Assembly: GCF_003217355.1 (NCBI RefSeq)
Contig: NZ_QJTK01000007.1
Coordinates: 62,001-126,000, forward strand
Direction: 5' to 3'
Origin: Rhodobacter viridis
GTDB taxonomy: Bacteria > Pseudomonadota > Alphaproteobacteria > Rhodobacterales > Rhodobacteraceae
Length of the DNA: 64,000 nt
Under the pieces are notes generated by a model. The model did no database searches. It was not told the DNA's origin and worked only from the letters and a program-made list of their open reading frames with translations. Position numbers and translations under genes: made by a program. Positions 1 to 64,000 of the stretch are shown piece by piece (position 1 is the stretch's first letter; each line of letters begins with the position of its first letter).

Positions 1-608
1 TCTCGGTCACCCATCGTTTCACCCTTGGCTTCGTCGCCGATGGCGTTGGCTTCTTTCGCAGCCACGGCATGGCCGGGGCCGCTGCCACGACGAAAAGCGT
101 TTACATGACGCTGCGCGGCATCAACCTCGTCTGGGCGCAGGAGCTGTGCATCATCCTTTTCGTCTGGATGGCGAAGTTCGGCGCGGCTTACGGCGTGCGC
201 ACCGGCATCCATGTCGGCATCGACGTGCTGATCAACCGCCTTGCCGCGCCGCAACGCCGTTTCTTCATCCTGCTCGGCCTTGGGGCAGGGGCGCTCTTCA
301 CCGGCATCATCGCGACGCTCGGCGCGAATTTCGTGCATCACATGTACAATGCCTCCTCGACCTCGCCCGATCTCGAGCTGCCGATGTGGCTCGTCTATCT
401 GGCGATCCCGATGGGCTCGTCGCTGATGTGCTTCCGCTTCCTGCAGGTGGCGTATTCCTTTGCCCGCACCGGCGAGCTGCCGCACCATGACCATGGCCAT
501 GTCGATGGTGTCGACACCGAGGACGAGGGCATCGACGCCGAGGGTGACGTGATCCTGCACTCGCCGCTGACGCCGCGCGACCTTGTCGAAAAACCGAAGG
601 ACAACTGA
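1..608 (+). CDS. dctQ: TRAP C4-dicarboxylate transporter small membrane subunit DctQ (5' partial)
   Basis: Small integral membrane subunit of a tripartite ATP-independent periplasmic (TRAP) transporter for succinate, malate and fumarate. The frame is open back to base 3, so the true start lies upstream; the first ATG inside the window (69) is internal. About 201 C-terminal residues are present of a family length near 227. Three hydrophobic segments are visible (around LCIILFVWMAKFG, FFILLGLGAGALF and MWLVYLAIPMGSS), followed by a charged His/Asp/Glu tail. dctM follows one base after the stop codon. Gene order dctQ-dctM and strong resemblance to R. capsulatus DctQ support the call; the periplasmic binding subunit DctP is presumably just upstream. 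Confidence 0.93.
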   Translation, partial: SVTHRFTLGFVADGVGFFRSHGMAGAAATTKSVYMTLRGINLVWAQELCIILFVWMAKFGAAYGVRTGIHVGIDVLINRLAAPQRRFFILLGLGAGALFTGIIATLGANFVHHMYNASSTSPDLELPMWLVYLAIPMGSSLMCFRFLQVAYSFARTGELPHHDHGHVDGVDTEDEGIDAEGDVILHSPLTPRDLVEKPKDN

Positions 609-609
609 C

Positions 610-1932
610 ATGAGCGCCCTTATCATCTTTGGTCTGCTCATCGCCCTGATGCTCACCGGCATGCCGATTTCGATCTCGCTTGGCCTGACGGTGCTGACGT
701 TCCTCTTCACCATGACCGAGGTGCCGATCGACACGGTGGCGCTGAAGCTGTTCACCGGCATCGAGAAATTCGAGATCATGGCGATCCCGTTCTTCATCCT
801 TGCGGGGAACTTCCTGACCCATGGCGGGGTCGCCAAGCGGATGATCAACTTCGCCACCGCGATGGTGGGCCACTGGCACGGCGGGCTGGGGCTCGCGGGC
901 GTCATCGCCTGCGCGCTCTTCGCCGCTGTCTCGGGCTCGTCGCCCGCCACCGTCGTCGCCATCGGCTCGGTGATCCTGCCCGCGATGGTCAATCAGGGCT
1001 TTCCGAAGCAATTCGGCGCGGGGGTGATCACCACCTCGGGCGCGCTGGGCATCCTCATTCCGCCCTCGATCGTGATGGTGATGTATGCCGTTGCCACCTC
1101 GGGGATGGTGGTGACGGGGCCGAATGGCGAAGCCGTCTCCTCGGCCTCGGTGGGGCAGCTTTTCATGGCGGGCGTCGTGCCCGGTCTGATGCTCGCCGGC
1201 TTCCTCGCCTTCACCACCTGGAACCGGGCGCGCAAGTTCGGCTATCCGCGGCTTGAAAAGGCGAGCCTCGGCCAGCGCTTCGCCGCCTTTCGCGAGGCCT
1301 TCTGGGGTCTGATGCTGATCGTTGTCGTCATCGGCGGGATCTATGCGGGCATCTTCACGCCGACCGAGGCCGCCGCGATGAGCGCCGTCTATGCCTTCGT
1401 GATCTCGGTCTTCGTCTACAAGGACCTGACCCTGCGCGACGTGCCGCGGGTGTTGCTCTCGTCCGCCAACATGTCGGCGATGCTGCTTTACATCATCACC
1501 AACGCGGTGCTGTTCAGCTTCCTGATGGCGCATGAGGGCATCCCGCAGGCGCTGGGCGAGTGGATGGTCAACGCGGGCCTCTCGTGGTGGATGTTCCTGA
1601 TCATCGTGAACGTGCTTCTGCTCGCGGCGGGCAACTTCATGGAGCCCTCCTCGATCGTGCTGATCATGGCGCCGATCCTGTTTCCGGTCGCGGTGCGGCT
1701 CGGCATCGACCCGGTGCATTTCGGCATCATGATCGTGGTGAACATGGAAGTCGGCATGTGCCACCCGCCGGTGGGGCTGAACCTGTATGTCGCCTCGGGC
1801 ATCACGAAAATGGGCATCACCGAACTGACCGTGGCGGTCTGGCCCTGGCTGCTGACGATGCTCGTCTTCCTCGTGCTGGTGACCTATGTCCCCACGATCA
1901 GCCTCTTCCTGCCGCATCTGCTTGGCATGTAA
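610..1932 (+). CDS. dctM: TRAP C4-dicarboxylate transporter large permease DctM
   Basis: Large permease subunit that carries the transport path of the DctPQM system and uses the sodium or proton gradient. The product is 440 aa, the expected DctM length, and is almost wholly made of hydrophobic segments, with the conserved GxxxPPS-type loop (LGILIPPSIVMVMY) and the related MEPSSIVLIMAPIL repeat in the second half. The ATG at 610 is chosen because it lies one base after the dctQ stop and gives the known DctM N-terminus MSALIIFGLL; the frame also opens at 583 inside dctQ. It is translationally coupled to dctQ and followed by a hairpin terminator. Confidence 0.96.
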   Translation: MSALIIFGLLIALMLTGMPISISLGLTVLTFLFTMTEVPIDTVALKLFTGIEKFEIMAIPFFILAGNFLTHGGVAKRMINFATAMVGHWHGGLGLAGVIACALFAAVSGSSPATVVAIGSVILPAMVNQGFPKQFGAGVITTSGALGILIPPSIVMVMYAVATSGMVVTGPNGEAVSSASVGQLFMAGVVPGLMLAGFLAFTTWNRARKFGYPRLEKASLGQRFAAFREAFWGLMLIVVVIGGIYAGIFTPTEAAAMSAVYAFVISVFVYKDLTLRDVPRVLLSSANMSAMLLYIITNAVLFSFLMAHEGIPQALGEWMVNAGLSWWMFLIIVNVLLLAAGNFMEPSSIVLIMAPILFPVAVRLGIDPVHFGIMIVVNMEVGMCHPPVGLNLYVASGITKMGITELTVAVWPWLLTMLVFLVLVTYVPTISLFLPHLLGM

Positions 1933-1938
1933 GTTTCG

Positions 1939-1971
1939 CGCAGGGCCGGGGTTTCCCGGCCCTGCGACTTT
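1939..1971 (+). terminator. Intrinsic terminator after dctM
   Basis: A 12-bp perfect GC-rich stem (1939-1950 with 1955-1966) closes a GTTT loop and is followed by ACTTT. The T-run is short, so termination may be partial. It lies seven bases after the dctM stop. Confidence 0.65.
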
Positions 1972-2033
1972 CCGGGCCTTGGGCGCCCTTGGCTGCCCGC
2001 CTATCCTGATCCCCTGTCACGTCGCGAGGGATC

Positions 2034-3290
2034 ATGGCCACCGCCCGCACCAGCCTTACCCATCCGTTGCAGATCGCCGAGGTTCAGGCCGGGCCGGGCC
2101 TCGGCCGGATCGGCATCACCTTCTGCCCCGGCAAGCATGACCGCGCCGCGATGTCGGGATCCTGGGCGCGCGATCTGGGGCTGGATCTGGAAGCCATCGC
2201 CACTTGGGGCGCCAGCCATGTCGTGACGCTTGTCGAGACGCAGGAGTTGGGCATGCTCAAGGTGCCCGATCTGGGCACGCAGGTCCGCGCGCATGGGATG
2301 GAGTGGCACCATCTGCCGATTGCCGATTATTCGGTGCCGACCCCGGCTTTCGAGACCCGCTGGCAGGCCGAGGGGCGGGTGATCCGTGCCGCCCTGCGCG
2401 CGGGCGCGGATGTGGTCGTGCATTGCAAGGGCGGGCTTGGCCGGGCGGGGATGATCGCGGCGCGGCTGATGGTGGAACTGGGTGCCGATCCGAAGACGGC
2501 GGTGAAAGCCGTGCGGTCGGCCCGGCCGGGCGCGATCGAGACGCCCTCGCAACTTGCCCTTGTCCGCGCCACGGTGCCGCGGACCGAACCGGCGCGGGTC
2601 GATTTGGCCGCGCTCACCCGTGTCGGCGGGCGGCTTGGCTCGAACCCCGGGGGGATCTGGGCCGATGCGGCGGGCGGGCGCACTTACGTCAAGGAGCTGG
2701 AAAGCCCGGCTCTGGCGCGGAACGAATATCTGGCGGCGGCGCTCTATCGTCTGGCCGGGGCGCCGGTGCTCTCCTACCTGCCTTGCGCCGCGCCCGATCA
2801 GGTGGCGACGGTCTTCGTCGATCTGGAAAAAAACCGCCTCGCGCAACTGACCGAGGCCGAGCGGGCCGAGGCCCGGCACTGGTTCGGCGTGCATTGCTGG
2901 CTCGCCAACTGGGATGCTGCCGGGTTTCAGGGCGACAATCAGGGCGTGATCGGGGGCGTGGTGACGACGCTCGATGTCGGCGGCGCGCTCGAATTCCGCG
3001 CGCAGGGCGACCCGAAGGGCCGTGCCTTCGGCCCCACCGTGCCCGAGGTGGACCGGCTGCGCACCGACCCGGACAACCCCTTTGCGGTCGCGCTCTTCGG
3101 GCCGATGCCGCCTGACGCCCTGCGCGCGGCGCTGATGGTGGTGATCGGCCTGCCCGAGGCGGCGATCCGTACGGTCGTGGCCCGGCACGGCGGCCGCGCG
3201 GCGCTGGCCGAGACGCTTCTCGCCCGCAAGGCCGATCTGGCGCGGCAGCTCGCTCAGATGCCCGAAAGCGCCAGCAGCTTCGGCACCTGA
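2034..3290 (+). CDS. Dual-specificity phosphatase fused to a kinase-like domain
   Basis: 418 aa with two parts. Residues about 20-160 form a CDKN3-type dual-specificity phosphatase: the loop HCKGGLGR places the catalytic Cys at 131 and the phosphate-binding Arg at 137 (C-x5-R), and Asp98 in LPIADYS fits the general acid. Residues about 190-390 resemble the C-terminal half of HipA-like or actin-fragmin-kinase-like folds: a lysine in YVKEL (K220), an Asn-Trp-Asp (292-294) and a Gly-Asp-Asn (300-302). No signal peptide or membrane segment is seen. The phosphatase call rests on the motif; the kinase-like call is an inference from a few motifs. The 3' end overlaps draG on the opposite strand by 37 bases. 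Proteins joining this phosphatase type to an ADP-ribosylglycohydrolase are known, so proximity to draG may be functional. Confidence 0.75.
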   Translation: MATARTSLTHPLQIAEVQAGPGLGRIGITFCPGKHDRAAMSGSWARDLGLDLEAIATWGASHVVTLVETQELGMLKVPDLGTQVRAHGMEWHHLPIADYSVPTPAFETRWQAEGRVIRAALRAGADVVVHCKGGLGRAGMIAARLMVELGADPKTAVKAVRSARPGAIETPSQLALVRATVPRTEPARVDLAALTRVGGRLGSNPGGIWADAAGGRTYVKELESPALARNEYLAAALYRLAGAPVLSYLPCAAPDQVATVFVDLEKNRLAQLTEAERAEARHWFGVHCWLANWDAAGFQGDNQGVIGGVVTTLDVGGALEFRAQGDPKGRAFGPTVPEVDRLRTDPDNPFAVALFGPMPPDALRAALMVVIGLPEAAIRTVVARHGGRAALAETLLARKADLARQLAQMPESASSFGT

Positions 3291-4129
3291 TCGCGGATCT
3301 GCGCGCTCACCGCGGGATCAAGCGCCTCGAGCCAGCGCTTCGGGATCGCCGCCGTGCCCCAGGTCGCGCCCGCCAGCATCCCGGCCAGGGCGCCGGTCGT
3401 GTCGGCATCGCCGCCCTGATTGACGGTGCTGACCAGCACCTCCTCGAAACTGTCGGACGAGAGGTAATAATGCAGCACCGTCTGCATCGTCTCGACCACG
3501 AAGGCCGAGGACCGGCCGCGATAGGGGATGAAGCGGAAATCGCGATGCGCGGCGATCAGCGCCTCGGCCTCGCGGGCGATGACGGCGGTGCCGTCGCCGA
3601 GGATCAGCCCCTGCACCATCCGCACAAGCGTGATGCAGGCCGCATCCGACAGCGGGTGGTTGTGCGTCGCATGGGCCTGCGCCACCGTCCAGGCGGCAGC
3701 GCGTTCGGGCCGACCAAGGGTCGCCAGCGCCACCGGCAGCACCCGCATCGCCGCGCCATTGCCCGCGTCATCCTCGAAATACGGCCCCTCGACCGTGCCC
3801 TGTTCCAAAAATCGCCGGATGCCGCGCCGACAGGTGTTGCCGACATCGGCCGGACCCGATTTCAGCCAGCCCGCAAAGGCCAGACAGACATCGCGCGCGT
3901 CAAACCCCTTGCGGCGGATCAGCGAATGACCAAGCGCCAGCGACATCTGCGTGTCATCGGTCACCGCCCCCGGCTTCAGCTTCAGCCAGCCGCCGCCGCA
4001 GATGTCGCGATGCACGCCGTGTTTCTCGGCGATCTCGCGCGGGGTCATGAATTCGACCGTCGCCCCCAGCGCATCCCCCAGCGCAAAGCCGAGAAAGGCC
4101 GCCATCGCCCTGTCTTCCACGCTGCTCAT
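3254..4129 (-). CDS. draG: ADP-ribosyl-[dinitrogen reductase] glycohydrolase DraG
   Basis: Removes ADP-ribose from the arginine of nitrogenase Fe protein and so reactivates nitrogenase when ammonium or darkness stress ends. 291 aa, the usual length for this cytosolic dimanganese enzyme. Both metal-binding signatures are visible: T57-D58-D59 in VTDDTQM, and D241/D243/T244 in GGDADTTGALAG. It starts nine bases after the draT stop, with GGGGA as ribosome-binding site, so the two genes form an operon. Its 3' end overlaps the phosphatase-kinase gene on the other strand. A generic ADP-ribosylglycohydrolase is the alternative, but adjacency to draT settles it. Confidence 0.95.
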   Translation of the reverse strand: MSSVEDRAMAAFLGFALGDALGATVEFMTPREIAEKHGVHRDICGGGWLKLKPGAVTDDTQMSLALGHSLIRRKGFDARDVCLAFAGWLKSGPADVGNTCRRGIRRFLEQGTVEGPYFEDDAGNGAAMRVLPVALATLGRPERAAAWTVAQAHATHNHPLSDAACITLVRMVQGLILGDGTAVIAREAEALIAAHRDFRFIPYRGRSSAFVVETMQTVLHYYLSSDSFEEVLVSTVNQGGDADTTGALAGMLAGATWGTAAIPKRWLEALDPAVSAQIRDQVPKLLALSGI

Positions 4130-4138
4130 CGCATCCCC

Positions 4139-4963
4139 CTACACATCGTCGATACTCACCCGAAACGCCCCGCCCAGCACCAGAAACTCGCGCTCGCCCC
4201 GTAGCAGATGCGAGGGCAGCAGGCCGGGGAAGAACAGCACCTTGGCCAGCGGCACCCGCGTCGTGATGATGCGGTCGCCAAAGCAATCGGCCACCTCGCG
4301 GTCCGAGGAAAACGACACGAGGTTGTTGAGCCGGATCACCGCCTCGCGCTTGCTTGGCTGGTCAAGGATGCCGTGCCGGTCGACGGCATTGATGCCGCGG
4401 TACAGCGTGATGTGGCTTTGCCCCGGAAAGGCGAAACGTCCAATCGCCCATTGGCAGAACTCAAACAGCATATCGAGCTGTACGAGGATGGCATTGTCGT
4501 GAAAGCGGCTCTGCATCCGTTCCTCGACATAGGCCTGCCAGATCGGGCCGTGGATGTCGGGGATGATCTCCTTGTGAAAGCTGGGCAGGATGCCGAAGCG
4601 GCTTTCCACCCAGCCTTTCAGCACCGCGCCCTCGGGGCCGTTGCTGTCGAAGGTCCAGCCCTGAATGAGCCGCAGGAAGGACGAGCGATAGCGCTTGCGG
4701 CTTCCCGGCGCCGCCTCGCGCTGCTCGGGGTCGATGCCGAACATCGCGACCATATAGGCCAGAAAGGCCTCGCCCGCCTCGGGCAGGGTCTCGGCCTGAT
4801 CGAGCATGGTGAACAGCGCGGGGTTCATTTCCCGCACGCCCCAGATATGCAGACCGACCGGCGCGTCGTTGAAGGCGGGGCTCGCCATGAAGGCCGAGGG
4901 CCGCCCCACCAGATTGGTCGAATGACCGCTGCTGTGCCAGGTCTGTGAAAGGGGTTCATCCAT
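4139..4963 (-). CDS. draT: NAD+-dinitrogen-reductase ADP-D-ribosyltransferase DraT
   Basis: Transfers ADP-ribose from NAD+ to a specific arginine of dinitrogenase reductase (NifH), switching nitrogenase off in response to ammonium or loss of light. 274 aa, matching R. capsulatus DraT. The arginine-specific transferase triad is visible: R189 in LYRGIN, the serine motif SFSS (217-220), and the ExE pair E257/E259 in GEREF. It is first in a two-gene operon with draG. An antiporter gene on the same strand ends 82 bases upstream, so the promoter is either in that gap or shared. As in R. capsulatus, no nifHDK genes lie nearby in this window. Confidence 0.96.
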   Translation of the reverse strand: MDEPLSQTWHSSGHSTNLVGRPSAFMASPAFNDAPVGLHIWGVREMNPALFTMLDQAETLPEAGEAFLAYMVAMFGIDPEQREAAPGSRKRYRSSFLRLIQGWTFDSNGPEGAVLKGWVESRFGILPSFHKEIIPDIHGPIWQAYVEERMQSRFHDNAILVQLDMLFEFCQWAIGRFAFPGQSHITLYRGINAVDRHGILDQPSKREAVIRLNNLVSFSSDREVADCFGDRIITTRVPLAKVLFFPGLLPSHLLRGEREFLVLGGAFRVSIDDV

Positions 4964-5045
4964 CCTGCGGATGATGCGGCCTTGCCCCCTTTCTGGGAAG
5001 GGTGCGTTTGCGCGCAGCCGCGGGATGGCCCGTTTCCTGCCCGGC

Positions 5046-6833
5046 TCAGCGCTGGGCAGGTTCGCTGCGCAGGAGCCGCATCATCGCCTCGCGCCGGGCG
5101 TCAAGCAGGGCGGCGGTGCGATCAGACGGCGCACCAAGGCGGCGCAGCGCATCGCCCGCAAGGTCGAGACCGGTCTCGAACGCCTCGGGGATCACCTGCG
5201 TCGCGCCCATCGAGAAAAGCCGCACCGCATGTTCCGCGTCGCGCGCCCGCGCGATGATCGGCAGATCCGGGCGCAGCCGGCGCAGCATCGTCACAACCTG
5301 CTCGGTCGCCGTCGCGTCATGCAGGGTGACGACCGCGATCGGCGCCGTTTCGATGCCGCATTTGCGCAAGATGCCGGGGCGCTGCGCATCGCCAAAGACG
5401 ATGTCGCGACCCTCGTTGCGGCCGCGCGCCACCAACTCGGCATCGCGGTCGATGACGAGGGGCACATGCCCCTCGGTCGAGAGCACGTCGCAGACGAGCC
5501 GCCCGACCCGACCGGCGCCGATCACCACCGGTCGGCCGCTGGCACTCTCGGCCGCTTCGGCGGGCAGGTCGGTCAGGGCGGTGGCGCGGGTGCTGCGCTG
5601 GCCAAGGCTGCGCCCCATCCGGGCGAGGATCGGCGTCGCCAGCATCGTGCCCGAGGCGACGAGCAACATGAACTGTTCGACCTCGGGCGTCGTCAGACCG
5701 GAGGAACTGGCAAGGCTGAGGACAAGGAAGGCGAATTCCCCCCCGCCCGCCAGCAGCAGGCTGGCCTCGAGCGCGACGGGCCAGGCGAGCCCGAACAGCC
5801 GCGCCAGAAGCCCGATCACCGCGGCCTTCAGCCCGGTCATGCCGATCACCGAAATCGCCAGCATGAACGGGTGCTGCGCCACCGCGGCCGGGTCGATGCG
5901 CATGCCGACCGAGATGAAGAAAAGCCCGAGCAGCAGGCCCTTGAAGGGCTCGATGTCGACCTCGACCTGACGGCGGAATTCGGTTTCGGCCAGCAGCAGC
6001 CCGGCAAGGAAGGCGCCCAGTGCCATCGAAAGACCCGCCGAACGGGTGATCAGCGAGGTGCCGACGACGACGAAGAGGATCGCCGCCATGAACAATTCGC
6101 GATTGTGCGTGCGCGCGACCGAGCGGAACAGGCGGCGCAGGATCACCCGGCCGATGCCGACGATCAGGCTCACCGCGGCGATCGCCTGCAGGACGGCGAT
6201 GCCAAGCCCCGACAGCACGGTCTCCAGCGTGATCGTCTCGGTGCCGCCCTTTGCGGCCTCGCCAAAGACGACGATCAGGAACAGGATCGGCACGACGGCC
6301 AGATCCTGCGCCAGCAGCACGCCAAAGATGTTGCGCCCGGTGACCGAGGCCAGCCGGTGCTGTTCGGCCAGAAGCTGCACGACGATGGCGGTCGAAGAGA
6401 GCGCAAGGCAGGCGCCGATCACGAGGCTCGCATCGATCGGGTTGCCGAAGGCAAAGGCGGTGCCGGCAATGGCGGCTGTGGTCACCACCACCTGCGCCAT
6501 GCCAAGGCCGAAGACCGAGCGGCGCATCGTCCAGAGCCGGTCGAGCGAAAGCTCCAGCCCGATGGTGAACAGAAGGAAGGCGACGCCCAGTTCGGCGAGC
6601 TGGTCGACTGCCTCCTGCGAATTGATGGTGATCCAGCCCAGCGGCGGGATCAGATCGGCAAAGCGGCCGATGGCATTTGGCCCCAGCAGCAGCCCGGCGA
6701 CCAGAAAGCCGACGACCGGGCTGATGCGGAACCGGGTCATCAGCGGAATGATCACCCCGGCCGTGCCGAGAAACACGAGCGCCTCGCGGTAGAGGCCGAT
6801 TTCAGATGCAATGGACATGAGGATTTGAACCAT
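5046..6833 (-). CDS. CPA2 monovalent cation:proton antiporter with RCK domain (KefC-like)
   Basis: Inner-membrane antiporter, probably K+/H+ exchange or glutathione-gated K+ efflux. About 595 aa: residues 1-390 are a chain of roughly twelve hydrophobic segments of the Na+/H+ exchanger fold, and from about 400 there is a TrkA-N/RCK Rossmann domain with the nucleotide-binding GAGRVGR motif and an acidic IDRD. The start at 6833 (MVQILMSIASEIG) is preferred over the longer frame opening at 6866; 6818 is another option. No ancillary KefF/KefG gene is adjacent. It reads toward draT with an 82-base gap, and read-through into draT is possible. Confidence 0.85.
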   Translation of the reverse strand: MVQILMSIASEIGLYREALVFLGTAGVIIPLMTRFRISPVVGFLVAGLLLGPNAIGRFADLIPPLGWITINSQEAVDQLAELGVAFLLFTIGLELSLDRLWTMRRSVFGLGMAQVVVTTAAIAGTAFAFGNPIDASLVIGACLALSSTAIVVQLLAEQHRLASVTGRNIFGVLLAQDLAVVPILFLIVVFGEAAKGGTETITLETVLSGLGIAVLQAIAAVSLIVGIGRVILRRLFRSVARTHNRELFMAAILFVVVGTSLITRSAGLSMALGAFLAGLLLAETEFRRQVEVDIEPFKGLLLGLFFISVGMRIDPAAVAQHPFMLAISVIGMTGLKAAVIGLLARLFGLAWPVALEASLLLAGGGEFAFLVLSLASSSGLTTPEVEQFMLLVASGTMLATPILARMGRSLGQRSTRATALTDLPAEAAESASGRPVVIGAGRVGRLVCDVLSTEGHVPLVIDRDAELVARGRNEGRDIVFGDAQRPGILRKCGIETAPIAVVTLHDATATEQVVTMLRRLRPDLPIIARARDAEHAVRLFSMGATQVIPEAFETGLDLAGDALRRLGAPSDRTAALLDARREAMMRLLRSEPAQR

Positions 6834-6917
6834 GCCAGCGCCGGGGATGCCAGAGGTCCAATGCACCCTGCGGCAGAGCGTCCGGGTTTTCGGCTCGCTC
6901 TGCCGGGGGCAAGGTCC

Positions 6918-9197
6918 TCAGGCGGCGCTGCGCTGCCCGGCCTCGTCACTGATGCGGAACTGGCTGACCAGCTCTTCCAGACCGCGGGTCTGCCCGCTCA
7001 GCGTCAGGCAGGCGGCGGCGGTTTGTTCGTAGGCGGCGGCATTGTGCTGCTGCGTCCGGTCAAGCTGGTTCATCGCGGAGTTGATCTCGCCGATGCCCGC
7101 GGCCTGTTCATTGGCCGAGGAGGCAATCTCGCCGACATGACTCGAAATCGTCTCGATCGCCTCGACGATGACCCGAAGCGCCTCGCCCGCGCGCCCGACA
7201 AGGGTCACACCCGCCGTCACCTGCTCGCCCGAGCTGGAGATCAGCGCGCCGATTTCCCGCGCCGCTTCCGAGGCGCGTTGCGCCAGCGCCCGCACTTCCG
7301 AGGCGACGACGGCAAAGCCGCGCCCCGCCTCGCCCGCCCGGGCGGCCTCGACCCCCGCGTTCAGCGCCAGAAGGTTGGTCTGGAAGGCGATGTCGTCGAT
7401 CACGTTGATGATCCGCGAGATCTGTTCCGACGAGGTCTGGATCTCGCCCATCGCGGTCACGGTTTCCTCGACCACCTGAGTCGTGGTCCGCGCCTTTTCG
7501 GTCGCGCCGCGCACGATGCTGTCGACCTGCCGCGCGCTTTGCGCCGCCGATTGCACCGAGGCCGTCAGCTCGTTCAGCGCCGCTGCGGTTTCCTCAAGCG
7601 TCGCCGCCGCGGTTTCGGCCTGCCGCGACAGATCCGTGGTCGCCCCGGTAATCTCGGCCACGCCGCCGGAAATCGAGCGCGTCGCCGCATCGATCGAGCC
7701 CATCAGATCGGAGAGACGCGACACGGTGTCGTTGAAGTCGAGCCGCAGCTGTTCATAGGCAGGCGGGAAGCTGGTCGAGATTTCGACCGACAGGTTGCCC
7801 CGCGCCAGATCGCGCAGACCCGAGGCAAGGCTCTCCACCACCTGCGACTGCTCGGCCGCGCGGGCGTGGCGGCGGACCTCGTCGGCCTGACGTGATTCTT
7901 CCTCGGCCAGTTCTTCGCGGCGTTCGCGCTCGATCTCGGCCAGCCGGGCGGCTTCGCGTTCGTCGCGCATCCGCGCCGCTTCGGCCTCGCGCTGCAGCCG
8001 CTCGGTCTCGGCGACCTTGCGCAGGCGGTCCTGTTCGATTTCCAGATCGCTCTTGTCGGCCAGCGAATGCCGCAGCATCTCGACCGAGGCCGCCATCGCG
8101 CCGATCTCGTCACGGCGATCCGCGCCCGGCACCGGGGTCTCATATTGCCCCGCGGCAAGCCCGTTCACCGCGGCCAGCATCTGCGCCAGCGGCTTGCGCA
8201 CAAGGACGGAGGAGGCGGCATAGACCGCGCCGAGTGTCATCACCAGCATCAGGATGCCGCCCAGCGTGGTCGACAGCACCTCATGGCGGACCGGCGTGGT
8301 GAAGACCGCGCCGGGAACGTCCAGAATCGTCGCCCAGGTGACGTTCATCCCCTTGGCGGTGAACGGAAAGACGAGCCGCCGCGAGCCATCCGCAAAGCCC
8401 TCGATCACCCGGGGTTTGCCATCGGCGAGCGCGGATTTCACCAGATCGGCGCCGAGCCCCTCATAGGGCTTGGTGAACTGCGCCGGATCGGGGGTGGCGA
8501 TCCATTTGCCCGAGGCATCGACCAGCATCATCCGCCCGCCTTCGAAGGGTTCCATTGCGGACATCATCTTCGACATTTCGGCCAGCGTGATGTCGACGCC
8601 GATCAGCCCGACGGTCTTGCCATCGATCTGCATCGGCACCGAGATCGAGGTCACGATATAGCCCTGCTGGGTCAGATAAGGCTCTGTCGTCAGGCTCTTG
8701 CCGGTCTTCAGCGGCACGTTGAACCACATTTCCTTCGGATCGATCGGGAAGGTCTGGAAGGTCACCCCGCCCTTGCCGTCCTTGGTCCAGTAGGGCGAAA
8801 AGTCGCCCGCCGCATTGCGCCCCTCGGTGCCTTGCAGGAAGTCATTCGTCGGCCCGCCCGGGATCGCCGACATCCACGACGAAAACAGGTTGTCGTAGCG
8901 CATCGGCACGTTTTCGAGCATGGCGATGATCGTCGCCGTCTCGGCCTTGCCGGATTTCATGTAGCCGGTGATCATGCCGTTCAGGCTTTCGGCCGTCGCC
9001 ACTGCTTCGGTCATCTGCTTGGCCACTTCACCGGCGGCGAATTTCGCTTGGCTCGTTGCTTCTGCCATCACCTGCGCCTCGACCCGGGTGGAGGTCTTCC
9101 AGCCGCTATAGGCCGTGTAGCCCAGCACGATCAGTGAAATGGCAAGGCCCGCCGCCAGACCCAATTTGCCGGAGACGGATTTCAGTGGATGTGTCAT
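6918..9197 (-). CDS. Methyl-accepting chemotaxis protein with dCache-type sensor
   Basis: 759-aa membrane chemoreceptor. Order: transmembrane segment near 13-33; a large periplasmic region (about 35-300) with double-Cache features such as [15 protein letters not shown] and [13 protein letters not shown]; second transmembrane segment near 308-328; HAMP; a long charged coiled coil (about 390-470); a second HAMP-like segment; and an MCP signalling domain whose hairpin tip contains [19 protein letters not shown]. There is no C-terminal NWETF-type CheR/CheB tether. The ATG at 9197 is chosen because the sensor helix begins there; the frame runs open to 10265 only because it is antisense to lsrF. 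It is divergent from lsrF, and no che genes are adjacent. Confidence 0.93.
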
Positions 9198-9278
9198 CGA
9201 TTCCAATTCCCCTTCGGAGCTGGAATCATCATTGGTCAGAGGCGGAAACATACCGTAAACGTCCCCCCGGATTCTCGC

Positions 9279-9290
9279 CCAAGCGCTTGG
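9279..9290. promoter_or_regulatory. CG-centred palindrome upstream of lsrF
   Basis: CCAAGCGCTTGG is a perfect 12-bp palindrome with the AA-N-CG-N-TT layout typical of LacI/GalR-family operators. It lies in the 246-bp gap between the divergent chemoreceptor and lsrF genes, about 150 bases before lsrF. No LacI-family gene is in the window, so the binding protein is unknown. Confidence 0.35.
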
Positions 9291-9443
9291 ACGTGCGGCA
9301 ATTTGTCGGCCCTGCGACAGCGGCTTCGCTGGGCAGCCGGGCCTTGTGACGGTATCTTGCCGCCGATTGCAGGCGGGGTGTGGCCCCGATTTGCCCCCTC
9401 CGGGGCCGGGGCTCGGCTCCGGCCTGAAATGAAAGGAACGACC

Positions 9444-10319
9444 ATGGCCGATCTCGACGACATCAAGGAAGGCAAGGATTTCGGGCTCGACCGACCGGCC
9501 GATCTGCAGGGCTTCTTCCTCAAGGGCGCGGCCCATTACGACTGGGGGATGAAGAACCGGCTGAGCCGCATCTTCAACCCGAAGACCGGGCGCACCGTGA
9601 TGCTGGCCTTCGATCATGGTTATTTCCAGGGCCCGGCAACGGGGCTGGAGCGGATGGATCTGAACATCCTGCCGCTGGCCGATCATGCCGACGTGCTGAT
9701 GTGCACCCGCGGCGCGCTGCGCTCGACCGTGCCGCCGTCGAACACCAAGCCCGTCGCGCTGCGCTGCTCGGGCGGTAACTCGATCCTGACCGAGCTGTCG
9801 AATGAAACCGTCGCGGTCGAGATCGAGGATGCGATCCGGCTCGGCGTCTGCGCGATGGCGGCGCAGGTCTATATCGGCTCGGAATACGAGCACAAATCGA
9901 TCACCAACGTGTTGAAATTGATCGACACCGGCACCCGTTACGGCATTCCGACGCTCGCCGTGACCGGCGTCGGCAAAGACATGGCCCGCGATGCCCGCTA
10001 CTTCGGTCTGGCGACCCGGATCGCGGCCGAGCTTGGCGCGCATTACGTCAAGACCTATTTCGTCGAAGAGGGCTTCGAGAAGGTCGCGGCGGGCTGCCCG
10101 GTGCCGCTCGTCATCGCGGGCGGCAAGAAACTGCCGGAACTCGAAGCGCTGGACATGGCCTGGAAGGCGATCGATCAGGGCGCGGCGGGCGTCGACATGG
10201 GCCGGAACATCTTCCAGTCGGAGGCCCCGGTGGCGATGATCCAGGCCGTGGCCAAGGTGGTGCACGAGAACTACACCGCCAAGGAAGCCTATCAGTTCTT
10301 CCTCGATCTCAAGGGCTGA
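9444..10319 (+). CDS. lsrF: LsrF-type class I aldolase/thiolase
   Basis: 291 aa, colinear with E. coli LsrF from the MADLDDIK start to the C-terminus, including [23 protein letters not shown] and VGKDM. In E. coli LsrF is 3-hydroxy-5-phosphonooxypentane-2,4-dione thiolase, the last step of phospho-autoinducer-2 breakdown. The class I Schiff-base lysine is probably in [13 protein letters not shown]. The ATG at 9444 follows GAAAGGA. No lsrACDBGK genes are adjacent, so the substrate in this organism is open; another sugar-phosphate aldolase role is possible. The gene is followed at once by a strong terminator. Confidence 0.88.
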
Positions 10320-10340
10320 TCCGGCACCGGAAATTCCGAA

Positions 10341-10368
10341 AGCCCCGGTCGCGAGGCCGGGGCTTTTT
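10341..10368 (+). terminator. Intrinsic terminator after lsrF
   Basis: Stem AGCCCCGG (10341-10348) pairs with CCGGGGCT (10357-10364) and runs into TTTTT. It begins 21 bases after the lsrF stop and abuts the end of the convergent kinase gene. Confidence 0.9.
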
Positions 10369-11720
10369 CATGCCTGCTGGCGCGGGGCGAAGCGGGCTTC
10401 GGCGGCAAAACCGCGTGTCGTTCCGGGCAGGGGAGAGGTCAGCCGCAGCTCGCCCCCGGCGCGGCCAAGGATCGTCTGCACGATGGCAAGCCCCAGCCCC
10501 GCGCCGCCACGCACGGCGCCCGGGGCGCGTTCGAAGCGCGCGCCGACCCGCGCCAGAACCTCCGGTTCGACCGGATCGCAATCGTTCTCGACCCGCAGCA
10601 GACCGGGTTCGAGCCGCAGCCGCACCTCGGCCCCTTCGCAGCCGTGGCGCAGCGCGTTCGACACCAGATTGCGCACCAGAATCCCGAACAGATCCGGGTC
10701 GAGATCGGAGAGCACCGGCATCTCGGGCAGATCGAGCGTGACCCGTGCCCCGCCTGCAAGCCGCGTCGCATCCTCGACCACGATCCGCACCACCGGGCGC
10801 AGATCCTGCACCGCCTCGCGCCGCAGCCGCCCGCCCTCGGCCCGGGCAAGGCTCATCAGCCCCTCGGACAAGCGGGTGAGCCGCTTCAGCACGGTTTCGA
10901 TGTCACTGGCCCGCGCGATCACCGCAGGATCGGAGGTTTCGGCCCGCAGCCGCTGCGCTTGCGCGATGGCGCCTGCTAAGGGCGTGCGCAACTCATGCGC
11001 GGCATTGGCGGCGAAACTGCGCTCGGCCTGAAAGGCGGCATCGAGCCGGGTCAGGAGCGCATTCAGGGTTTCCGCGAGCGGCTGCACCTCGGCGGGCAGG
11101 TCGGTCGCGTCGACGGGCGTCAGATCGGCCGCCCCGCGCCGGGCAAGCCGCAGCCGGAACTGGCGCAGCGGCGCAAAGCCGTAGCGGATCAACCCGGCGA
11201 TCCCCGCAAGTGTCAGCGGCAGCACCAGCGCGATCGGCGCCAGAAGTCCCATCCGCACCTCGAAAGCCATGCGCTTGCGGTGCACCATCGGCTCTGCCAC
11301 CGAGATCCGCACCGTGCCTTGCAGGGCGTCGTCATTGTAAACCCGCAGATCATGCGTGGTGCGAAAGCCGATCCCGTCCCAGGCCGGAAACAGCCCCGGA
11401 TCTGCGCCGTGCGAGATCATCAGGATCGAGCCCTTGTCGTCGCGCACGATGTAGCTGAAGCTATCGTCATGCGGCCGCACTGCGGGCACGGTCTGGGTTC
11501 CGGTGACCAGATCGCCGCGGCTCAGGATGTCGGACACCACCAGCGGCAACACCCGATGCGCGGTTTCCTCAAGCGAGGCATCGAACATCATGTCCATCTG
11601 CAGCCGCTGCCGATAGGCGGTGAAGCTGGCCGCCGCGATCCAGAGCACGGTGACCAGAAGCCCCACCGCGATGGCCAGCCGCTTTTGCAACGAGACGGGT
11701 CGAAGGCGTGCGGTTTTCAC
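10368..11720 (-). CDS. QseC-like sensor histidine kinase
   Basis: 450-aa inner-membrane sensor kinase. Transmembrane segment near 13-35, a periplasmic loop of about 120 residues, second transmembrane segment near 158-182, HAMP, then HisKA with the phospho-acceptor His242 in NAAHELRTPLAG, and a HATPase domain with N-box NLVSNALRHG and G-box GAGLGLAIVQ. Its start overlaps the stop of the response-regulator gene by ATGA (11717-11720), so the pair is one operon. The operon is divergent from the PepSY/DUF2271/ApbE genes, which it probably controls. The signal is unknown; metal ions or redox are reasonable guesses from the neighbours. Confidence 0.93.
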   Translation of the reverse strand: MKTARLRPVSLQKRLAIAVGLLVTVLWIAAASFTAYRQRLQMDMMFDASLEETAHRVLPLVVSDILSRGDLVTGTQTVPAVRPHDDSFSYIVRDDKGSILMISHGADPGLFPAWDGIGFRTTHDLRVYNDDALQGTVRISVAEPMVHRKRMAFEVRMGLLAPIALVLPLTLAGIAGLIRYGFAPLRQFRLRLARRGAADLTPVDATDLPAEVQPLAETLNALLTRLDAAFQAERSFAANAAHELRTPLAGAIAQAQRLRAETSDPAVIARASDIETVLKRLTRLSEGLMSLARAEGGRLRREAVQDLRPVVRIVVEDATRLAGGARVTLDLPEMPVLSDLDPDLFGILVRNLVSNALRHGCEGAEVRLRLEPGLLRVENDCDPVEPEVLARVGARFERAPGAVRGGAGLGLAIVQTILGRAGGELRLTSPLPGTTRGFAAEARFAPRQQA

Positions 11721-12376
11721 GGCCGCACCAGCCGGTAGCCAAGGCCGCGTTCGGTCTCGATCACGCGCGCGCCCAGTTTCTTGCGCAGCCGCGAGATATG
11801 CACTTCCAAAGTGTTCGAGCCGATCTCGTCGTCGAAGCTGTAAAGCCGGTCCTCAAGGTCGCGCTTCGGGAAGATCTGCCCGGGGCGCGACAGCAGCAGC
11901 TCGAACAGCGCCCATTCCCGCGCCGTCAGCGCCACCGACTTGCCCGCCCGCCGCATCTCGCGCGCGGCAAGGTCGATCGTCAGCTCGCCAAGGCTCAGCA
12001 CCGGGTTCGGATTGCCCGCATAGCGCCGCGCGACCGAGCCGATCCGCGCCGTCAGTTCCGCCAGATCGAAGGGCTTGACCAGATAATCATCGGCCCCGGC
12101 ATTCAGCCCGTCGATCCGGTCCGAGACCTGATCGAGCGCCGTCAGGATGATCACCGGCGTCGCAACCCCGCGCGAGCGCAGGGTTTTCAGAAACGGAATG
12201 CCGCGGCCATCGGGCAGCATGAGGTCCAGCAGGATCAGATCGAAAGCCGCAACCGCCAGCGCCTCGGTGGCCAGGTCGAGCCGCATCACCCAATCGACGG
12301 AATGGCCGTCGGCCGCCACCTGATCGCGCACAGCCGCCCCGAGAACGGCGTCGTCTTCCACGATGAGGATGCGCAT
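11717..12376 (-). CDS. QseB-like OmpR-family response regulator
   Basis: 219-aa cytosolic transcription factor. Receiver domain at 1-115 with acidic D8/D9, phospho-acceptor D51 in LLDLMLPDG and the conserved lysine in YLVKPFD; C-terminal winged helix at about 125-218 of the OmpR/PhoB type (TAREWALFELLL, SNTLEVHISRLRKKL). It is the first gene of the two-component operon. A 130-bp gap separates it from the divergent PepSY gene, and that gap holds a strong inverted repeat that may be its operator. Confidence 0.95.
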   Translation of the reverse strand: MRILIVEDDAVLGAAVRDQVAADGHSVDWVMRLDLATEALAVAAFDLILLDLMLPDGRGIPFLKTLRSRGVATPVIILTALDQVSDRIDGLNAGADDYLVKPFDLAELTARIGSVARRYAGNPNPVLSLGELTIDLAAREMRRAGKSVALTAREWALFELLLSRPGQIFPKRDLEDRLYSFDDEIGSNTLEVHISRLRKKLGARVIETERGLGYRLVRP

Positions 12377-12425
12377 GCGGGGGCTCCTTGTTCACCCTGT
12401 CCCTATCCTGTGCCAAGCTGACGGG

Positions 12426-12458
12426 AACCTGAAGCAGGTTTTTCGAAAGCTTCAGGTT
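12426..12458. promoter_or_regulatory. Inverted repeats in the response-regulator/PepSY intergenic region
   Basis: AACCTGAAGC (12426-12435) is repeated in perfect inversion as GCTTCAGGTT (12449-12458) across 13 bases. Nested in it, AACCTG-AAG-CAGGTT (12426-12440) is a second perfect palindrome. The site sits between two divergent promoters, the expected place for an autoregulating response regulator. Operator function is inferred. Confidence 0.5.
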
Positions 12459-12506
12459 GTCGTCAGATTCGGGGGGCAAAAGGGCCTCATCCTGATGGAG
12501 GAACCC

Positions 12507-12851
12507 ATGACCGCTTCCCGCTTCCTGTCTGCTCTGGCCGCGCTTGCGGTGCTGGCACAGGCCCCCGCCGCCGCCGCGCACGACAATGACTGCACCGTGC
12601 CGATGGCCGACTGGCAACCGCGCGAAGCCGTGCAGGCGCTGGTCGAAAAGCAGGGCCTGACAGTGCGGCGCATCAAGATCGACGACGGCTGTTACGAAGT
12701 CGATGCGCTCGATACGGCCGGGGCGCGGGTGCGGATGCGGCTTGATCCCGGCTCGCTGGTGATCCTGCGCCGGGGCGGCGATGACGACGACCATCACCGC
12801 CGCGGCGAGGGCGACGACGACGAAGGCGGCTTCTTCCATCACGGCGACTGA
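12507..12851 (+). CDS. Exported PepSY-domain protein with Asp/His-rich tail
   Basis: 114-aa secreted protein. Signal peptide at about 1-23 (MTASRFLSALAALAVLAQAP then AAAAH). Residues about 33-88 form one PepSY domain (WQPREAVQALVEKQGLTVRRI, then GCYEVDALDTAGARVRMRLDP). The last 25 residues alternate Asp, His and Gly (DDDDHHRR, EGGFFHHGD) and look suited to binding metal. The ATG at 12507 is preferred over 12495 because GGAGG lies seven bases before it. It is the first gene on the side facing the two-component system; PepSY proteins often neighbour QseBC-like pairs. Confidence 0.82.
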   Translation: MTASRFLSALAALAVLAQAPAAAAHDNDCTVPMADWQPREAVQALVEKQGLTVRRIKIDDGCYEVDALDTAGARVRMRLDPGSLVILRRGGDDDDHHRRGEGDDDEGGFFHHGD

Positions 12852-12986
12852 TCCGGGCTCGCCCGGCAGGGCGGCGGTTTTTCCTTGGTCGGAGCCGCCG
12901 CCCACTTTCCCCAAATCGCATCTTCCCCCGGACCCGAAGTCCGGGACCGGTGCCCTCATGTCCGATGCAACCAAAGGAAATCACGA

Positions 12987-13397
12987 ATGAAATCCTCCCT
13001 TCCGCTGATCGCCCTTGCGGCCCTTCTGTCCTCGGCCGTGGTGGGGGCACTGTCCGCCGCACCGATCGACTCGCCGCTGTTTGCGGGCAACACGGCGGCC
13101 GCCCTCGCCACCTCCAAGGTCGCGACCCCGGCCGAAGCCGCGGCGCCGAGCGCCCAGCCGGTGCAGCTGGCCGACAATGACCACGACGATGATGACGACG
13201 ACGACGGCTTCTTCGGCTGGTTCGGCCATCACGGCAAACATGGCCATCACGGTGATGACGATGGTGATCATGGCGGCCAGAACTGCCCCGCCGGCGCGAC
13301 GAATTGCGCGAGCGCGCCGCAAGCCGCGGGCACCGTCGCCCCGCCCTCGAACGGTCTTTTCGCGCCGGGCGCGAAGCCGCAAGTGCAATCGAACTGA
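12987..13397 (+). CDS. Exported His/Asp-rich protein, function unknown
   Basis: 136 aa with a clear Sec signal peptide (about 1-24, MKSSLPLIALAALLSSAVVG then ALSA). The middle (about 65-97) is a low-complexity run of Asp, His and Gly, including seven consecutive Asp and HHGKHGHHG, followed by two Cys in NCPAGATNCAS. No known domain is recognised. The composition suggests periplasmic binding of a divalent or ferric ion. The ATG at 12987 follows AAAGGAAA. It lies between a PepSY protein and a DUF2271 protein with short spacers, so it is probably co-transcribed and part of the same redox system. Confidence 0.75.
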   Translation: MKSSLPLIALAALLSSAVVGALSAAPIDSPLFAGNTAAALATSKVATPAEAAAPSAQPVQLADNDHDDDDDDDGFFGWFGHHGKHGHHGDDDGDHGGQNCPAGATNCASAPQAAGTVAPPSNGLFAPGAKPQVQSN

Positions 13398-13407
13398 GGA
13401 CCACGCC

Positions 13408-13875
13408 ATGAAACCGCTTCAGACCGCGCTCGCGTTTTCGACCGCTCTCGTTCCGGGGATGGCGCTGGCCACTCCGGTCACCTTCACCACGCAGATGAGC
13501 AATTACGGAGGCGATGGCGCCTATCTCGCCTATTACGTCACCGATGCGAATGGTGGCTATGTCGGCAGCCTCTGGATGGCGGGCGGCAAGGCGAAATACT
13601 ACCAGCATCTGGGCGGCTGGTATGCCGCGACCGGCGGCAACAGCGCGCAGGTCGATGGCATCACCGGGGCCTCGGTCGGCGCGGGCCGGGATCTGACGAT
13701 CACGCTCGATCTGGCCGATACGCTGTTTGACCAGGGCTATGTCCTGCACGTCGACAGCGCGGTCGAGAAGATGTCGGACGTGCCGAATGACGTCACCATC
13801 CCGCTGACTTCGGACAATCTCGGCAAGCCGGTGGCGGGGAAATACTTCGTCCAGACCCTGACCATCTCCAAGTAA
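13408..13875 (+). CDS. Exported DUF2271 protein with ApbE flavinylation motif
   Basis: 155 aa: Sec signal peptide (about 1-21, ending ALA), then a compact beta-rich DUF2271 domain (VTFTTQMSNYGG through VQTLTISK). Residues 83-89 read DGITGAS (codons at 13654-13674). This fits the D-x-x-[S/T]-G-A-[S/T] motif on which ApbE attaches FMN through a phosphoester bond, making Thr86 the likely FMN site. An apbE gene and a flavoreductase gene follow directly. The protein is therefore probably a periplasmic FMN-carrying electron carrier. The flavinylation motif is seen; the electron-carrier role is inferred from the neighbours. Confidence 0.85.
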   Translation: MKPLQTALAFSTALVPGMALATPVTFTTQMSNYGGDGAYLAYYVTDANGGYVGSLWMAGGKAKYYQHLGGWYAATGGNSAQVDGITGASVGAGRDLTITLDLADTLFDQGYVLHVDSAVEKMSDVPNDVTIPLTSDNLGKPVAGKYFVQTLTISK

Positions 13876-13898
13876 CCCCGATCCTAGGAGGCACTCCC

Positions 13899-16106
13899 GT
13901 GCTGCGACATCTGCACCGTTGGCCCGGCCTTTTGGCGGCGCTTCTCGTTCTCGTGCTGGCTTTCACCGGCGCGGCGCTTTCGCTTTACCCGGCGCTGGAA
14001 CGGCTGGCGGTGCCGCAGGCCGAAAGCACGCTGACGGTCGCCGATCTGGCGGCACGGGTGGCCTCGGCCCATCCCGGTCTCGAACAGATCCGCCGCGCGC
14101 CTTCGGGGCGCGTGGTGGCCTGGTGGTTCGAGGGCGGCAGGCCCGGCGCGGCGGTGATCGACCCCGCGACCGGCGCCGATATCGGCAGCCCCGATCCGCT
14201 GCCGGGATCGCGCTTCCTGACCGATCTGCACCGCGAGTTGTTCGCCGATGACACCGGGCGACTGGTCGCGGCGGCGGGCGCTGCGCTGATGCTGGCGCTG
14301 TCGATCTCGGGGGTCTGGCTGGTGGCGCGGCGGATGGGCGGCTGGAACCGCTGGTTTGCCCGCACCCGCGGCCCCTTTGCCGGGCGGCTGCATGTGGAAC
14401 TGTCGCGGTTCGCGGTGGGCGGGCTGATCCTGTCCTCGGTCACCGCGCTCTGGATGACCGCCTCGATGTTCTCGCTGGTGCCCGATGTTGCGGCCGAGCC
14501 TGCGCCTGCGCTGGCCACCGCAAACCTGCCGCGGCTTGCCTATGACCAGATCCCGGCGCTGGCGAATACGCCCGCCGATGCGCTCAAGGAGCTTTCGCTG
14601 CCCTCAAGCGGCGATCCGACCGACACGTTCAAGCTGACGACCGCGGGCGGCGTGGCCCTGATCGATCCGGGCACCGGGGGGATGCTGTCCTCTGCCACCC
14701 CCGGCTTCTTCGAAAAGGCTACGGAAATCATGATCATGCTGCACACGGGGCAGGGGGCGCCGGTGCTGGGTCTGCTTCTGGGCCTGATGGCGCTTTCGGT
14801 GCCCGCGCTCGCCCTGACCGGGGCGCAACAATGGCTGGCCGGTCTGCGCTCGACCCGTCGCATCCGCCGCAATGCCCGGGCCGATGCCGCGGAAACCGTG
14901 GTGCTTGTGGCCTCTGAGGGCGGCACGACCTGGGGCTTTGCCCGCACGCTTCACGATGGCCTGACCGCCGCCGGGCAAAAGGTGCACACCGGGCCGCTCG
15001 CCACTTTCGACCCCGCCCGGTATGCCCATGCCCGCCGCTTCCTGATCCTCGCCGCCACCTATGGCGAGGGCGAGGCGCCCACCGCCGCCAAGGGCGTGCT
15101 GGAGCGCATCGCGGCGCTGAAATCCGCCCCGACTGCGCCCGTGGCCGTGCTCGGCTTTGGCGACCGCTCCTTCCCGCATTTCTGCGCCTTTGCCGAAAGC
15201 CTGCGTTCTGCGGCGGCGCAGATCGGCTGGGCAGAACTGCTGCCGATGGCCACGGTCGACCGGCAATCGCCGCAGGATTTCGCCCGCTGGAGCCGCGATC
15301 TGGGCGCCGTCCTGACCCTGCCGCTCGATCTGACGCATCTGCCCGAGCGGCCGAAGACCAGTACCCTCACCCTGATCTCGCGGCGCGATTATGGTGCCGA
15401 GGTGCAGGCGCCGACCTCGATCCTGCGCTTTGCGGTGCCGCAGCCGACGCTGTGGCAGCGGCTGACCGGGCAGGGGCTGGCGCGGTTCGAAGCGGGCGAT
15501 CTGATCGGCGTGCTGCCGAAGGGCTCCGACCTGCCGCGGTTCTATTCGCTGGCTTCGTCGGCGCAGGACGGCTTCCTTGAAATCTGCGTGCGCCGTCATC
15601 CGGGCGGGCTCTGCTCGGGGCAGCTGACCGACCTGCGTCCCGGCGAGACGATCGAGGGCTTCGTGCGCCTCAACCCCGCCTTCCGGCCGCACAAGGGCCG
15701 CAAGCCGGTGATCCTGATCGGGGCGGGTACGGGCGTCGGGCCGCTGGCGGGCTTCCTGCGCGCCAACCGTCGCCACCGGCCGATGCACCTCTACTTTGGC
15801 GCCCGCGCGCCGCAAAGCGACCTGCTTTACGATGCCGAGTTGCGCGACTGGCAGGCCGAGGGGCAGCTTGCGAAACTGACGACCGCCTATTCGCGTCACG
15901 GTCAGAAAACCTATGTGCAGGATGCCCTGCGCGCTGACGCGGCCGAACTGGCGCGGCTGATCGGGTCGGGGGCGCAGATCATGGTCTGCGGCGGGCGCGA
16001 GATGGCCGCCTCGGTCCGCGACGCGCTGGCCGAGATCCTTGCCACAATCGGGCAGACGCCCGCCACGCTGAAAGCCGAGGGACGCTATGCCGAAGATGTC
16101 TACTGA
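13899..16106 (+). CDS. PepSY-TM membrane flavoreductase (PepSY / flavodoxin / FAD-NAD(P)H reductase)
   Basis: 735-aa fusion. Residues 1-325 are a PepSY-associated membrane region with four hydrophobic segments (about 8-28, 125-145, 165-190, 285-310) and His residues near their ends (LHRWPG, LHRELF, MLHTGQG) that could bind heme. Residues about 330-475 are a flavodoxin domain, and about 483-735 a CysJ-like ferredoxin reductase with FAD motif RFYSLASS (546) and nucleotide motif GAGTGVGPLAGF (near 607). It should pass electrons from NAD(P)H in the cytosol across the inner membrane. The GTG start at 13899 is supported by TAGGAGG just upstream. It overlaps apbE by 20 bases. Related PepSY-TM proteins reduce ferric siderophores or other periplasmic acceptors. 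Confidence 0.88.
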   Translation: MLRHLHRWPGLLAALLVLVLAFTGAALSLYPALERLAVPQAESTLTVADLAARVASAHPGLEQIRRAPSGRVVAWWFEGGRPGAAVIDPATGADIGSPDPLPGSRFLTDLHRELFADDTGRLVAAAGAALMLALSISGVWLVARRMGGWNRWFARTRGPFAGRLHVELSRFAVGGLILSSVTALWMTASMFSLVPDVAAEPAPALATANLPRLAYDQIPALANTPADALKELSLPSSGDPTDTFKLTTAGGVALIDPGTGGMLSSATPGFFEKATEIMIMLHTGQGAPVLGLLLGLMALSVPALALTGAQQWLAGLRSTRRIRRNARADAAETVVLVASEGGTTWGFARTLHDGLTAAGQKVHTGPLATFDPARYAHARRFLILAATYGEGEAPTAAKGVLERIAALKSAPTAPVAVLGFGDRSFPHFCAFAESLRSAAAQIGWAELLPMATVDRQSPQDFARWSRDLGAVLTLPLDLTHLPERPKTSTLTLISRRDYGAEVQAPTSILRFAVPQPTLWQRLTGQGLARFEAGDLIGVLPKGSDLPRFYSLASSAQDGFLEICVRRHPGGLCSGQLTDLRPGETIEGFVRLNPAFRPHKGRKPVILIGAGTGVGPLAGFLRANRRHRPMHLYFGARAPQSDLLYDAELRDWQAEGQLAKLTTAYSRHGQKTYVQDALRADAAELARLIGSGAQIMVCGGREMAASVRDALAEILATIGQTPATLKAEGRYAEDVY

Positions 16107-17022
16107 GACCGCCCGTCAGGCGTTGAACGGGGCCACGATGGGCACGCGCTGGGCGCTGACGCTGCATGCGGACCCGGATTTCGACACCGCCGCCCTGCGC
16201 GCCGCCTGTCAGGCCGAGGTCGACCGGATCGACGCGCAGATGTCGACCTGGAGGCCCGACAGTGACCTGATGCGCTTCAATGCGGCGCCGCTCGGGGTCT
16301 GGCACGACCTTCCCGCGCCGCTGATGGAGGTGCTGACCGAGGCGCTTTTCATCGGCCGCGAAAGCGGCGGCGCCTTCGAGATCGCGATGGGTGATGCCGT
16401 CCGTGCCTGGGGCTTTGGCCCGGTGCCCGCCGATGAAGCCGCGATCCGCGCCGCGATGGCGAAACCGCGCCGCCCGAGTTTCGAGACGCTGGAACTGGAC
16501 CCGGCGCGGGGCCGCGCCCGCAAGCACGCCGAGATGAGCCTTGATTTGTGCGGCATCGCCAAGGGTTACGGCAGCGACCGGCTGATCGCGGCGGCGCAGG
16601 CGGCGGGGATCACCTGTGCGCTGGCCTCGATCGACGGCGAGCTGCGCGCCATCGGCAAGCCGCCGGGGGACCGCGGCTGGGCCGTTGCGCTGGAGCGGCC
16701 CGATTTCGGTCATCGCGCCATCCATTCGATGTTCGAGCTGAACGACATCGCCATCGCCACCTCGGGCGATTACCGGCATTGGGTCCGCGTCGGTGACCGC
16801 CGTCTCGCCCATACGATGGACCCGGCCCGGGGCGCGCCGCTGATCGGCGGCCCGGCCTCGGTCACGGTTCTGGCCGCCAGCTGCATCCGCGCCGATGCGC
16901 TTGCCAGTGCCTGCATGGTGCTGGGCGCAAGCCGCGGCAAGGCGCTTGCGGCCCGACTTGGCGCCGAGGTGATCTGCCTGACCGAAGCCGATCGCAGCGC
17001 CGCCGCGCAGAAGGCTTCCTGA
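16087..17022 (+). CDS. apbE: FAD:protein FMN transferase ApbE
   Basis: 311 aa. Moves FMN from FAD onto Thr/Ser of target proteins. Family signatures are present: TMGTRWALT at the N-terminus, GGAFEIAMGDAVRAWGFGP, DLCGIAKGYGSDR, ATSGDYRHW and HTMDPARGAP. The DUF2271 protein three genes away carries a matching acceptor motif. There is no signal peptide: only about 14 residues precede the conserved TMGT motif, and a stop codon (16069-16071) lies in frame six codons upstream of the ATG, so no longer start is possible. Most ApbE proteins are exported lipoproteins, so a cytosolic form is unusual. It overlaps the flavoreductase gene. Confidence 0.92.
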   Translation: MPKMSTETARQALNGATMGTRWALTLHADPDFDTAALRAACQAEVDRIDAQMSTWRPDSDLMRFNAAPLGVWHDLPAPLMEVLTEALFIGRESGGAFEIAMGDAVRAWGFGPVPADEAAIRAAMAKPRRPSFETLELDPARGRARKHAEMSLDLCGIAKGYGSDRLIAAAQAAGITCALASIDGELRAIGKPPGDRGWAVALERPDFGHRAIHSMFELNDIAIATSGDYRHWVRVGDRRLAHTMDPARGAPLIGGPASVTVLAASCIRADALASACMVLGASRGKALAARLGAEVICLTEADRSAAAQKAS

Positions 17023-17069
17023 CGCCGGATCATATCCTTCTGGTCGAAAAAACCTGCCCGGAAGAATTG

Positions 17070-17084
17070 TTAAAGTTTAGTTAT
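17070..17084. promoter_or_regulatory. CtrA-like site upstream of the GGDEF-EAL gene
   Basis: TTAA-AGTTTAG-TTAT has the CtrA spacing TTAA-N7-TTAA with one mismatch, in an AT-rich patch that stands out in this GC-rich sequence. It lies 66 bases before the TTG start. CtrA controls c-di-GMP genes in R. capsulatus, which makes the site plausible but unproven. Confidence 0.35.
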
Positions 17085-17149
17085 CTTACTCGCCCATTGC
17101 GGGAATTGGTGTTATCGTTTCAGGCGATAGGGAGAACCCGGAGACAGAT

Positions 17150-19666
17150 TTGGCCGTTCGCAACCCCCGTTCCGAGCCGGTATCGGGCGTTCTGGCGCTC
17201 GAATGCGCCGCCGCGATGCATTGGCGCATTCAGGCCGGTCCGGTTGGGCCGCAGGTTGTGCTTGGTCTGGGCGTGGGCGAGACGCCCCTTGATCTTGAAG
17301 CCTTCTCCGAGCTGTTCCACCCAGATGATCGCGCAGATCTGCGCCTGTTCCTGACCGCGGGCGCCGATGTCTCGCAGCTGGGTCTTGATGTGTCGAACCG
17401 CTCGCCGCTGCGCGGCGCGCTGTTCCGGCTGCGCTGGGGCGGCGTGGGCGAGGATTACATCCTGACCTGCTTCCAATCGGCGGAGGAGGTGGGCGAACCT
17501 GTGCCGCGCACGGTACCCGGGCGGATGTTCCGTCTGGACGCGGCGCTGCATGTCGTGCGCGGCACGCTGGAAAGCGCGGGGATGACGCCGACCTCATGCT
17601 GGGATGTCGATCTGCGCAGCGGCGCGCTGAGTGTGGCCGCGTCCTGGAAGGACCGGCTGGGCTACGGGCCGACTGATCTCGAGCCCTTCACGCATGACGA
17701 CTGGGCGCGGATGAGCCACCCCGAGGATGTCGCGGGCTTCGAGGCTCCCGAGATGAAGGCGCGGCTGAACCGGGGCGAACTCGTGCAATATCTGTCGCGC
17801 TCGCGGCACCGGGCGGGGCACTGGGTCACCTTCCTGTCCTTCTGCCGCGTCGTGCGCTGGGACGCCGCGGGCGAGATGTGCTTCATGATGGGCTGCGATC
17901 TCGACATGACCGCGGTCTCGACGCTCGAGGGCGCGCTGGCACGCGAACGCGACCGGCTGACGACGATCCTTGATGCGATGCCGTATGGCAAGATCGTGCT
18001 TGATGCGCATGATTGTGTGAGCTTCGCCAACCCCGAGGCTTGCTCTCTGATCGGCATCGGTCTGGCCGAGATCACCGGGCGGTCGTTTGCGGATGTTCTG
18101 TCGCTCGAGGAAGGCCGCGCCGATCTCTTCTCGGCGATCGAGGAGGGCGAGGCGAGCCAGCCGGTGCGGATCAGCCTGCGCCGGAGCGGGCGGCTGCGGG
18201 TGCTGCAGGTGGATCTGGTGCCCTTGCCGTCTCAGATCGGGGACGGGCGGTTGCTGCTGTCATTGTCGGACATCACCGGGCTGCACGAGCTGCGCCAGCA
18301 ACTCGAACAGTCGATCGAGAATGCCCGGTTCATCGCCACCCACGATCTGATGACCGGCCTGCCCGACCGCTATCTCATGATGCGGCTTCTGGGCGAGAAA
18401 CTGACCGAGCTTGCCCGCGAGGGGCGGCCGATGGCGGTCTTGTGCATCGACTTCGACAATTTCCGCCTGATCAATGACACGCTGGGCCATGAGACGGCGG
18501 ATCAGCTGATCAAATCGGCGGCGAAGCGGCTGGAACAGGGCCTGCCCGAGGGGGCGATCCTGGCCCGCACCGGCGAGGGCGATTTCGTCGTTCTGCTGCC
18601 GGGTGCCGATGCGCTTGCAGCCGAGTCGCGCAGCTGGGAAATCGTGCGCGCCTTCGCCCGGCCGATGCGTCTGCAACGGCGGCAATGCTTCCTGACCGTC
18701 TCGATCGGGGTCGCGCTGACTCTGGCGCCCGGCAGCTCTGCCGAGGCGCTTTTGCGCGCGGCCGACATGGCGATGCATCAGTCGAAAGCGCGCGGGCGCA
18801 ACACCGTGACGGTGTTCTCGCCCGAGATTGGCGCGCAGTTCGAGCGGCGCACGGCGGTGGCGCAGGCGCTGCATCGCGCGCTCGAAGAGCGCAGCTTCGA
18901 GCTGCATCTGCAGCCGAAATTCGCCATCGAACAAGAGGTCCGGCTGATCGGCGCCGAGGCGTTGCTGCGTCTGACCGATGCCGAGCTGGGGCCGATCTCG
19001 CCCGCTGAATTCATCCCGGTGGCCGAGATCGACGGGCTGGTCGCGGCGATCGATCTGGAGGTGATGCGGCTTGCGGGCGAGATGCTGAGGACCTGGGCCG
19101 CGCAAGGGATCTGCCTGCCGCTCGCGGTGAACATCAATGCGACGACGCTCGACGAGCCGGGCCATGCCGATCTTGCCGAGCGGCTGATGCGCGTGGGTCT
19201 TGACCCCGATCAGGTGACGATCGAGCTGACCGAGACCGGCCTTGCCGCGCCGGGACCGCGCCAGCAGCGCAACCTCGAACGGCTGCGCGATGCGGGCTAC
19301 AAGATTGCGATCGACGATTTCGGCACCGGGCAATCGGCGCTCGGTGTGCTGCAAAGCCTGCCGGTGGCCGAGATCAAGATCGACCGCTCGTTTGTGCGCG
19401 GTCTTGACGGCCCCGAACCGGCGCGCGCACGCGCGTTGGTGCGCGCGATCCTCGCGATGGCTGGCGCGCTCGATCTGCGCGCCATCGCCGAGGGGGTCGA
19501 GACCGAGGCGCAATACCGGGTTCTGAAGGAAGAGGGCTGCCCGGCGATGCAGGGGTTCCTGCTGGGGCGGCCCTTGTCATTGCGCAGTTTCGAGGCGCGT
19601 TATCTTGCCGGAATGCAGCCGCTGCGCGCGGTCGCCACTGCCGGCGTCGGAGGATCAGGCGCATGA
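17150..19666 (+). CDS. PAS-PAS-GGDEF-EAL c-di-GMP signalling protein
   Basis: 838-aa protein without obvious membrane segments. An N-terminal region (1-135) of unclear fold is followed by a PAS_3-type domain (about 140-265), a second PAS (about 270-380), GGDEF (about 395-560) and EAL (about 575-825). The GGDEF signature is degenerate, GEGDF at 475-479, so cyclase activity is doubtful. The EAL domain keeps its signatures (AEALLR, NINATTL, ELTETG, IDDFGTGQSAL), so c-di-GMP phosphodiesterase activity is likely. The TTG start at 17150 follows GGAGACAG. The stop overlaps the ATG of a SorC-family regulator (ATGA at 19663-19666), implying coupled expression. Confidence 0.9.
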   Translation: MAVRNPRSEPVSGVLALECAAAMHWRIQAGPVGPQVVLGLGVGETPLDLEAFSELFHPDDRADLRLFLTAGADVSQLGLDVSNRSPLRGALFRLRWGGVGEDYILTCFQSAEEVGEPVPRTVPGRMFRLDAALHVVRGTLESAGMTPTSCWDVDLRSGALSVAASWKDRLGYGPTDLEPFTHDDWARMSHPEDVAGFEAPEMKARLNRGELVQYLSRSRHRAGHWVTFLSFCRVVRWDAAGEMCFMMGCDLDMTAVSTLEGALARERDRLTTILDAMPYGKIVLDAHDCVSFANPEACSLIGIGLAEITGRSFADVLSLEEGRADLFSAIEEGEASQPVRISLRRSGRLRVLQVDLVPLPSQIGDGRLLLSLSDITGLHELRQQLEQSIENARFIATHDLMTGLPDRYLMMRLLGEKLTELAREGRPMAVLCIDFDNFRLINDTLGHETADQLIKSAAKRLEQGLPEGAILARTGEGDFVVLLPGADALAAESRSWEIVRAFARPMRLQRRQCFLTVSIGVALTLAPGSSAEALLRAADMAMHQSKARGRNTVTVFSPEIGAQFERRTAVAQALHRALEERSFELHLQPKFAIEQEVRLIGAEALLRLTDAELGPISPAEFIPVAEIDGLVAAIDLEVMRLAGEMLRTWAAQGICLPLAVNINATTLDEPGHADLAERLMRVGLDPDQVTIELTETGLAAPGPRQQRNLERLRDAGYKIAIDDFGTGQSALGVLQSLPVAEIKIDRSFVRGLDGPEPARARALVRAILAMAGALDLRAIAEGVETEAQYRVLKEEGCPAMQGFLLGRPLSLRSFEARYLAGMQPLRAVATAGVGGSGA

Positions 19667-20655
19667 CCGCACCACCGCACAGGCTTCCCCATCCCGATAC
19701 GCCCGAATCGCGGGCCCGCTGGCTGCATGACATCGGCGGGCTTTCGGTCGAAGAGATCGGCTGGCGGCTCGGCCTGCCGTCCGAACGGGTTCAGGCGCTG
19801 CTCGCTCAGGGGCCGACCGAGGCCGTGCCGCATCCCGAAAGCGCCGAGGGGGCGCGGCTGATCCGCCGTCTGAGCCGCCGCCTGCGCGAGCAATTCGGGC
19901 TTGAGGCGGTCAGCATCGCGCCGATGGCGCCGGGCGATGTCGATCCGGTGCCGGTGATCGCCGCCGCGGCCGCCCGGCATCTGGTGCGGCTCTTGCAGGC
20001 GCGCAACGCGCCCGCCGTCGTCGGACTGTCGCATGGCCGCACCATCGCCGCGATGGTGGCGCAGCTGCCCGAGATGCGGCTGACCGGCCTGCGCTTCGTC
20101 TCGCTTCTGGGCGAGCTGACCTTTGCCCACAGCGCCTATCCGCATGTGGTGATGAACCAGATCGCGCAGCGTCTGGGGGCGCAGGCCTTTCCCTGCCCGA
20201 CCGCGCTTTACGCCGCCACGCCCGAGGAGGCGGCCGATCTGCTGCGTCAGCCGATGGTGCGCAAGGTGCTCGAGATGGCGCAGCAGGCCGAGGTCTGGGT
20301 GGTGGGCATCGGTCGCGGCGCCTCCGAGAACCAGCTGCACCAATCCGGCATGATCGACGATGCGGATCTGTCGGACATCATGGCCCGCGGCGCGACTTGC
20401 GAGATTCTCGGCCGGTTCTTCGATGACGAGGGCCACGAATTGCCCAGTGCGCTTGCGGCCCGCACGCTCTCGCCCGCGGCCAGCGATTTCCGTGGCCGTC
20501 GCGTGATCGGTCTTGCAGGCGGGGTTGACAAGGTCACCGCGCTGCATGCCGCGCTCAGGGCGCATCTGCTGCGCGAGCTGGTGACCGACAGCCGCACGGC
20601 GGTGGCTTTGCTCGATGATGACGAGCAGGCGGAATACGCGGCGCTGCTGCCGTGA
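19663..20655 (+). CDS. SorC-family transcriptional regulator with sugar-binding domain
   Basis: 330 aa. N-terminal helix-turn-helix at about 20-50 (LSVEEIGWRLGLPSERVQALL), then the SorC/DeoR-type effector domain (about 65-325) that binds phosphorylated sugars, with GLSHGRTIAAMVAQL, GIGRGASENQLHQSGMI and the C-terminal VIGLAGGVDKVTALHAAL. The family includes DeoR of Bacillus and LsrR, which senses phospho-AI-2. It overlaps the upstream GGDEF-EAL gene by four bases. No sugar catabolic genes are adjacent; the nearest sugar-phosphate enzyme in the window is lsrF, about 9 kb away. Target and ligand are unknown. Confidence 0.88.
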   Translation: MTAPPHRLPHPDTPESRARWLHDIGGLSVEEIGWRLGLPSERVQALLAQGPTEAVPHPESAEGARLIRRLSRRLREQFGLEAVSIAPMAPGDVDPVPVIAAAAARHLVRLLQARNAPAVVGLSHGRTIAAMVAQLPEMRLTGLRFVSLLGELTFAHSAYPHVVMNQIAQRLGAQAFPCPTALYAATPEEAADLLRQPMVRKVLEMAQQAEVWVVGIGRGASENQLHQSGMIDDADLSDIMARGATCEILGRFFDDEGHELPSALAARTLSPAASDFRGRRVIGLAGGVDKVTALHAALRAHLLRELVTDSRTAVALLDDDEQAEYAALLP

Positions 20656-20674
20656 AATTTTCGCGTTTCCCCGC

Positions 20675-20703
20675 TTGACGGGGGGGGCGGGGATGCGTAG
20701 AAG
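20675..20703 (+). promoter_or_regulatory. Sigma-70-type promoter of tRNA-Asp
   Basis: TTGACG (20675-20680) and TAGAAG (20698-20703) are separated by exactly 17 bases and followed by a C-rich discriminator. They lie 36 bases before the tRNA, as expected for a stable-RNA promoter. Confidence 0.65.
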
Positions 20704-20739
20704 CCTCCCACGCCCGAGGCTACGGCCCGGGAGAAATGC

Positions 20740-20816
20740 GCGGTTGTAGCTCAGTTGGTTAGAGTACCGGCCTGTCACGCCGGGGGTCGCGGGTTCGAGC
20801 CCCGTCAACCGCGCCA
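20740..20816 (+). tRNA. tRNA-Asp (anticodon GTC)
   Basis: 77-nt cloverleaf with encoded CCA. Acceptor stem GCGGTTG (20740-20746) pairs with CAACCGC (20806-20812); discriminator G; T-loop GTTCGAGCC. The anticodon stem CCGGC/GCCGG closes the loop CTGTCAC with GTC at 20774-20776. It is followed within six bases by a terminator, so it is a single-gene unit. Confidence 0.98.
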
Positions 20817-20821
20817 CTTTC

Positions 20822-20850
20822 AAAAAGCCCTCGCGCAAGCGGGGGCTTTT
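20822..20850 (+). terminator. Intrinsic terminator after tRNA-Asp
   Basis: Inverted repeat AAAGCCCTCGC / GCGGGGGCTTT with a GCAA loop and one T-G pair, followed by a short T-run. Confidence 0.85.
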
Positions 20851-20902
20851 GGGTTTCTGGGCCGAAGACTGGGCGGCTTGCGCCCATCGGGGGGAGAGCT
20901 GC

Positions 20903-22075
20903 ATGACCTATGATGTGATCGTGCTCGGGGCCGGGGCTGCCGGGCTGATGGCTGCGGCGACGGCGGGTCAGGCGGGGGCGCGGGTGCTTGTGCTCGACCA
21001 TGCCGAGGCGGCGGGCAAGAAGATCCTGATTTCCGGCGGCGGGCGGTGCAACTTCACCAATACCGGGACCACGGCGGGCTGTTTCCTGTCGGAAAACCCG
21101 CATTTCGCGAAATCGGCGCTGGCCCGCTACACGCAATGGGATTTCCTCGCGCTGGTCGATCGCTACGGCATCGCCTGGCATGAAAAGACGCTGGGGCAGC
21201 TGTTTTGCGACGGCTCGGCGCGGCAGATCCTCGCGATGCTGCTCGAGGAATGCGAAAAGGGCGGCGTCGAGATCCGGCTCTCGACCCGGATCGGCGAGAT
21301 TGCCCATGCCGACGGGATCTTCCGCGTCGCGGGGGTTGAGGCCGCGCAACTGGTGATCGCCACCGGCGGCCCGTCGATTCCGAAGATGGGGGCCTCGGGC
21401 ATCGCCTATCAGATCGCCGAACGCTTCGGCCTGCCCGTGGTGACGCCGCGGCCCGCGCTGGTGCCGCTGACCCTGGGCGAGGAGGCGCAGGCCTTTCGCG
21501 ACATCTCGGGCCTGTCGCTGCCGGTCACGGCGCGCGTCGGCACGGTGTCTTTCACCGAGGCGGCGCTCTTCACCCACCGCGGCCTGTCGGGCCCGGCGAT
21601 TCTGCAAGCCTCGTCCTATTGGCACGAGGGCGCGCCGCTGGTGCTGAACCTGCTGCCCAATGCGTTCGATCTGCTGCGTGCCGCGCGCCAGCGCATGCCG
21701 CGCGCGCGGTTGCGGGCCGCGCTGAGCGAGCATCTGCCGAACCGGCTGGCCGAGGTGATGGTGGCGCGGATCGGTCTGCAAAAGGAACTCGCCAATTGCT
21801 CGGACGCCGATCTCGAGCGCGCGGCGGAGCATCTGACGCATCTGACCCTGCATCCGACCGGGACCGAGGGTTTTGCCAAGGCCGAGGTGACGGCGGGGGG
21901 CATTTCGACCGCGGCGCTGTCCTCGCGCACGATGGAGGCGAAGGATGTGCCCGGGCTTTACGTCATCGGCGAGGCGGTCGATGTGACGGGCTGGCTGGGT
22001 GGCTACAACTTCCAGTGGGCCTGGTCATCGGGCCGCGCAGCGGGGCTGGCCGTCGCCGCGCGGCGGGCAGGGTGA
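20903..22075 (+). CDS. YhiN/HI0933-family flavoprotein
   Basis: 390 aa, NAD(P)/FAD-dependent oxidoreductase of the HI0933 family (also called BaiN-like). N-terminal Rossmann dinucleotide motif VLGAGAAGLMAAATAG (7-22), the family signature SGGGRCNFTN (about 43-52), and the C-terminal FAD motif DVTGWLGGYNFQWAWSSG. The physiological substrate of most members is unknown. The ATG at 20903 follows GGGGAGAG; the frame upstream of it runs into the tRNA terminator. It is convergent with kdsA, with a copy of the intergenic repeat between the two stops. Confidence 0.9.
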   Translation: MTYDVIVLGAGAAGLMAAATAGQAGARVLVLDHAEAAGKKILISGGGRCNFTNTGTTAGCFLSENPHFAKSALARYTQWDFLALVDRYGIAWHEKTLGQLFCDGSARQILAMLLEECEKGGVEIRLSTRIGEIAHADGIFRVAGVEAAQLVIATGGPSIPKMGASGIAYQIAERFGLPVVTPRPALVPLTLGEEAQAFRDISGLSLPVTARVGTVSFTEAALFTHRGLSGPAILQASSYWHEGAPLVLNLLPNAFDLLRAARQRMPRARLRAALSEHLPNRLAEVMVARIGLQKELANCSDADLERAAEHLTHLTLHPTGTEGFAKAEVTAGGISTAALSSRTMEAKDVPGLYVIGEAVDVTGWLGGYNFQWAWSSGRAAGLAVAARRAG

Positions 22076-22079
22076 GGGA

Positions 22080-22131
22080 CGGGGGCTGCCGCCCCCGCAC
22101 CCCCGCGCGTATTTTTCCAAGAAGAAGCGGA
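22080..22131 (+). repeat. REP-like intergenic repeat, copy 1
   Basis: A GC palindrome (CGGGGGCTGCCGCCCCCG), then CACCCCCGCGCG and the tail GTATTTTTCCAAGAAGAAG. The same arrangement recurs at 59039 and 55092, and a tail-only copy at 28370. This copy lies between the convergent ends of the YhiN-like gene and kdsA and may also serve as a terminator. Confidence 0.8.
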
Positions 22132-22137
22132 ACCGGC

Positions 22138-22971
22138 TCAGAGCCGGATCGGATCGGCCTTGGCCAGCCGGTCGAAACCCATCAGCGTCTTGATCAGCTT
22201 CGGCATCTGATCGAGCGGGATCATGTTCGGACCATCGGACGGCGCGGTATCGGGGGCTTCATGCGTCTCGATGAAGACCCCGGCGATGCCAAGGCTCACC
22301 GCCGCGCGGGCCATCACCGGCGCCATCTCGCGCTGCCCGCCCGAGGCGCCGCCAAGCCCGCCCGGCTGCTGCACCGAATGCGTCGCATCCATGATCACCG
22401 GATAGCCGGTCTTTGCCATCACCGGCAGGCCGCGCATGTCGGCCACCAGCGCATTGTAGCCAAAGGAGGTGCCGCGCTCGGTCAGCAGGATTTTCTCGTT
22501 GCCGGTCGAGGCGACCTTTTCCGCGACATTCGGCATGTCCCAAGGGGCGAGGAACTGGCCCTTCTTGATGTTGACCACCCGGCCGGTTTCGCCCGCCGCG
22601 ATCAAGAGGTCGGTCTGCCGACACAGGAACGCCGGGATCTGGATCACGTCGACCACCTGCGCCGCGATCCGCGCCTGTTCGGGGTCGTGGATGTCGGTCA
22701 GCACCGGGCAGCCAAGCTTCGCCCGCACCGTGTCGAGGATCGCGAGACCGGCATCGAGGCCGACGCCGCGCTTGCCCTTCAGGCTGGTGCGGTTCGCCTT
22801 GTCGAAACTGCCCTTGAAGACGAATTGCGCCCCCGCCGCCGCGCAGGCCTCGGCCATCACCTCGGCGATCATCATCGCATGCGGCACGCTTTCCAGCTGG
22901 CAGGGCCCGGCGATCACCGTCAGGGGCAGGTCATTGCCGACCGTCAGGCGGCCGATGCTCACGTTTTTCAT
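22138..22971 (-). CDS. kdsA: 3-deoxy-D-manno-octulosonate 8-phosphate synthase KdsA
   Basis: 277 aa. Condenses arabinose 5-phosphate and phosphoenolpyruvate to Kdo-8-phosphate, for LPS inner core and for the Kdo linker of capsules. Signatures: GSFDKANRTS, IQIPAFLCRQTDLL, GQFLAPWDMPNV and MDATHSVQQPGG. The IAGPCQLES motif carries a cysteine where E. coli KdsA has asparagine, which marks the metal-dependent class. It sits 14 bases after kpsE on the same strand, so the last gene of the capsule export operon supplies Kdo. Confidence 0.96.
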   Translation of the reverse strand: MKNVSIGRLTVGNDLPLTVIAGPCQLESVPHAMMIAEVMAEACAAAGAQFVFKGSFDKANRTSLKGKRGVGLDAGLAILDTVRAKLGCPVLTDIHDPEQARIAAQVVDVIQIPAFLCRQTDLLIAAGETGRVVNIKKGQFLAPWDMPNVAEKVASTGNEKILLTERGTSFGYNALVADMRGLPVMAKTGYPVIMDATHSVQQPGGLGGASGGQREMAPVMARAAVSLGIAGVFIETHEAPDTAPSDGPNMIPLDQMPKLIKTLMGFDRLAKADPIRL

Positions 22972-22985
22972 GTTTTTCTCCGGGA

Positions 22986-24881
22986 TCAGCTCGAGACCTG
23001 TTCGCGCAGGATCGAGGCCGTCAGCGACAGCATCAGGTAGATACCCGAAAACACGAGGAACGCCAGCAGCGTGTCTTCAAAAGCGCGGGGGTAGGTGGGC
23101 TCGTCCGGCGCCACCGGCCGCACCCCCATCTCGAGGTAGCGCACCTGCTTGTTCGCCTCGATCCGCGCCACTTCCATCTGTTGCGCCGCCGCGGCCAGAA
23201 GCCCCTGCCGGGTTTCCAGCTCCGCCTCGGCGATGCGCAGCTGCCCGGTGACCGAAGCCAGCGATTCCGTGCTGCCGGATTTTTCGGTGAGTTTGCGCCG
23301 CAGATCCGCGATCAGGCTTTCGAGCCGCGCGATATCGCCCTTCACCCCCGCCACGCGGGCGGCCGACGGGCTCGGGTTGTCCAGCAGTTGCTCGAGTTCC
23401 AGACGTTTCTTCTGCAACTCGGTCTCGAAGCCGTTCACCTGGGCCATCTTGCCCGCGCCCTCGGCGGCGGGATCGAGAACGCCGACCTTTTCCTGCAGGC
23501 CCAGAACCTTGGCCTGCGCGGCAAAGACCTTCTGCTCGGCATCGTCATAGCTTTCGCGGGCGCCGCGCATCTGGTCTTCGCGCAGCCGCCCGGTCAGCTT
23601 GTCCACCTGCCCCTCGGCGTAGGAGATCAGCGCCTCGGAAAAGGCCTTCGAGACAGCCGGATCGGCGGCGATCACCTCCATCCGGATGATCCCCTCGGAC
23701 GGGTCGTAGCCGATCTTCACGTTGCGCTTGTAAAGCTTGTAGGCGGCCTCGTTCGTGGCGCCGGGGTCGAGCCGCTGGATCGGGTCGATCCAGGGCTGCG
23801 AGAAATGCGCCTTGAAGCCCTTGTCCGCTTCGAGCCGCATCATCGCGTCGCGCGATTGCAGGAAGCTTTGCACCGTGACCGAATCCTGGTTCGTGGCCAG
23901 CTGCGTCCCCGAGAAGAGACTGCCCAGACCCGAGCCGCCGCCGCCCATGCTGTCGGCCTTCTGGATCACGAATTCGGTCTTCGTCGCATACATCGGCGTG
24001 GCGACGACGAAATAATACCAGCCCGCGATCAGCGTCGGCAGGAAGACGAAGAAGGCCAGCCGCGCCGTCAGCAGCGCGATCCGGCGCCGCCTGCGCTTGG
24101 CGATGTCACGCTGGATCTTGATGATTTCCCGCGCCCTCGTGCCCTCATCAAGCGGCGAAGGTCCGGGCGGCGGGGCGGGAACCTGCGCCGGGGTGATCGT
24201 CTGCGGCAGCTGCACGCGGGTGTCGGCGCCAGCGCCGTCGATCCGCGCCAGCGCCTGCGTGGTGGCCGAACCGCCCCGCACCCCGCCGGGCGTCGGGATC
24301 GAGGCCGCCTGGGCCACGCTTGCGGCATCGGCGCGCTCGAGCGCCATCAGCGCATTGCGGTCGAACGGATCGATGCCGCGGCGGCGCAGCAGCAGCACCG
24401 CCTCGAAATCCGAGGTCGCTTCGATGCCGTACTTTTGCGCCGTGCGCCGCGCCAGCCGCAGCTGCCGCCCGGTCAGGCCCTCGCTGCGGATCACGGCGAT
24501 TTCCTCGTCGGTGGTCATCTCGGACGGGGCGAGCACCTGCGGGGCCGCGGCGCGCGGCGCAGCCGTCGGGAAGGGCGCGTCGCCGAAGCCGTCTTCCTCG
24601 GTTTGAAACAGCTCGCTGCCATCGCCCGAAAGCGGCTCGGGCCGGGGCTGCTGCCGCGGCGGGGGCGGGGTGGTTGCCGCCTGCGGCGGCGTCACGGCGC
24701 TTTCCGCCATCGGCGGTCGCGCGGGCGCAGCCGCGGGCTCCGTCTGGGTCTCGATCCGCTCGGCACGGCGGCGCAGCAGATCCTCGACCGGGGCGAGATC
24801 GGCACCTTGGCCGGGCTTGCCTGCGAGGATCGGGGTTTCGCGGCGGATGCGATACCGGGTCGCCTTAGGAGTGGTAGTCAT
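22986..24881 (-). CDS. kpsE: Capsule polysaccharide export inner-membrane protein (KpsE/CtrB family)
   Basis: 631 aa. Polysaccharide co-polymerase-like protein linking the inner-membrane ABC exporter to the outer-membrane channel. First transmembrane segment at about residues 272-292 (LAFFVFLPTLIAGWYYF), a long periplasmic coiled coil (about 420-570) and a second segment near the C-terminus (LLAFLVFSGIYLMLSL). The 270-residue Pro/Ala-rich cytosolic extension ahead of the first segment is much longer than in E. coli KpsE. The start overlaps the end of kpsT by 17 bases. Exact family (KpsE, BexC, CtrB) cannot be separated by eye. Confidence 0.9.
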   Translation of the reverse strand: MTTTPKATRYRIRRETPILAGKPGQGADLAPVEDLLRRRAERIETQTEPAAAPARPPMAESAVTPPQAATTPPPPRQQPRPEPLSGDGSELFQTEEDGFGDAPFPTAAPRAAAPQVLAPSEMTTDEEIAVIRSEGLTGRQLRLARRTAQKYGIEATSDFEAVLLLRRRGIDPFDRNALMALERADAASVAQAASIPTPGGVRGGSATTQALARIDGAGADTRVQLPQTITPAQVPAPPPGPSPLDEGTRAREIIKIQRDIAKRRRRRIALLTARLAFFVFLPTLIAGWYYFVVATPMYATKTEFVIQKADSMGGGGSGLGSLFSGTQLATNQDSVTVQSFLQSRDAMMRLEADKGFKAHFSQPWIDPIQRLDPGATNEAAYKLYKRNVKIGYDPSEGIIRMEVIAADPAVSKAFSEALISYAEGQVDKLTGRLREDQMRGARESYDDAEQKVFAAQAKVLGLQEKVGVLDPAAEGAGKMAQVNGFETELQKKRLELEQLLDNPSPSAARVAGVKGDIARLESLIADLRRKLTEKSGSTESLASVTGQLRIAEAELETRQGLLAAAAQQMEVARIEANKQVRYLEMGVRPVAPDEPTYPRAFEDTLLAFLVFSGIYLMLSLTASILREQVSS

Positions 24882-25518
24882 ACATCCGTTTCGCTTCTTC
24901 CAGAGTGTCGAACATGTAGAGTTGCCCGTCGCGCAGCACGGCCGCGGTGCGGCAGAATTTCTCCAGCGTCTTCGCCTGATGCGAGACGACGATCACCGTC
25001 GCCTCCTTCAGCCGGTCGCGCAGGATCGATCCCGCCTTGCGGTTGAACTCCACATCGGTGGTCGAGGGCATGCCCTCGTCGATGAGGTAGATGTCGAATT
25101 CGAGCGCCAAGAGCAGCGCAAAGGTCAACCGCGCGCGCATGCCCTGGCTGTAAGTGCCCACCGGCATGTCGAAATATTCCTCCAGCCCGCAGAGCCAGCG
25201 GCAGAAGGCTTCGACATAATCCGGGTCAAGTCCGTAAAGACGCGCGATGAACCGGCTGTTCTCGCGCCCGGAGTGCTTCGAGACGACGCCGCCCATGAAG
25301 CCCAGCGGAAAGGACACCCGACAGGTCTTGCGGATCTCGCCCTCGTCGGGTTTTTCGAGCCCCGCCATCATGTTGATGATCGTCGTCTTGCCGGTGCCGT
25401 TCGGCGCCAGAATGCCGAGCGAATTGCCCAGTTCGACACGGAACGACGCCTGGTCGAGAATGACCTTGCGCCGCTTGCCCGTCCAGAAGGACTTGCTGAC
25501 GTTGTCGAATTCGAGCAT
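24865..25518 (-). CDS. kpsT: Capsule polysaccharide ABC exporter ATP-binding protein KpsT
   Basis: 217 aa, the usual KpsT length. ATPase of the group 2-type capsule exporter. Walker A reads APNGTGKTT, with Ala in place of the first Gly; the signature motif is YSQGMRARL, the variant typical of polysaccharide exporters; Walker B is IYLIDEG. The ATG at 25518 is chosen because the domain starts at MLEFDNVSKSF; the longer open frame is antisense to the SseB-like gene. No permease gene (kpsM) is adjacent: upstream is a divergent gene, downstream kpsE and kdsA. Confidence 0.93.
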   Translation of the reverse strand: MLEFDNVSKSFWTGKRRKVILDQASFRVELGNSLGILAPNGTGKTTIINMMAGLEKPDEGEIRKTCRVSFPLGFMGGVVSKHSGRENSRFIARLYGLDPDYVEAFCRWLCGLEEYFDMPVGTYSQGMRARLTFALLLALEFDIYLIDEGMPSTTDVEFNRKAGSILRDRLKEATVIVVSHQAKTLEKFCRTAAVLRDGQLYMFDTLEEAKRMYDYHS

Positions 25519-25823
25519 CGCTTCCCGGCCTGCTGTGCCGCCTCTTGCCCCGGTCGGTGCATCGTGCCCTGTTGAGGTTAACAAACCGCCAAAAGACACC
25601 CGATGCCTAAGGACGCATTTGGGCGAGAATATGTCCGAAAGGCTTATTCGTCTACAATCCCCGCCGATTGCAGCGGCATCACGAAACGATGAGGCGGTGC
25701 GCGGAAAACCCGCGTCAGGGGTGCCTTTCGCTTGCCCGCGGGGGCGGGGCGCACTACGGGAAGCCTGATGCAATCTGGCGCCGATGGCCTGTCGGCGCGC
25801 GCCCGAAGGAAGGGAAGCCCGCG
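25519..25823. other. Divergent intergenic region kpsT / SseB-like gene
   Basis: 305 bases without a credible gene. It should hold the promoter of the kpsT-kpsE-kdsA operon on one strand and of the SseB-like gene on the other. The part at 25575-25660 is less GC-rich than its surroundings. AAGGGAAG at 25810-25817 is the ribosome-binding site of the SseB-like gene. I see no clear operator or RNA structure. Confidence 0.5.
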
Positions 25824-26636
25824 ATGACATCCGATCCGACCGCCTATGACCGTGCCCATGCCGCGATGGAGGCCGAGCCCGAAAACGAAGCGCTGCGGCT
25901 TGCGGTGTACGACCGGCTGGCCGATGCAGAGTTGTTCGTGCTGCTGGAAAACGAGCCCGACGCGGAGGACGACATCGTCCCGCAGGTCTTCGAGACCGAA
26001 GAGGGCGATTTCGTGCTGGCCTTTGATACCGAAGAGCGGCTGGCCTCGTTTTCCGAAGAGCCGGTGCCCTATGCGGCGCTGCCCGGTCGGGTGATTGCGC
26101 AGGTTCTGGCGGGCGAGGGCGTCGGGCTTGGCGTGAACCTTGGCGTGGCCGACAGCGCGATGCTGTTGCCGCCCGAGGCGCTGGAGTGGCTGACGCACAC
26201 GCTGACCCACGTGCCCGAGGCCGGTGCGGCGCGGCCGCTGGAGTTTGCCGGGCCGGGGCTTTCGCCCGCGGTTCTGGCGCTGCTGCTTCCGGCGTTCGAG
26301 GCGAAATTCGAGCAGCTTGCGGGCCTTGCGACCGAGGCGGTGCTGGGGTCTGTGCTCTGGGAAGGAGGCCGTCGCGGTCATGTGCTGGCCTTCTTCGGCG
26401 CCCCCGAGATCGCCCGTCCCGGCATTGCGAAGGCGATGGGCGAGGCGCTGATGTTTTCGGGCCTCGAGGCCGGGGAGCTTGATGTGACCTTCCTTGACGC
26501 GGCCGATCCGGCGGCGGCGGTGCTGCTCGAAAAGGGTCTGGTGCTGCATCTGCCCGAGCGCGTGGTGGAAGAGGTGCAGGAGTTGAAACTGACCGCCCCC
26601 GGCATGGACCCGGACAAGCCGCCGATCCTGCGCTGA
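25824..26636 (+). CDS. SseB-family protein
   Basis: 270 aa, soluble. The N-terminal part (about 1-120) matches the SseB N-terminal domain (LADAELFVLLENEP, VLAFDTEERLASFSE, YAALPGRVIAQVL, VGLGVNLGVADSAMLLPPEAL); the C-terminal half (about 145-260) fits the SseB C-terminal domain. The function of these proteins is poorly known; E. coli SseB is linked to serine sensitivity. The ATG at 25824 is supported by AAGGGAAG upstream. It stands alone between a divergent capsule operon and a hairpin-rich gap. Confidence 0.8.
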   Translation: MTSDPTAYDRAHAAMEAEPENEALRLAVYDRLADAELFVLLENEPDAEDDIVPQVFETEEGDFVLAFDTEERLASFSEEPVPYAALPGRVIAQVLAGEGVGLGVNLGVADSAMLLPPEALEWLTHTLTHVPEAGAARPLEFAGPGLSPAVLALLLPAFEAKFEQLAGLATEAVLGSVLWEGGRRGHVLAFFGAPEIARPGIAKAMGEALMFSGLEAGELDVTFLDAADPAAAVLLEKGLVLHLPERVVEEVQELKLTAPGMDPDKPPILR

Positions 26637-26639
26637 GCG

Positions 26640-26860
26640 GGCTTTGGCCGCGGCTGTTGACGCGGCCATGCGAGACAGGTGCCCTGTCGACGCCGAGTGC
26701 CCAAAGCACTCGGCCAGCGCCCGCCCCGCCCATGGCGGGCGCTTCTCGCCCGCCGGGTCGGGCGCCGGCCTCTGCCGCGCATCGGGCAGCTGGTCCCGTG
26801 ACGCGGTGGTCTCTGCCGGGCGGGGAAAGGCAGTGCCTTTCCTGTTCCGCCCGAAACGGC
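26640..26860. other. Hairpin-rich non-coding region (candidate structured RNA)
   Basis: Within about 210 bases there are at least five perfect inverted repeats: 26646-26651 with 26662-26667; GACAGG/CCTGTC (26674-26688, 3-nt loop); CCGAGTGC/GCACTCGG (26693-26713); AGCGCCCGCC/GGCGGGCGCT (26716-26743); and GGAAAGGCA/TGCCTTTCC (26824-26842), itself enclosed by GGGCGG/CCGCCC. None ends in a T-run, so they are not simple terminators. No credible ORF is present. It could be a structured leader, a small RNA or a repeat remnant. Confidence 0.45.
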
Positions 26861-26897
26861 GGCGCTCATCGTTTTGGTTGCGCGAATCCGCATAATT

Positions 26898-26914
26898 GGT
26901 CATAACTTTTGACC
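26898..26914. promoter_or_regulatory. Inverted repeat before glcD
   Basis: GGTCA (26898-26902) and TGACC (26910-26914) flank an AT-rich spacer of seven bases, 19 bases before the glcD start. Position and shape fit an operator, perhaps of a GntR-type regulator as in other glycolate operons, but the arms are short. Confidence 0.3.
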
Positions 26915-26932
26915 GGAGCGGAGGAGAACGCC

Positions 26933-28363
26933 ATGCAGATGCCCCTTCCCAGCGCCAAGGTGCTGGCCGAGAAGGCTTTGATCGTCAAACGCTTGCGGGC
27001 ATTCCTGCCGCGCGATTCGGTGATCGACGACCCGGCCGAGACGCGGGCCTATGAATGCGATGCGCTCTCGGCCTATCGCTGCGCGCCCCTCGCGGTTGTG
27101 CTGCCGCGCACCACGGCCGAAGTCGCGGCCTGTCTGAGGCTGTGCCACCAGATGGGCGTGCCGGTGGTGCCGCGCGGCGCGGGCACCTCGCTTGCGGGGG
27201 GCTCGATGCCCTCGGCCGATGCCGTCGTGCTGGGGCTGGCGCGGATGAACCGGGTGCTGGAGGTCGATTACGCGAACCGCTTCATCCGGGTCGAGGCCGG
27301 GCGCACGAACCTCTCTGTCACCGGCGCGATCGAGGGCGAGGGCTGGTTTTACGCCCCCGACCCGTCGAGCCAGCTCGCCTGCGCGATCGCGGGCAATATC
27401 GGGATGAATTCGGGCGGCGCGCATTGTCTCAAATACGGCGTCACCACGAACAACCTGTTGGGGGTGACACTGGTCACCATGCAGGGCGAGGTGGTCGAGA
27501 TCGGCGGGCCTTGTTGCGACGCGGGCGGGCTTGATCTGCTCGGCGTCGTCTGCGGTTCGGAAGGGCAGTTGGGCGTCGTGACCGAGGCGACCCTGCGCAT
27601 CCTGCGCCAGCCCGAGGGTGCGCGCCCGGTGCTGATCGGGTTTTCGTCAAACGAGGTCGCGGGCGCCTGCGTCGCCGACATCATCCGCGCGGGCATCCTG
27701 CCCGTCGCGATCGAATTCATGGACCGCCCCTGCATCGAGGCGACCGAGGCCTTCTGCCATGCCGGTTACCCGGATTGCGAGGCGCTTCTGATCGTCGAAT
27801 GCGAGGGCAGCCCGGCCGAGATCGCCGAGCAGCTGGGCCTGATCCGGCAGATTGCCACCGGCCACGACCCGGTCGAGTTCCGCGAGGCGCAATCGCCCGA
27901 GGAGGCGAAACGGATCTGGCTGGGCCGCAAATCGGCCTTTGGCGCGATGGGGCAAAAGGGCGATTACATGTGCCTTGACGGGACGATCCCCGTTTCCGCC
28001 CTGCCGATGGTGCTGCGCCGGATCGGCGAGATCTCGCGCGAGTTCGGGCTGGAGGTCGGCAATGTCTTTCACGCGGGCGATGGCAACATGCACCCGTTGA
28101 TCATCTACAACGCCAACGTGCCCGGCCAGCAGGAGCTGTGCGAGCGGATGGGGGCCGAGATCCTGAAGCTTTGCGTCGAGGTAGGCGGCTGTCTGACTGG
28201 CGAGCATGGCGTGGGCATCGAAAAGCGCGATCTGATGACCGTGCAATTCGCCCCCGCGGATCTGGAGGCGCAGATGCGGGTGAAGGATGTCTTCGATCCG
28301 AAGTGGCTGCTGAATGCGGCGAAGGTGTTTCCGCTGGATGTCAGCGCGTCGCGGCGTGGCTGA
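26933..28363 (+). CDS. glcD: Glycolate oxidase FAD-binding subunit GlcD
   Basis: 476 aa. Catalytic flavoprotein of the membrane-associated glycolate oxidase that turns glycolate to glyoxylate, clearing the product of Rubisco oxygenation. FAD_binding_4 domain at about 45-190 (VPVVPRGAGTSLAGGSMPS, NIGMNSGGAHCLKYGVT) and FAD-oxidase C domain at about 220-465 (HAGDGNMHPLI, TGEHGVGIEKRD). The ATG at 26933 is favoured because GGAGCGGAGGAG precedes it. It leads glcDEF and is separated from glcE by a repeat fragment. Confidence 0.96.
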   Translation: MQMPLPSAKVLAEKALIVKRLRAFLPRDSVIDDPAETRAYECDALSAYRCAPLAVVLPRTTAEVAACLRLCHQMGVPVVPRGAGTSLAGGSMPSADAVVLGLARMNRVLEVDYANRFIRVEAGRTNLSVTGAIEGEGWFYAPDPSSQLACAIAGNIGMNSGGAHCLKYGVTTNNLLGVTLVTMQGEVVEIGGPCCDAGGLDLLGVVCGSEGQLGVVTEATLRILRQPEGARPVLIGFSSNEVAGACVADIIRAGILPVAIEFMDRPCIEATEAFCHAGYPDCEALLIVECEGSPAEIAEQLGLIRQIATGHDPVEFREAQSPEEAKRIWLGRKSAFGAMGQKGDYMCLDGTIPVSALPMVLRRIGEISREFGLEVGNVFHAGDGNMHPLIIYNANVPGQQELCERMGAEILKLCVEVGGCLTGEHGVGIEKRDLMTVQFAPADLEAQMRVKDVFDPKWLLNAAKVFPLDVSASRRG

Positions 28364-28369
28364 GGTCGG

Positions 28370-28400
28370 CCGGGGCGTATTTGGACCAAGAAAAAGGCAG
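28370..28400 (+). repeat. REP-like intergenic repeat, tail-only copy
   Basis: CGGGGCGTATTTGGACCAAGAAAAAGG-like tail matching copies at 22080, 55092 and 59039, without the GC palindrome. Its purine-rich end (AAAAAGGCAGGG) appears to serve as the glcE ribosome-binding site. Confidence 0.65.
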
Positions 28401-28405
28401 GGTCG

Positions 28406-29479
28406 ATGAAGGTTGAAAGCGAGAAGGCGCTGGTCGAGGCGGTGCGGGGGGCCACGCGCCCGCTGCGGATCGTCGGCGGCGGCACGCGGCCGGTCGGCGC
28501 TTTGGCCGGTGACCCGCTGCAGGTGGCGATTTCGGGGATTTCGCTCTACGAGCCGGGCGCGCTGACGCTGATCGCCGGGGCGGGCACGCCCCTCTCCGAG
28601 ATCGAGGCGGCGGTGGCCGCCGAGGGGCAGCGGCTGCCCTTCGAGCCCGCGCGCTGGGGGGCTGTGCTGGGCGCTGCGGGCGAAAGCACGATCGGCGGGG
28701 TGGTCGCGGCGAATGTGTCCGGGCCGCGCCGCGTGCAGGCGGGGGCCTGTCGCGACAGTCTGATTGGCCTGCGCTTTGTCGATGGCACCGGCGCCGTGGT
28801 GAAGAACGGCGGTCGGGTGATGAAGAATGTCACCGGCTATGATCTGGTGAAGCTGATGGCCGGGTCCTGGGGCACTCTGGGCGTGTTGAGCGAGGTGGCT
28901 TTCAAACTGCTGCCCGCCGCGCCCGCGCAGGCGACCTTGGTGATGGATGTGCCGCTGACCGAGGCTGCCAAGGTTCTGGCGGCGGCGCTGGGGTCGCAAT
29001 TCGATGTCTCGGGCGCCGGATGGCTGCCCGGGGTGGGGGCGATTGTCCGCATCGAGGGGCTGGAGCAATCCGTGACCTATCGCGCTGGGCGGCTGTGCGA
29101 CGTGCTGGCGGCCTGGGCGCCGAAGGTTATGCGCGAAGACGGTGCGGGCCTCTGGCGCGATCTGGCCGAGGTTACGCCGTTCCATGGTCGGCCGGGCGAT
29201 CTGTGGCGGTTCTCGGTCAAGCCCTCGGACGGGCCGCAGGTCGCGGCGCGGCTGGGCGGGCAGGCGGTGCTGGATTGGGGCGGCGGGCTGGTCTGGGCGC
29301 TGGTGGCCCCCGGCACCGACGCGCGCAGGCTTGCCGCGCCCTATGCGGGCCATGCCACCTGCTTGCGCGGCGCCTTTGCGGCCTTCGAACCCGAGGCCGC
29401 CCCGGTTGCCGCGCTCAGCCGTGGCCTGCGCGCGCGCTTTGATCCGAAAGGCCTTTTCAACCCCGGAAAGATGGGCTGA
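28406..29479 (+). CDS. glcE: Glycolate oxidase FAD-binding subunit GlcE
   Basis: 357 aa. Second flavoprotein-like subunit of glycolate oxidase. It has a single FAD_binding_4 domain at about 5-170 (GGGTRPVGA, GESTIGGVVAANVSGPRR, MKNVTGYDLVKLMAGSWGTLG) and the C-terminal RFDPKGLFNPGKMG typical of this subunit. It starts 42 bases after glcD and its stop overlaps the glcF start (TGATG). All three Glc subunits are needed for activity in E. coli. Confidence 0.95.
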   Translation: MKVESEKALVEAVRGATRPLRIVGGGTRPVGALAGDPLQVAISGISLYEPGALTLIAGAGTPLSEIEAAVAAEGQRLPFEPARWGAVLGAAGESTIGGVVAANVSGPRRVQAGACRDSLIGLRFVDGTGAVVKNGGRVMKNVTGYDLVKLMAGSWGTLGVLSEVAFKLLPAAPAQATLVMDVPLTEAAKVLAAALGSQFDVSGAGWLPGVGAIVRIEGLEQSVTYRAGRLCDVLAAWAPKVMREDGAGLWRDLAEVTPFHGRPGDLWRFSVKPSDGPQVAARLGGQAVLDWGGGLVWALVAPGTDARRLAAPYAGHATCLRGAFAAFEPEAAPVAALSRGLRARFDPKGLFNPGKMG

Positions 29480-30762
29480 TGCAGACGAATTTCACGCCCG
29501 AGCAGCTGGCCGATCCCGCGATCGCCCGCGCCAACCAGATCCTGCGCAGCTGCGTGCATTGCGGCTTTTGCACCGCCACCTGCCCCAGCTATCAGGTGCT
29601 GGGCGACGAACTCGACAGTCCGCGCGGGCGCATCTATCTGATCAAGGAGATGCTGGAAACCGGCCGCCCCGCCGATGCCCGCACCGCCAAGCACATCGAC
29701 CGCTGTCTGGGCTGTCTCGCCTGCATGACCACCTGCCCCTCGGGTGTCGATTACATGCATCTGATCGATCACGCCCGGGCGCATGTGGACCGCACCTACA
29801 AGCGGCCGCTGATGGACCGGCTGTTGCGCGCGCTTCTGGCCTTCACCGTGCCGCATCCGACCCGGTTCCGCCTTGCGATGACGGCGGCGCGGCTCGCGAA
29901 ACCTTTCGCCAAGGCTGTCCCCGATGCGCGGCTGCGCGCGATGCTGGCGATGGCGCCCGAAAGCCTGCCGAAGCCCTCGCCCAATGTGAAGCCGCAGGTG
30001 TTCCCGGCCGAGGGGCATCGGCGCTACCGCGTTGCCCTGCAGACCGGCTGCGCGCAGAAGGCGCTCGATACCGACATCAACGACGCGACGATCCGGCTGC
30101 TGCGGCGGCTCGGCTGTGAAGTGGTCATTCCGCAAAATCTGGGGTGTTGCGGCGCGCTTGTCCACCATATGGGCCGAGAGGCCGAGGCGCATGGGCAAGC
30201 GGAAGCCAACATCCGCGCCTATCTGGCGGCGGGGCAACTCGATGCGATCATCATCAACACCTCGGGCTGCGGCACGACGGTAAAGGATTACGGCAGCTAT
30301 TTCGCCGCGACCCCGCTGCAGGCCGAGGCCGCGCAGGTAGCAGGCCTTGCCCGCGACATCACCGAGTTTCTGGCCGAGATCGGCCTGCCCGAGACGGCGC
30401 CGAAACCGCTGCGCGTCGCCTATCACGCCGCCTGTTCCCTGCAGCATGGCCAGAAGATCAAGACCGCGCCCAAGGATCTTCTGAAAGCCGCAGGCTTCAC
30501 CGTGGTCGAACCGGCCGACAGCCATCTGTGTTGCGGCTCGGCGGGCACCTACAACCTGCTGCAACCCGAGATCTCGGGCGAACTGAAACGCCGCAAGGTC
30601 GCGACGCTCGAGGCCACCGCGCCGCAGCTGATTGCCACCGGCAATATCGGCTGCATGATGCAGATCGGCTCGGGCACCGGGCTGCCCGTCGTGCATACGG
30701 TCGAGCTTCTCGACTGGGCCACCGGCGGGCCGAAACCGCCGCGGCTGGCGTCCTTGCCATAA
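29479..30762 (+). CDS. glcF: Glycolate oxidase iron-sulfur subunit GlcF
   Basis: 427 aa. Transfers electrons from the flavin subunits toward the quinone pool. Two [4Fe-4S] binding motifs near the N-terminus (CVHCGFCTATCP and CLGCLACMTTCP) and two CCG domains (NLGCCGALVHH, LCCGSAGTYNLLQ). It starts on the last base of the glcE stop codon, so translation is coupled. Length and motif order match E. coli GlcF. It ends the operon; a protease gene on the same strand begins 48 bases later. Confidence 0.96.
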   Translation: MQTNFTPEQLADPAIARANQILRSCVHCGFCTATCPSYQVLGDELDSPRGRIYLIKEMLETGRPADARTAKHIDRCLGCLACMTTCPSGVDYMHLIDHARAHVDRTYKRPLMDRLLRALLAFTVPHPTRFRLAMTAARLAKPFAKAVPDARLRAMLAMAPESLPKPSPNVKPQVFPAEGHRRYRVALQTGCAQKALDTDINDATIRLLRRLGCEVVIPQNLGCCGALVHHMGREAEAHGQAEANIRAYLAAGQLDAIIINTSGCGTTVKDYGSYFAATPLQAEAAQVAGLARDITEFLAEIGLPETAPKPLRVAYHAACSLQHGQKIKTAPKDLLKAAGFTVVEPADSHLCCGSAGTYNLLQPEISGELKRRKVATLEATAPQLIATGNIGCMMQIGSGTGLPVVHTVELLDWATGGPKPPRLASLP

Positions 30763-30810
30763 TCTTGCCCAAGGCGCAGTCTAGGCAGGGAGACCCGACC
30801 GGAGTAACCC

Positions 30811-31596
30811 ATGCGCCTGCGCCTTGCCCTTGCCCTTGCCCTGATCGCGCTTTGCGCCCCCCCCGCGGCGGCGTTCGAAAGCGGGCTGAAGCTTCTGGCC
30901 ACCGGCAATGACAGCCGCGGCTGGGAGGCCGTCGGGCGGCTGGAACTGGGTCATGGCAGCTTTTGCACCGGCACGCTGATCGCCCCCGATCTGGTGCTGA
31001 CGGCGGCGCATTGTCTTTACGATCCGAAGACGCAGAAGATGATCGAGGCCAGCGCGATCGAGTTTCAGGCCGGGCTGCGCAACGGCCGCGCGGTCGCCTA
31101 TCGCAATGCGCGGCGTGCGGTGGCGCATCCGTCCTATCAATATCTTGGTCCGCGGCAGTTCGATCGCGTCGGCTACGATCTGGCGCTGGTGCAGCTCGAT
31201 CAGCCGATCCGGCTGCCGCAGGTGCATCCCTTCGCGATCGACACCTCGCCCGCCGAGGGCGATACGGTCGGCGTCGTCTCCTATGCCCATGACCGCTCCG
31301 AGGCCCCCGCGCTGCAAAGCATGTGCAATGTGCTGACCCGCGACAGCGACGTGGTGCTGATGAACTGCGCGGCCGATTTCGGATCCTCGGGCGCGCCGGT
31401 CTTTGCGATGCGCGGGGTCGAGCCGCGGATCGTCTCGGTCGTCTCGGCCAAGGCCGAGCTGCGCGGCAAAAAGGTCTCGCTTGGCACGCTCGTCGAGCGG
31501 GTCGAGGCGGTGCGGGCCGAACTTGACCTGCCCGACAGCGCCGCCCCGGTGAACGAGACGCGCCGCATCGGCGGGGCAAAATTCGTCCGGCCCTGA
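30811..31596 (+). CDS. Exported trypsin-like serine protease
   Basis: 261 aa. Signal peptide at about 1-21 (MRLRLALALALIALCAPPAA then A). Trypsin fold with the triad visible: His in LTAAHCLYD, Asp in GYDLALVQLD, Ser in NCAADFGSSGAPVF. The usual GDSGGP motif is replaced by DFGSSGAPVF, as in bacterial glutamyl-endopeptidase-like or V8-like relatives. It should act in the periplasm or outside the cell. It may share a transcript with glcDEF (48-base gap) but has no evident link to glycolate metabolism. Confidence 0.88.
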   Translation: MRLRLALALALIALCAPPAAAFESGLKLLATGNDSRGWEAVGRLELGHGSFCTGTLIAPDLVLTAAHCLYDPKTQKMIEASAIEFQAGLRNGRAVAYRNARRAVAHPSYQYLGPRQFDRVGYDLALVQLDQPIRLPQVHPFAIDTSPAEGDTVGVVSYAHDRSEAPALQSMCNVLTRDSDVVLMNCAADFGSSGAPVFAMRGVEPRIVSVVSAKAELRGKKVSLGTLVERVEAVRAELDLPDSAAPVNETRRIGGAKFVRP

Positions 31597-31609
31597 GGGC
31601 CTGCGCCCC

Positions 31610-31638
31610 CTTGAAAGCGCCAAAACCGCTTCCCACAT
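31610..31638 (+). promoter_or_regulatory. Sigma-32-type heat-shock promoter of the Hsp20 gene
   Basis: CTTGAAA (31610-31616) and CCCACAT (31632-31638) are separated by 15 bases, close to the sigma-32 consensus CTTGAAA and CCCCAT. It leads into an untranslated region of about 85-90 bases before the Hsp20 start. Confidence 0.7.
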
Positions 31639-31660
31639 TTTTTCCATCGGGGTGCCATGA

Positions 31661-31732
31661 CGGGCCCCGGTTCCAAAGGCCCGGCCCCGTTCGGGGCGGG
31701 CAGATCGACATCGCTCAAGAGAGGATGACACC
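31661..31732 (+). ncRNA. ROSE-type RNA thermometer in the Hsp20 leader
   Basis: Three successive hairpins. Two are stable: CGGGCC/GGCCCG (31661-31683) and GCCCCG/CGGGGC (31684-31697). The third, weak one pairs CATCGCT (31709-31715) with the Shine-Dalgarno AGGATG (31722-31727). The anti-SD strand carries UCGCU, which fits the ROSE consensus UYGCU and gives the expected G opposite G and a bulged pyrimidine. Such elements hide the ribosome-binding site at low temperature and melt on heating; they commonly precede small heat-shock genes in alphaproteobacteria. Confidence 0.75.
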
Positions 31733-32218
31733 ATGCGTGCCTTTGATTTTTCGCCGCTTTATCGCGCCACCATCGGCTTTGACCGCGTCGCCGACCTGAT
31801 GGATCGGGCGCTGGCCACCGACGTGACCCAGCCGACCTATCCGCCCTACAACATCGAAAAGACCGACGAGAACGCCTATCGCATCACCATTGCGGTGGCG
31901 GGTTTCGCCTCGGACGAACTGACGGTCGAGCTGCGCGAGGGCGCGCTGATCGTCACCGGGCGCAAGGCCGAGGAGGCCGACACCTCCCGCACCTATCTGC
32001 ACCGGGGCATCGCCACCCGCGCCTTCGAGCGCCGGTTTGCGCTGGCCGATCACATGAAGGTCACCGGGGCCACCCATGCCGACGGCATGCTGAACCTTGA
32101 TCTGGTGCGCGAAGTGCCCGAGGCGCTGAAGCCCCGCCGGATCGAGATCGCCGCGCCGGGCAAGGTCACGGCGAAACAGGTCGACAGCATTCCGGCCGCC
32201 GAGGCGCTGAACGCCTGA
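31733..32218 (+). CDS. Small heat-shock protein, Hsp20/IbpA type
   Basis: 161 aa. ATP-independent holdase that keeps unfolding proteins soluble. The N-terminal MRAFDFSPLYRATIGFDRVADLMD is typical of the alphaproteobacterial HspA/IbpA class. The alpha-crystallin domain spans about 38-130 (YNIEKTDENAYRITIAVAGF, LIVTGRK, FERRFALADHMKV), and the C-terminal region carries an I-x-I-type RRIEIAA. It is a single-gene unit with a sigma-32-like promoter, a ROSE-like leader and its own terminator. Confidence 0.95.
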   Translation: MRAFDFSPLYRATIGFDRVADLMDRALATDVTQPTYPPYNIEKTDENAYRITIAVAGFASDELTVELREGALIVTGRKAEEADTSRTYLHRGIATRAFERRFALADHMKVTGATHADGMLNLDLVREVPEALKPRRIEIAAPGKVTAKQVDSIPAAEALNA

Positions 32219-32241
32219 TCCAAAGCTTTCCTCCCAGGACT

Positions 32242-32270
32242 GGGGCGGCTCCGGCCGCCCCTTTTCTTTT
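32242..32270 (+). terminator. Intrinsic terminator after the Hsp20 gene
   Basis: Stem GGGGCGGC (32242-32249) with GCCGCCCC (32254-32261), TCCG loop, followed by TTTTCTTTT. Confidence 0.92.
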
Positions 32271-32296
32271 GCGCCCCCCATTTCTTTTGCGCCCCC
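32263..32296 (+). repeat. 18-bp tandem duplication after the Hsp20 terminator
   Basis: TTTCTTTTGCGCCCCCCA (32263-32280) is followed directly by a second copy (32281-32296) missing only the last two bases. It duplicates the T-rich end of the terminator. A slippage product is the simplest explanation. Confidence 0.75.
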
Positions 32297-32347
32297 TTGC
32301 ATCGCCGTCCCGCCCAAGGCAGCTTGGCCCGGTTCCGGGGAGGGATC

Positions 32348-33526
32348 ATGCGACTGTCGATTGCGTTTCTCGTGGCGGGCTATGTGCTCAGCCAGTTCTA
32401 TCGGGCCTGCCTTGCGGTCTTGACGCCGGTTCTGAAAACGGAACTGGGCGCGACGGCCGAGGATCTGGCCGTGTCGCTTGGCCTTTGGTATCTGGCCTTC
32501 GCGCTGATGCAGATCCCGGTGGGCGAGGCGCTCGACCGGATCGGGCCGCGCCGCACCGTGGGCTGGGTGCTGGCGCTGGCCGGGGGGGGCGGGGCTGCCA
32601 CCTTTGCGCTCGCCACCGGACCCTGGGGCATTCATCTCGCCATGGTGCTGATCGGCATCGGCTGCGCGCCGGTGCTGATGGGGGCCTATTTCATCTTCGC
32701 GCGCAGCTTTCCCATGTCCCGTTTCGGCACGCTCGCGGCGCTGGCGGTGGGGGTGGGCAGCCTTGGCAATCTTGCCGGGGCCGCGCCGCTCGCCTGGGCG
32801 ATTGCGCATCTGGGCTGGCGGGCGACGCTTTGGGGGCTGACCGGGCTGACGCTGGCGGTGGCGCTGGGTGTGCTGATCTTCACCCGCGACCCCGAACGGA
32901 TCGTGCGGCAGGGGCAAAAGGCAAGCGCGCTCGACATCCTGCGGCTGCCCGGGTTCTGGATGATCCTGCCGCTGATCTTCACCAGCTACGCCGCCCCGGC
33001 GGCGTTTCGCGGGCTTTGGGCGGGGCCGTGGCTCGGTGCGATGCAGGGCGCCGATGCGGCGCTGATCGGCCGGGTGACGCTGGTGATGGGGGCGATGATG
33101 GTGCTCGGCAATTTCCTGTGCGGCCCGGCCGAGCGGGTGGCGGGCTCGTCAAAACGGGTGGCGGTGCTGGGCAACGCCGGGCTGTGCCTGTGCCTTGGCG
33201 GTCTGGCGCTGCATCCTGATGCCGGGCTTTGGACGGGAACGCTGCTTCTGGCGGCCGTGGGCTTCTTTGGCGCCACCTATCCCGCGCTGATGTCGCATGG
33301 CCGGACCTTCCTGCCGCCGCATCTGGTGGGGCGGGGGGTGACGCTGTTGAACCTCTTTTCGATCGCCGGGGCGGGGATCGGGCTGTTCCTGTCGCGCCCG
33401 GTCTTTGCGGCGGCCTCGAGCACGGGCGATCCGGTCGCGGCCTATCGCACGCTTTTTCTGTTCTTCCTCGTGCCGCTTCTGGCGGGCTTGGGCATCTATC
33501 TCTTCGCGCGCAGCCGCCCCGCATGA
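32348..33526 (+). CDS. Major facilitator superfamily transporter
   Basis: 392 aa with about twelve hydrophobic segments in two halves. The loop between segments 2 and 3 reads GEALDRIGPRRTVGW, the MFS D-R-x-G-R-R-type motif, and the N-terminal MRLSIAFLVAGYVLSQFYRACLA resembles CynX/NNP-like uptake carriers. The ATG at 32348 follows GGGGAGGG and drops the 17 upstream codons of the open frame. It is isolated between the Hsp20 gene and asd, so the substrate cannot be told from context. Confidence 0.85.
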   Translation: MRLSIAFLVAGYVLSQFYRACLAVLTPVLKTELGATAEDLAVSLGLWYLAFALMQIPVGEALDRIGPRRTVGWVLALAGGGGAATFALATGPWGIHLAMVLIGIGCAPVLMGAYFIFARSFPMSRFGTLAALAVGVGSLGNLAGAAPLAWAIAHLGWRATLWGLTGLTLAVALGVLIFTRDPERIVRQGQKASALDILRLPGFWMILPLIFTSYAAPAAFRGLWAGPWLGAMQGADAALIGRVTLVMGAMMVLGNFLCGPAERVAGSSKRVAVLGNAGLCLCLGGLALHPDAGLWTGTLLLAAVGFFGATYPALMSHGRTFLPPHLVGRGVTLLNLFSIAGAGIGLFLSRPVFAAASSTGDPVAAYRTLFLFFLVPLLAGLGIYLFARSRPA

Positions 33527-33631
33527 CGTTTGCGGGTGTTTGCGCACCACTTTTCCGAAACTTTCCCGAATCCCTTTCCAAATCGCGGCGTTTCCGCTAG
33601 CGGGGGTCGTTCTTTCGAGAAGGAGGTCCGG

Positions 33632-34654
33632 ATGGGCTACAAAGTCGTCGTCGTCGGTGCCACGGGCAACGTTGGCAAGGAAATGCTGAACATTCTCGCC
33701 GAGCGCGAGTTCCCGGTCGACGAGATCGCGGCGCTGGCGTCGCGCAAATCGCTTGGCACGGAAGTCAGCTTCGGCGACCGAACTTTGAAGACCCTCGATC
33801 TGGACACCTTCGACTTCACCGGCTGGGACATCGCGCTCTTCGCGATCGGCTCGGACGCAACGAAGGTCTATGCGCCGAAAGCCGCCTCGCAGGGCTGCGT
33901 CGTGATCGACAACTCGTCGCTCTATCGCTACGACCCGGAAATTCCGCTGGTCGTGCCGGAAGTGAACGCCCACGATGTCGTGCGCTACACCAACAAGATG
34001 ATCATCGCGAACCCGAACTGCTCGACCGCGCAGATGGTGGTGGCGCTGAAGCCGCTGCACGACCGCGCCAAGATCAAGCGCGTCGTGGTCTCGACCTATC
34101 AATCCGTGTCGGGCACCGGCAAGGAAGCGATGGACGAGCTGTGGAACCAGACCAAGGGCATGTATGTCCCCGGTCAGGAAGTGGCCCCCAAGGTCTATCC
34201 CAAGCAGATCGCCTTCAACGTGATCCCGCATATCGACGTTTTCCTTGATTCCGGCGAGACCAAGGAAGAATGGAAGATGGTGGCCGAGACGAAGAAGATC
34301 CTCGATCCGTCGATCAAGGTCACCGCGACCTGCGTGCGCGTGCCGGTCTTCGTCGGCCATTCGGAAGCCGTGAACATCGAGTTCGAAGACTTCCTCGACT
34401 GGGAAGAAGCGACCGAGATCCTGCGCGAAGCGCCGGGCGTCATGGTCGTGGATAAACGCGAAGCCGGTGGCTACATCACGCCGATCGAATGCGTCGGCGA
34501 ATATGCCACCTACATTTCGCGCATCCGTCAGGACAGCACGATCGAGAACGGCCTGAACCTGTGGTGCGTCTCGGACAACCTGCGCAAGGGCGCGGCGCTG
34601 AATGCGGTGCAGATCGCCGAAGTGCTGGGCCAACGCTGCCTGAAGAAAGCCTGA
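33632..34654 (+). CDS. asd: Aspartate-semialdehyde dehydrogenase Asd
   Basis: 340 aa. Reduces L-4-aspartyl phosphate to aspartate semialdehyde with NADPH, feeding lysine/diaminopimelate, threonine and methionine synthesis. N-terminal nucleotide motif VVGATGNVGKEML, catalytic Cys in NPNCSTAQMV, and the conserved FNVIPHID and RVPVFVGHSE segments. The ATG at 33632 follows AAGGAGG. Codon use is less extreme in GC than its neighbours, as often seen for well-expressed genes. It stands alone with its own terminator. Confidence 0.96.
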   Translation: MGYKVVVVGATGNVGKEMLNILAEREFPVDEIAALASRKSLGTEVSFGDRTLKTLDLDTFDFTGWDIALFAIGSDATKVYAPKAASQGCVVIDNSSLYRYDPEIPLVVPEVNAHDVVRYTNKMIIANPNCSTAQMVVALKPLHDRAKIKRVVVSTYQSVSGTGKEAMDELWNQTKGMYVPGQEVAPKVYPKQIAFNVIPHIDVFLDSGETKEEWKMVAETKKILDPSIKVTATCVRVPVFVGHSEAVNIEFEDFLDWEEATEILREAPGVMVVDKREAGGYITPIECVGEYATYISRIRQDSTIENGLNLWCVSDNLRKGAALNAVQIAEVLGQRCLKKA

Positions 34655-34677
34655 TCACGGCTGACCCGCTGAAACGT

Positions 34678-34710
34678 GAGGGCGTCCCTTGGGGCGCCCT
34701 CTTGCTTTTG
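34678..34710 (+). terminator. Intrinsic terminator after asd
   Basis: GAGGGCG (34678-34684) pairs with CGCCCTC across TCCCTTGGGG, which can add an inner CCC/GGG, and is followed by TTGCTTTTG. Confidence 0.85.
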
Positions 34711-34756
34711 CGCGCAACCCAAGGGACGCTGAGCGCAGTTTTCCCGGGAGGAACCC

Positions 34757-36361
34757 ATGCTCCGTCTGCCCCTTTTCGCCAGCCTTTGTCTTGCCTGTGC
34801 CCCCGCAGCGCTTTTCGCCGCCCCCGCCGAAATTCCGGCAACCCTTTCCGCAGTCACGCTTTTCCCCGAAGGTGCGCAGGTCACCCGCACGATCGCCGTG
34901 CCCGCGGGGGCAACCGAAGTGCTGGTGCCGAACCTGCCCGACGGCACCGATGCCGCCAGCCTGCGCGTCGCGGGCGAGGGGGTGGAAATCGGCGCCGTGA
35001 CGCTGATGGCGGACCGTGAACCGGCCGCGCGCGGTGAAGCCTCGCCCGAGGTGAAGGCTGCGCGGGCCGATCTGGAGGCCGCGACGAAAGCCCTGGCCGA
35101 GGCCAAGGACAAGGTGGCGACGCTGAAGGCGAAGGTGACGGCTGCCGAGGCGCAGGCCGAGTTTCTGCGCAGCCTGGACACCTCCAACACCCCCCCCGAA
35201 AAGATCGCGATGCTGGCGCAATCGGTGGCCGAAGGGGTGCTGGCCGCGGAACAGGCGCGCGTTGCGGCCCGGGCCGAAGTGCGGGCGGCCGACGCGGCCT
35301 TGAAGCCGCAAAAGGAAGCCGTCGAGCGTGCGAAACAGGCGCTTGAGGCGCTGGAGCACCCGGCGAAGGCCAGCGACGCGCTGGTGATGACGGTGTCGGG
35401 CGCGGGGACGGTCACGGTGACGACCTTTGTCGAGGCCGCGGGCTGGTCGCCGAGCTATGATGCCCGGCTCGACAGCGCCGCGGGCAAGCTGGCGCTCGAT
35501 CGGTTCGTCTCGGTGCATCAGGCCTCGGGCGAGGATTGGCGGGGCGTGAAGCTGGTGTTGTCGACCGCGCGCCCGTCCGAGCGCACGGACCCGTCCGAGA
35601 TGTGGTCGGACCTGCGCCGCATCGGCCCGCCCGAGCCGCCGATGGTGGGGATGGCGGCGCCGAAAGCGGCGATGGACAGCTATGCCGCCCCGGTGATGGA
35701 GGCCGCGCCCGCGCCGGTCGCCAGCCGGATGACGATGGAGATGCAGGGCGAGACGGTGATCTACAGCTATCCGACCGCCGTCGATATCCGCGACGGGGTG
35801 GAAGACCTGCGCCTGAAGCTCGACCGCATCGAAGAGCCGGTCACCGTCCGCGCCGAGGCCGTGCCGATGTTTGACGAGACCGCCTATCGCGTCGTCGAGG
35901 GCAAGACTGCCGGGGTCGAGCCGATCCTGCCCGGCCCGGCGGTGCTCTGGCTCGATGGCGCGGTGGTGGGGGCGGTCGAGCTGCCGCTGATCGCGGCGGG
36001 GGACAAGCTGCATCTGGGCTATGGCGCGATCGACGGGCTGCGGCTGAAGCGGGTGATCCCGCAGGCGAACGAGGGCGACCGGGGTCTGATCACGAAGTCG
36101 AACGAGCGCACCGAAACCGCTCAAATCACGATCGAAAACCTGACCGACAAGGCGTGGTCCCTGCGGGTGATCGACCGCGTGCCCTATGCCGAGCAGGAAG
36201 ATCTGCAGATCACCCATACCGCCACCCCCGCCGAGACGACGGCCGATTACGACGACAAGCGCGGCGTTCTGGCCTGGGATCTCGATCTGGCGGCCGGGGC
36301 GAAGCAGGTGATCACGCTCGACACGACGATGCGCTGGCCTGCGGATCAGGTGCTGCAGTAA
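34757..36361 (+). CDS. Exported DUF4140/DUF4139 protein (mucoidy inhibitor MuiA-like)
   Basis: 534 aa. Signal peptide at about 1-22 (ending LFAAPAE), DUF4140 N-terminal domain at about 28-130 (VTLFPEGAQVTRTIAVPAG), a coiled coil at about 95-190, and a DUF4139 beta-rich domain from about 205 to the end (GWSPSYDARLDS, ARPSERTDP, ITIENLTDKAWSLRVIDRVPY). Family members are called mucoidy inhibitor A, but the biochemical role is unknown. The ATG at 34757 follows CGGGAGGA. A 52-codon membrane-protein ORF follows ten bases later. Confidence 0.88.
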   Translation: MLRLPLFASLCLACAPAALFAAPAEIPATLSAVTLFPEGAQVTRTIAVPAGATEVLVPNLPDGTDAASLRVAGEGVEIGAVTLMADREPAARGEASPEVKAARADLEAATKALAEAKDKVATLKAKVTAAEAQAEFLRSLDTSNTPPEKIAMLAQSVAEGVLAAEQARVAARAEVRAADAALKPQKEAVERAKQALEALEHPAKASDALVMTVSGAGTVTVTTFVEAAGWSPSYDARLDSAAGKLALDRFVSVHQASGEDWRGVKLVLSTARPSERTDPSEMWSDLRRIGPPEPPMVGMAAPKAAMDSYAAPVMEAAPAPVASRMTMEMQGETVIYSYPTAVDIRDGVEDLRLKLDRIEEPVTVRAEAVPMFDETAYRVVEGKTAGVEPILPGPAVLWLDGAVVGAVELPLIAAGDKLHLGYGAIDGLRLKRVIPQANEGDRGLITKSNERTETAQITIENLTDKAWSLRVIDRVPYAEQEDLQITHTATPAETTADYDDKRGVLAWDLDLAAGAKQVITLDTTMRWPADQVLQ

Positions 36362-36371
36362 GCTGCGAGCG

Positions 36372-36530
36372 ATGGAAATCCTCAAGGCGCTGCTGATCGG
36401 CGTTGGGGTCTATGCGCTCCTGCAATGGAGCGACCGGGCGCCATCGAATCTGGAGATGGCGCTGCTGGTCGCGCTTTGGTCCGGGGCGGTGGGGCGGGTG
36501 TTCTGGCGCATCCGCAAGCGCCGGAAATGA
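36372..36530 (+). CDS. Small membrane protein, unknown
   Basis: 52 aa (begins MEILKALLIGVGVYALLQW, ends WRIRKRRK). Two short hydrophobic stretches (about 4-18 and 29-45) and a strongly basic C-terminal tail suggest one or two membrane spans with the tail in the cytosol. It starts ten bases after the MuiA-like gene on the same strand, so it is probably translated from that transcript; GAGCG lies just before the ATG. Not recognised as a known family. It could be a chance ORF, but composition and placement favour a real gene. Confidence 0.55.
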   Translation: MEILKALLIGVGVYALLQWSDRAPSNLEMALLVALWSGAVGRVFWRIRKRRK

Positions 36531-36870
36531 CCGGGGGCAGGGGATCGCGCGCAGGAGCCGTCCGGGCGGCGGGCGAGGAACTCATGTCGCGCGTCGCCGC
36601 CGGCTCAGTCGGACTGCGCCGGAACGTACCGGGCCGCAACCGTGTGCGTTGCGCCTGCTGCTTTCCGTCCCCGACGCGGTTCGCGCCGAGGCGGGCGGCT
36701 CCGTTTCGATCCGTCCGCTGATTTGAAAGCGCGAAACCCTCTCTGCCCGCTGCTGCGCGGACAGGAGAAAATAAATACCTGACCGGGGGCATTCTGCCGC
36801 CGGTCAGGGGTGGCCCCGCATGCAGGGGGCCGGATCACGCCGCCGTTCTGGCGGTGCGGCGGGGTCGCCT
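36531..36870. other. Intergenic region with a minus-strand terminator
   Basis: 340 bases without a credible gene. The part next to the ribbon-helix-helix gene holds that gene's terminator: CTGACCGG (36779-36786) pairs with CCGGTCAG (36800-36807), and on the minus strand the stem runs into GTATTTATTTT (36778-36768). The rest (36531-36760) is GC-rich and I see nothing specific in it. Confidence 0.65.
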
Positions 36871-37317
36871 TCAGGCGGCCCGCCCCGAGTGTCGCCCTCT
36901 GCCGGTCGCACTGCTCTCGCGCGGGACAAGGCCCGCCCGCCGGGACAGCGCGCCGGGGAAGGGGGCGCGGTATTGCAACATCAGGTCGGCCAGCGAATGG
37001 CCGATTTCTTCGATCCAGAGCACGAAACGGTCCGAGGGCCATTCGTGCAGGCCAAGCCGTTCGTCTTCGAGACGAAGCACGAAACCGGCCTTGCGCAGGC
37101 GGGCTTGCAGATCAAGCCAGCCCTGGGATTTGTCAAAGGCGGCGGTGATCACCGCCATCTCGGTTTTTTGCATAACGCTCGGCGCCTCGCGCAGCGCGTC
37201 GGACAGCGAGCGTCGGATCAGGTCCGCAGGGGTTTCCTCCTGCAGACGGGCTACGGCCTCGATCCTGGCGATGAGGTCCGTTGGAAGGCGAAGGGTGACG
37301 AGTCGGTGCTGGGTCAT
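36871..37317 (-). CDS. Ribbon-helix-helix DNA-binding protein with unknown C-terminal domain
   Basis: 148 aa. Residues about 4-45 fit a CopG/Arc-type ribbon-helix-helix (HRLVTLRLPTDLIARIEAVA, then ADLIRRSLSDALRE). Residues about 60-125 form a second conserved-looking unit (GWLDLQARLRKAGFVLRLED, IEEIGHSLADLM, YRAPFPG) that I do not recognise. The ATG at 37317 is preferred over 37335 since the beta strand follows at once. It is not paired with a toxin gene, so toxin-antitoxin function is unsupported. A minus-strand terminator follows about 65 bases after the stop. Confidence 0.65.
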   Translation of the reverse strand: MTQHRLVTLRLPTDLIARIEAVARLQEETPADLIRRSLSDALREAPSVMQKTEMAVITAAFDKSQGWLDLQARLRKAGFVLRLEDERLGLHEWPSDRFVLWIEEIGHSLADLMLQYRAPFPGALSRRAGLVPRESSATGRGRHSGRAA

Positions 37318-37371
37318 GCCCCGAGAGTCGCGCATTGTTCTTAAGACAAGGTGAATCGAATTAAGGTTGAT

Positions 37372-38022
37372 TCAGATTGGCTCGAAAATCCGCGTGTCCG
37401 GATTGAACTGCCACAGCAGCCCCTCGCCGATGTCGTTCCAAAGCCCGTGCAGGCTCATGTCGCCCGCCTCGACCGCAGCGCGCACGAAGGGGAAGGTGAG
37501 CAGGTTTTCAAGCGAGATCACCACCGATTCCCGCTCCAGCGCGGTCACCCGCTCGGCCTCCGGGGCGTCCTTGACCCGCTCGAAGCCCGGCCGCAGCAGA
37601 TCAAGCCAGGTGCCGACGAACGAGGTCTTGTCCTCCAGCTCGGGGGCATGGCCGCTGCACATCGCATGGCAGCCCGCGACGCCGCCGCATTGCGAATGAC
37701 CGAGCACGATCACATGCGCCACCTTCAGATTGCGCACCGCATATTCGATCGCGGCCGAGGTGCCGTGGTGATCGCCGTCCGGGTTATAGGGCGGCACAAG
37801 GTTGGCGATGTTGCGGTGGATGAAGAATTCGCCCTCGTCCGCGCCGAAGATCGAGGTGACATGCACCCGGCTGTCGCAGCACGAAATCACCATCGCCCGC
37901 GGATGCTGACCGGCGTCGGCCAGACGCCGATACCAGGGTCGGTTTTCCGTGTAGGTGGTGGCGCGCCAGCCGTGGTAGCGGTTGGTCAGATAGGAGGGCA
38001 AGGGCCGCACGTGCTCTTTCAT
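37372..38022 (-). CDS. Beta-class carbonic anhydrase
   Basis: 216 aa. Interconverts CO2 and bicarbonate in the cytosol, supporting carboxylases including Rubisco. Zinc ligands are visible: Cys and Asp/Arg dyad in VISCCDSRVH, and His and Cys in VLGHSQCGGV. The start at 38022 (MKEHVRPLPSYL) is favoured because GGGG lies six bases upstream; the ATG at 38028 is too close to it. The gene is transcribed alone, divergent from a small hypothetical gene. Confidence 0.94.
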   Translation of the reverse strand: MKEHVRPLPSYLTNRYHGWRATTYTENRPWYRRLADAGQHPRAMVISCCDSRVHVTSIFGADEGEFFIHRNIANLVPPYNPDGDHHGTSAAIEYAVRNLKVAHVIVLGHSQCGGVAGCHAMCSGHAPELEDKTSFVGTWLDLLRPGFERVKDAPEAERVTALERESVVISLENLLTFPFVRAAVEAGDMSLHGLWNDIGEGLLWQFNPDTRIFEPI

Positions 38023-38171
38023 TGTCATCCCCGTCGCAAGTTCCCGGAGAGATAGGCGTCAAGTTGCTCGAATGCGAGGGCTTTTTCGCCGCGCCTCAAC
38101 CTTTTCTTGAAACTTGCCGGTCATGGTGGCGAGGGCCGTGGGGGCTGGGAAAGACGAAGACGGAGGCTGGG

Positions 38172-38552
38172 GTGAGCGCGATCGAGAAATTGCGGATGGA
38201 CGAGCCGGTGCGGCTCGATCCGGACAGGTTGGTGGTTCTGTATGCCGAGTTGGGGCAATTGGCGGCAGAACGGTTGATTGCCGCCGCGATGGAAGATCTG
38301 GCCGTGCATCTGGTTGCGGTGCAACTGGCCGCGAAGGATCAAAGGGTTGACCTGCTTGACCGGGCATCGGTCGAGATCGCTCGACTGTCGCGGCAGGTGG
38401 GCATGATGCTGTTGTCGCGGGTGGCGCTGGACCTGCAGGCCTGCGTGCGCAATGACGACCGGATCGGTCAGGCGGCGGTGCTGGCGCGGCTGGTGCGGTT
38501 GGCCGAACGCTCGCTGACCGCGGTCTGGGATTATCAGGACATGCAAGTGTGA
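38172..38552 (+). CDS. Conserved-looking helical protein, unknown
   Basis: 126 aa, rich in Leu, Ala and Arg, predicted helical throughout, no signal peptide and no membrane span. The GTG at 38172 is preferred because CGGAGG lies six bases upstream; an ATG at 38196 would shorten it by eight residues. It ends in YQDMQV, 71 bases before an M17 peptidase gene on the same strand. Not recognised. Coding bias at third positions is strong, which supports a real gene. Confidence 0.6.
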   Translation: MSAIEKLRMDEPVRLDPDRLVVLYAELGQLAAERLIAAAMEDLAVHLVAVQLAAKDQRVDLLDRASVEIARLSRQVGMMLLSRVALDLQACVRNDDRIGQAAVLARLVRLAERSLTAVWDYQDMQV

Positions 38553-38623
38553 GACCGGCGAACGGGGGTTGCAGGCGCTGATCCGCGCGCTAGGCTGCGC
38601 GCATCAGACGCAGGAGGCCCCGT

Positions 38624-40027
38624 ATGTCCGATCCATTCCGTTTCCGTCCCGAGATGCGCTTTGCGCCCGCCGATGCCGAGGCGCGACCGCTCTATGTGAT
38701 CGAAACCGGCGCCGATCTGCCCGCCGCGCTGACCGAGGCGCAGCGGGCTTTTGCCGTCGCACAGGGATTTACCGGGGCGCTGGGCAGCCTGTGTCTGCTT
38801 CCCGACGAGACCGGGGCGATCGCCGCGGCGCTGTTTGGCTATGGCGATGCGCGCAAACGGGCGCGGGCGCGGTTCCAGCTGGCGGCCGCCTGCGCGAAAC
38901 TGCCCGCCGGGGCCTGGGCTTTGGCGACGCCGCTTCCCGCCGAGACGCAAAAGGTCGAGGCTCTGGGTTGGCTGCTCGAGGGCTATCGCTACGACCGTTA
39001 TGGCAAGCAATCCGTGCCCGAGGCGCGGCTGGTGGCGCCTGCGGGGCTGGATGCGGCGCGGCTTGAAATCATGGCCGAGGCCGAGGCGCTGGCCCGCGAT
39101 CTGGTGAACACCCCCGCGAATGATCTGGGGCCCGACGAGCTGGAAGCCGCCGTCCGCGCGGTTGCCGCGCTGCACGGCGCCGAGGTGGCCGTGGTCACGG
39201 GCGACGATCTGCTGACGCAGGGCTATCCGCTGATCCATGCCGTTGGCCGGGCGAGCGTGCGGGCGCCGCGGCTGATCGAGCTGCGCTGGGGCGACGCTGG
39301 CCCCGATCTGACGCTTGTCGGCAAGGGCGTCTGTTTCGACACCGGCGGGCTGAACCTGAAAACCGGCGCCTATATGGCCTTGATGAAAAAGGACATGGGC
39401 GGAGCGGCGAACCAGCTTGCCCTCGCGCATATGATCATGGCGCTGAAGCTGCCGCTGAAGCTGCGGCTCCTTATCCCCGCGGTGGAAAACGCGGTGGCGG
39501 GCAATGCGATGCGGCCGGGTGACATCTACACGAGCCGCAAGGGGCTGACGGTCGAGGTCAACGATACCGACGCTGAGGGGCGTCTGATCCTCGCCGATGC
39601 GCTGGCCGCGGCCGACGAGGAAGCGCCCGATCTGATCCTGTGCATGGCGACGCTGACGGGCTCGGCGCGGGTGGCGCTCGGCGCCGATCTGCCGCCCTTC
39701 TACACCGACGATGACGATCTGGCGGCGGCGCTGACGGCCTCGGGCAGCCGCAATGGCGATCCGCTCTGGCGGATGCCGTTCTGGGCGCCCTACGAGCCGC
39801 AGATCGAGCCGTCCCTTGCCGATCTCGACAACTGCCCCGCGGGCAACATGGCGGGCTCGATCACCGCCGCGCTGTTCCTGCGCCGCTTCGTCACCGAAAC
39901 CGAGCGGTTCGTGCATTTCGACATTTACGCCTGGCAACCGACCGCCGCGCCGGGTCGGGCCAAGGGCGCGCTGGCGCAGGGTGGCCGCGCCGTTCTGGGC
40001 GCGCTCTCCGAGGTGCTGGGGCTGTGA
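38624..40027 (+). CDS. M17-family leucyl aminopeptidase
   Basis: 467 aa. Cytosolic dizinc aminopeptidase. The C-terminal catalytic domain (about 150-460) holds the metal ligands in GKGVCFDTGGLNLK, MKKDMGGAA and NDTDAEGRLIL, with the catalytic lysine and arginine. It is distinct from pepA further on, which has the full-length N-terminal domain; this one belongs to the shorter PepB-like alphaproteobacterial group. It overlaps the NlpC/P60 gene by GTGA (40024-40027). Pairing with a peptidoglycan hydrolase suggests a role in recycling cell-wall peptides, but that is inference. Confidence 0.9.
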   Translation: MSDPFRFRPEMRFAPADAEARPLYVIETGADLPAALTEAQRAFAVAQGFTGALGSLCLLPDETGAIAAALFGYGDARKRARARFQLAAACAKLPAGAWALATPLPAETQKVEALGWLLEGYRYDRYGKQSVPEARLVAPAGLDAARLEIMAEAEALARDLVNTPANDLGPDELEAAVRAVAALHGAEVAVVTGDDLLTQGYPLIHAVGRASVRAPRLIELRWGDAGPDLTLVGKGVCFDTGGLNLKTGAYMALMKKDMGGAANQLALAHMIMALKLPLKLRLLIPAVENAVAGNAMRPGDIYTSRKGLTVEVNDTDAEGRLILADALAAADEEAPDLILCMATLTGSARVALGADLPPFYTDDDDLAAALTASGSRNGDPLWRMPFWAPYEPQIEPSLADLDNCPAGNMAGSITAALFLRRFVTETERFVHFDIYAWQPTAAPGRAKGALAQGGRAVLGALSEVLGL

Positions 40028-40851
40028 CCGACCGCCGTCTGTGGCCGTTCTCGGGCCGTGTCGCGCATGAAAGCCTGCGCGGTCAGATCGAGGCCGACGC
40101 CTTCACCGCGGGCGAACCGGCCCGGATCGGCGCGATGCTGGTTGATCTGGCGCTCGACCCCGGTGGCCCGCGAGAGCGGCAATGGCTGCATGGGGCCGCG
40201 GTCACGGTGATCGACCGCCGCGACGGTTTTGCCTTTGCGCAGGCCGCCTTCGATGGCGCCTGCGGCTGGGTGCCCGAGGCCGCGCTTTCTGCGCCGGTCC
40301 CCGCGACCCATGTCGTCGTCACGCGTGGCACGCATCTTTACCGCGAGGCCTCGATCAAGCGCGGCGAGGTCGGCGCGCTCAGCCTTGGCGCCCGCGTCGC
40401 GGTGCTGGGGCAGGAGGGCGCTTTGGACCGCACCCCCGATGGCTTCGTGCCCGCAAGCCACCTGCGCCCGCTTTCGGACCCGGAACCCGACCCCGTCGCG
40501 GTGGCGGAACGGCTTTTGGGCACGCCCTATCTGTGGGGCGGCAATTCCGGCGCGGGCATCGATTGTTCGGGCCTCGTGCAGCTGGCCTTCGCGCTGGCGG
40601 GCCGCGCCTGTCCGGCCGACAGTGACCAGCAGCGCGCCGACTTTGGCGATTTCCTGCCCGAAGACGCGCCGACCGAACGGGGCGATCTGTTCTTCTGGGC
40701 CGGTCATGTCGCGATCGCGCTCGATGACACCACGCTACTGCACGCGAACGGCCATGCGATGCAGGTCAGCCGCGAGCCGATCGCGGCCTGCCTTGCCCGC
40801 ATCGCGAGCGCCGAGGGCAGCCGCTATTTCGGGCGCAAGCGTCCGGTCTGA
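40024..40851 (+). CDS. NlpC/P60-family cysteine peptidase with SH3-like domains
   Basis: 275 aa. The C-terminal NlpC/P60 domain (about 155-270) has the catalytic Cys in GIDCSGLVQLAF and His in WAGHVAIAL; the N-terminal region holds SH3b-like segments (about 20-140). Such enzymes cleave peptide bonds in peptidoglycan stem peptides such as gamma-D-Glu-diaminopimelate. No signal peptide is seen, which suggests cytosolic turnover of wall peptides together with the coupled M17 aminopeptidase. The GTG start at 40024 overlaps the upstream stop. Confidence 0.88.
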   Translation: MTDRRLWPFSGRVAHESLRGQIEADAFTAGEPARIGAMLVDLALDPGGPRERQWLHGAAVTVIDRRDGFAFAQAAFDGACGWVPEAALSAPVPATHVVVTRGTHLYREASIKRGEVGALSLGARVAVLGQEGALDRTPDGFVPASHLRPLSDPEPDPVAVAERLLGTPYLWGGNSGAGIDCSGLVQLAFALAGRACPADSDQQRADFGDFLPEDAPTERGDLFFWAGHVAIALDDTTLLHANGHAMQVSREPIAACLARIASAEGSRYFGRKRPV

Positions 40852-40871
40852 CGGGGAAAATCGAATCGCGC

Positions 40872-41219
40872 CTAGTCGACGGCGCGGATCAGCTTGCGCT
40901 CGATCACCCGAAGCACCGGCGCCAACTCCTGTCCGCGCTTCAAAATCTGCCCCTCCGGACCGATCAGCGCATAGATCCCCTGTCGGTTGCGCAGCGCTGG
41001 CCGCTTTTCGAGGCGGTAGATCGGGGTCTCCATGGTGCGGCGTAAGATCGCAAAGACCGCCGCGTCGCGACCGAAATTCATCGCGTAATCCCGCGCCTCG
41101 GCCATCGCGACCATGCGTCCGTAGACCGCCAGAATGGCGCCAAGTTCCCGCCGATCGAAGACGACCTGCGCGGGCGCAGGGGCAGGGCCGGGGAAGGGAA
41201 CGAGCGGCGGGATCGACAT
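40872..41219 (-). CDS. DUF2794-family protein
   Basis: 115 aa, soluble, conserved among alphaproteobacteria under DUF2794 with no known function. Characteristic segments: VVFDRRELGAILAVYGRMVA, YAMNFGRDAAVFAILRR, RPALRNRQGIYALIGP and the terminal LRVIERKLIRAVD. The stop is 20 bases from the end of the convergent NlpC/P60 gene. No partner gene is adjacent. Confidence 0.85.
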   Translation of the reverse strand: MSIPPLVPFPGPAPAPAQVVFDRRELGAILAVYGRMVAMAEARDYAMNFGRDAAVFAILRRTMETPIYRLEKRPALRNRQGIYALIGPEGQILKRGQELAPVLRVIERKLIRAVD

Positions 41220-41560
41220 GAAGAAAGCGTGACATTGCCGCCGGAAAAAATCAATCCGTCCTTGTTTGACTGGGCTTTTGCGCGATTCAGCCTGCCTGAA
41301 AAATGCCCGAAAATGGCCCGGAAAATTCCCTTTGCGCTGCGCGATTGCGCCGCGATTGCTGCGCAGTCTGGCCCTTAGCGGAAATCGCTAAAGCCCCGGG
41401 GGGCGGTCAACAGCCCCCACCCAGTTCGCCCGCCGGGGCGGCTTCCGTCGAAGACAGCCCCGCCCCGCAACGGGCGGGGCTTTCGTTTTCGTGATCGTCT
41501 TCGCGCTTGCCATGCCACCCGTCCCGCCCGCATGTTAGCGGCATGAAGAGGGAGAACTTC
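41220..41560. other. Intergenic region with an unexplained plus-strand terminator
   Basis: 341 bases without a credible gene. It carries the promoter of the minus-strand DUF2794 gene and of the plus-strand cytochrome gene. In addition it has a strong plus-strand terminator at 41456-41490 with no plus-strand gene directly upstream. TTGACT at 41266-41271 could be a -35 element, but no good -10 follows. A small RNA of up to about 220 nt or a leader attenuator for the cytochrome gene are the two readings. Confidence 0.5.
41456..41490 (+). terminator. Orphan intrinsic terminator
   Basis: Perfect 10-bp stem AGCCCCGCCC (41456-41465) / GGGCGGGGCT (41472-41481), loop CGCAAC, followed by TTCGTTTTC. 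GGGGCGG at 41435-41441 can pair with CCGCCCC (41460-41466), an alternative fold that would break the terminator. Confidence 0.8.
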
Positions 41561-42019
41561 ATGCACTTCAAAAGACGACTGTATGTGGCCATTCACATTG
41601 GCCTCACTGTCGCCTTGGCTCTTGTCGGTGGCATCGTCTATGCCACCGAAACCATCAACAACCCGGAGGTCAGGGCCCGGGTTGAGCTGATGCAGGGGCT
41701 CAAGGCGCAGATGAAACTGCTGGGCGAGACCGCATCGGGGGCGCAACCCTTTGATGCGGACAAGGTCAGCGCGGCGATCACCGCGCTGCAACAGGGCGCA
41801 GATGGGGTGGCCACGGCCTTTCGTCCGAAAGCGGACGATCCGGCCTCGCAGGCGCTGCCCGAGATCTGGGCCTCGCCGGCCGAATTCCGGCAAAAGACCG
41901 CGAAACTGGTGAAGACCGTCGCGGATCTGGACGGAGCGGAGCAGGGCGCGCTGGCCGGGACGCTTGATCCGGTTCTGGCCGCCTGCAAGGACTGCCACGG
42001 CCGCTTCAAGATGCAATGA
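41561..42019 (+). CDS. Class II c-type cytochrome (cytochrome c'/c556 type)
   Basis: 152-aa precursor. N-terminal signal/anchor at about 1-30 (KRRLYVAIHIGLTVALALVG, then ATE), then a four-helix bundle with one heme site at the C-terminus, CKDCH followed by GRFKM, as in class II cytochromes. The ATG at 41561 follows AGGGAGAA; upstream ATGs give no sensible signal sequence. It is separate from the cytochrome c' gene at 61736 and only distantly similar. The role may be electron transfer or NO binding. Its own terminator follows. Confidence 0.88.
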   Translation: MHFKRRLYVAIHIGLTVALALVGGIVYATETINNPEVRARVELMQGLKAQMKLLGETASGAQPFDADKVSAAITALQQGADGVATAFRPKADDPASQALPEIWASPAEFRQKTAKLVKTVADLDGAEQGALAGTLDPVLAACKDCHGRFKMQ

Positions 42020-42021
42020 CA

Positions 42022-42052
42022 AAGGGGGCCCAAGGCCCCCTTCGGTTGCTTT
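42022..42052 (+). terminator. Intrinsic terminator after the class II cytochrome gene
   Basis: AAGGGGGCC (42022-42030) pairs with GGCCCCCTT (42034-42042) around CAA; the T-run after it is interrupted. Confidence 0.75.
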
Positions 42053-42064
42053 GATCGGGCGATC

Positions 42065-42388
42065 TCAGCCGCAATGCAGCTTTGAAATCAGCCCCTTGCT
42101 GTCGATCATCACATTCAGCCGGGTCTCGCTGTAATCCATCGTGACCGCCTCGCCCGGGTGCACCACCCGCGTCGGCTTCGGCAGCGTCATGGCTTTCAGC
42201 GCGTTTTCCTTCTGGCCCACCAGCCCCTGCAGCCCCGCCGCCCCGCAGCGATCGGGCGCCGAAGAGACCGGCGCGGCGGGCGAAACCTTGGTCTGGCCAA
42301 GCGGCACCGGGACGACCAGAAAGCAGCCCGAGGTCAGGCTGACCACCGACAACCCGGCGGCAAGCCGGGCAAGGGGGGCGGCCCGCAT
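42065..42388 (-). CDS. I78-type peptidase inhibitor lipoprotein
   Basis: 107 aa. Lipoprotein signal with lipobox LTSGC (Cys22). The mature part fits Inhibitor_I78: DRCGAAGLQGLVGQ, TRVVHPGEAVTMDYSETRLNVMID and the terminal CG, with two cysteines suited to a disulfide. Members inhibit serine proteases of the subtilisin/elastase kind and are small and secreted. It begins four bases after the stop of a second, related lipoprotein gene, so the pair is an operon. Confidence 0.85.
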   Translation of the reverse strand: MRAAPLARLAAGLSVVSLTSGCFLVVPVPLGQTKVSPAAPVSSAPDRCGAAGLQGLVGQKENALKAMTLPKPTRVVHPGEAVTMDYSETRLNVMIDSKGLISKLHCG

Positions 42389-42392
42389 CGGC

Positions 42393-42734
42393 TCAACCGC
42401 AATCGATGTTGAAGATGTTGCCGTGCTGGTCGAGCCGGAACACCACGCGGTGCGAATTGTATTCCTGCGGCTCGATGCCCCGCCATTCGATCACGTTGAC
42501 CGGATCGGCGATGCCGAGCGTCGGGATCACCGACGAGGGCTGACCCAGCGCCGAGGCATATTGCGCCGCGTGGCAGGTGTCGGGCGAACGGTTTTCCAGC
42601 ACGCCAGTCTGGAACACCGGCTGCGTCATGTGCGGCACCGGCACGGCCTCGTCGGCGGTTTCTTCTTCAGGCGAAGGGCCGCAGGCGGTCAGCGAAAGCG
42701 CGGCAAGGGCAAGAAGGGCATATTTCGTGAGCAT
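42393..42734 (-). CDS. I78-like lipoprotein
   Basis: 113 aa. Lipobox LTAC (Cys19) after MLTKYALLALAALS. An acidic linker precedes an I78-like domain (DTCHAAQYASALGQPSSVI, then HRVVFRLDQHGNIFNIDCG). It lacks the RVIRPG-type reactive loop of its neighbour, so inhibitor activity is less certain. The ATG at 42734 is chosen for the lipoprotein signal; the frame is open to 42863. Tandem duplication with divergence is likely. Confidence 0.8.
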   Translation of the reverse strand: MLTKYALLALAALSLTACGPSPEEETADEAVPVPHMTQPVFQTGVLENRSPDTCHAAQYASALGQPSSVIPTLGIADPVNVIEWRGIEPQEYNSHRVVFRLDQHGNIFNIDCG

Positions 42735-42840
42735 GTTCTTCCATCCGGCAGATGCGGCAAGGCCGCGAATTTCGCCCTTCCTATACAGGCCCGAAACGCG
42801 GATGAGAACCCAAGTTGCAGTGATCGGGTAGCTTTTTGCG

Positions 42841-43536
42841 TCACTTGCCCAAGTAAGCGGCAAGGGCGGGCGGCGGATCGGCCAGAAGGCCCGCGGTTGC
42901 GGCAGGCGGATGCGCGATGCCCTCGGCCACCAGCACGGTCTGCGGGCAAAGGGCTATGGCATCGGCGGGATCGTGGCTGACCATCAGCACGGTGGCTCGC
43001 TGTTCGGCGGCGATCTCGGTCACCAGCGCCAGCATGTCGGATTTGAGCGCCGGGCCAAGCGCCGCGAAGGGCTCGTCGAGCAGCAAAAGCGGCCGTGCCC
43101 GCAGAAGACACCGCGCCAGCGCCACCCGGCTTTGCTGCCCGCCCGACAGCGTCGCGGGGCGGCGATCGCCAAGCCCGGCCAGTCCGACACGATCGAGCGC
43201 CGCCGCGATCTTCGTTTGATCGGCACGGGTGAGCCGCAGCTTCGGCGAAATTCCAAGGCCAAGGTTCTGCGCCACGCTCAGATGCGGAAACAGGTTCTGA
43301 TCCTGAAACAGGATCGAGAGCGGCCGTTCCCCCGGTGGCAGATCGGTGATGTCGGCCCCGCGCCAGAGGATGCGCCCGGAACTGGGCGCCAGAAAGCCCG
43401 AAAGCGTCGCAAGCAGCGTCGATTTTCCCGCGCCCGAAGGGCCAAGCAGCGCTACCCGGTCCCCTTCGGGGATCGTGAAATCGGCACTCAGTCGGAAATC
43501 GTCCTGATCGATCAGGATCTTATCGAGGGTCAGCAT
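42841..43536 (-). CDS. thiQ: Thiamine ABC transporter ATP-binding protein ThiQ
   Basis: 231 aa. ATPase that drives uptake of thiamine and its phosphates. Walker A GPSGAGKST, signature LSGGQQSRVALAR, Walker B LLLLDEPFAALGP and H-loop SHDP are all present. The ATG at 43536 (MLTLDKILIDQ) overlaps the thiP stop by 17 bases; the upstream codons to 43563 are within thiP. It is the last gene of the TPP-riboswitch-controlled thiBPQ operon. Confidence 0.95.
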   Translation of the reverse strand: MLTLDKILIDQDDFRLSADFTIPEGDRVALLGPSGAGKSTLLATLSGFLAPSSGRILWRGADITDLPPGERPLSILFQDQNLFPHLSVAQNLGLGISPKLRLTRADQTKIAAALDRVGLAGLGDRRPATLSGGQQSRVALARCLLRARPLLLLDEPFAALGPALKSDMLALVTEIAAEQRATVLMVSHDPADAIALCPQTVLVAEGIAHPPAATAGLLADPPPALAAYLGK

Positions 43537-45043
43537 GGGCTCCGATCCGATCACAGGCGGCATAAAGGGCGAAAGTCAGCGCCATCAACAGGCAGGCGGC
43601 GCCCGCGGCCTGATCCATCCGGTAGCTGCCCATCAGTTGATAGACCGCGAGCGGCAGGGTTTGGCTGCGACCATCGGAAAACAGCGTGATCGCGCCCAGA
43701 TCGCCCATCGAAAAGGCGGCGGCAATGCCCGCGGCGAAGCCCGTCGGGCGGGCAAGGCGGGGCAGGGTCAGGTATCGCAGCCGGGCCAGACCGCGCAGGT
43801 TCAGGCTCGCGGCCAGCCGGTCGTAATCGGCCTGCAGCGCGCGCACCTCGGGCAGAAGCAGGCGGACGGCAAAGGGCAGGCTGAGGGCGGCGTTGGTGAG
43901 CAGGGTCACCGGCAGCGCCAGCGCGGTCGGCGCGACGAAGGGCTGCGCGATCAGGAACAGCCCGGTGCCAAGCACGAGCGAGGAGGCCGCCATCGGCAGC
44001 ATCGCGGCGGGCTCGGCCCAGATCCGGCGCGGCGCGGCCAAAGCGAGCGGCAGGGCGAGCGCCATCGTCAGCGCCGCGGCGCCGATGGCGAGCCAGACCG
44101 AGGTGAAGGCCGCCTGCCAGACCTGTCCGGGCAGATGCGTCAGCGCAGGCAGGCCGCGCAAGGCGATGGCGGCCAGCGGGGAAAGCAGAAAGGCGGAAGC
44201 GGCGGTCAGGATCAGCGCATCGCTCAGCCGATGCCGCAGCTTCGGCGCCAGTGGCACCGGCAGCGCCCGGTCCAGCCCCGCGCCGAAGCCCGGTGGCAGG
44301 GTCAGCCGCGAGGCGATACCAAGGGCCGTCAGCGCCAGCACCACCTGCAAAGCCGAAAGCGCCGCCGCCCGGCCCAGATCGGCATCAAACCGGAACGCTT
44401 GGTAGATCGCCACCTCGATCGTCGAGGCCCGCGGCCCGCCGCCCAGCGTCAGCGCGACGGCGAAGGACGACAGGCACACAAGGAAAATCGCCAGAAACGC
44501 CCCGGGCAGGACGGCGCGCAGCATCCGCGCCTCCAGATGCCTTGCGATTTCTGCCGGGCCAAGGCCAAGCGACAGGGCCAGACGCACCCGCTCGGCCGGG
44601 ATCGCCTGCCAGCCGTGCAGCACCATCCGCGTGGCCAAGGGCAGGTTCAGGAACAGATGGCCAAGCACCACCCCCCAGGGGCCATAGATCGAGACCCCGG
44701 GCAGGCCGAGTGCATCGAGCGCGCCATTCAAGAGGCCACGGCGGCCGAAGATGGCGAGAAGCCCCATCACCGCGACGAGCGTCGGCAACAGGAACGGGGC
44801 CCCGAGGGCGGCGATGAACAGGCTGCGGCCCGGAAAGCGGCGCCGGTGCAGTGCGCGGGCCAAGGGGATGGCAAGCAGGCAAGAGAAGAGCGCCGAAAGC
44901 GAGGCCTGCCAGAGCGTGAAGCGCAGCGCTTCGAGATCGCTGCTGCCCAGATGCGACATCCCCCCGGCGCGGAGCATCACCGCGCCAAGGGGGGCCAGCA
45001 CCAGCGCGGCCACAAGGACCGCCGCCGATGCTGCCGGAATCAT
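43520..45043 (-). CDS. thiP: Thiamine ABC transporter permease ThiP
   Basis: 507 aa, about twelve hydrophobic segments in two homologous halves, as usual for the fused ThiP permease. Each half carries an EAA-type loop (around ARHLEARMLRAVLPG and LRGLARLRYLTLPRLARP) that contacts ThiQ. The start at 45043 (MIPAASAAVLVAALV) overlaps the thiB stop by ATGA; a start at 45064 would overlap further. Confidence 0.94.
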   Translation of the reverse strand: MIPAASAAVLVAALVLAPLGAVMLRAGGMSHLGSSDLEALRFTLWQASLSALFSCLLAIPLARALHRRRFPGRSLFIAALGAPFLLPTLVAVMGLLAIFGRRGLLNGALDALGLPGVSIYGPWGVVLGHLFLNLPLATRMVLHGWQAIPAERVRLALSLGLGPAEIARHLEARMLRAVLPGAFLAIFLVCLSSFAVALTLGGGPRASTIEVAIYQAFRFDADLGRAAALSALQVVLALTALGIASRLTLPPGFGAGLDRALPVPLAPKLRHRLSDALILTAASAFLLSPLAAIALRGLPALTHLPGQVWQAAFTSVWLAIGAAALTMALALPLALAAPRRIWAEPAAMLPMAASSLVLGTGLFLIAQPFVAPTALALPVTLLTNAALSLPFAVRLLLPEVRALQADYDRLAASLNLRGLARLRYLTLPRLARPTGFAAGIAAAFSMGDLGAITLFSDGRSQTLPLAVYQLMGSYRMDQAAGAACLLMALTFALYAACDRIGAHADPR

Positions 45044-46029
45044 TTGCCGAAGTTCGCGCGCCATTCTTCAAGCGCGGGCTCGCGCAGGGCTTCGGCCTCG
45101 GCCTCGGTGTAGAAGAAGGTCGTTGCGGGGCGGGGCAGTGTGGCGAAGCCCTCAGGCAGGAAGCCGGGTTTCTCGATCACCGGGAAGGACCAGTTCGCCG
45201 TCGCGATCATGCCTTGGAACGCATCGGACAGGATGTAATCCATGAACTTCTGCGCCAGTTCCGGCTGGTCCGAGGTCTTCAGCTGCCCCGCCAGTTCGGT
45301 GTAGAAATAATGCCCCTCGGGGAAGATCGCCGCCGCTTTCGTATCGTCGTTCTCGGCGATGCGGTGATAGGCGGGCGAGGTGGTGAAGCTCAGCACCATG
45401 TCCGCCTCGCCCTCGGTGAACAGCCCGTAAGCCTCGGACCAGTCCTGCGTCACGGTCAGCACCTTCGGGGACAGCTTCGCCCAGGTCTCGCCGGCCTTGT
45501 CGCCATAGATGTGCTTGACCCACAGCAGCAGCGCCAGACCCGCGGTCGAAGAGCGCGGATCTTCGATGGCGATCTTGAACGCCCCCTCGGGCGCGTCGAG
45601 CAGTTCGGCAAAGGAGTGCGGCGGAGTGGCGAGCTTCGTCTTGTCATAGACAAAGGCGACCTCGGACCAGTCGAAGGGCAGGAAGGTGTCATCGGCCCAG
45701 GTGATCGGCAGGGTCAGCCGCGACAGATCCTCGTGATGCGGCGCGAACAGCCCGGTCGCGCGGGCGCGGGCGGTGACATCGGTGTTGAGCCCGATCGCCA
45801 CATCGGCCTCGGTCTTCTCGCCTTCGAGCATCAGCCGCGGCAGCACATCGCCCGCGACAAAGCGCAGATCGCAGCCGCACTCGGCCTCGAAGCCCTTTTC
45901 GATCGCGGGGCCGGGGCCCCATTCGGAGGTGAAATATTCGGGCGCATAGACGGTGAGGACGGGTTTGTCCTCGGCCAGAGCAGGGGTTGCAGCAATCACG
46001 CAACCCGCCAGCATCAGAGCAGTTTTCAT
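45040..46029 (-). CDS. thiB: Thiamine-binding periplasmic protein ThiB
   Basis: 329-aa precursor. Signal peptide MKTALMLAGCVIAATPALA (1-19). The mature protein has the ThiB family features: LTVYAPEYFTSEWGPG, FDWSEVAFVYDKTKL, EDPRSSTAGLALLLWV and FPEGHYFYTELAGQL. The ATG at 46029 follows GGAGAG. First gene of thiBPQ, with a TPP riboswitch in its leader. Confidence 0.95.
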   Translation of the reverse strand: MKTALMLAGCVIAATPALAEDKPVLTVYAPEYFTSEWGPGPAIEKGFEAECGCDLRFVAGDVLPRLMLEGEKTEADVAIGLNTDVTARARATGLFAPHHEDLSRLTLPITWADDTFLPFDWSEVAFVYDKTKLATPPHSFAELLDAPEGAFKIAIEDPRSSTAGLALLLWVKHIYGDKAGETWAKLSPKVLTVTQDWSEAYGLFTEGEADMVLSFTTSPAYHRIAENDDTKAAAIFPEGHYFYTELAGQLKTSDQPELAQKFMDYILSDAFQGMIATANWSFPVIEKPGFLPEGFATLPRPATTFFYTEAEAEALREPALEEWRANFGK

Positions 46030-46078
46030 TCTTCTCTCCAATGGCTTGACGGGCGGGGTCAGGCCGGGAGAGCACCCG

Positions 46079-46165
46079 GATACCTTCCCTCCGCCGGTCT
46101 TAACCGGTTCAGGTTCAACGGGTTTGCGATGACGCATCTCAGCCCCTGACGGAGCACCCCGAGGT
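46079..46165 (-). ncRNA. TPP riboswitch (thi box) upstream of thiBPQ
   Basis: Read on the minus strand it contains CTCGGGGTGC, then GGGGCTGAGATG, then CCGTTGAACCTGAAC and GGAGGGAAGGTATCC, the conserved order of the TPP aptamer (the pyrimidine-sensing CUGAGA and the pyrophosphate-sensing ACCUGA). A GC hairpin (CCGGG/CCCGG, 46064-46079) follows it without a T-run, so control may act on translation. Bound TPP should lower thiBPQ expression. Confidence 0.96.
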
Positions 46166-46233
46166 GGGTCAGGACCATAAAGCCCCGCGCCAAAGCTGCA
46201 AGCAAAAAGTGGGTTTTGGGAAACGCGGAAGGG

Positions 46234-46686
46234 CTACTTTTCGGCCTTCTTCTGCCAGCGCCCGCTTTCCTCGCTCCAGTATTGCGCCGAGGTGCCCGCC
46301 CCGGTCAGCGCCTTCCATTGCGCGCGGGCGCGCGCGACCGCGGTCTCGTCGCGGCCATCAAACAGGATCCAGACCCGCTCGGCGGCGGCGACCTCGGTGG
46401 GCGTGACCTCGGCGCCATCGAGCGTCATCACCGCCTGCCGCCCCTCGGGGCGCGGCGAGGTGGTCAGCAGAACAGGTTGCAGCGCATCATGCGGCCCGCC
46501 CGCAAGGCCATGCGGCAGGAACTCCTCCTCGGGGCCGAGCCAGAGTTTCTGATCAAGCCAGTCCATCCGCTCAAGGGAAACCCCGCGCAATTCCACCCGC
46601 CAGCCCTGCGCCAGCGCGCGGGTGAGCAGCGTTTGGACCACCCCCTCCACCGGCGATTGGGTGACATGATAGAACAGCGCGGGCAT
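46234..46686 (-). CDS. holC: DNA polymerase III chi subunit HolC
   Basis: 150 aa. Chi links the clamp loader to single-strand binding protein at the replication fork. Conserved features: FYHVTQSPVEG at the start, LLTRALAQGWRVELRG, LDQKLWLGPEEEFLPHGLA and the ERVWILFDGRD segment. The ATG at 46686 lies five bases after the pepA stop; the frame upstream is antisense background. The pepA-holC order is common in proteobacteria, and the context supports the call. Confidence 0.92.
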   Translation of the reverse strand: MPALFYHVTQSPVEGVVQTLLTRALAQGWRVELRGVSLERMDWLDQKLWLGPEEEFLPHGLAGGPHDALQPVLLTTSPRPEGRQAVMTLDGAEVTPTEVAAAERVWILFDGRDETAVARARAQWKALTGAGTSAQYWSEESGRWQKKAEK

Positions 46687-46691
46687 GGGCG

Positions 46692-48158
46692 TCAGGCCTC
46701 GAACCGGGTGCGGATCAGCCGGTCGAGCGTCATCACCCCCCAGCCGGTCGCACCTTTCGGCGCCAGCGCGGTTTCGCCGGGCGGCAGGGCGACGCCCGCG
46801 ATATCGATGTGGCACCAGGGCATGTCGGCCTTGATGAAGCGCTTGAGGAACGCCGCCGCGGTGATCGAGCCGCCCCAGCGCCCGCCGGTGTTCTTGATAT
46901 CGGCCAGACGCGATTTGATCAGCGGATCATAGGCGGGGGTGAGCGGCATCGGCCAGGCGCCTTCGCCCTCGGCCTTGGCGGCGGTCAGCAGATCGCCCGA
47001 GAGCTTGTCGTCATTGGTGAAGATCCCCGCATGCTCATGGCCAAGCGCGACGATGATCGCCCCGGTCAGCGTCGCCAGATCGATCACGGCGGCGGGGGCA
47101 AAGCGCTCCTGCGCATACCAGAGCACATCGGCCAGAACCATCCGGCCCTCGGCATCGGTGTTCAGCACCTCGATCGTGTCGCCCTTGAGGCTTTTCACGA
47201 TGTCGCCCGGACGCTGGGCCCGGCCGTCGGGCATGTTTTCAACGAGACCGACGAGCCCGACGACATTGGCACGGGCCTTGCGCAGCGCCAGCGTGCGCAT
47301 GACGCCCGCGACGACCGCGGCCCCGCCCATGTCCATCGTCATTTCTTCCATGCCCGCCGCGGGCTTGATCGAAATCCCGCCGGTGTCGAAGCAGACGCCC
47401 TTGCCGACGAGCGCCAGCGGCGCCGCATCGGGTTCGCCGCCCTGCCAGCGCATCACCACCACTTTCGACGGGCTTTCCGAGCCTTGCCCCACGGCAAGCA
47501 GCGCGCGGAAACCGAGTTTCTCCAGCTCGTCCTCGTCGAGGATCTCGACCTCGAGGCCCAACTCGTGCATCGCGGCCAGCCGCGCGGCGAAATCGTCGGT
47601 GGTCAGGATGTTGGCAGGCTCGTTCACCAGATCGCGGGTGAAGAAGACGCCCTCGGCCAGCGCGGCATGGGGGGCGGCCTCTGCGGCGACGGTTTCGGGC
47701 GCGGCCACCATCATCTCGACCGGGCCGAAGGGTTTCTTCGGCTCGCTGAGGTAGTCGAAGCGGTAGGCCCGCAGCGCAAGGCCAAAGGAAATGTCGGCCG
47801 CGCGCGGATGCGCCTCGGCGATCACCAGCGCGCCTTTCTCGTTCAGCCCCTTGGCGACGGTCGCGCCCGCCTTGCGCGCCTCGGCCACGGTGGCGCGACG
47901 GGCGAGTTTCACCAGCGCCAGCGCCTCGCAGGCAAGCCCGCCCGGAAAGCCGAGGTCGAGCGAATCACCGACCGCCAGCTTGCCCCAGCCTTCCGAGGCC
48001 AGCGCCCGCGTCACCGCGCCCCGCGTCAGCCGGTCAAGCTTGCGCCCCATCAGGCCCAGCTTGCCATCGGGCTGCACGATCAGCGCCAGACGGCCCTCGC
48101 GGGGGGCCAGAGCCTCGGCATCGGAGGCGGTGAAACGAAGGGCAACGGGGTGGATCAT
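46692..48158 (-). CDS. pepA: Leucyl aminopeptidase PepA (M17)
   Basis: 488 aa. Cytosolic dizinc aminopeptidase; in E. coli it also binds DNA as an accessory factor for site-specific recombination. N-terminal domain at about 1-165 and catalytic domain at about 170-485, with metal/active-site motifs GKGVCFDTGGISIKP, MTMDMGGAA and NTDAEGRMVLADVL. The ATG at 48158 is chosen because MIHPVALRFTASDAEAL starts the family N-terminus. It leads the pepA-holC operon and is divergent from lptF, with 166 bases between them. Confidence 0.95.
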   Translation of the reverse strand: MIHPVALRFTASDAEALAPREGRLALIVQPDGKLGLMGRKLDRLTRGAVTRALASEGWGKLAVGDSLDLGFPGGLACEALALVKLARRATVAEARKAGATVAKGLNEKGALVIAEAHPRAADISFGLALRAYRFDYLSEPKKPFGPVEMMVAAPETVAAEAAPHAALAEGVFFTRDLVNEPANILTTDDFAARLAAMHELGLEVEILDEDELEKLGFRALLAVGQGSESPSKVVVMRWQGGEPDAAPLALVGKGVCFDTGGISIKPAAGMEEMTMDMGGAAVVAGVMRTLALRKARANVVGLVGLVENMPDGRAQRPGDIVKSLKGDTIEVLNTDAEGRMVLADVLWYAQERFAPAAVIDLATLTGAIIVALGHEHAGIFTNDDKLSGDLLTAAKAEGEGAWPMPLTPAYDPLIKSRLADIKNTGGRWGGSITAAAFLKRFIKADMPWCHIDIAGVALPPGETALAPKGATGWGVMTLDRLIRTRFEA

Positions 48159-48324
48159 GGCAGTCCCTGCGAGTGGTTGGTTCGGGCCGAGCCTAAGCGG
48201 CGCAACCGCGATTGTATAGCCGCGCCGGTAATGGGCAGGAACCCGCACTGTCCCGGGGCTTCGGGCTTTTCCCGGCCTTGATCCCGCGCTAGAGAGGGGC
48301 GAACGCCTCGGGAGACCACCGAAT

Positions 48325-49455
48325 TTGAAACGCCTGGACCGATATCTCCTGTCCCAGCTGATGGCGATCTTCGGATTCTTCGCGCTGGTGCTGGTCTCGG
48401 TCTATTGGGTGAACCGGGCGGTGCTTCTGTTCGACAAGCTGATCGGCGACGGCCAGACCGCCTGGGTGGTGCTCGAATTCACCGCGCTGACGCTGCCCAA
48501 CGTGATTGCGCTGGTGCTGCCGGTGGCGGCTTTTGCGGCGGTTCTTTACGCGATCAACCGGCTTTCGGGGGAATCCGAACTCGTGGTGATGCAGGCGGCG
48601 GGCGCAAGCCCGTGGCGGCTGGCGCGGCCGGTGGCGATCTTCGGGCTGATCGTGGCGGCGATGATGCTGGTTCTGGTGCATGAACTCGTGCCCGCCTCGC
48701 GCGCCAGGCTGGCCGAGCGGCAGGAGCAGGTGTCGCAAGATGTCACCGCGCGCTTCCTGACCGAGGGCAGTTTCCAATCGCCGACCGAGGGCATCACCGT
48801 CTACATCCGCGAGATCTCGGATCAGGGCGAGCTTCTGGACATTTTCCTCTTCGATGCGCGCTCCTCCACAAGCGAAACGATCTACACCGCGGAAAAGGCG
48901 CTGATCGTGCCCTCGGATGCCGGGCCGAAGCTGGTGATGTTCGACGGTACCGCGCAGACCCTGCGCAAGTCCGACACCTCGCTGGCGCTGACGCGGTTTG
49001 CCGATTTCACCTATGATCTGGGCGGGGCGATCGGGGCGAAGGTGCGCGGTCGGGTCGACTGGGACGAGGTGTCGAGCCTCGATCTGATCGCGCCCCCGCC
49101 CGAGTTGCTGGCCGCGACCGGATCGACGGTGGCGGTGGCGCATCTGGAGCTGAACGACCGGCTGGCGCAGCCGCTGATGGCGCCGGTTTCGGCGCTGCTC
49201 GCGGTTGCGGCGATGATGCTGGGCAGGTTTTCGCGCCTCGGACTCTGGCGGCAGATGGTGCTGGCGGTGCTCGCGCTGATCGGGCTGCATTCGCTCTCGA
49301 ACGTCGCCACCTCGATGACGCGCGCCGATCCCGCGCTGTGGGCCTTGCTTTACATGCCGGCAGCGGTCGGGCTGATCTTTGTGGCCGCGGCGCTGAGTTG
49401 GGCCGGACGGCGGCGCAAATCCCCCGCCGTCACCGCGGCAGAGGGGGCGGCATGA
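48325..49455 (+). CDS. lptF: LPS export ABC transporter permease LptF
   Basis: 376 aa. Inner-membrane subunit that, with LptG and LptB, pulls LPS from the membrane and passes it to the periplasmic bridge. N-terminal MKRLDRYLLSQLMAIFGFF, six transmembrane segments (three at each end) and a central beta-jellyroll periplasmic domain (about 125-260). It begins with TTG at 48325, with GGGAGA upstream. It overlaps lptG by ATGA (49452-49455). Essential for outer-membrane assembly. Confidence 0.95.
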   Translation: MKRLDRYLLSQLMAIFGFFALVLVSVYWVNRAVLLFDKLIGDGQTAWVVLEFTALTLPNVIALVLPVAAFAAVLYAINRLSGESELVVMQAAGASPWRLARPVAIFGLIVAAMMLVLVHELVPASRARLAERQEQVSQDVTARFLTEGSFQSPTEGITVYIREISDQGELLDIFLFDARSSTSETIYTAEKALIVPSDAGPKLVMFDGTAQTLRKSDTSLALTRFADFTYDLGGAIGAKVRGRVDWDEVSSLDLIAPPPELLAATGSTVAVAHLELNDRLAQPLMAPVSALLAVAAMMLGRFSRLGLWRQMVLAVLALIGLHSLSNVATSMTRADPALWALLYMPAAVGLIFVAAALSWAGRRRKSPAVTAAEGAA

Positions 49456-50552
49456 CGCTTTCACTTTATATCGCGCGGCGCTTCGGCCAGGCGTTCCTGA
49501 TCGTTGCCGGGGCGTTCTGGGGCGTGCTCTTCCTGATCGAGATGGTCGAGCAGATCCGCCATCTCGATGCGGCGCGGGGGGCGCTGACCGATGCGGCGCG
49601 GCTGGCGGCGCTTTACGTGCCCTCGACGCTCTACACGATCTTTCCGCTTGTCGTCATGCTGTCGGCCGTGGTCGCCTTTCTGGGCCTTGCCCGGTCCTCG
49701 GAGCTGGTGGTGATCCGGGCCGCCGGGCGCTCGGCACTTGGGATGCTGATGGCGCCGGTCACGGTGGCGCTCGTGATCGGTGTCTTGCTGGTTGCGGTCG
49801 GCAATCCGATCGTTTCGGCGACCAGCAAGCGCGCCGATGAAATCGAGGGCCAGCTGCGCGCCGAGGGGCGTCAGACCGTCGCGATCGGCCGCGAGGGGCT
49901 CTGGATGCGGCAAGGCACGGCCGATGGCGGGCAGGCGGTGATCCACGCCCTGCGCGGCAATGGCGAGGCGACCGCGCTTTATGACGTGACCTTCCTGATC
50001 TTCGATGCGAAGGCCGGTCCGGTTCGGCGCATCGATGCGGCCTCGGCCTGGCTCACGCCCGGGTCCTGGGTGCTGTCGGATGCCAAGGACTGGCCGCTGG
50101 GCCGCTCGACCAACCCCGAGCGCGACGCGACCCGGGCACAGACGATCTCGCTGCCCTCGACGCTGACGGCCGAAAGCATCGCCGACAGTTTCGGCGCGCC
50201 CTCGGCGATGCCGATCTGGGAATTGCCGGGGTTCATCACCGCGCTTGAAGCTGCGGGGTTCTCGGCGCGGCGGCATATCGTCTGGCTGCAGGTCGAACTG
50301 GCGCAACCGCTGATGCTGGCCGCGATGGTGCTGGTGGCGGCGGGTTTCACCATGCGGCCCGCGCGCTTCGGCGGCACCGGCGGGCGGGTGATGCTGGCGC
50401 TTCTGGCTGGACTTGCGCTCTTCTTCCTGCGCAACATTGCGCAGGTTCTGGGTGACAACGGGCAGATCCCAGCCGCGCTGGCGGCCTGGGCGCCGCCGGT
50501 CGTGGCCCTGATGCTCGCGCTGACGCTGGTGTTGCAGCAGGAGGAAGGATGA
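49452..50552 (+). CDS. lptG: LPS export ABC transporter permease LptG
   Basis: 366 aa. Partner of LptF with the same six-segment plus periplasmic-domain layout: LSLYIARRFGQAFLIV at the start, VMLSAVVAFLGLARSSELVVIRAAG as the coupling region, and three C-terminal segments. The ATG at 49452 overlaps lptF by four bases, and its own stop overlaps lptD. The lptB ATPase is not in this window. Confidence 0.95.
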   Translation: MTLSLYIARRFGQAFLIVAGAFWGVLFLIEMVEQIRHLDAARGALTDAARLAALYVPSTLYTIFPLVVMLSAVVAFLGLARSSELVVIRAAGRSALGMLMAPVTVALVIGVLLVAVGNPIVSATSKRADEIEGQLRAEGRQTVAIGREGLWMRQGTADGGQAVIHALRGNGEATALYDVTFLIFDAKAGPVRRIDAASAWLTPGSWVLSDAKDWPLGRSTNPERDATRAQTISLPSTLTAESIADSFGAPSAMPIWELPGFITALEAAGFSARRHIVWLQVELAQPLMLAAMVLVAAGFTMRPARFGGTGGRVMLALLAGLALFFLRNIAQVLGDNGQIPAALAAWAPPVVALMLALTLVLQQEEG

Positions 50553-52762
50553 TGCGCAACCGCAGCTTGCGGCACTGGGCCTTGGGCACCGCGCTGGCGC
50601 TGACTCTGGCAAGCCCCGCGCTGGCACAGATCCCCGCGGGTCAGACCGTCGCTGCCCCGCCCGAACCGGCGGCGCCGCAGCTTTATTCCGATGCCGCGAC
50701 GCTTCTGGCCGACCGGATCGAGGTCACCGGCTCGAACCGGCTGATCGCCGAGGGCAATGTCGAAGTCTATTGGCACGAACACCGGCTGACTGCCGCGCGC
50801 ATCGTCTATGACAAGGCGACCGACCGGCTGACGATCGACGGGCCGATCCGCATGGTCGAGCCGGGCGCCACCGGATCGGTGATCCTGGCCGATGCCGCCG
50901 AACTGAGCCGCGATCTGCAAAACGGCGTGCTGACCGGCGCGCGGATGGTGCTGTCGCGCGAATTGCAACTGGCCGCGAACCGGATCGAGCGGCAGGACGG
51001 CACCCGCACCGTGCTGCACGAGGTCGTGGCCTCCTCCTGCCAGGTCTGCATCACCGATCCCGAACCGCTGTGGGAGATCCGCGCCCGCACCATCACCCAT
51101 GACACCACCACGCGCCAGCTGCTGTTCGAAAGCGCGCAGTTCCGGGCCATGGGCGTGCCGCTGGTCTGGTTGCCGCGGCTGCGGATGCCCGATCCGACGG
51201 TGGAGCGGATGTCGGGCGTGCTGCGGCCGTCGCTGCGCACCACTTCGCTGCTCGGGCCGGGGCTCAAGGTGCCGTATTTCCTGACCTTCGGCCCCTCGGC
51301 CGATCTGACGGTGACGCCCTATTTTTCGGCCAATTACACCCGCACGCTGGGGCTGCGCTATCGGCAGGCGCTGGATGCGGGCACGATCGAGGTCGAGGGC
51401 GCGCTCAGCCGCGACTCGATCCGCGAGGGCGAGACCCGCGGCTATGTCTTCGGCACCGGCACGTTTGCGCTGCCCGCCGATTTCACGCTGGGCGTGCAGC
51501 TGCGGATGGTCTCGGACCCGTCTTACCTGCTGAACTACGACATCACCGAGGATGACCGGCTCTGGTCCGGCGTGACGCTCGAACGGGTGCGCCGCGACGA
51601 GCTGATCGACGCGAAGATCGGCAACACGCATTCGCTGCGCGACGACGAAAGCAACACGACCGAGCCGATGCAATCGGCCGATGCGAGCTGGACCAAGGTG
51701 TTCCGGCCCGGTCTGATCGGTGGCGAGCTGAGCTTCGAGGGCAGCCTGCATACGCATTGGCGGGCCTCGAATTCGTCGCTTGATGGCGCCGATGCGGATG
51801 ATGCGGCCGACGGGCGCGACATGACCCGGATCTCGGGCGTGGCCGATTGGCGGCGCAACTGGCTTCTGGGCGGCGGCGTGCTGGCCGCACTCGAGGGCGA
51901 ACTGGCCGTCGATGCGACCGCGGTGCGGCAAGATCAGGACTATGCGGGCGAGACGCTGCGGGCGCTGCCCTCGCTGGGGGTCGAACTGCGCTGGCCCTGG
52001 GTGAAAAGCGAAGGCCGCGCCGCGCAGGTGATCGAGCCGGTGGCGCAGATCATCTGGAGCGGCAAGAGCCGCAAATACCTGCCCGACGAGGACAGCCTGC
52101 TGACCGAATTCGACGAGGGCAACCTGTTCGATTTCTCGCGCTATCCGGGCGGAGACGTGCGCGAGCGCGGCACGCGGGCGAACCTTGGTCTGAGCTGGAC
52201 GCGGCATGACGCCTCGGGCTGGTCGCTCGGGCTGACGGCGGGGCGGGTGTTCCGGCTCGATGACATCGAAGATTTCGCCAAGGGCTCGGGGCTCTCTGGC
52301 ACCACTTCGGACTGGCTCGTGGCCACGCATCTGACCACCGCGGGCGGGCTTGTGCTGTCGAACCGGGCATTGGTCGCCAATGACCTGAGTTTCGATCGCG
52401 ACGAGCTGCGGCTGGCCTATCTGGGTGATCGGGCGCAGGTCGCGGCGGGCTATCTGTGGATGCTGGAGACCGATGCGATCCCGAAGACGTCGGAGCTGCT
52501 TTTCGAATCCGACTGGCAGCTGCGCCGTGGCTGGTCGACCAATTTCGACACCCGCTATGACCTGATTGCCGACCGCGCGGCCAAGGCGGCGCTGGGTCTG
52601 CAATATTCAAACGAATGCGTCACCGTCGATCTTTCCCTCTCGCGCCGGTTCACGTCCTCCACTAGTGTGGAGCCCGAAACCGACTTCGGCTTGTCGATCG
52701 CGCTTGCGGGCTTCGGCGCCGGATCGGGTGGCAACCGGGCCGAGCGGGTCTGCCGACGCTGA
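50549..52762 (+). CDS. lptD: Outer-membrane LPS assembly protein LptD
   Basis: 737 aa. Beta-barrel that, with LptE, inserts LPS in the outer leaflet. Signal peptide at about 1-26 (ending PALAQ), an OstA/LptA-like N-terminal domain at about 45-165 (DRIEVTGSNRLIAEGNVEVYW), then a C-terminal barrel from about 210 to the end. Only four cysteines are seen: C164 and C167 (SCQVC) and C690 and C735, a pattern unlike E. coli, where one partner is near residue 31. It begins with ATGATG, overlapping the lptG stop. Confidence 0.95.
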   Translation: MMRNRSLRHWALGTALALTLASPALAQIPAGQTVAAPPEPAAPQLYSDAATLLADRIEVTGSNRLIAEGNVEVYWHEHRLTAARIVYDKATDRLTIDGPIRMVEPGATGSVILADAAELSRDLQNGVLTGARMVLSRELQLAANRIERQDGTRTVLHEVVASSCQVCITDPEPLWEIRARTITHDTTTRQLLFESAQFRAMGVPLVWLPRLRMPDPTVERMSGVLRPSLRTTSLLGPGLKVPYFLTFGPSADLTVTPYFSANYTRTLGLRYRQALDAGTIEVEGALSRDSIREGETRGYVFGTGTFALPADFTLGVQLRMVSDPSYLLNYDITEDDRLWSGVTLERVRRDELIDAKIGNTHSLRDDESNTTEPMQSADASWTKVFRPGLIGGELSFEGSLHTHWRASNSSLDGADADDAADGRDMTRISGVADWRRNWLLGGGVLAALEGELAVDATAVRQDQDYAGETLRALPSLGVELRWPWVKSEGRAAQVIEPVAQIIWSGKSRKYLPDEDSLLTEFDEGNLFDFSRYPGGDVRERGTRANLGLSWTRHDASGWSLGLTAGRVFRLDDIEDFAKGSGLSGTTSDWLVATHLTTAGGLVLSNRALVANDLSFDRDELRLAYLGDRAQVAAGYLWMLETDAIPKTSELLFESDWQLRRGWSTNFDTRYDLIADRAAKAALGLQYSNECVTVDLSLSRRFTSSTSVEPETDFGLSIALAGFGAGSGGNRAERVCRR

Positions 52763-52809
52763 GACCGGGTCCGGTCGGGCGCAGGCCCGCGCAAAGGAAC
52801 GACGAACGG

Positions 52810-54078
52810 ATGACGGAACGAATGATGCGGCATTTTCCCTCGGTTCTTGGCTGGGCTCTGATGGCCGGGCTGGCCCTCGGCCCCATGGCTCCGGTTCAGG
52901 CGCAGTCGGCGGGCGGTTTTTCCCCTGTGATCACCGTCAACGGTCTGGCGATCACCGGCTACGAGATCGCGCAGCGCGCCCGGTTCATGGAACTGCTGGG
53001 CGCCAAGGGCGATGTGCGCAAGATGGCCGAGGAGGCGCTGATCAACGACCGGCTGCAAAGCTGGAAGGCGCAAACGCTTGGCATCACGCCCTCGCGCGAT
53101 GCGGTGACGAAGGGGATGGCGGAATTCGCGGCCCGCGCCAATCTGAGCACCGAAGATTTCCTCAAGGCGCTCGGCGAAGCCGGGGTCGAGGGGCAGACCT
53201 ATCGTGATTTCGTCGCCTCCGGGATGATCTGGCGCGAGGTGGTGAAGGCGACTTACGGCGGCGGTCGGATCCAGATCTCGGATGCCGAGATCGACCGGGC
53301 GCTGGCGATCGCGCCGCCGCAGGGCACCGAGCCCGAGCCGCCGAAAGTGCTGCTGTCGGAAATCGTCGTGCGCAATTTCCCCGGCCGCGATGCCGAGACG
53401 ATGGCCAAGGCGCGCAAGGCCGCTGCCGCGAAGACCGAAGCCGATTTCGCCGCGATGGCGAAAGAGCTGTCCTCCTCGCCGACCGCCTCGAAGGGCGGGC
53501 GGCTCGAATGGATGCCGGTGACGGCGCTGCCGCCCGAAGTGCGCGAGACCGTGATGTCGATGTCGCCGGGCCATGCTTCGGCGCCGATCCAGACGCCGAA
53601 TTCGGTGTCGGTCTTCTTCATGCGCGGTCTGGACGAGGGCGGCCCGCTGACGCCGCAGACTCAGGCACTGGGGTATGCGACGCTGCTTCTGGGCGCCTCG
53701 GGGTCGCCCGAAGCGGCGGCTTGGCATGCCAAGGCCGAGGCCGAGGCGCAGCGCTGTGACGATCTTTATTCGGTGGCGGGCACGCTGCCGCCCGACCGGC
53801 TGGAGCGGGTCGATGGCGCCCGTGCCGGGCAGGTCCCGGCCGATATCGCGCGGATCCTGCCGCGCATGGACATCGGCGAGATGCAGGTGGTCGCCCGCGG
53901 CGGCAATGATTTGCTGGTGATGCTGTGCGATCGCGGCCGCGCGCTCAATGCGGCGGTGGGCGAAACCGGCCCCTCGCGCGAGGCGACGCGGGACAAGCTG
54001 CTGAATGCGCGCGTCGGGGACATGGCCGATCGGCTGCTGGCGCAGCTGCGCGCCGAAGCGGTGATCGTGCGGAAATGA
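52810..54078 (+). CDS. surA: Periplasmic chaperone/peptidyl-prolyl isomerase SurA
   Basis: 422 aa. Escorts outer-membrane proteins such as LptD to the BAM complex. Signal peptide at about 1-32 (ending VQAQ), SurA N-terminal chaperone domain at about 35-170 (VITVNGLAITGYEIAQRARF), one parvulin domain at about 175-285 (VLLSEIVVRNFPG, FAAMAKELSSSPTASKGGRLEW) and a C-terminal segment. Only one clear parvulin domain is seen where E. coli has two. It lies 47 bases after lptD and overlaps pdxA by ATGA. Confidence 0.92.
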   Translation: MTERMMRHFPSVLGWALMAGLALGPMAPVQAQSAGGFSPVITVNGLAITGYEIAQRARFMELLGAKGDVRKMAEEALINDRLQSWKAQTLGITPSRDAVTKGMAEFAARANLSTEDFLKALGEAGVEGQTYRDFVASGMIWREVVKATYGGGRIQISDAEIDRALAIAPPQGTEPEPPKVLLSEIVVRNFPGRDAETMAKARKAAAAKTEADFAAMAKELSSSPTASKGGRLEWMPVTALPPEVRETVMSMSPGHASAPIQTPNSVSVFFMRGLDEGGPLTPQTQALGYATLLLGASGSPEAAAWHAKAEAEAQRCDDLYSVAGTLPPDRLERVDGARAGQVPADIARILPRMDIGEMQVVARGGNDLLVMLCDRGRALNAAVGETGPSREATRDKLLNARVGDMADRLLAQLRAEAVIVRK

Positions 54079-55085
54079 GCCTGCGCGCGACCGAGGTTGC
54101 GGTCTTCGACCGGCCGGTGATCCTGACCTGTGGCGATCCCTCGGGTGTCGGGCCTGAATTGGCGGTGCGGGCGCAGCAGGCGCTTGGGGCGCGGCTGCCC
54201 TTTGTCTTTCTGGGCGATCCGGCGCATCTGCCGCGTGGCACGGCGATCCGCGAAATCGAAACGCCCGAGCAGGCGATGACCCATGCCGGATCGGTGCTTT
54301 GCGTGCTGCCGCATGAATTCCCGGCGGCGGCCGTGCCCGGGCAACCCGATCTGGCCAATGCGGCCTCGGTGATCGAGGTGATCGCGCGTGGCGTCGATCT
54401 GGTGACGCGCGGTGAGGGGCTGGCGCTGACCACCGCGCCGATCAACAAGAAGGTGCTGAAGGACGGGGCGGGCTTCGCCTTTCCGGGGCATACCGAATAT
54501 CTGGCGCATCTGGCGGGCGGCGCGCGGGTGGTGATGATGCTGGCCTCCGAGCGGGTCGAGCCGCCCTGCCGCGTCGTGCCCGCGACGATCCACATCGCGC
54601 TGCGCGAGGTGCTTGACGCCTATACCCCCGCGCTCCTGCGCGAGACGGTGCGACTGACCGCCGAGGGGTTGCGGCGCGATTTCGGCCTTGAAAATCCGCG
54701 GCTTGCGGTGGCGGGGCTCAATCCGCACGCGGGCGAGGGCGGCGCGATGGGGCGCGAGGAAATCGACTGGATCGCCGATGTGGTCGAAGGTCTGCGCGCC
54801 GAGGGGCTGGCGGTGACCGGGCCCTTGCCGCCCGACACGATGTTCCACCCGCAGGCGCGGGCGCGCTATGATGCGGCGATCTGCGCCTATCACGATCAGG
54901 CGCTGATCCCGATCAAGACGCTCGATTTCGATGGCGGGGTGAATGTGACGCTGGGGCTGCCCTTCGTGCGGACCTCGCCCGACCACGGTACGGCCTATGA
55001 CATTGCGGGAACCGGCAAGGCCAGTCCGCAAAGCCTGATCGCGGCCTTGACGATGGCGGCGAAGATGGGGGCCGCGCGGCTGTGA
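54075..55085 (+). CDS. pdxA: 4-hydroxythreonine-4-phosphate dehydrogenase PdxA
   Basis: 336 aa. Oxidises 4-phosphohydroxy-L-threonine in pyridoxal-phosphate synthesis, giving the product used by PdxJ. Signatures: LTCGDPSGVGPELAVRA, TTAPINKKVLKDGAGFAFPGHTEYLA, GLNPHAGEGGAMGREEI, AICAYHDQALIPIKTL and TSPDHGTAYDIAGTG. Zinc-binding histidines are in these blocks. The start at 54075 overlaps the surA stop by four bases; order surA-pdxA-rsmA is conserved in proteobacteria. Confidence 0.95.
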   Translation: MSLRATEVAVFDRPVILTCGDPSGVGPELAVRAQQALGARLPFVFLGDPAHLPRGTAIREIETPEQAMTHAGSVLCVLPHEFPAAAVPGQPDLANAASVIEVIARGVDLVTRGEGLALTTAPINKKVLKDGAGFAFPGHTEYLAHLAGGARVVMMLASERVEPPCRVVPATIHIALREVLDAYTPALLRETVRLTAEGLRRDFGLENPRLAVAGLNPHAGEGGAMGREEIDWIADVVEGLRAEGLAVTGPLPPDTMFHPQARARYDAAICAYHDQALIPIKTLDFDGGVNVTLGLPFVRTSPDHGTAYDIAGTGKASPQSLIAALTMAAKMGAARL

Positions 55086-55091
55086 CGGCGC

Positions 55092-55149
55092 GCCGGGGGC
55101 TCTGCCCCCGGACCCCCGAGGTATTTTGGGCAAGATGAAAAGGAAGGGG
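55092..55149 (+). repeat. REP-like intergenic repeat, copy 3
   Basis: GC palindrome CCGGGGGCTCTGCCCCCGG, then ACCCCCGAG, then the tail GTATTTTGGGCAAGATGAAAAGG. It fills the pdxA-rsmA gap, and its purine-rich end supplies the Shine-Dalgarno (AAGGAAGGGG) of rsmA. Confidence 0.8.
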
Positions 55150-55156
55150 ACGGGCT

Positions 55157-55999
55157 TTGGCTGCGATCGACGGGCTGCCGCCCTTGCGCGAGGTGATCGC
55201 GACCCATGAGCTGGTGGCGAAGAAGGCTTTGGGGCAGAATTTTCTGCTCGACCTCAATCTGACCGCGAAGATTGCGCGGGCGGCGGGGGATCTGCGCGGC
55301 TGTGACGTGCTGGAAGTCGGGCCGGGGCCGGGCGGGCTGACGCGGGGCCTGCTGGCCGAGGGCGCGCGTCGCGTGCTCGCGGTCGAGAAGGACAGCCGCT
55401 GTCTGCCGGCGCTGGCCGAGATTGGCGCGCATTATCCGGGGCGGCTTGAAGTGATCAACGGCGATGCGCTTGCCGTCGATGTGCTGGCGCATCTGACCCC
55501 GCCCATCCGGATCGCGGCGAACCTGCCCTATAATGTCGGGACCGAACTTCTGATCCGCTGGCTGACGCCCGCGGTTTGGCCGCCGTTCTGGCAGAGCCTG
55601 ACGCTGATGTTTCAAAAAGAGGTGGCCGAGCGGATCGTGGCGAAGCCCGGCACCGATCATTACGGGCGACTGGCGCTTCTGGCGCAGTGGCGGGCCGAGG
55701 CGAAGATCGTGATGGTCCTGCCGCCCGAGGCCTTTACCCCGGCGCCGAAGGTGCATTCGGCCGTCGTGCATCTGACCGCCTTGCCCGAGCCGCGCTATCC
55801 CGCCGATCCGGCGGTGCTGGAGCGGGTGGTGGCGGCCGGGTTCAACCAGCGGCGCAAGATGCTGCGTTCGAGCCTGAAAGGCGTGCATCCGCGGATCGAG
55901 GCGCTGCTCGAGGAAGCGGGCATTCCGCCGACCGAGCGGGCCGAGCGGGTGAGCCTTGAGCAGTTCTGCCATCTGGCCCGGCTGGTGGCGGCGGGCTGA
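55157..55999 (+). CDS. rsmA: 16S rRNA dimethyladenosine transferase RsmA (KsgA)
   Basis: 280 aa. Dimethylates the two adjacent adenines in the 3'-terminal helix of 16S rRNA late in small-subunit assembly. SAM-binding motif [14 protein letters not shown], catalytic [11 protein letters not shown], and [11 protein letters not shown] near the N-terminus; C-terminal helical domain with [14 protein letters not shown]. Begins with TTG at 55157 after AAGGAAGGGG. Last gene of the lptFGD-surA-pdxA-rsmA chain, with a terminator shared with the convergent DUF4167 gene. Confidence 0.96.
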
Positions 56000-56025
56000 T
56001 CCTCCGCGCCCGCGGTGCTGAAATG

Positions 56026-56051
56026 AAAACCGCGCCCGAAGGCGCGGTTTT
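56026..56051. terminator. Bidirectional intrinsic terminator between rsmA and the DUF4167 gene
   Basis: AAAACCGCGCC (56026-56036) and GGCGCGGTTTT (56041-56051) form a perfect 11-bp stem with a CGAA loop. Flanking A4 and T4 allow it to work on both strands between two convergent genes. Confidence 0.92.
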
Positions 56052-56052
56052 G

Positions 56053-56844
56053 TCATTCTGCGGCGGAACCTTCGGGCGGAGCCTCGGCCTTGGGCTTTTC
56101 CGTGCGCGGCTTGCGCGGGGCGCGGCTGCGCGGCTTCGGCGCACCATCGCCCGCGGCGGCGGCCTTGGCGGCTTTCGTCGGGGCAGGGGCCGGAGCGGCC
56201 TCGGCCGCGGGGGCCTCGGGCTCGGCGGCGGTGAAGGGCGCCACGTCGACCGGGCGCGGCGCATGGGCCCGTTTTTCCGCACGCGGCGGCTCGGGTTGGC
56301 GCATCTCGGGCGTTTCGACAAGGCCCGGGCCGTCGTCTTCGGCGGTGGCGAAGAAATCGGGCATCATCACCGGAGCGCCGTCGTAACGGGGCTGCGGAGC
56401 TTCCTCAAAGCGGGCGGCTTCGGGCTGCGGCTCGCGCGGTTCACGCTCGGCGCGCTCGCGGTAGCCATTGCCGTTCCCGTTGCCATTTCCGTTCTGGCCG
56501 CCGTTTTGCCCGCTGTTCTGACCATTGCCGTTCGACTGCCCGTTCTGGCTGCCGTTCTGCTGGTAATTGCGGTTGCGCTCTTCCTGTTCGCGGGCGAGTT
56601 CGCGCTGCGCTTCGCCCAGCATGCGGGTGTAATGCTCGGCATGCTGCAGGAAGTTCTGTTCGGCAACGCGGTCGTTGCCCAGCTGCGCATCCCGCGCCAG
56701 AGCCAGATATTTCTCGATGATCTGCTGCGGCGTCCCGCGCACCTTGCCCTCGGGGCCGGAGCTGTCGAAGACCCGGTTGATGATATTGCCGATGCTGCGC
56801 TGGCGGTTCGACTTGTTGCGCGAACGGGACTTGGAGGATCTCAT
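56053..56844 (-). CDS. DUF4167 protein with low-complexity RNA-binding-like regions
   Basis: 263 aa. The N-terminal DUF4167 domain (about 1-75) is well conserved in alphaproteobacteria: a basic start (MRSSKSRSRNKSNRQRS), IINRVFDSSGPEGKVRGTPQQI and FLQHAEHYTRML. It is followed by an Asn/Gln/Gly-repeat stretch (about 95-130), an acidic middle and an Ala/Pro/Lys-rich tail ending in PRTEKPKAEAPP. Function unknown; charge and disorder suggest nucleic-acid binding. The ATG at 56844 is chosen since the domain starts there. It lies 271 bases after prmC on the same strand, a conserved neighbourhood. Confidence 0.85.
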   Translation of the reverse strand: MRSSKSRSRNKSNRQRSIGNIINRVFDSSGPEGKVRGTPQQIIEKYLALARDAQLGNDRVAEQNFLQHAEHYTRMLGEAQRELAREQEERNRNYQQNGSQNGQSNGNGQNSGQNGGQNGNGNGNGNGYRERAEREPREPQPEAARFEEAPQPRYDGAPVMMPDFFATAEDDGPGLVETPEMRQPEPPRAEKRAHAPRPVDVAPFTAAEPEAPAAEAAPAPAPTKAAKAAAAGDGAPKPRSRAPRKPRTEKPKAEAPPEGSAAE

Positions 56845-57094
56845 GAGCCTGCGTCTGTTGGACCCTTGCGGGTGATAGGTCTGGGCCGGACCGGAGTTGG
56901 GCGCCCGTCTGACGTGGGGCAGAGCCAGCAGGCAACGCCTGCATCCGGAACCGACCCATGGAAGGAAGCTGACCGGGGGGAGGGCTTGAGCCATCCCCGC
57001 ACGCGCTTGCAGTAAACACTTCGGGCGCAGCCGTGCAAGTCGGAATCAGAGCGCAGGCGGGAAAAGATCGTGAAAATCTGTGGATTGCGACCGG

Positions 57095-57114
57095 AAAACC
57101 GCGCTTTCGCGCGG
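57095..57114 (-). terminator. Intrinsic terminator after prmC
   Basis: On the minus strand, CCGCGC-GAAA-GCGCGG (57114-57099) runs into TTTTCC. It begins one base after the prmC stop codon. Confidence 0.8.
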
Positions 57115-57115
57115 C

Positions 57116-57946
57116 TCAGGGTCGGTGCGCCAGCACCACCCGGTCACGCCGTCCCAGATCCTGCCGCACCTCGACCGCCTCGAACCCCTGCGCGGAAAGC
57201 ATCGCCGAGACCGCCGCCGCCTGGGTCGGGCCGATCTCGAGCGCGATCCGGCCGCCGGGCTTGAGCCGGGCAAAGGCGCCGAACGCGATGGTGCGATAGG
57301 CGCCCAGCCCGTCGCCGCCGGGCGTCAGCGCCGTATGGGGTTCCCAGTCGCGGACATCGGGGGCGAGGTCTGCCATTTCGGCCTCGGTGATATAGGGCGG
57401 GTTCGACACGATCAGATCGAAGCGCCCCTCGACGCCGTGAAACCAGTCGCCCTGCACGAAATGGGCGCGCTCATGCAGGCTGAGGCGTTCGGCATTTTCC
57501 TGCGCCACGGCAAGCGCGGCTTCGGAAATGTCGGTGGCGACGCCATGCGCCGCGGGCCGCTCGGCCAAGAGGCTGAGCAGAATGCAGCCGGTGCCGGTGC
57601 CAAGGTCCAAAACCCGCTCGAACGGGGTTTCAAGCGCGACTTCGACCAGAAGTTCGGTTTCGGGGCGGGGGTCGAGCGTCGCCCGCGTCACCCGGAATTC
57701 ATGTTTCCAGAACGCCCGGTGCCCGGTGATCTGCGCCACCGGCTGACGCGCCTCGCGGGCGGCGAGGCATTTGAGAAACTGCTTGTGCCGGTCTTCCGAC
57801 AGCTCGGTGTTGATCGACAGGTAAAGCCGCTCGGGCGGCACCTCCATCACATGGGCGAGCAGACGGCGGGCATCGGTGGCAGCCCCCCGGATCCCCGCGC
57901 CTTCGAGCTGGCGCGTGCCCAGCATCAGGGCGATCTGTGCCTTCAT
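57116..57946 (-). CDS. prmC: Peptide chain release factor N5-glutamine methyltransferase PrmC
   Basis: 276 aa. Methylates the glutamine of the GGQ motif in release factors RF1 and RF2. N-terminal helical substrate domain at about 1-75; methyltransferase domain with [26 protein letters not shown] and the catalytic NPPYI. The ATG overlaps the stop of prfA by ATGA (57943-57946), so enzyme and substrate are made together. A terminator follows immediately. Confidence 0.96.
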
Positions 57947-58998
57947 TCGTCCATCTCCGCCAGTTTGGCCGCCTGATCATGGGCGACGAGCGCATCGATC
58001 ACCTCGCCCAGATCGCCCGCAAGGATCTGCGGCAGGGCGTAAAGGGTCAGGTTGATGCGGTGATCGGTCATCCGCCCTTGCGGGAAATTGTAGGTCCGGA
58101 TCCGTTCCGAGCGATCGCCCGAGCCGACCTGCGAACGCCGGTTCTCGGCCCGCTCGTTCGCCAGCCGGTCGCGTTCGATCTCGTACAGCCGGGCGCGCAG
58201 CACGGCCATCGCATTGGCGCGGTTCTGGTGCTGGCTCTTCTCCGACGAGGTCACGATGATGCCGGTGGGCAGGTGGGTGATCCGCACCGCCGAGTCGGTG
58301 GTGTTGACGTGCTGCCCGCCCGCGCCCGACGAGCGCATCGTGTCGATGCGGATGTCGGTGGCCGGAATGTCGATGTCGACCTCTTCGGCCTCGGGCAGCA
58401 CGGCGACCGTCGCGGCCGAGGTGTGGATGCGCCCGCCCGCCTCGGTTTCCGGCACCCGCTGCACGCGATGCACGCCGGATTCGTATTTCAGCCGGGCAAA
58501 GACGCCTTCGCCCTCGATCCGGGCCATGGCTTCCTTGACGCCGCCCAGTTCGGTCGGGGTGAATTCGAGCCGTTCAAAGCGCCAGCCCATCTTTTCCGCG
58601 TGGCGTTCATACATCCGCCACAGGTCATGGGCGAAGAGCGCCGCCTCCTCGCCGCCGGTGCCGGGGCGGATCTCGAGGATCGCCGGGCGGGCATCGGCCG
58701 CGTCTTTCGGCAAAAGCGCGAGCCGCAGCGCCTGTTCCATCTCGGGAATGCGCGCCTTCAGCCGGGGCAGTTCTTCCTCGGCGAGCGCCTTCATTTCGGG
58801 ATCGGCAAGCCAGCCCTCGGCCTCGGCCAGATCGTCGAGCGATTTGCGATAGGCGGCGATTTCGGTGACGACCGGGCGCAGCTCGCTGTATTCGCGCGAG
58901 AGCGCGGCGATGTCCGCAGGCGGGAGCGCAGTGTTCAGCTTCGCTTCGAGAAAGTCGAAGCGGGCGGTAATCTGGGCAAGTTTGTCGAGCGGAACCAT
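57943..58998 (-). CDS. prfA: Peptide chain release factor 1
   Basis: 351 aa. Ends translation at UAA and UAG. GGQ motif in [20 protein letters not shown], where the Gln is methylated by PrmC, encoded next. The PCRF domain (about 65-180) and the codon-recognition domain (about 105-210) have normal lengths, and [17 protein letters not shown] is typical of RF1. The ATG at 58998 is the family start. First gene of prfA-prmC. Confidence 0.97.
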
Positions 58999-59038
58999 GG
59001 GTTCATCTGACCGAGACGGGGCTGCGGGTCAAGGGTGG

Positions 59039-59092
59039 GCGGGGGCGCTGCCCCCGCACCCCCGGCGTATTTTCCCCAAGAAGAAGCAGGCG
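59039..59092 (+). repeat. REP-like intergenic repeat, copy 4
   Basis: GCGGGGGCGCTGCCCCCGC palindrome, then ACCCCCGGC and tail GTATTTTCCCCAAGAAGAAG, nearly identical to copy 1 at 22080. It lies between the start of prfA and the end of the GST gene, in the orientation opposite to both. Confidence 0.8.
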
Positions 59093-59101
59093 CGGGCTTG
59101 C

Positions 59102-59773
59102 TCACGCCGGTTCGGCCGCGCGTTTCTCCATCAGGTCGCGGAAGGCCGGGCGGCTTTGGCACAGGTCGAGCCAGCCGCTCAGCCGCGGGAAATGCGCCAT
59201 CAGCCGGGTGTGGGCCTGCGCATAGCGCACGATTTCCGCCATGTTGATGTCGGCCACGGTGAAGCGCCCGCCGACCATGTGGCTATGCGCGCCCAGATGC
59301 GTTTCAAGCGCCTTGAACGGGCGTTGCAGCTGCGCCGAGGCGGCGGCGATCTTCGCCTCGCCATTCTCGGTCGCGGCCTCGCCGCGGGCATAGGCGAAGG
59401 AAATGTCGAGCGCCGGGTTCTCGATCGCGGTGGCGCCGTAAAGCGCCCATTGCAGCATCTGCGCCTCTTCGCGCAGGTCTTTCGGCGCGAGCGGCCCGCC
59501 CGCCTTCTTTGCCATGTAAAGGTTGATCGCGAGCGATTCCGAGAGCACCAGCCCCGCATCCTCCATCACCGGGATCGCACCCGCGGGCGAGAGCTTCAGA
59601 AACTCCGGCGTGCGGGTGTTGAAGGGCGCCTCGGGATGGGTGGGGTCGATCCCCTGCGCCTCAAGCCGATAGGCCTGAATGACCGGCTTCAGATGCCAGT
59701 CGAGCCCCAGTTCGGTTGCGGCCCAGATGTTGCGCGTCGCGCGCGAGCGATACATGCCATAAAGTGTGATCAT
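59102..59773 (-). CDS. Glutathione S-transferase family protein
   Basis: 223 aa. Thioredoxin-like N-terminal domain at about 1-80 (MITLYGMYRSRATRNIWAATELGL, with the cis-Pro/ES signature AIPVMEDAGLVLSESLAINLYM) and a helical C-terminal domain at about 90-215 with the N-capping box motif GGRFTVADINMAEI. No catalytic Cys at the usual site; Ser or Tyr near residue 8-10 could serve. The substrate is unknown. The ATG at 59773 follows GGAGGG. It is transcribed alone. Confidence 0.9.
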   Translation of the reverse strand: MITLYGMYRSRATRNIWAATELGLDWHLKPVIQAYRLEAQGIDPTHPEAPFNTRTPEFLKLSPAGAIPVMEDAGLVLSESLAINLYMAKKAGGPLAPKDLREEAQMLQWALYGATAIENPALDISFAYARGEAATENGEAKIAAASAQLQRPFKALETHLGAHSHMVGGRFTVADINMAEIVRYAQAHTRLMAHFPRLSGWLDLCQSRPAFRDLMEKRAAEPA

Positions 59774-59923
59774 CGGTCCCTCCTGTTCGGGTTCAGACTG
59801 CGCCGGGAACGGGGCGGAGGGAAGGCGAAAATGCAACCGCCGGATGACGGTTTCTTGACACGTATCAAGGCGATATTCATCCTTTCGTGGGAGCCTTGTC
59901 TGCGACAACAGGGAGGGTTGCGC

Positions 59924-60958
59924 ATGGATGATCACGTCACTGTCGCGGCGGCCGAGGCCGTTTCGGATTCCCCGCAACTCACCGAGGTCACGCCCGTCGC
60001 GACGCCTGATCCCGTCACGCCCGAGTCCACCCCCGAACCTGCCGCGGGCGAAAGCGCGGCGCTGAGCGGGCCGCGGGAATTTCCCACGCTTGATGCCAAT
60101 GCGATCCGGCTGGCGTTCGAGAGCGGCAAATATCCCTATCCGCATCGTCTGGGCCGTGTCGCTTACGAGCGGGAAAAGGCGCTGTTGCAGGCCGAATTGC
60201 TCAAGGTGCAGCGCTGGGCGCAGGAGACGGGCGAGAAATTCGTCATCCTGTTCGAGGGCCGCGATGCCGCGGGCAAGGGCGGCACGATCAAGCGCTATAC
60301 CGAACATCTCAATCCGCGCTTTGCCCGGGTGGTGGCGCTGAACAAGCCCTCGGACGAGGAGCGCGGGCAGTGGTATTTCCAGCGCTATGTGCGCTGGCTG
60401 CCGACGGCCGGGGAAATGGTCTTTTATGACCGCAGCTGGTACAACCGCGCCGGGGTCGAGCGGGTGATGGGCTTCTGCACCCCCAGCGAATATCTCGAAT
60501 TCATGCGTCAGGCGCCCGAGTTCGAGCGGATGCTCGTGCGGTCGGGGATCCGGCTTTACAAATACTGGTTCTCGGTCTCGCGCGAGGAGCAGCGGCGGCG
60601 CTTCACCGAACGCGCGACCGATCCGCTCAAGCGCTGGAAGCTGTCGCCCATCGACATGGCCAGCCTTGATAAATGGGACGATTACACCGAGGCGAAGGAG
60701 GCGATGTTCTTTTACACCGACACCGCCGATGCGCCCTGGGTGATCATCAAGTCGAACGACAAGAAACGGGCGCGGCTGAACTGCATGAAGCATTTCCTGT
60801 CCTCGCTCGACTATCCCGACAAGGACATGTCGATCGTCACCCCGCCCGATCCGCTGATCGTCGGTCATGCGAGCCATGTCGTGCATGGGGCGGCGCATAT
60901 CCTTGCGAGCGCGCAACACCCCGAACGGCGCGGGACGGCATCAAGGACGAAAGCGTAA
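59924..60958 (+). CDS. ppk2: Polyphosphate kinase 2
   Basis: 344 aa. Uses polyphosphate to phosphorylate nucleotides (or the reverse). The PPK2 core lies at about 75-310: Walker A GRDAAGKGGTIKR, Walker B MVFYDRSWYNRAGVERVMGF, and a lid with RRRFTERATDPLKRWKLSPID. Residues 1-50 are a Pro/Thr/Val/Glu-rich low-complexity extension not needed for the fold. The ATG at 59924 follows GGGAGGG. Its end overlaps the open frame but not the likely start of the methyltransferase gene. Confidence 0.95.
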   Translation: MDDHVTVAAAEAVSDSPQLTEVTPVATPDPVTPESTPEPAAGESAALSGPREFPTLDANAIRLAFESGKYPYPHRLGRVAYEREKALLQAELLKVQRWAQETGEKFVILFEGRDAAGKGGTIKRYTEHLNPRFARVVALNKPSDEERGQWYFQRYVRWLPTAGEMVFYDRSWYNRAGVERVMGFCTPSEYLEFMRQAPEFERMLVRSGIRLYKYWFSVSREEQRRRFTERATDPLKRWKLSPIDMASLDKWDDYTEAKEAMFFYTDTADAPWVIIKSNDKKRARLNCMKHFLSSLDYPDKDMSIVTPPDPLIVGHASHVVHGAAHILASAQHPERRGTASRTKA

Positions 60959-61019
60959 AGGCCCTTGCATGAAGCCCCGGCCCCGGCCCATCCTGCGCCG
61001 GGGCAACGGGGGCATCATC

Positions 61020-61619
61020 ATGTGGGACGAGCGGTTTTCGGGGGACGAGTATTTCTACGGCACTGAGCCGGCGGGGTTTGTCGCGGCGCAGGCCTGGCGG
61101 CTGGCGCAGGGGGCGCATGTGCTTTCGGTGGCTGAGGGCGAGGGCCGCAATGCGGTGTGGCTCGCCGCACAGGGTCTGTGCGTGCATGCGCTGGATGGCT
61201 CGGCTCCCGCGCTTGTGAAAGCACAGAAGCTGGCGGCCATGCGGGGCGTCACCATCACCACCGAACGCGCCGATCTGGGCCGCTTCATCTGGCCGATCGG
61301 GGCTTATGATGCGGTCTTCGGCGTCTTCATCCAGTTCGCCCCGCCCGCGATGCGCGCGGCGATGTTTCGCGGCATGGCACAGGCGCTGAAACCCGGTGGG
61401 CTTTTGTTTTTGCACGCTTTTTCGGTGCGTCAGTTGGCGAATGCCTCGGGCGGGCCGAAGGTGGCGGAACAGCTCTGGACGCTTGATCTGCTGCGCGAGG
61501 CCTTCGCGGGCTGGGAGGTCCGGCATCAGGGCGATTACGATGCCGTGCTGTCCGAAGGCCCCGGTCACAGCGGTCCCGCGGCGCTGATCGATTTCATCGC
61601 ACGCAAGCCCGGAAGATAA
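61020..61619 (+). CDS. Class I SAM-dependent methyltransferase
   Basis: 199 aa (from 61020, MWDERFSGDEYFYGTEP). TehB/thiopurine-methyltransferase-like fold with SAM motif VLSVAEGEGRNAVWLAAQG, followed by ALDGSAPALVKAQKLA and the post-motif GVFIQFAPPAMRAAMF. An ATG at 60969 would add 17 residues; 61020 is preferred because the fold begins there. The substrate is unknown; related small enzymes methylate tellurite, thiols or other small molecules. It is 61 bases after ppk2. Confidence 0.85.
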   Translation: MWDERFSGDEYFYGTEPAGFVAAQAWRLAQGAHVLSVAEGEGRNAVWLAAQGLCVHALDGSAPALVKAQKLAAMRGVTITTERADLGRFIWPIGAYDAVFGVFIQFAPPAMRAAMFRGMAQALKPGGLLFLHAFSVRQLANASGGPKVAEQLWTLDLLREAFAGWEVRHQGDYDAVLSEGPGHSGPAALIDFIARKPGR

Positions 61620-61627
61620 GACCATCC

Positions 61628-61663
61628 TGTGACGTCGTCACAGACAATTTATTGCGTCACGCA
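61628..61663. promoter_or_regulatory. Two palindromes upstream of cycP
   Basis: TGTGACG-T-CGTCACA (61628-61642) and TGCGT-C-ACGCA (61653-61663) are both perfect, 10 bases apart, and lie 72-108 bases before the cytochrome c' start. The first resembles a CRP-type TGTGA/TCACA site but with a 5-base spacer in place of 6. A further inverted repeat GTGCGT/ACGCAC follows at about 61684-61708. Binding protein unknown. Confidence 0.5.
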
Positions 61664-61735
61664 TAGACGGAACGGGGTCTGTCGTGCGTGTAATGCGCTC
61701 GACGCACTGACCCCAAACCTTTCAGGAGATGACGC

Positions 61736-62191
61736 ATGCGCAAAATCCTTCTTGCTCTTCCGGTGGCCGCCCTCGCGCTGGGCACCGTGGCCTATGCCTC
61801 GGATGCCAAGGACGTTCTTGACGCCCGCGAGGCCTATTTCAAGTCGCTCGGCAAATCGATGAAGGCGATGATGGGCGTGGCCAAATCGTTCGACGCCGAA
61901 GCCGCCAAGGCCGAAGCCGCGACCCTCGAGAAGATCCTTGCCACCGACGCCGGTCCGCTGTTCGCGCCGGGCACCTCGAGCACCGATTTCCCCGGCGAGA
62001 CCGAAGCGAAAGCCTCGATCTGGGCGAACATGGACGATTTCGGCGCCAAGGGCAAAGCCATGCATGAAGCGGGTGCCGAAGTGATCACCGCGGCCAATGC
62101 CGGTGACGCGGCCGCCTTCGGTGCGGCGCTGCAGAAGATGGGCGGCACCTGCAAGGCCTGCCACGACGACTACCGCGAAGAAGACGAATAA
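61736..62191 (+). CDS. cycP: Cytochrome c'
   Basis: 151-aa precursor. Signal peptide at about 1-21 ([21 protein letters not shown]). The mature protein is a four-helix bundle with C-terminal heme motif [12 protein letters not shown], and closely follows R. capsulatus cytochrome c' ([40 protein letters not shown]). It is a periplasmic dimer that binds NO at high-spin heme and protects against nitrosative stress. The ATG at 61736 follows AGGAGA. It has its own terminator and is followed by the cytochrome b561 gene. Confidence 0.97.
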
Positions 62192-62198
62192 GCTGCCC

Positions 62199-62224
62199 GG
62201 GCGAGGGGAGACCCTCGCCCTTTT
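62199..62224 (+). terminator. Intrinsic terminator after cycP
   Basis: GGGCGAGGG (62199-62207) pairs with CCCTCGCCC (62212-62220) around GAGA and runs into TTTTCCC. Read-through to the cytochrome b561 gene is possible. Confidence 0.9.
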
Positions 62225-62249
62225 CCCTTTCCGTTGAAGGCTTTCCCCG

Positions 62250-62837
62250 ATGACCGACATGACCGACAGCCCCGCGACGAGCCGCCCGATGATCTGGGAT
62301 CCGCTGGTGCGGGTGTTCCACTGGGCGCTTTTTCTGTGCGTCGTCTCTGCCTGGCTGCTGGGGGAATTCGGCCCCGACATCATGACGCTGCATTTCTGGA
62401 TCGGCTATGCGGTGGGGGGGCTCTTGCTGATCCGCCTCCTGTGGGGCTTTGTCGGCACCCGCACGGCGCGGTTTGCGAATTTCGTCACCGGGCCGGGGGC
62501 GGTTCTGCGCTATGCGATGACGCTGCCCGCCCGCAAGCCGAGCCACACGCCCGGCCACAACCCGCTCGGCGGCTGGTCGGTCGTCGCCATGATCGGGGTG
62601 CTGGGCCTGCAGGTCGTCACGGGTCTGTTCAGCGCCAGCGTCGATGATTTCGTCTTCGGGCCGTTTTCGGACCTCGTGTCGGAAGACGTGAACAAGCTGA
62701 TGCTTGATCTCCACAAATCGCTGGCCCCGGTCATTCTGGCGCTGGTGGCGCTGCATGTCGGCGCGATCTGGTTCTACAAGATCTGGAAGCGCGAAGATCT
62801 GGTGACCCCGATGATCACCGGCCGTCGTCGCGGCTGA
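62250..62837 (+). CDS. Cytochrome b561-type membrane protein
   Basis: 195 aa. Diheme b-type cytochrome of the bacterial b561 family with four transmembrane segments and the heme-ligand histidines in VFHWAL, LHFWIG, LHKSLA and LHVGAIW. It is a candidate quinol-linked electron donor for periplasmic cytochromes, and the adjacent cytochrome c' is the obvious partner; this gene pair is also found in R. capsulatus. The start at 62250 lies 58 bases after cycP, past a terminator. Confidence 0.93.
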   Translation: MTDMTDSPATSRPMIWDPLVRVFHWALFLCVVSAWLLGEFGPDIMTLHFWIGYAVGGLLLIRLLWGFVGTRTARFANFVTGPGAVLRYAMTLPARKPSHTPGHNPLGGWSVVAMIGVLGLQVVTGLFSASVDDFVFGPFSDLVSEDVNKLMLDLHKSLAPVILALVALHVGAIWFYKIWKREDLVTPMITGRRRG

Positions 62838-62879
62838 GCCATATGGACGGCGGGCGCGGCTTCGGTTAGCGTCCAAACA

Positions 62880-64000
62880 ATGAACCAGACAGTCAAAACC
62901 GCTCCCGCAGGGCAATCCGGCCTTGCCGAAAATATCCGTGCCACGCTGTTTCTCGGCCTGCCGATGGTGGGTTCGAGCATCGCGCAGATGGCGCTTCATG
63001 TCACCGATACGATCATGCTGGGCTGGTATGGCGTGCCTGAACTGGCCGCTGTCGTGCTTGGCTCGTCGTTCTTCTTCTTCCTCTTCATCCTTGGCTCGGG
63101 CTTTTCCTATGCGCTGATGGGGCGGATTTCCGCGGCCCTTGGCGCGGGCAATGTCACGCAGCTGCGCCGCGACACGCGGATGGGGATGTGGGTCTCGATC
63201 GGCTACGGGCTGGCCGCGATGCCGGTGATGTTCGCCGCCGGGCCGATCCTGCTCGCGCTCGGGCAGAACCCGCATCTGGCCGAGCTTGCCGCCGAATTCC
63301 TGCGCGTCGCCGCCTTCGGGCTGGTGCCTGCGCTCGTCGTTGCCGTGCTGCGCGCCTATCTGAGCGCACAAGAGCGCGCGCAGGTGGTGATGTGGGTCAC
63401 CGTGCTGGGCGTCGGCGTCAACATCCTTGGCAACTGGGCCTTTGTCTTTGGCCATTTCGGCGCGCCCGAGCTGGGCGTGGCCGGCTCGGCGCTGTCTTCG
63501 GTGCTGGTGCAGATCAGCTCGGCGATCTTGCTCGCGGCCTATGCGGCCTGGCACCCGAAACTGCGCGCCATCGGCCTTTTCACCCGCTTCTGGCGCCCGG
63601 ATTGGGAGGCTCTGGTCTCGGTCGTCCGGCTGGGCCTGCCCGCGGGGCTGACGCATCTCTCCGAGGCCGGGCTCTTTCAGGCCTCAGCCTTGATGATGGG
63701 CTGGATCGGCACGGTGCAGCTTGCCGCGCATGGCATCGCGCTGGAACTCGCTTCGCTCACCTTCATGATCCACATGGGGTTGTCGAATGCGGCGACGGTG
63801 CGGGCGGGCCATGCCTTCGGGGCGGGCGAGCCCGCGCGGCTCAGGGCAGGGGCGAAAGCGGCGGTGCTGATGTCGGCGGTCTTTGCCGGGGTGACGATCG
63901 CGGCCTTTCTGCTCTTGCCGCAGACGCTGATCGGGCTCTTCCTCGATCGCACGAAACCCGAGGCGGCCGAGATTCTGGTCTTTGGCGCGCAACTGCTGGC
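62880..64000 (+). CDS. MATE-family multidrug efflux transporter (3' partial)
   Basis: The frame is open from ATG 62880 to the window edge with no stop, giving about 373 residues of a family length near 450-470. NorM-like: LFLGLPMVGSSIAQMALHVTDTIMLG at the first segment, SGFSYALMGRISAALGAGN, and about nine of twelve hydrophobic segments present. It exchanges Na+ or H+ for cationic drugs at the inner membrane. The first half carries the typical P-M-x-x-x-S/x-x-D-T pattern. The gene continues beyond the window. Confidence 0.92.
   Translation, partial: MNQTVKTAPAGQSGLAENIRATLFLGLPMVGSSIAQMALHVTDTIMLGWYGVPELAAVVLGSSFFFFLFILGSGFSYALMGRISAALGAGNVTQLRRDTRMGMWVSIGYGLAAMPVMFAAGPILLALGQNPHLAELAAEFLRVAAFGLVPALVVAVLRAYLSAQERAQVVMWVTVLGVGVNILGNWAFVFGHFGAPELGVAGSALSSVLVQISSAILLAAYAAWHPKLRAIGLFTRFWRPDWEALVSVVRLGLPAGLTHLSEAGLFQASALMMGWIGTVQLAAHGIALELASLTFMIHMGLSNAATVRAGHAFGAGEPARLRAGAKAAVLMSAVFAGVTIAAFLLLPQTLIGLFLDRTKPEAAEILVFGAQLL

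Follow-up and report, generated by a model that had tools for sequence, protein, structure and literature searches.

Within the window (the whole stretch of Rhodobacter viridis DNA analysed, 64,000 nucleotides in length), a predicted transmembrane electron-export gene set was found together with a divergent two-component system (TCS), and all its named parts are present (Table 1). The first-pass annotation had described PepSY, His/Asp-rich, DUF2271, PepSY-TM/flavodoxin/reductase fusion and ApbE proteins encoded on one strand and a TCS on the other; every part except the acidic protein was recovered by Pfam search, with the start codons of the seven genes picked by eye. The span of 12377-17022 given there for the locus holds the five operon genes, but the TCS lies just outside it.

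Table 1. Genes and predicted promoter elements of the electron-export locus (positions in the window)
Feature	Position	Strand	Characteristics
Sensor histidine kinase	10368-11720	-	HisKA E 3.2e-9, HATPase_c E 5e-13 (Pfam)
OmpR-type response regulator	11717-12376	-	Response_reg E 1.9e-24, Trans_reg_C E 9.1e-21 (Pfam)
Predicted response-regulator box toward TCS genes	12414-12436 (exact core 12418-12434)	-	
Predicted response-regulator box toward operon	12448-12470 (exact core 12450-12466)	+	
PepSY_2 protein	12507-12851	+	Pfam PepSY_2 E 2.3e-23; export-signal-like N-terminus (by eye); acidic/His-rich tail
Acidic Asp/His-rich protein	12987-13397	+	Export-signal-like N-terminus (by eye); conserved C-terminal tail AAGTVAPPSNGLFAPGAKPQVQSN
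DUF2271 protein	13408-13875	+	Pfam DUF2271 E 5.2e-33; Sec-type signal peptide; flavinylation motif DGITGAS, Thr86
PepSY_TM/flavodoxin/FNR fusion	13899-16106	+	PepSY_TM, flavodoxin and FAD/NADPH reductase domains (Pfam); likely heme ligands His6, His111, His165, His282
ApbE (FAD:protein FMN transferase), without signal peptide	16087-17022	+	Pfam ApbE E 7.8e-73

The gene order, to which the annotation had also pointed, is not a matter of chance. A full-length fusion and DUF2271 were found together in 134 of 195 loci examined, and 121 of these 134 carry a divergent TCS. Within the stretch fetched, some loci lying at contig ends, the TCS was missing from 13 and ApbE from 8 of the 134, leaving 126 with ApbE encoded in the same stretch as DUF2271. 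This sample includes 70 of the 79 phylum-wide matches above the cut-off, the rest being five already present and four second copies; 12 matches below the cut-off were left outside.

Rather than forming a new class, the locus represents a TCS-linked subtype within the PepSY-like/DUF2271 flavinylation class published by Méheust et al. (2021). As described in the available text of that paper (PMC8238504), its clusters share with the locus a PepSY-like membrane protein, DUF2271 with the [S/T]GA[S/T] motif, ApbE and, in a subset, an NAD-binding domain. In contrast to them, the locus lacks DUF4198 (a frequent but not defining partner). Its ApbE is leaderless, its divergent TCS comes with a conserved promoter box, and the PepSY_2 and acidic tail proteins belong to the operon; the available text names none of these features. 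DUF4198 was absent by Pfam search from all seven locus proteins; all 10 proteins tested from the sister-type loci had it. The Caulobacter operon CC_3059-3063 (CCNA_03155-03159) likewise combines DUF2271, ApbE and a sulfite-reductase-like flavoprotein, whereas DUF4198, a gene annotated as a transporter and Fur control are its own features, and no TCS is named in the available parts of its descriptions; as stated there, Fur represses the operon, which aids fitness when EDTA is present (PMC3751524, PMC11870441).

Two-component system and promoter box

We infer that the TCS controls the electron-transfer operon in response to an inducing signal. The best curated model was QseC for the histidine kinase (194.1 of 475 bits needed), with PmrB also below cut-off, and PmrA (209.5 of 330 bits needed) and QseB, both below cut-off, for the response regulator; no score of this TCS above a curated cut-off indicated PmrAB or QseBC membership. 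Heavy-metal TCS models also matched below cut-off. As to the literature, the FeuN/FeuQ papers held no mention of PepSY, and no paper joining BqsRS and PepSY was found.

The divergent promoter carries a TCAG-N7-TCAG repeat. The exact sequence CTTCAGN6GTCAG has two matches in the 3.87-Mb genome, both located in this promoter. Of 96 non-redundant promoter regions, 86 contain the box; after one shuffle of each region, the commonest pair reached 7. A wider regulon was sought by allowing one mismatch and was rejected: with 54 matches for the box against 38 for the reversed control pattern, no further target can be named. The conserved box offers a handle on the inducing signal.

Proposed electron path from the fusion protein to DUF2271

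The fusion contains PepSY_TM (PF03929, E 1.3e-34), Flavodoxin_1 (5.1e-13), FAD_binding_6 (3.8e-4) and NAD_binding_1 (3.7e-14) domains as judged by Pfam search. Its PepSY_TM part matches FoxB of Pseudomonas aeruginosa (7abw) at 3.5e-7, and the four FoxB-type heme histidines were invariant in 127 of 127 aligned fusions, the other seven of the 134 having been excluded by length. In the alignment with 7abw, three of the four fall directly on FoxB histidines, and His165 was assigned by its position beside the second L-H-R repeat of FoxB. Judged from this alignment, His6, His111, His165 and His282 are likely the heme ligands. HiuB and VciB were set beside FoxB by their descriptions only, as far as these are available. 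The donor of FoxB is described as unknown in the accessible account, whereas in the locus a diflavin reductase lies in the same chain and supplies this donor.

By both profile (6efv, 1.3e-53) and fold, the fusion matches NADPH-sulfite reductase flavoprotein and cytochrome P450 reductase. It shares with them the flavodoxin and FAD/NADPH domains, a Ser-Arg pair conserved in the reductase domain and a C-terminal aromatic residue, but additionally contains a membrane domain in which four histidines are conserved. The Ser-Arg pair we take to be a mark of NADPH use. Because of this pair, and because the best solved-structure matches are NADPH enzymes, the donor previously given as NAD(P)H is better called NADPH. 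The Lys of the NADPH motif is not conserved in the fusion consensus.

The DUF2271 protein of the locus has both the [ST]GA[ST] motif and a signal peptide, and Thr86 had been placed correctly. The proposed motif, D-x-x-[S/T]-G-A-[S/T], stands in part: [ST]G[AG]S was kept in 121 of 121 unique DUF2271s, but the leading Asp is not conserved (N 68, D 33, S 13, A 4, H 2, R 1). The position of Thr86 in orthologues beside apbE is occupied by Thr in 115 and Ser in 6 of the 121, and the prediction of its conservation survives. The available text of PMC8238504 shows that, in E. coli, a DUF2271 of another species is flavinylated at the same motif by the ApbE cognate to it. Export by the Tat route was rejected, the twin-arginine pattern being found in 0 of 134. 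The structure model of DUF2271 (pLDDT 87.3) matched nothing in the PDB at E 0.001.

Homology and conservation support a path in which electrons from NADPH run through the FAD/FMN diflavin domain and two b-type hemes before reaching a flavinylated DUF2271 in the periplasm. The interpretation of the first-pass annotation, which had NAD(P)H electrons passing to periplasmic FMN on DUF2271, is partly supported.

Leaderless ApbE and the proposed mechanism

No export signal was detected by hydropathy in the ApbEs of the loci (0/126), and the 115 unique ones showed neither a lipobox nor a hydrophobic leader, leader and signal-peptide calls being made from hydropathy and motifs, not by a trained predictor. 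A leader feature was found in 36 of 38 control ApbEs from elsewhere, which were hand-picked (three own-genome ApbEs, 20 mostly high-scoring and 15 from a further search); the two misses, both counted, are L247, with a frame opening inside an apparent leader, and L248, with a misplaced anchor. The other three ApbEs of the R. viridis genome all have a leader. The first-pass annotation is silent on the missing leader of the locus ApbE. The Tat pattern appeared in 2 of the 115 locus ApbEs, which were counted, and is read as chance. The AD-x-x-[AS]-[ST] motif ends in Ser in the window ApbE and in Thr in 110 of 117 unique ApbEs; of the motif patterns, one, probably too strict, was met in 95 of 117 and two others in 116 of 117.

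The ApbE start is nested in the last codons of the fusion (RYAEDVY stop). A misannotated start was rejected on three observations: upstream in the window no in-frame ATG, GTG or TTG occurs before a stop, the overlap with the fusion is exactly 20 nt in 96 of 118 unique loci, and in the seven loci where the motif is preceded by more than 30 residues no hydrophobic stretch is gained. In 14 genomes (13 of them multi-contig drafts, four less than 99% complete, and only G003 a single contig), every ApbE found was of the leaderless kind; FMN_bind was absent in 13 and NqrB/RnfD in all 14. For the published ApbE of A. ursilacus, the available text (PMC8238504) mentions truncation of the signal peptide, implying that the native protein bears a leader. 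The cytosolic ApbE of Klebsiella pneumoniae shares the lack of a signal peptide, but its substrate is cytosolic according to the accessible part of the source, whereas the apparent substrate of the locus ApbE carries a Sec-type signal (PMC12052999). Because the locus ApbE is leaderless while a leader is present in the genome's three other ApbEs and in almost every control, the earlier idea that ApbE simply acts on exported DUF2271 is not supported as written. Either FMN is attached before export of DUF2271, or the leaderless ApbE reaches the periplasm unseen.

The best explanation of the whole, to which we give a probability of about 0.55 from sequence comparison, is a TCS-controlled NADPH-to-periplasm module with ApbE flavinylating DUF2271 in the cytoplasm before or during export. 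A dedicated TCS would control this inducible transmembrane module. Electrons of cytosolic NADPH would pass via FAD to the flavodoxin-domain FMN of the fusion, cross the PepSY_TM domain by way of two b-type hemes and arrive at an FMN that is phosphate-linked to Thr86 of DUF2271 in the periplasm. Most likely the periplasmic acceptor would be a metal ion that the PepSY_2 and acidic tail proteins bind or present, ferric iron being the leading candidate. The FMN would be attached by the operon's own ApbE, acting in the cytoplasm, as suggested by its lack of a leader and by the absence of any other ApbE kind in the 14 genomes. The sequences themselves show the gene set, the conserved motifs, the histidines that would bind heme, the lack of a leader, the leaderless-only genomes and the promoter box; we infer the outward direction of electron flow, the acceptor, and the time and place of flavinylation.

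Ferric iron is favoured by analogy, the link to iron coming from the sister type (DUF4198, Fur), which is without a TCS. An acceptor other than iron, such as copper or a different oxidant (for example peroxide or an oxidised protein), or a response to envelope stress through PmrAB/QseBC-like sensing, seems to us less likely than not. The PepSY_TM protein CrpH is described as serving copper enzymes in the available text of PMC13038864, and the TCS has only sub-cut-off matches to PmrAB/QseBC and heavy-metal models; however, the sister operons, as far as described, are Fur-repressed and aid fitness under chelation, and the accessible descriptions of other PepSY_TM proteins make them ferrisiderophore reductases.

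DUF2271 might otherwise be flavinylated in the periplasm, by exported ApbEs or by the leaderless ApbE after unrecognised (piggy-back or non-classical) export. Most characterised ApbEs are secreted and the cytosolic ones are named with cytosolic substrates in the available text of PMC12052999; in addition to the three leader-bearing ApbEs in the window's genome, 15 genomes have no ApbE in the DUF2271 stretch by profile search and an ApbE with a leader elsewhere (15/15), one DUF4198-type cluster (L177) has a plain lipoprotein ApbE, and in L211, L213 and L215 an ApbE-DUF2271 chain has a signal-like N-terminus. The 14 genomes in which no leader-bearing ApbE was found and the 115 featureless locus ApbEs nevertheless argue against this route, which we consider less likely than not. 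That the leaderless ApbE modifies a different, cytosolic protein and DUF2271 functions without covalent flavin is very improbable, for although the Klebsiella enzyme modifies a soluble fumarate reductase in the part of PMC12052999 available, against this stand the pairing of ApbE with DUF2271 in 126 of 134 loci, the acceptor motif retained in all unique DUF2271s, and, among the substrates searched for, the lack of FMN_bind in 13 and of NqrB/RnfD in all of the 14 leaderless-only genomes.

Flavinylation in the cytoplasm, before translocation, would contradict the working rule that ApbE and its substrate share one compartment. If the leaderless ApbE loads exported DUF2271, the site of FMN attachment in a large electron-transfer class differs from that assumed, and Sec must carry, or couple to, a flavinylated protein; the leaderless-only genomes make the place of attachment directly testable. 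A tentative extension, given somewhat less than even odds, is that FMN is attached to DUF2271 in the cytoplasm, Sec then exports the protein in flavin-bearing or nascent form, and the AGT-x-APP-x-NGLF tail acts as the handle by which the flavoprotein, or else its reductase, is docked. The PepSY_2 protein gave a best E of only 0.65 against solved structures. The acidic protein had no Pfam family above the curated cut-off and no NCBIfam match at 0.01, and the idea of a known family was set aside. Acidic proteins are the most variable part of this locus type: the tail is present in 45 and an acidic run of at least five in 81 of 108 non-redundant TCS loci, so that neither feature is universal. The tail consensus is carried on otherwise hypervariable poly-Asp proteins. 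A search for this tail across 149 genomes found it in 21 of them, with 24 matches in all (weakest E 0.006), 23 of which lie at a DUF2271 locus by coordinates; the remaining one (G095:C175) is on a separate contig, in a genome whose locus is located near a contig end.

Gene order and the membrane reductase fusion

All seven genes assigned to this locus by the first-pass annotation were found in the window, and Thr86 was correctly placed there as the threonine of the DUF2271 flavinylation motif. The locus is a variant, linked to a divergent two-component system (TCS), of a known class. The genome carries one DUF2271 copy and four copies of ApbE. Downstream, at 17150-19666, a putative GGDEF/EAL signalling protein was read by eye.

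Genes of the DUF2271 locus in the window
Product	Position	Strand
Histidine kinase	10368-11720	opposite (-)
Response regulator	11717-12376	opposite (-)
PepSY_2 protein	12507-12851	operon (+)
Acidic protein	12987-13397	operon (+)
DUF2271	13408-13875	operon (+)
PepSY_TM fusion	13899-16106	operon (+)
ApbE	16087-17022	operon (+)

The N-terminal part of the fusion matched FoxB (7abw; E 3.5e-7), with His6, His111 and His282 aligned to FoxB histidines; His165, outside the printed alignment, was placed by analogy to the second L-H-R repeat of FoxB. All four histidines are invariant in 127 aligned fusions. The remainder is a diflavin reductase by profile, the best match being NADPH-sulfite reductase flavoprotein (1.3e-53), and the best fold matches of the structure model (pLDDT 85.7, pTM 0.60) were nitric oxide synthase, CYP102A1, and sulfite and P450 reductases. 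A Ser-Arg pair marks NADPH use in the diflavin reductase family, and the pair at 665-666 is conserved among the fusions. The predicted export of electrons to flavinylated DUF2271 is well supported by homology; as the metal acceptor, iron is our preferred guess. For FoxB, the electron donor is described as unknown in PMC13038864.

Distribution and variable components

DUF2271 was matched in 41 of 198 family genomes (40 above the Pfam cut-off). The total set of 195 loci consisted of the window, wide stretches around 44 family matches outside it (L035-L078), 80 named loci (L079-L158) that ranked best among 557 confirmed in a genome scan, some from the same organisms as family loci, and 70 of the 79 matches that exceeded the cut-off in a phylum-wide sample (L159-L228). 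Type B, defined as DUF2271 plus a full-length fusion (>400 bits to a profile built for this analysis), comprised 134 loci: the window, 42/44 family, 79/80 named and 12/70 phylum-wide loci, with 121 unique DUF2271, 117 ApbE and 127 fusion sequences. A divergent TCS lies within 4.5 kb in 121 of these 134, and ApbE inside the fetched stretch in 126. Judged from record titles, named members belong mostly to Rhodobacterales and Hyphomicrobiales; five type-B loci (L217-L219, L221, L222) come from other classes of the phylum. Three genomes (G132, G138, G182) carry the DUF2271-fusion-ApbE locus twice. The locus is also present in Sinirhodobacter ferrireducens (L082), linked to iron reduction by species name only.

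Variability was counted in 108 non-redundant TCS-linked loci. PepSY_2 was present in 95; between regulator and DUF2271, 29 loci have a cytochrome b561 and 11 have a ferric-reductase-like protein (either, 40), one example of each giving Ni_hydr_CYTB (3.1e-31) and Ferric_reduct (2.1e-13) in Pfam. The window locus has neither gene at this position. An Asp/Glu run of at least 5 was detected in 81 loci (longest, 24) and the conserved C-terminal tail in 45. Outside this tail the acidic proteins are highly divergent; within its core, A-G-T-x-A-P-P-x-N-G-L-F, all but x are invariant in 20 hand-chosen examples. Some species (L052, L053) carry the tail on a second PepSY_2 protein in place of the acidic protein. 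In L052, L053, L055 and L058, PepSY_2 is followed by a ferric-reductase-like membrane protein, and the tail-bearing PepSY_2 replaces the acidic protein. When 149 genomes were searched for the tail, 21 of them had matches, 24 in all; 23 of these fall at the DUF2271 locus, and the remaining one is on a separate contig.

Promoter box of the two-component system

Upstream of the response regulator, 86/96 non-redundant promoter regions contain TCAG-N7-TCAG; after each region was shuffled once, the most frequent pair built in this way reached 7. Counting sites on either strand, 91/96 carry the box. The window promoter has two oppositely oriented sites. Exact CTTCAGN6GTCAG occurs twice genome-wide, both times at the window locus, so that the TCS looks local and dedicated to the locus, with the box as the predicted response-regulator site.

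Leaderless ApbE and exported DUF2271

That ApbE looks cytosolic whereas its substrate DUF2271 is exported is the feature of the locus that most deserves specialist attention. The window ApbE has just 14 residues ahead of its G-x-x-M-G-T motif; the remaining three ApbEs of the genome carry hydrophobic, Sec- or Tat-like leaders. Even for the longest possible N-terminus, mean hydropathy over ten residues never reached 1.5 in 126 loci. By rules for lipobox, Tat pattern and hydropathy, 115 unique locus ApbEs gave 0, 2 and 0 matches, the two Tat matches probably being fortuitous. A comparison set of 38 ApbEs, picked by hand from outside these loci, gave 25, 13 and 33 (at least one feature in 36). 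The DUF2271 signal region reached a hydropathy of at least 1.8 in 126/134, and no twin-arginine pattern was found in any of the 134. ApbE probably lacks a leader because its start codon is nested in codons for the reductase C-terminus. In the window these codons read RYAEDVY followed by the stop, and 86/126 unique fusions have RYVEDVY or RYAEDVY there; in 96/118 unique loci the two genes share exactly 20 nt.

The sole ApbE lies at the DUF2271 locus in ten genomes (G003, in one contig, G064, G095, G103, G154, G170, G177, G457, G287 and G569), as do both ApbEs of G132, G138 and G182 and the single, cut ApbE of G028 (86% complete). Searching these 14 genomes at E <=1 added just two weak matches (0.36, 0.61). 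By the same rule none of their 17 ApbEs has a leader, so here the substrate bears an export signal and its enzyme does not. FMN_bind is absent from 13 of the 14 (G028 has one) and NqrB/RnfD from all. In 15 genomes without ApbE in the DUF2271 stretch, the ApbE from elsewhere has a leader in 15/15; DUF2271 thus seems to be served by either kind of enzyme.

In the available portions of PMC8238504 and PMC11334425 we found no mention of leaderless ApbEs in DUF2271 clusters; one step in the former discarded genes without signal peptide. PMC8238504 also describes successful co-expression in E. coli of the A. ursilacus DUF2271 and ApbE with their signal peptides truncated, so the chemistry allows cytosolic attachment of FMN to DUF2271. 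The description also implies a leader on this ApbE, counter to a general leaderless rule. A review (PMC12052999) names cytosolic ApbEs alongside cytosolic substrates.

Among the sister-type clusters (L159-L215), the protein beside ApbE was DUF4198 in 10/10 tested, as in Caulobacter, and 28 of 37 unique ApbEs showed no leader feature. The other nine include one plain lipoprotein (L177), three (L211, L213, L215) in which ApbE and DUF2271 appear to form a single chain behind a signal-like N-terminus, so that enzyme and substrate would leave the cell interior together, and five ambiguous ones, with open frames that run too long or a short conserved stretch resembling R-V-L-I-P. Several sister-type ApbEs (L159, L160, L181, L202, L210) start with a short stretch that resembles R-[VI]-L-[IV]-P.
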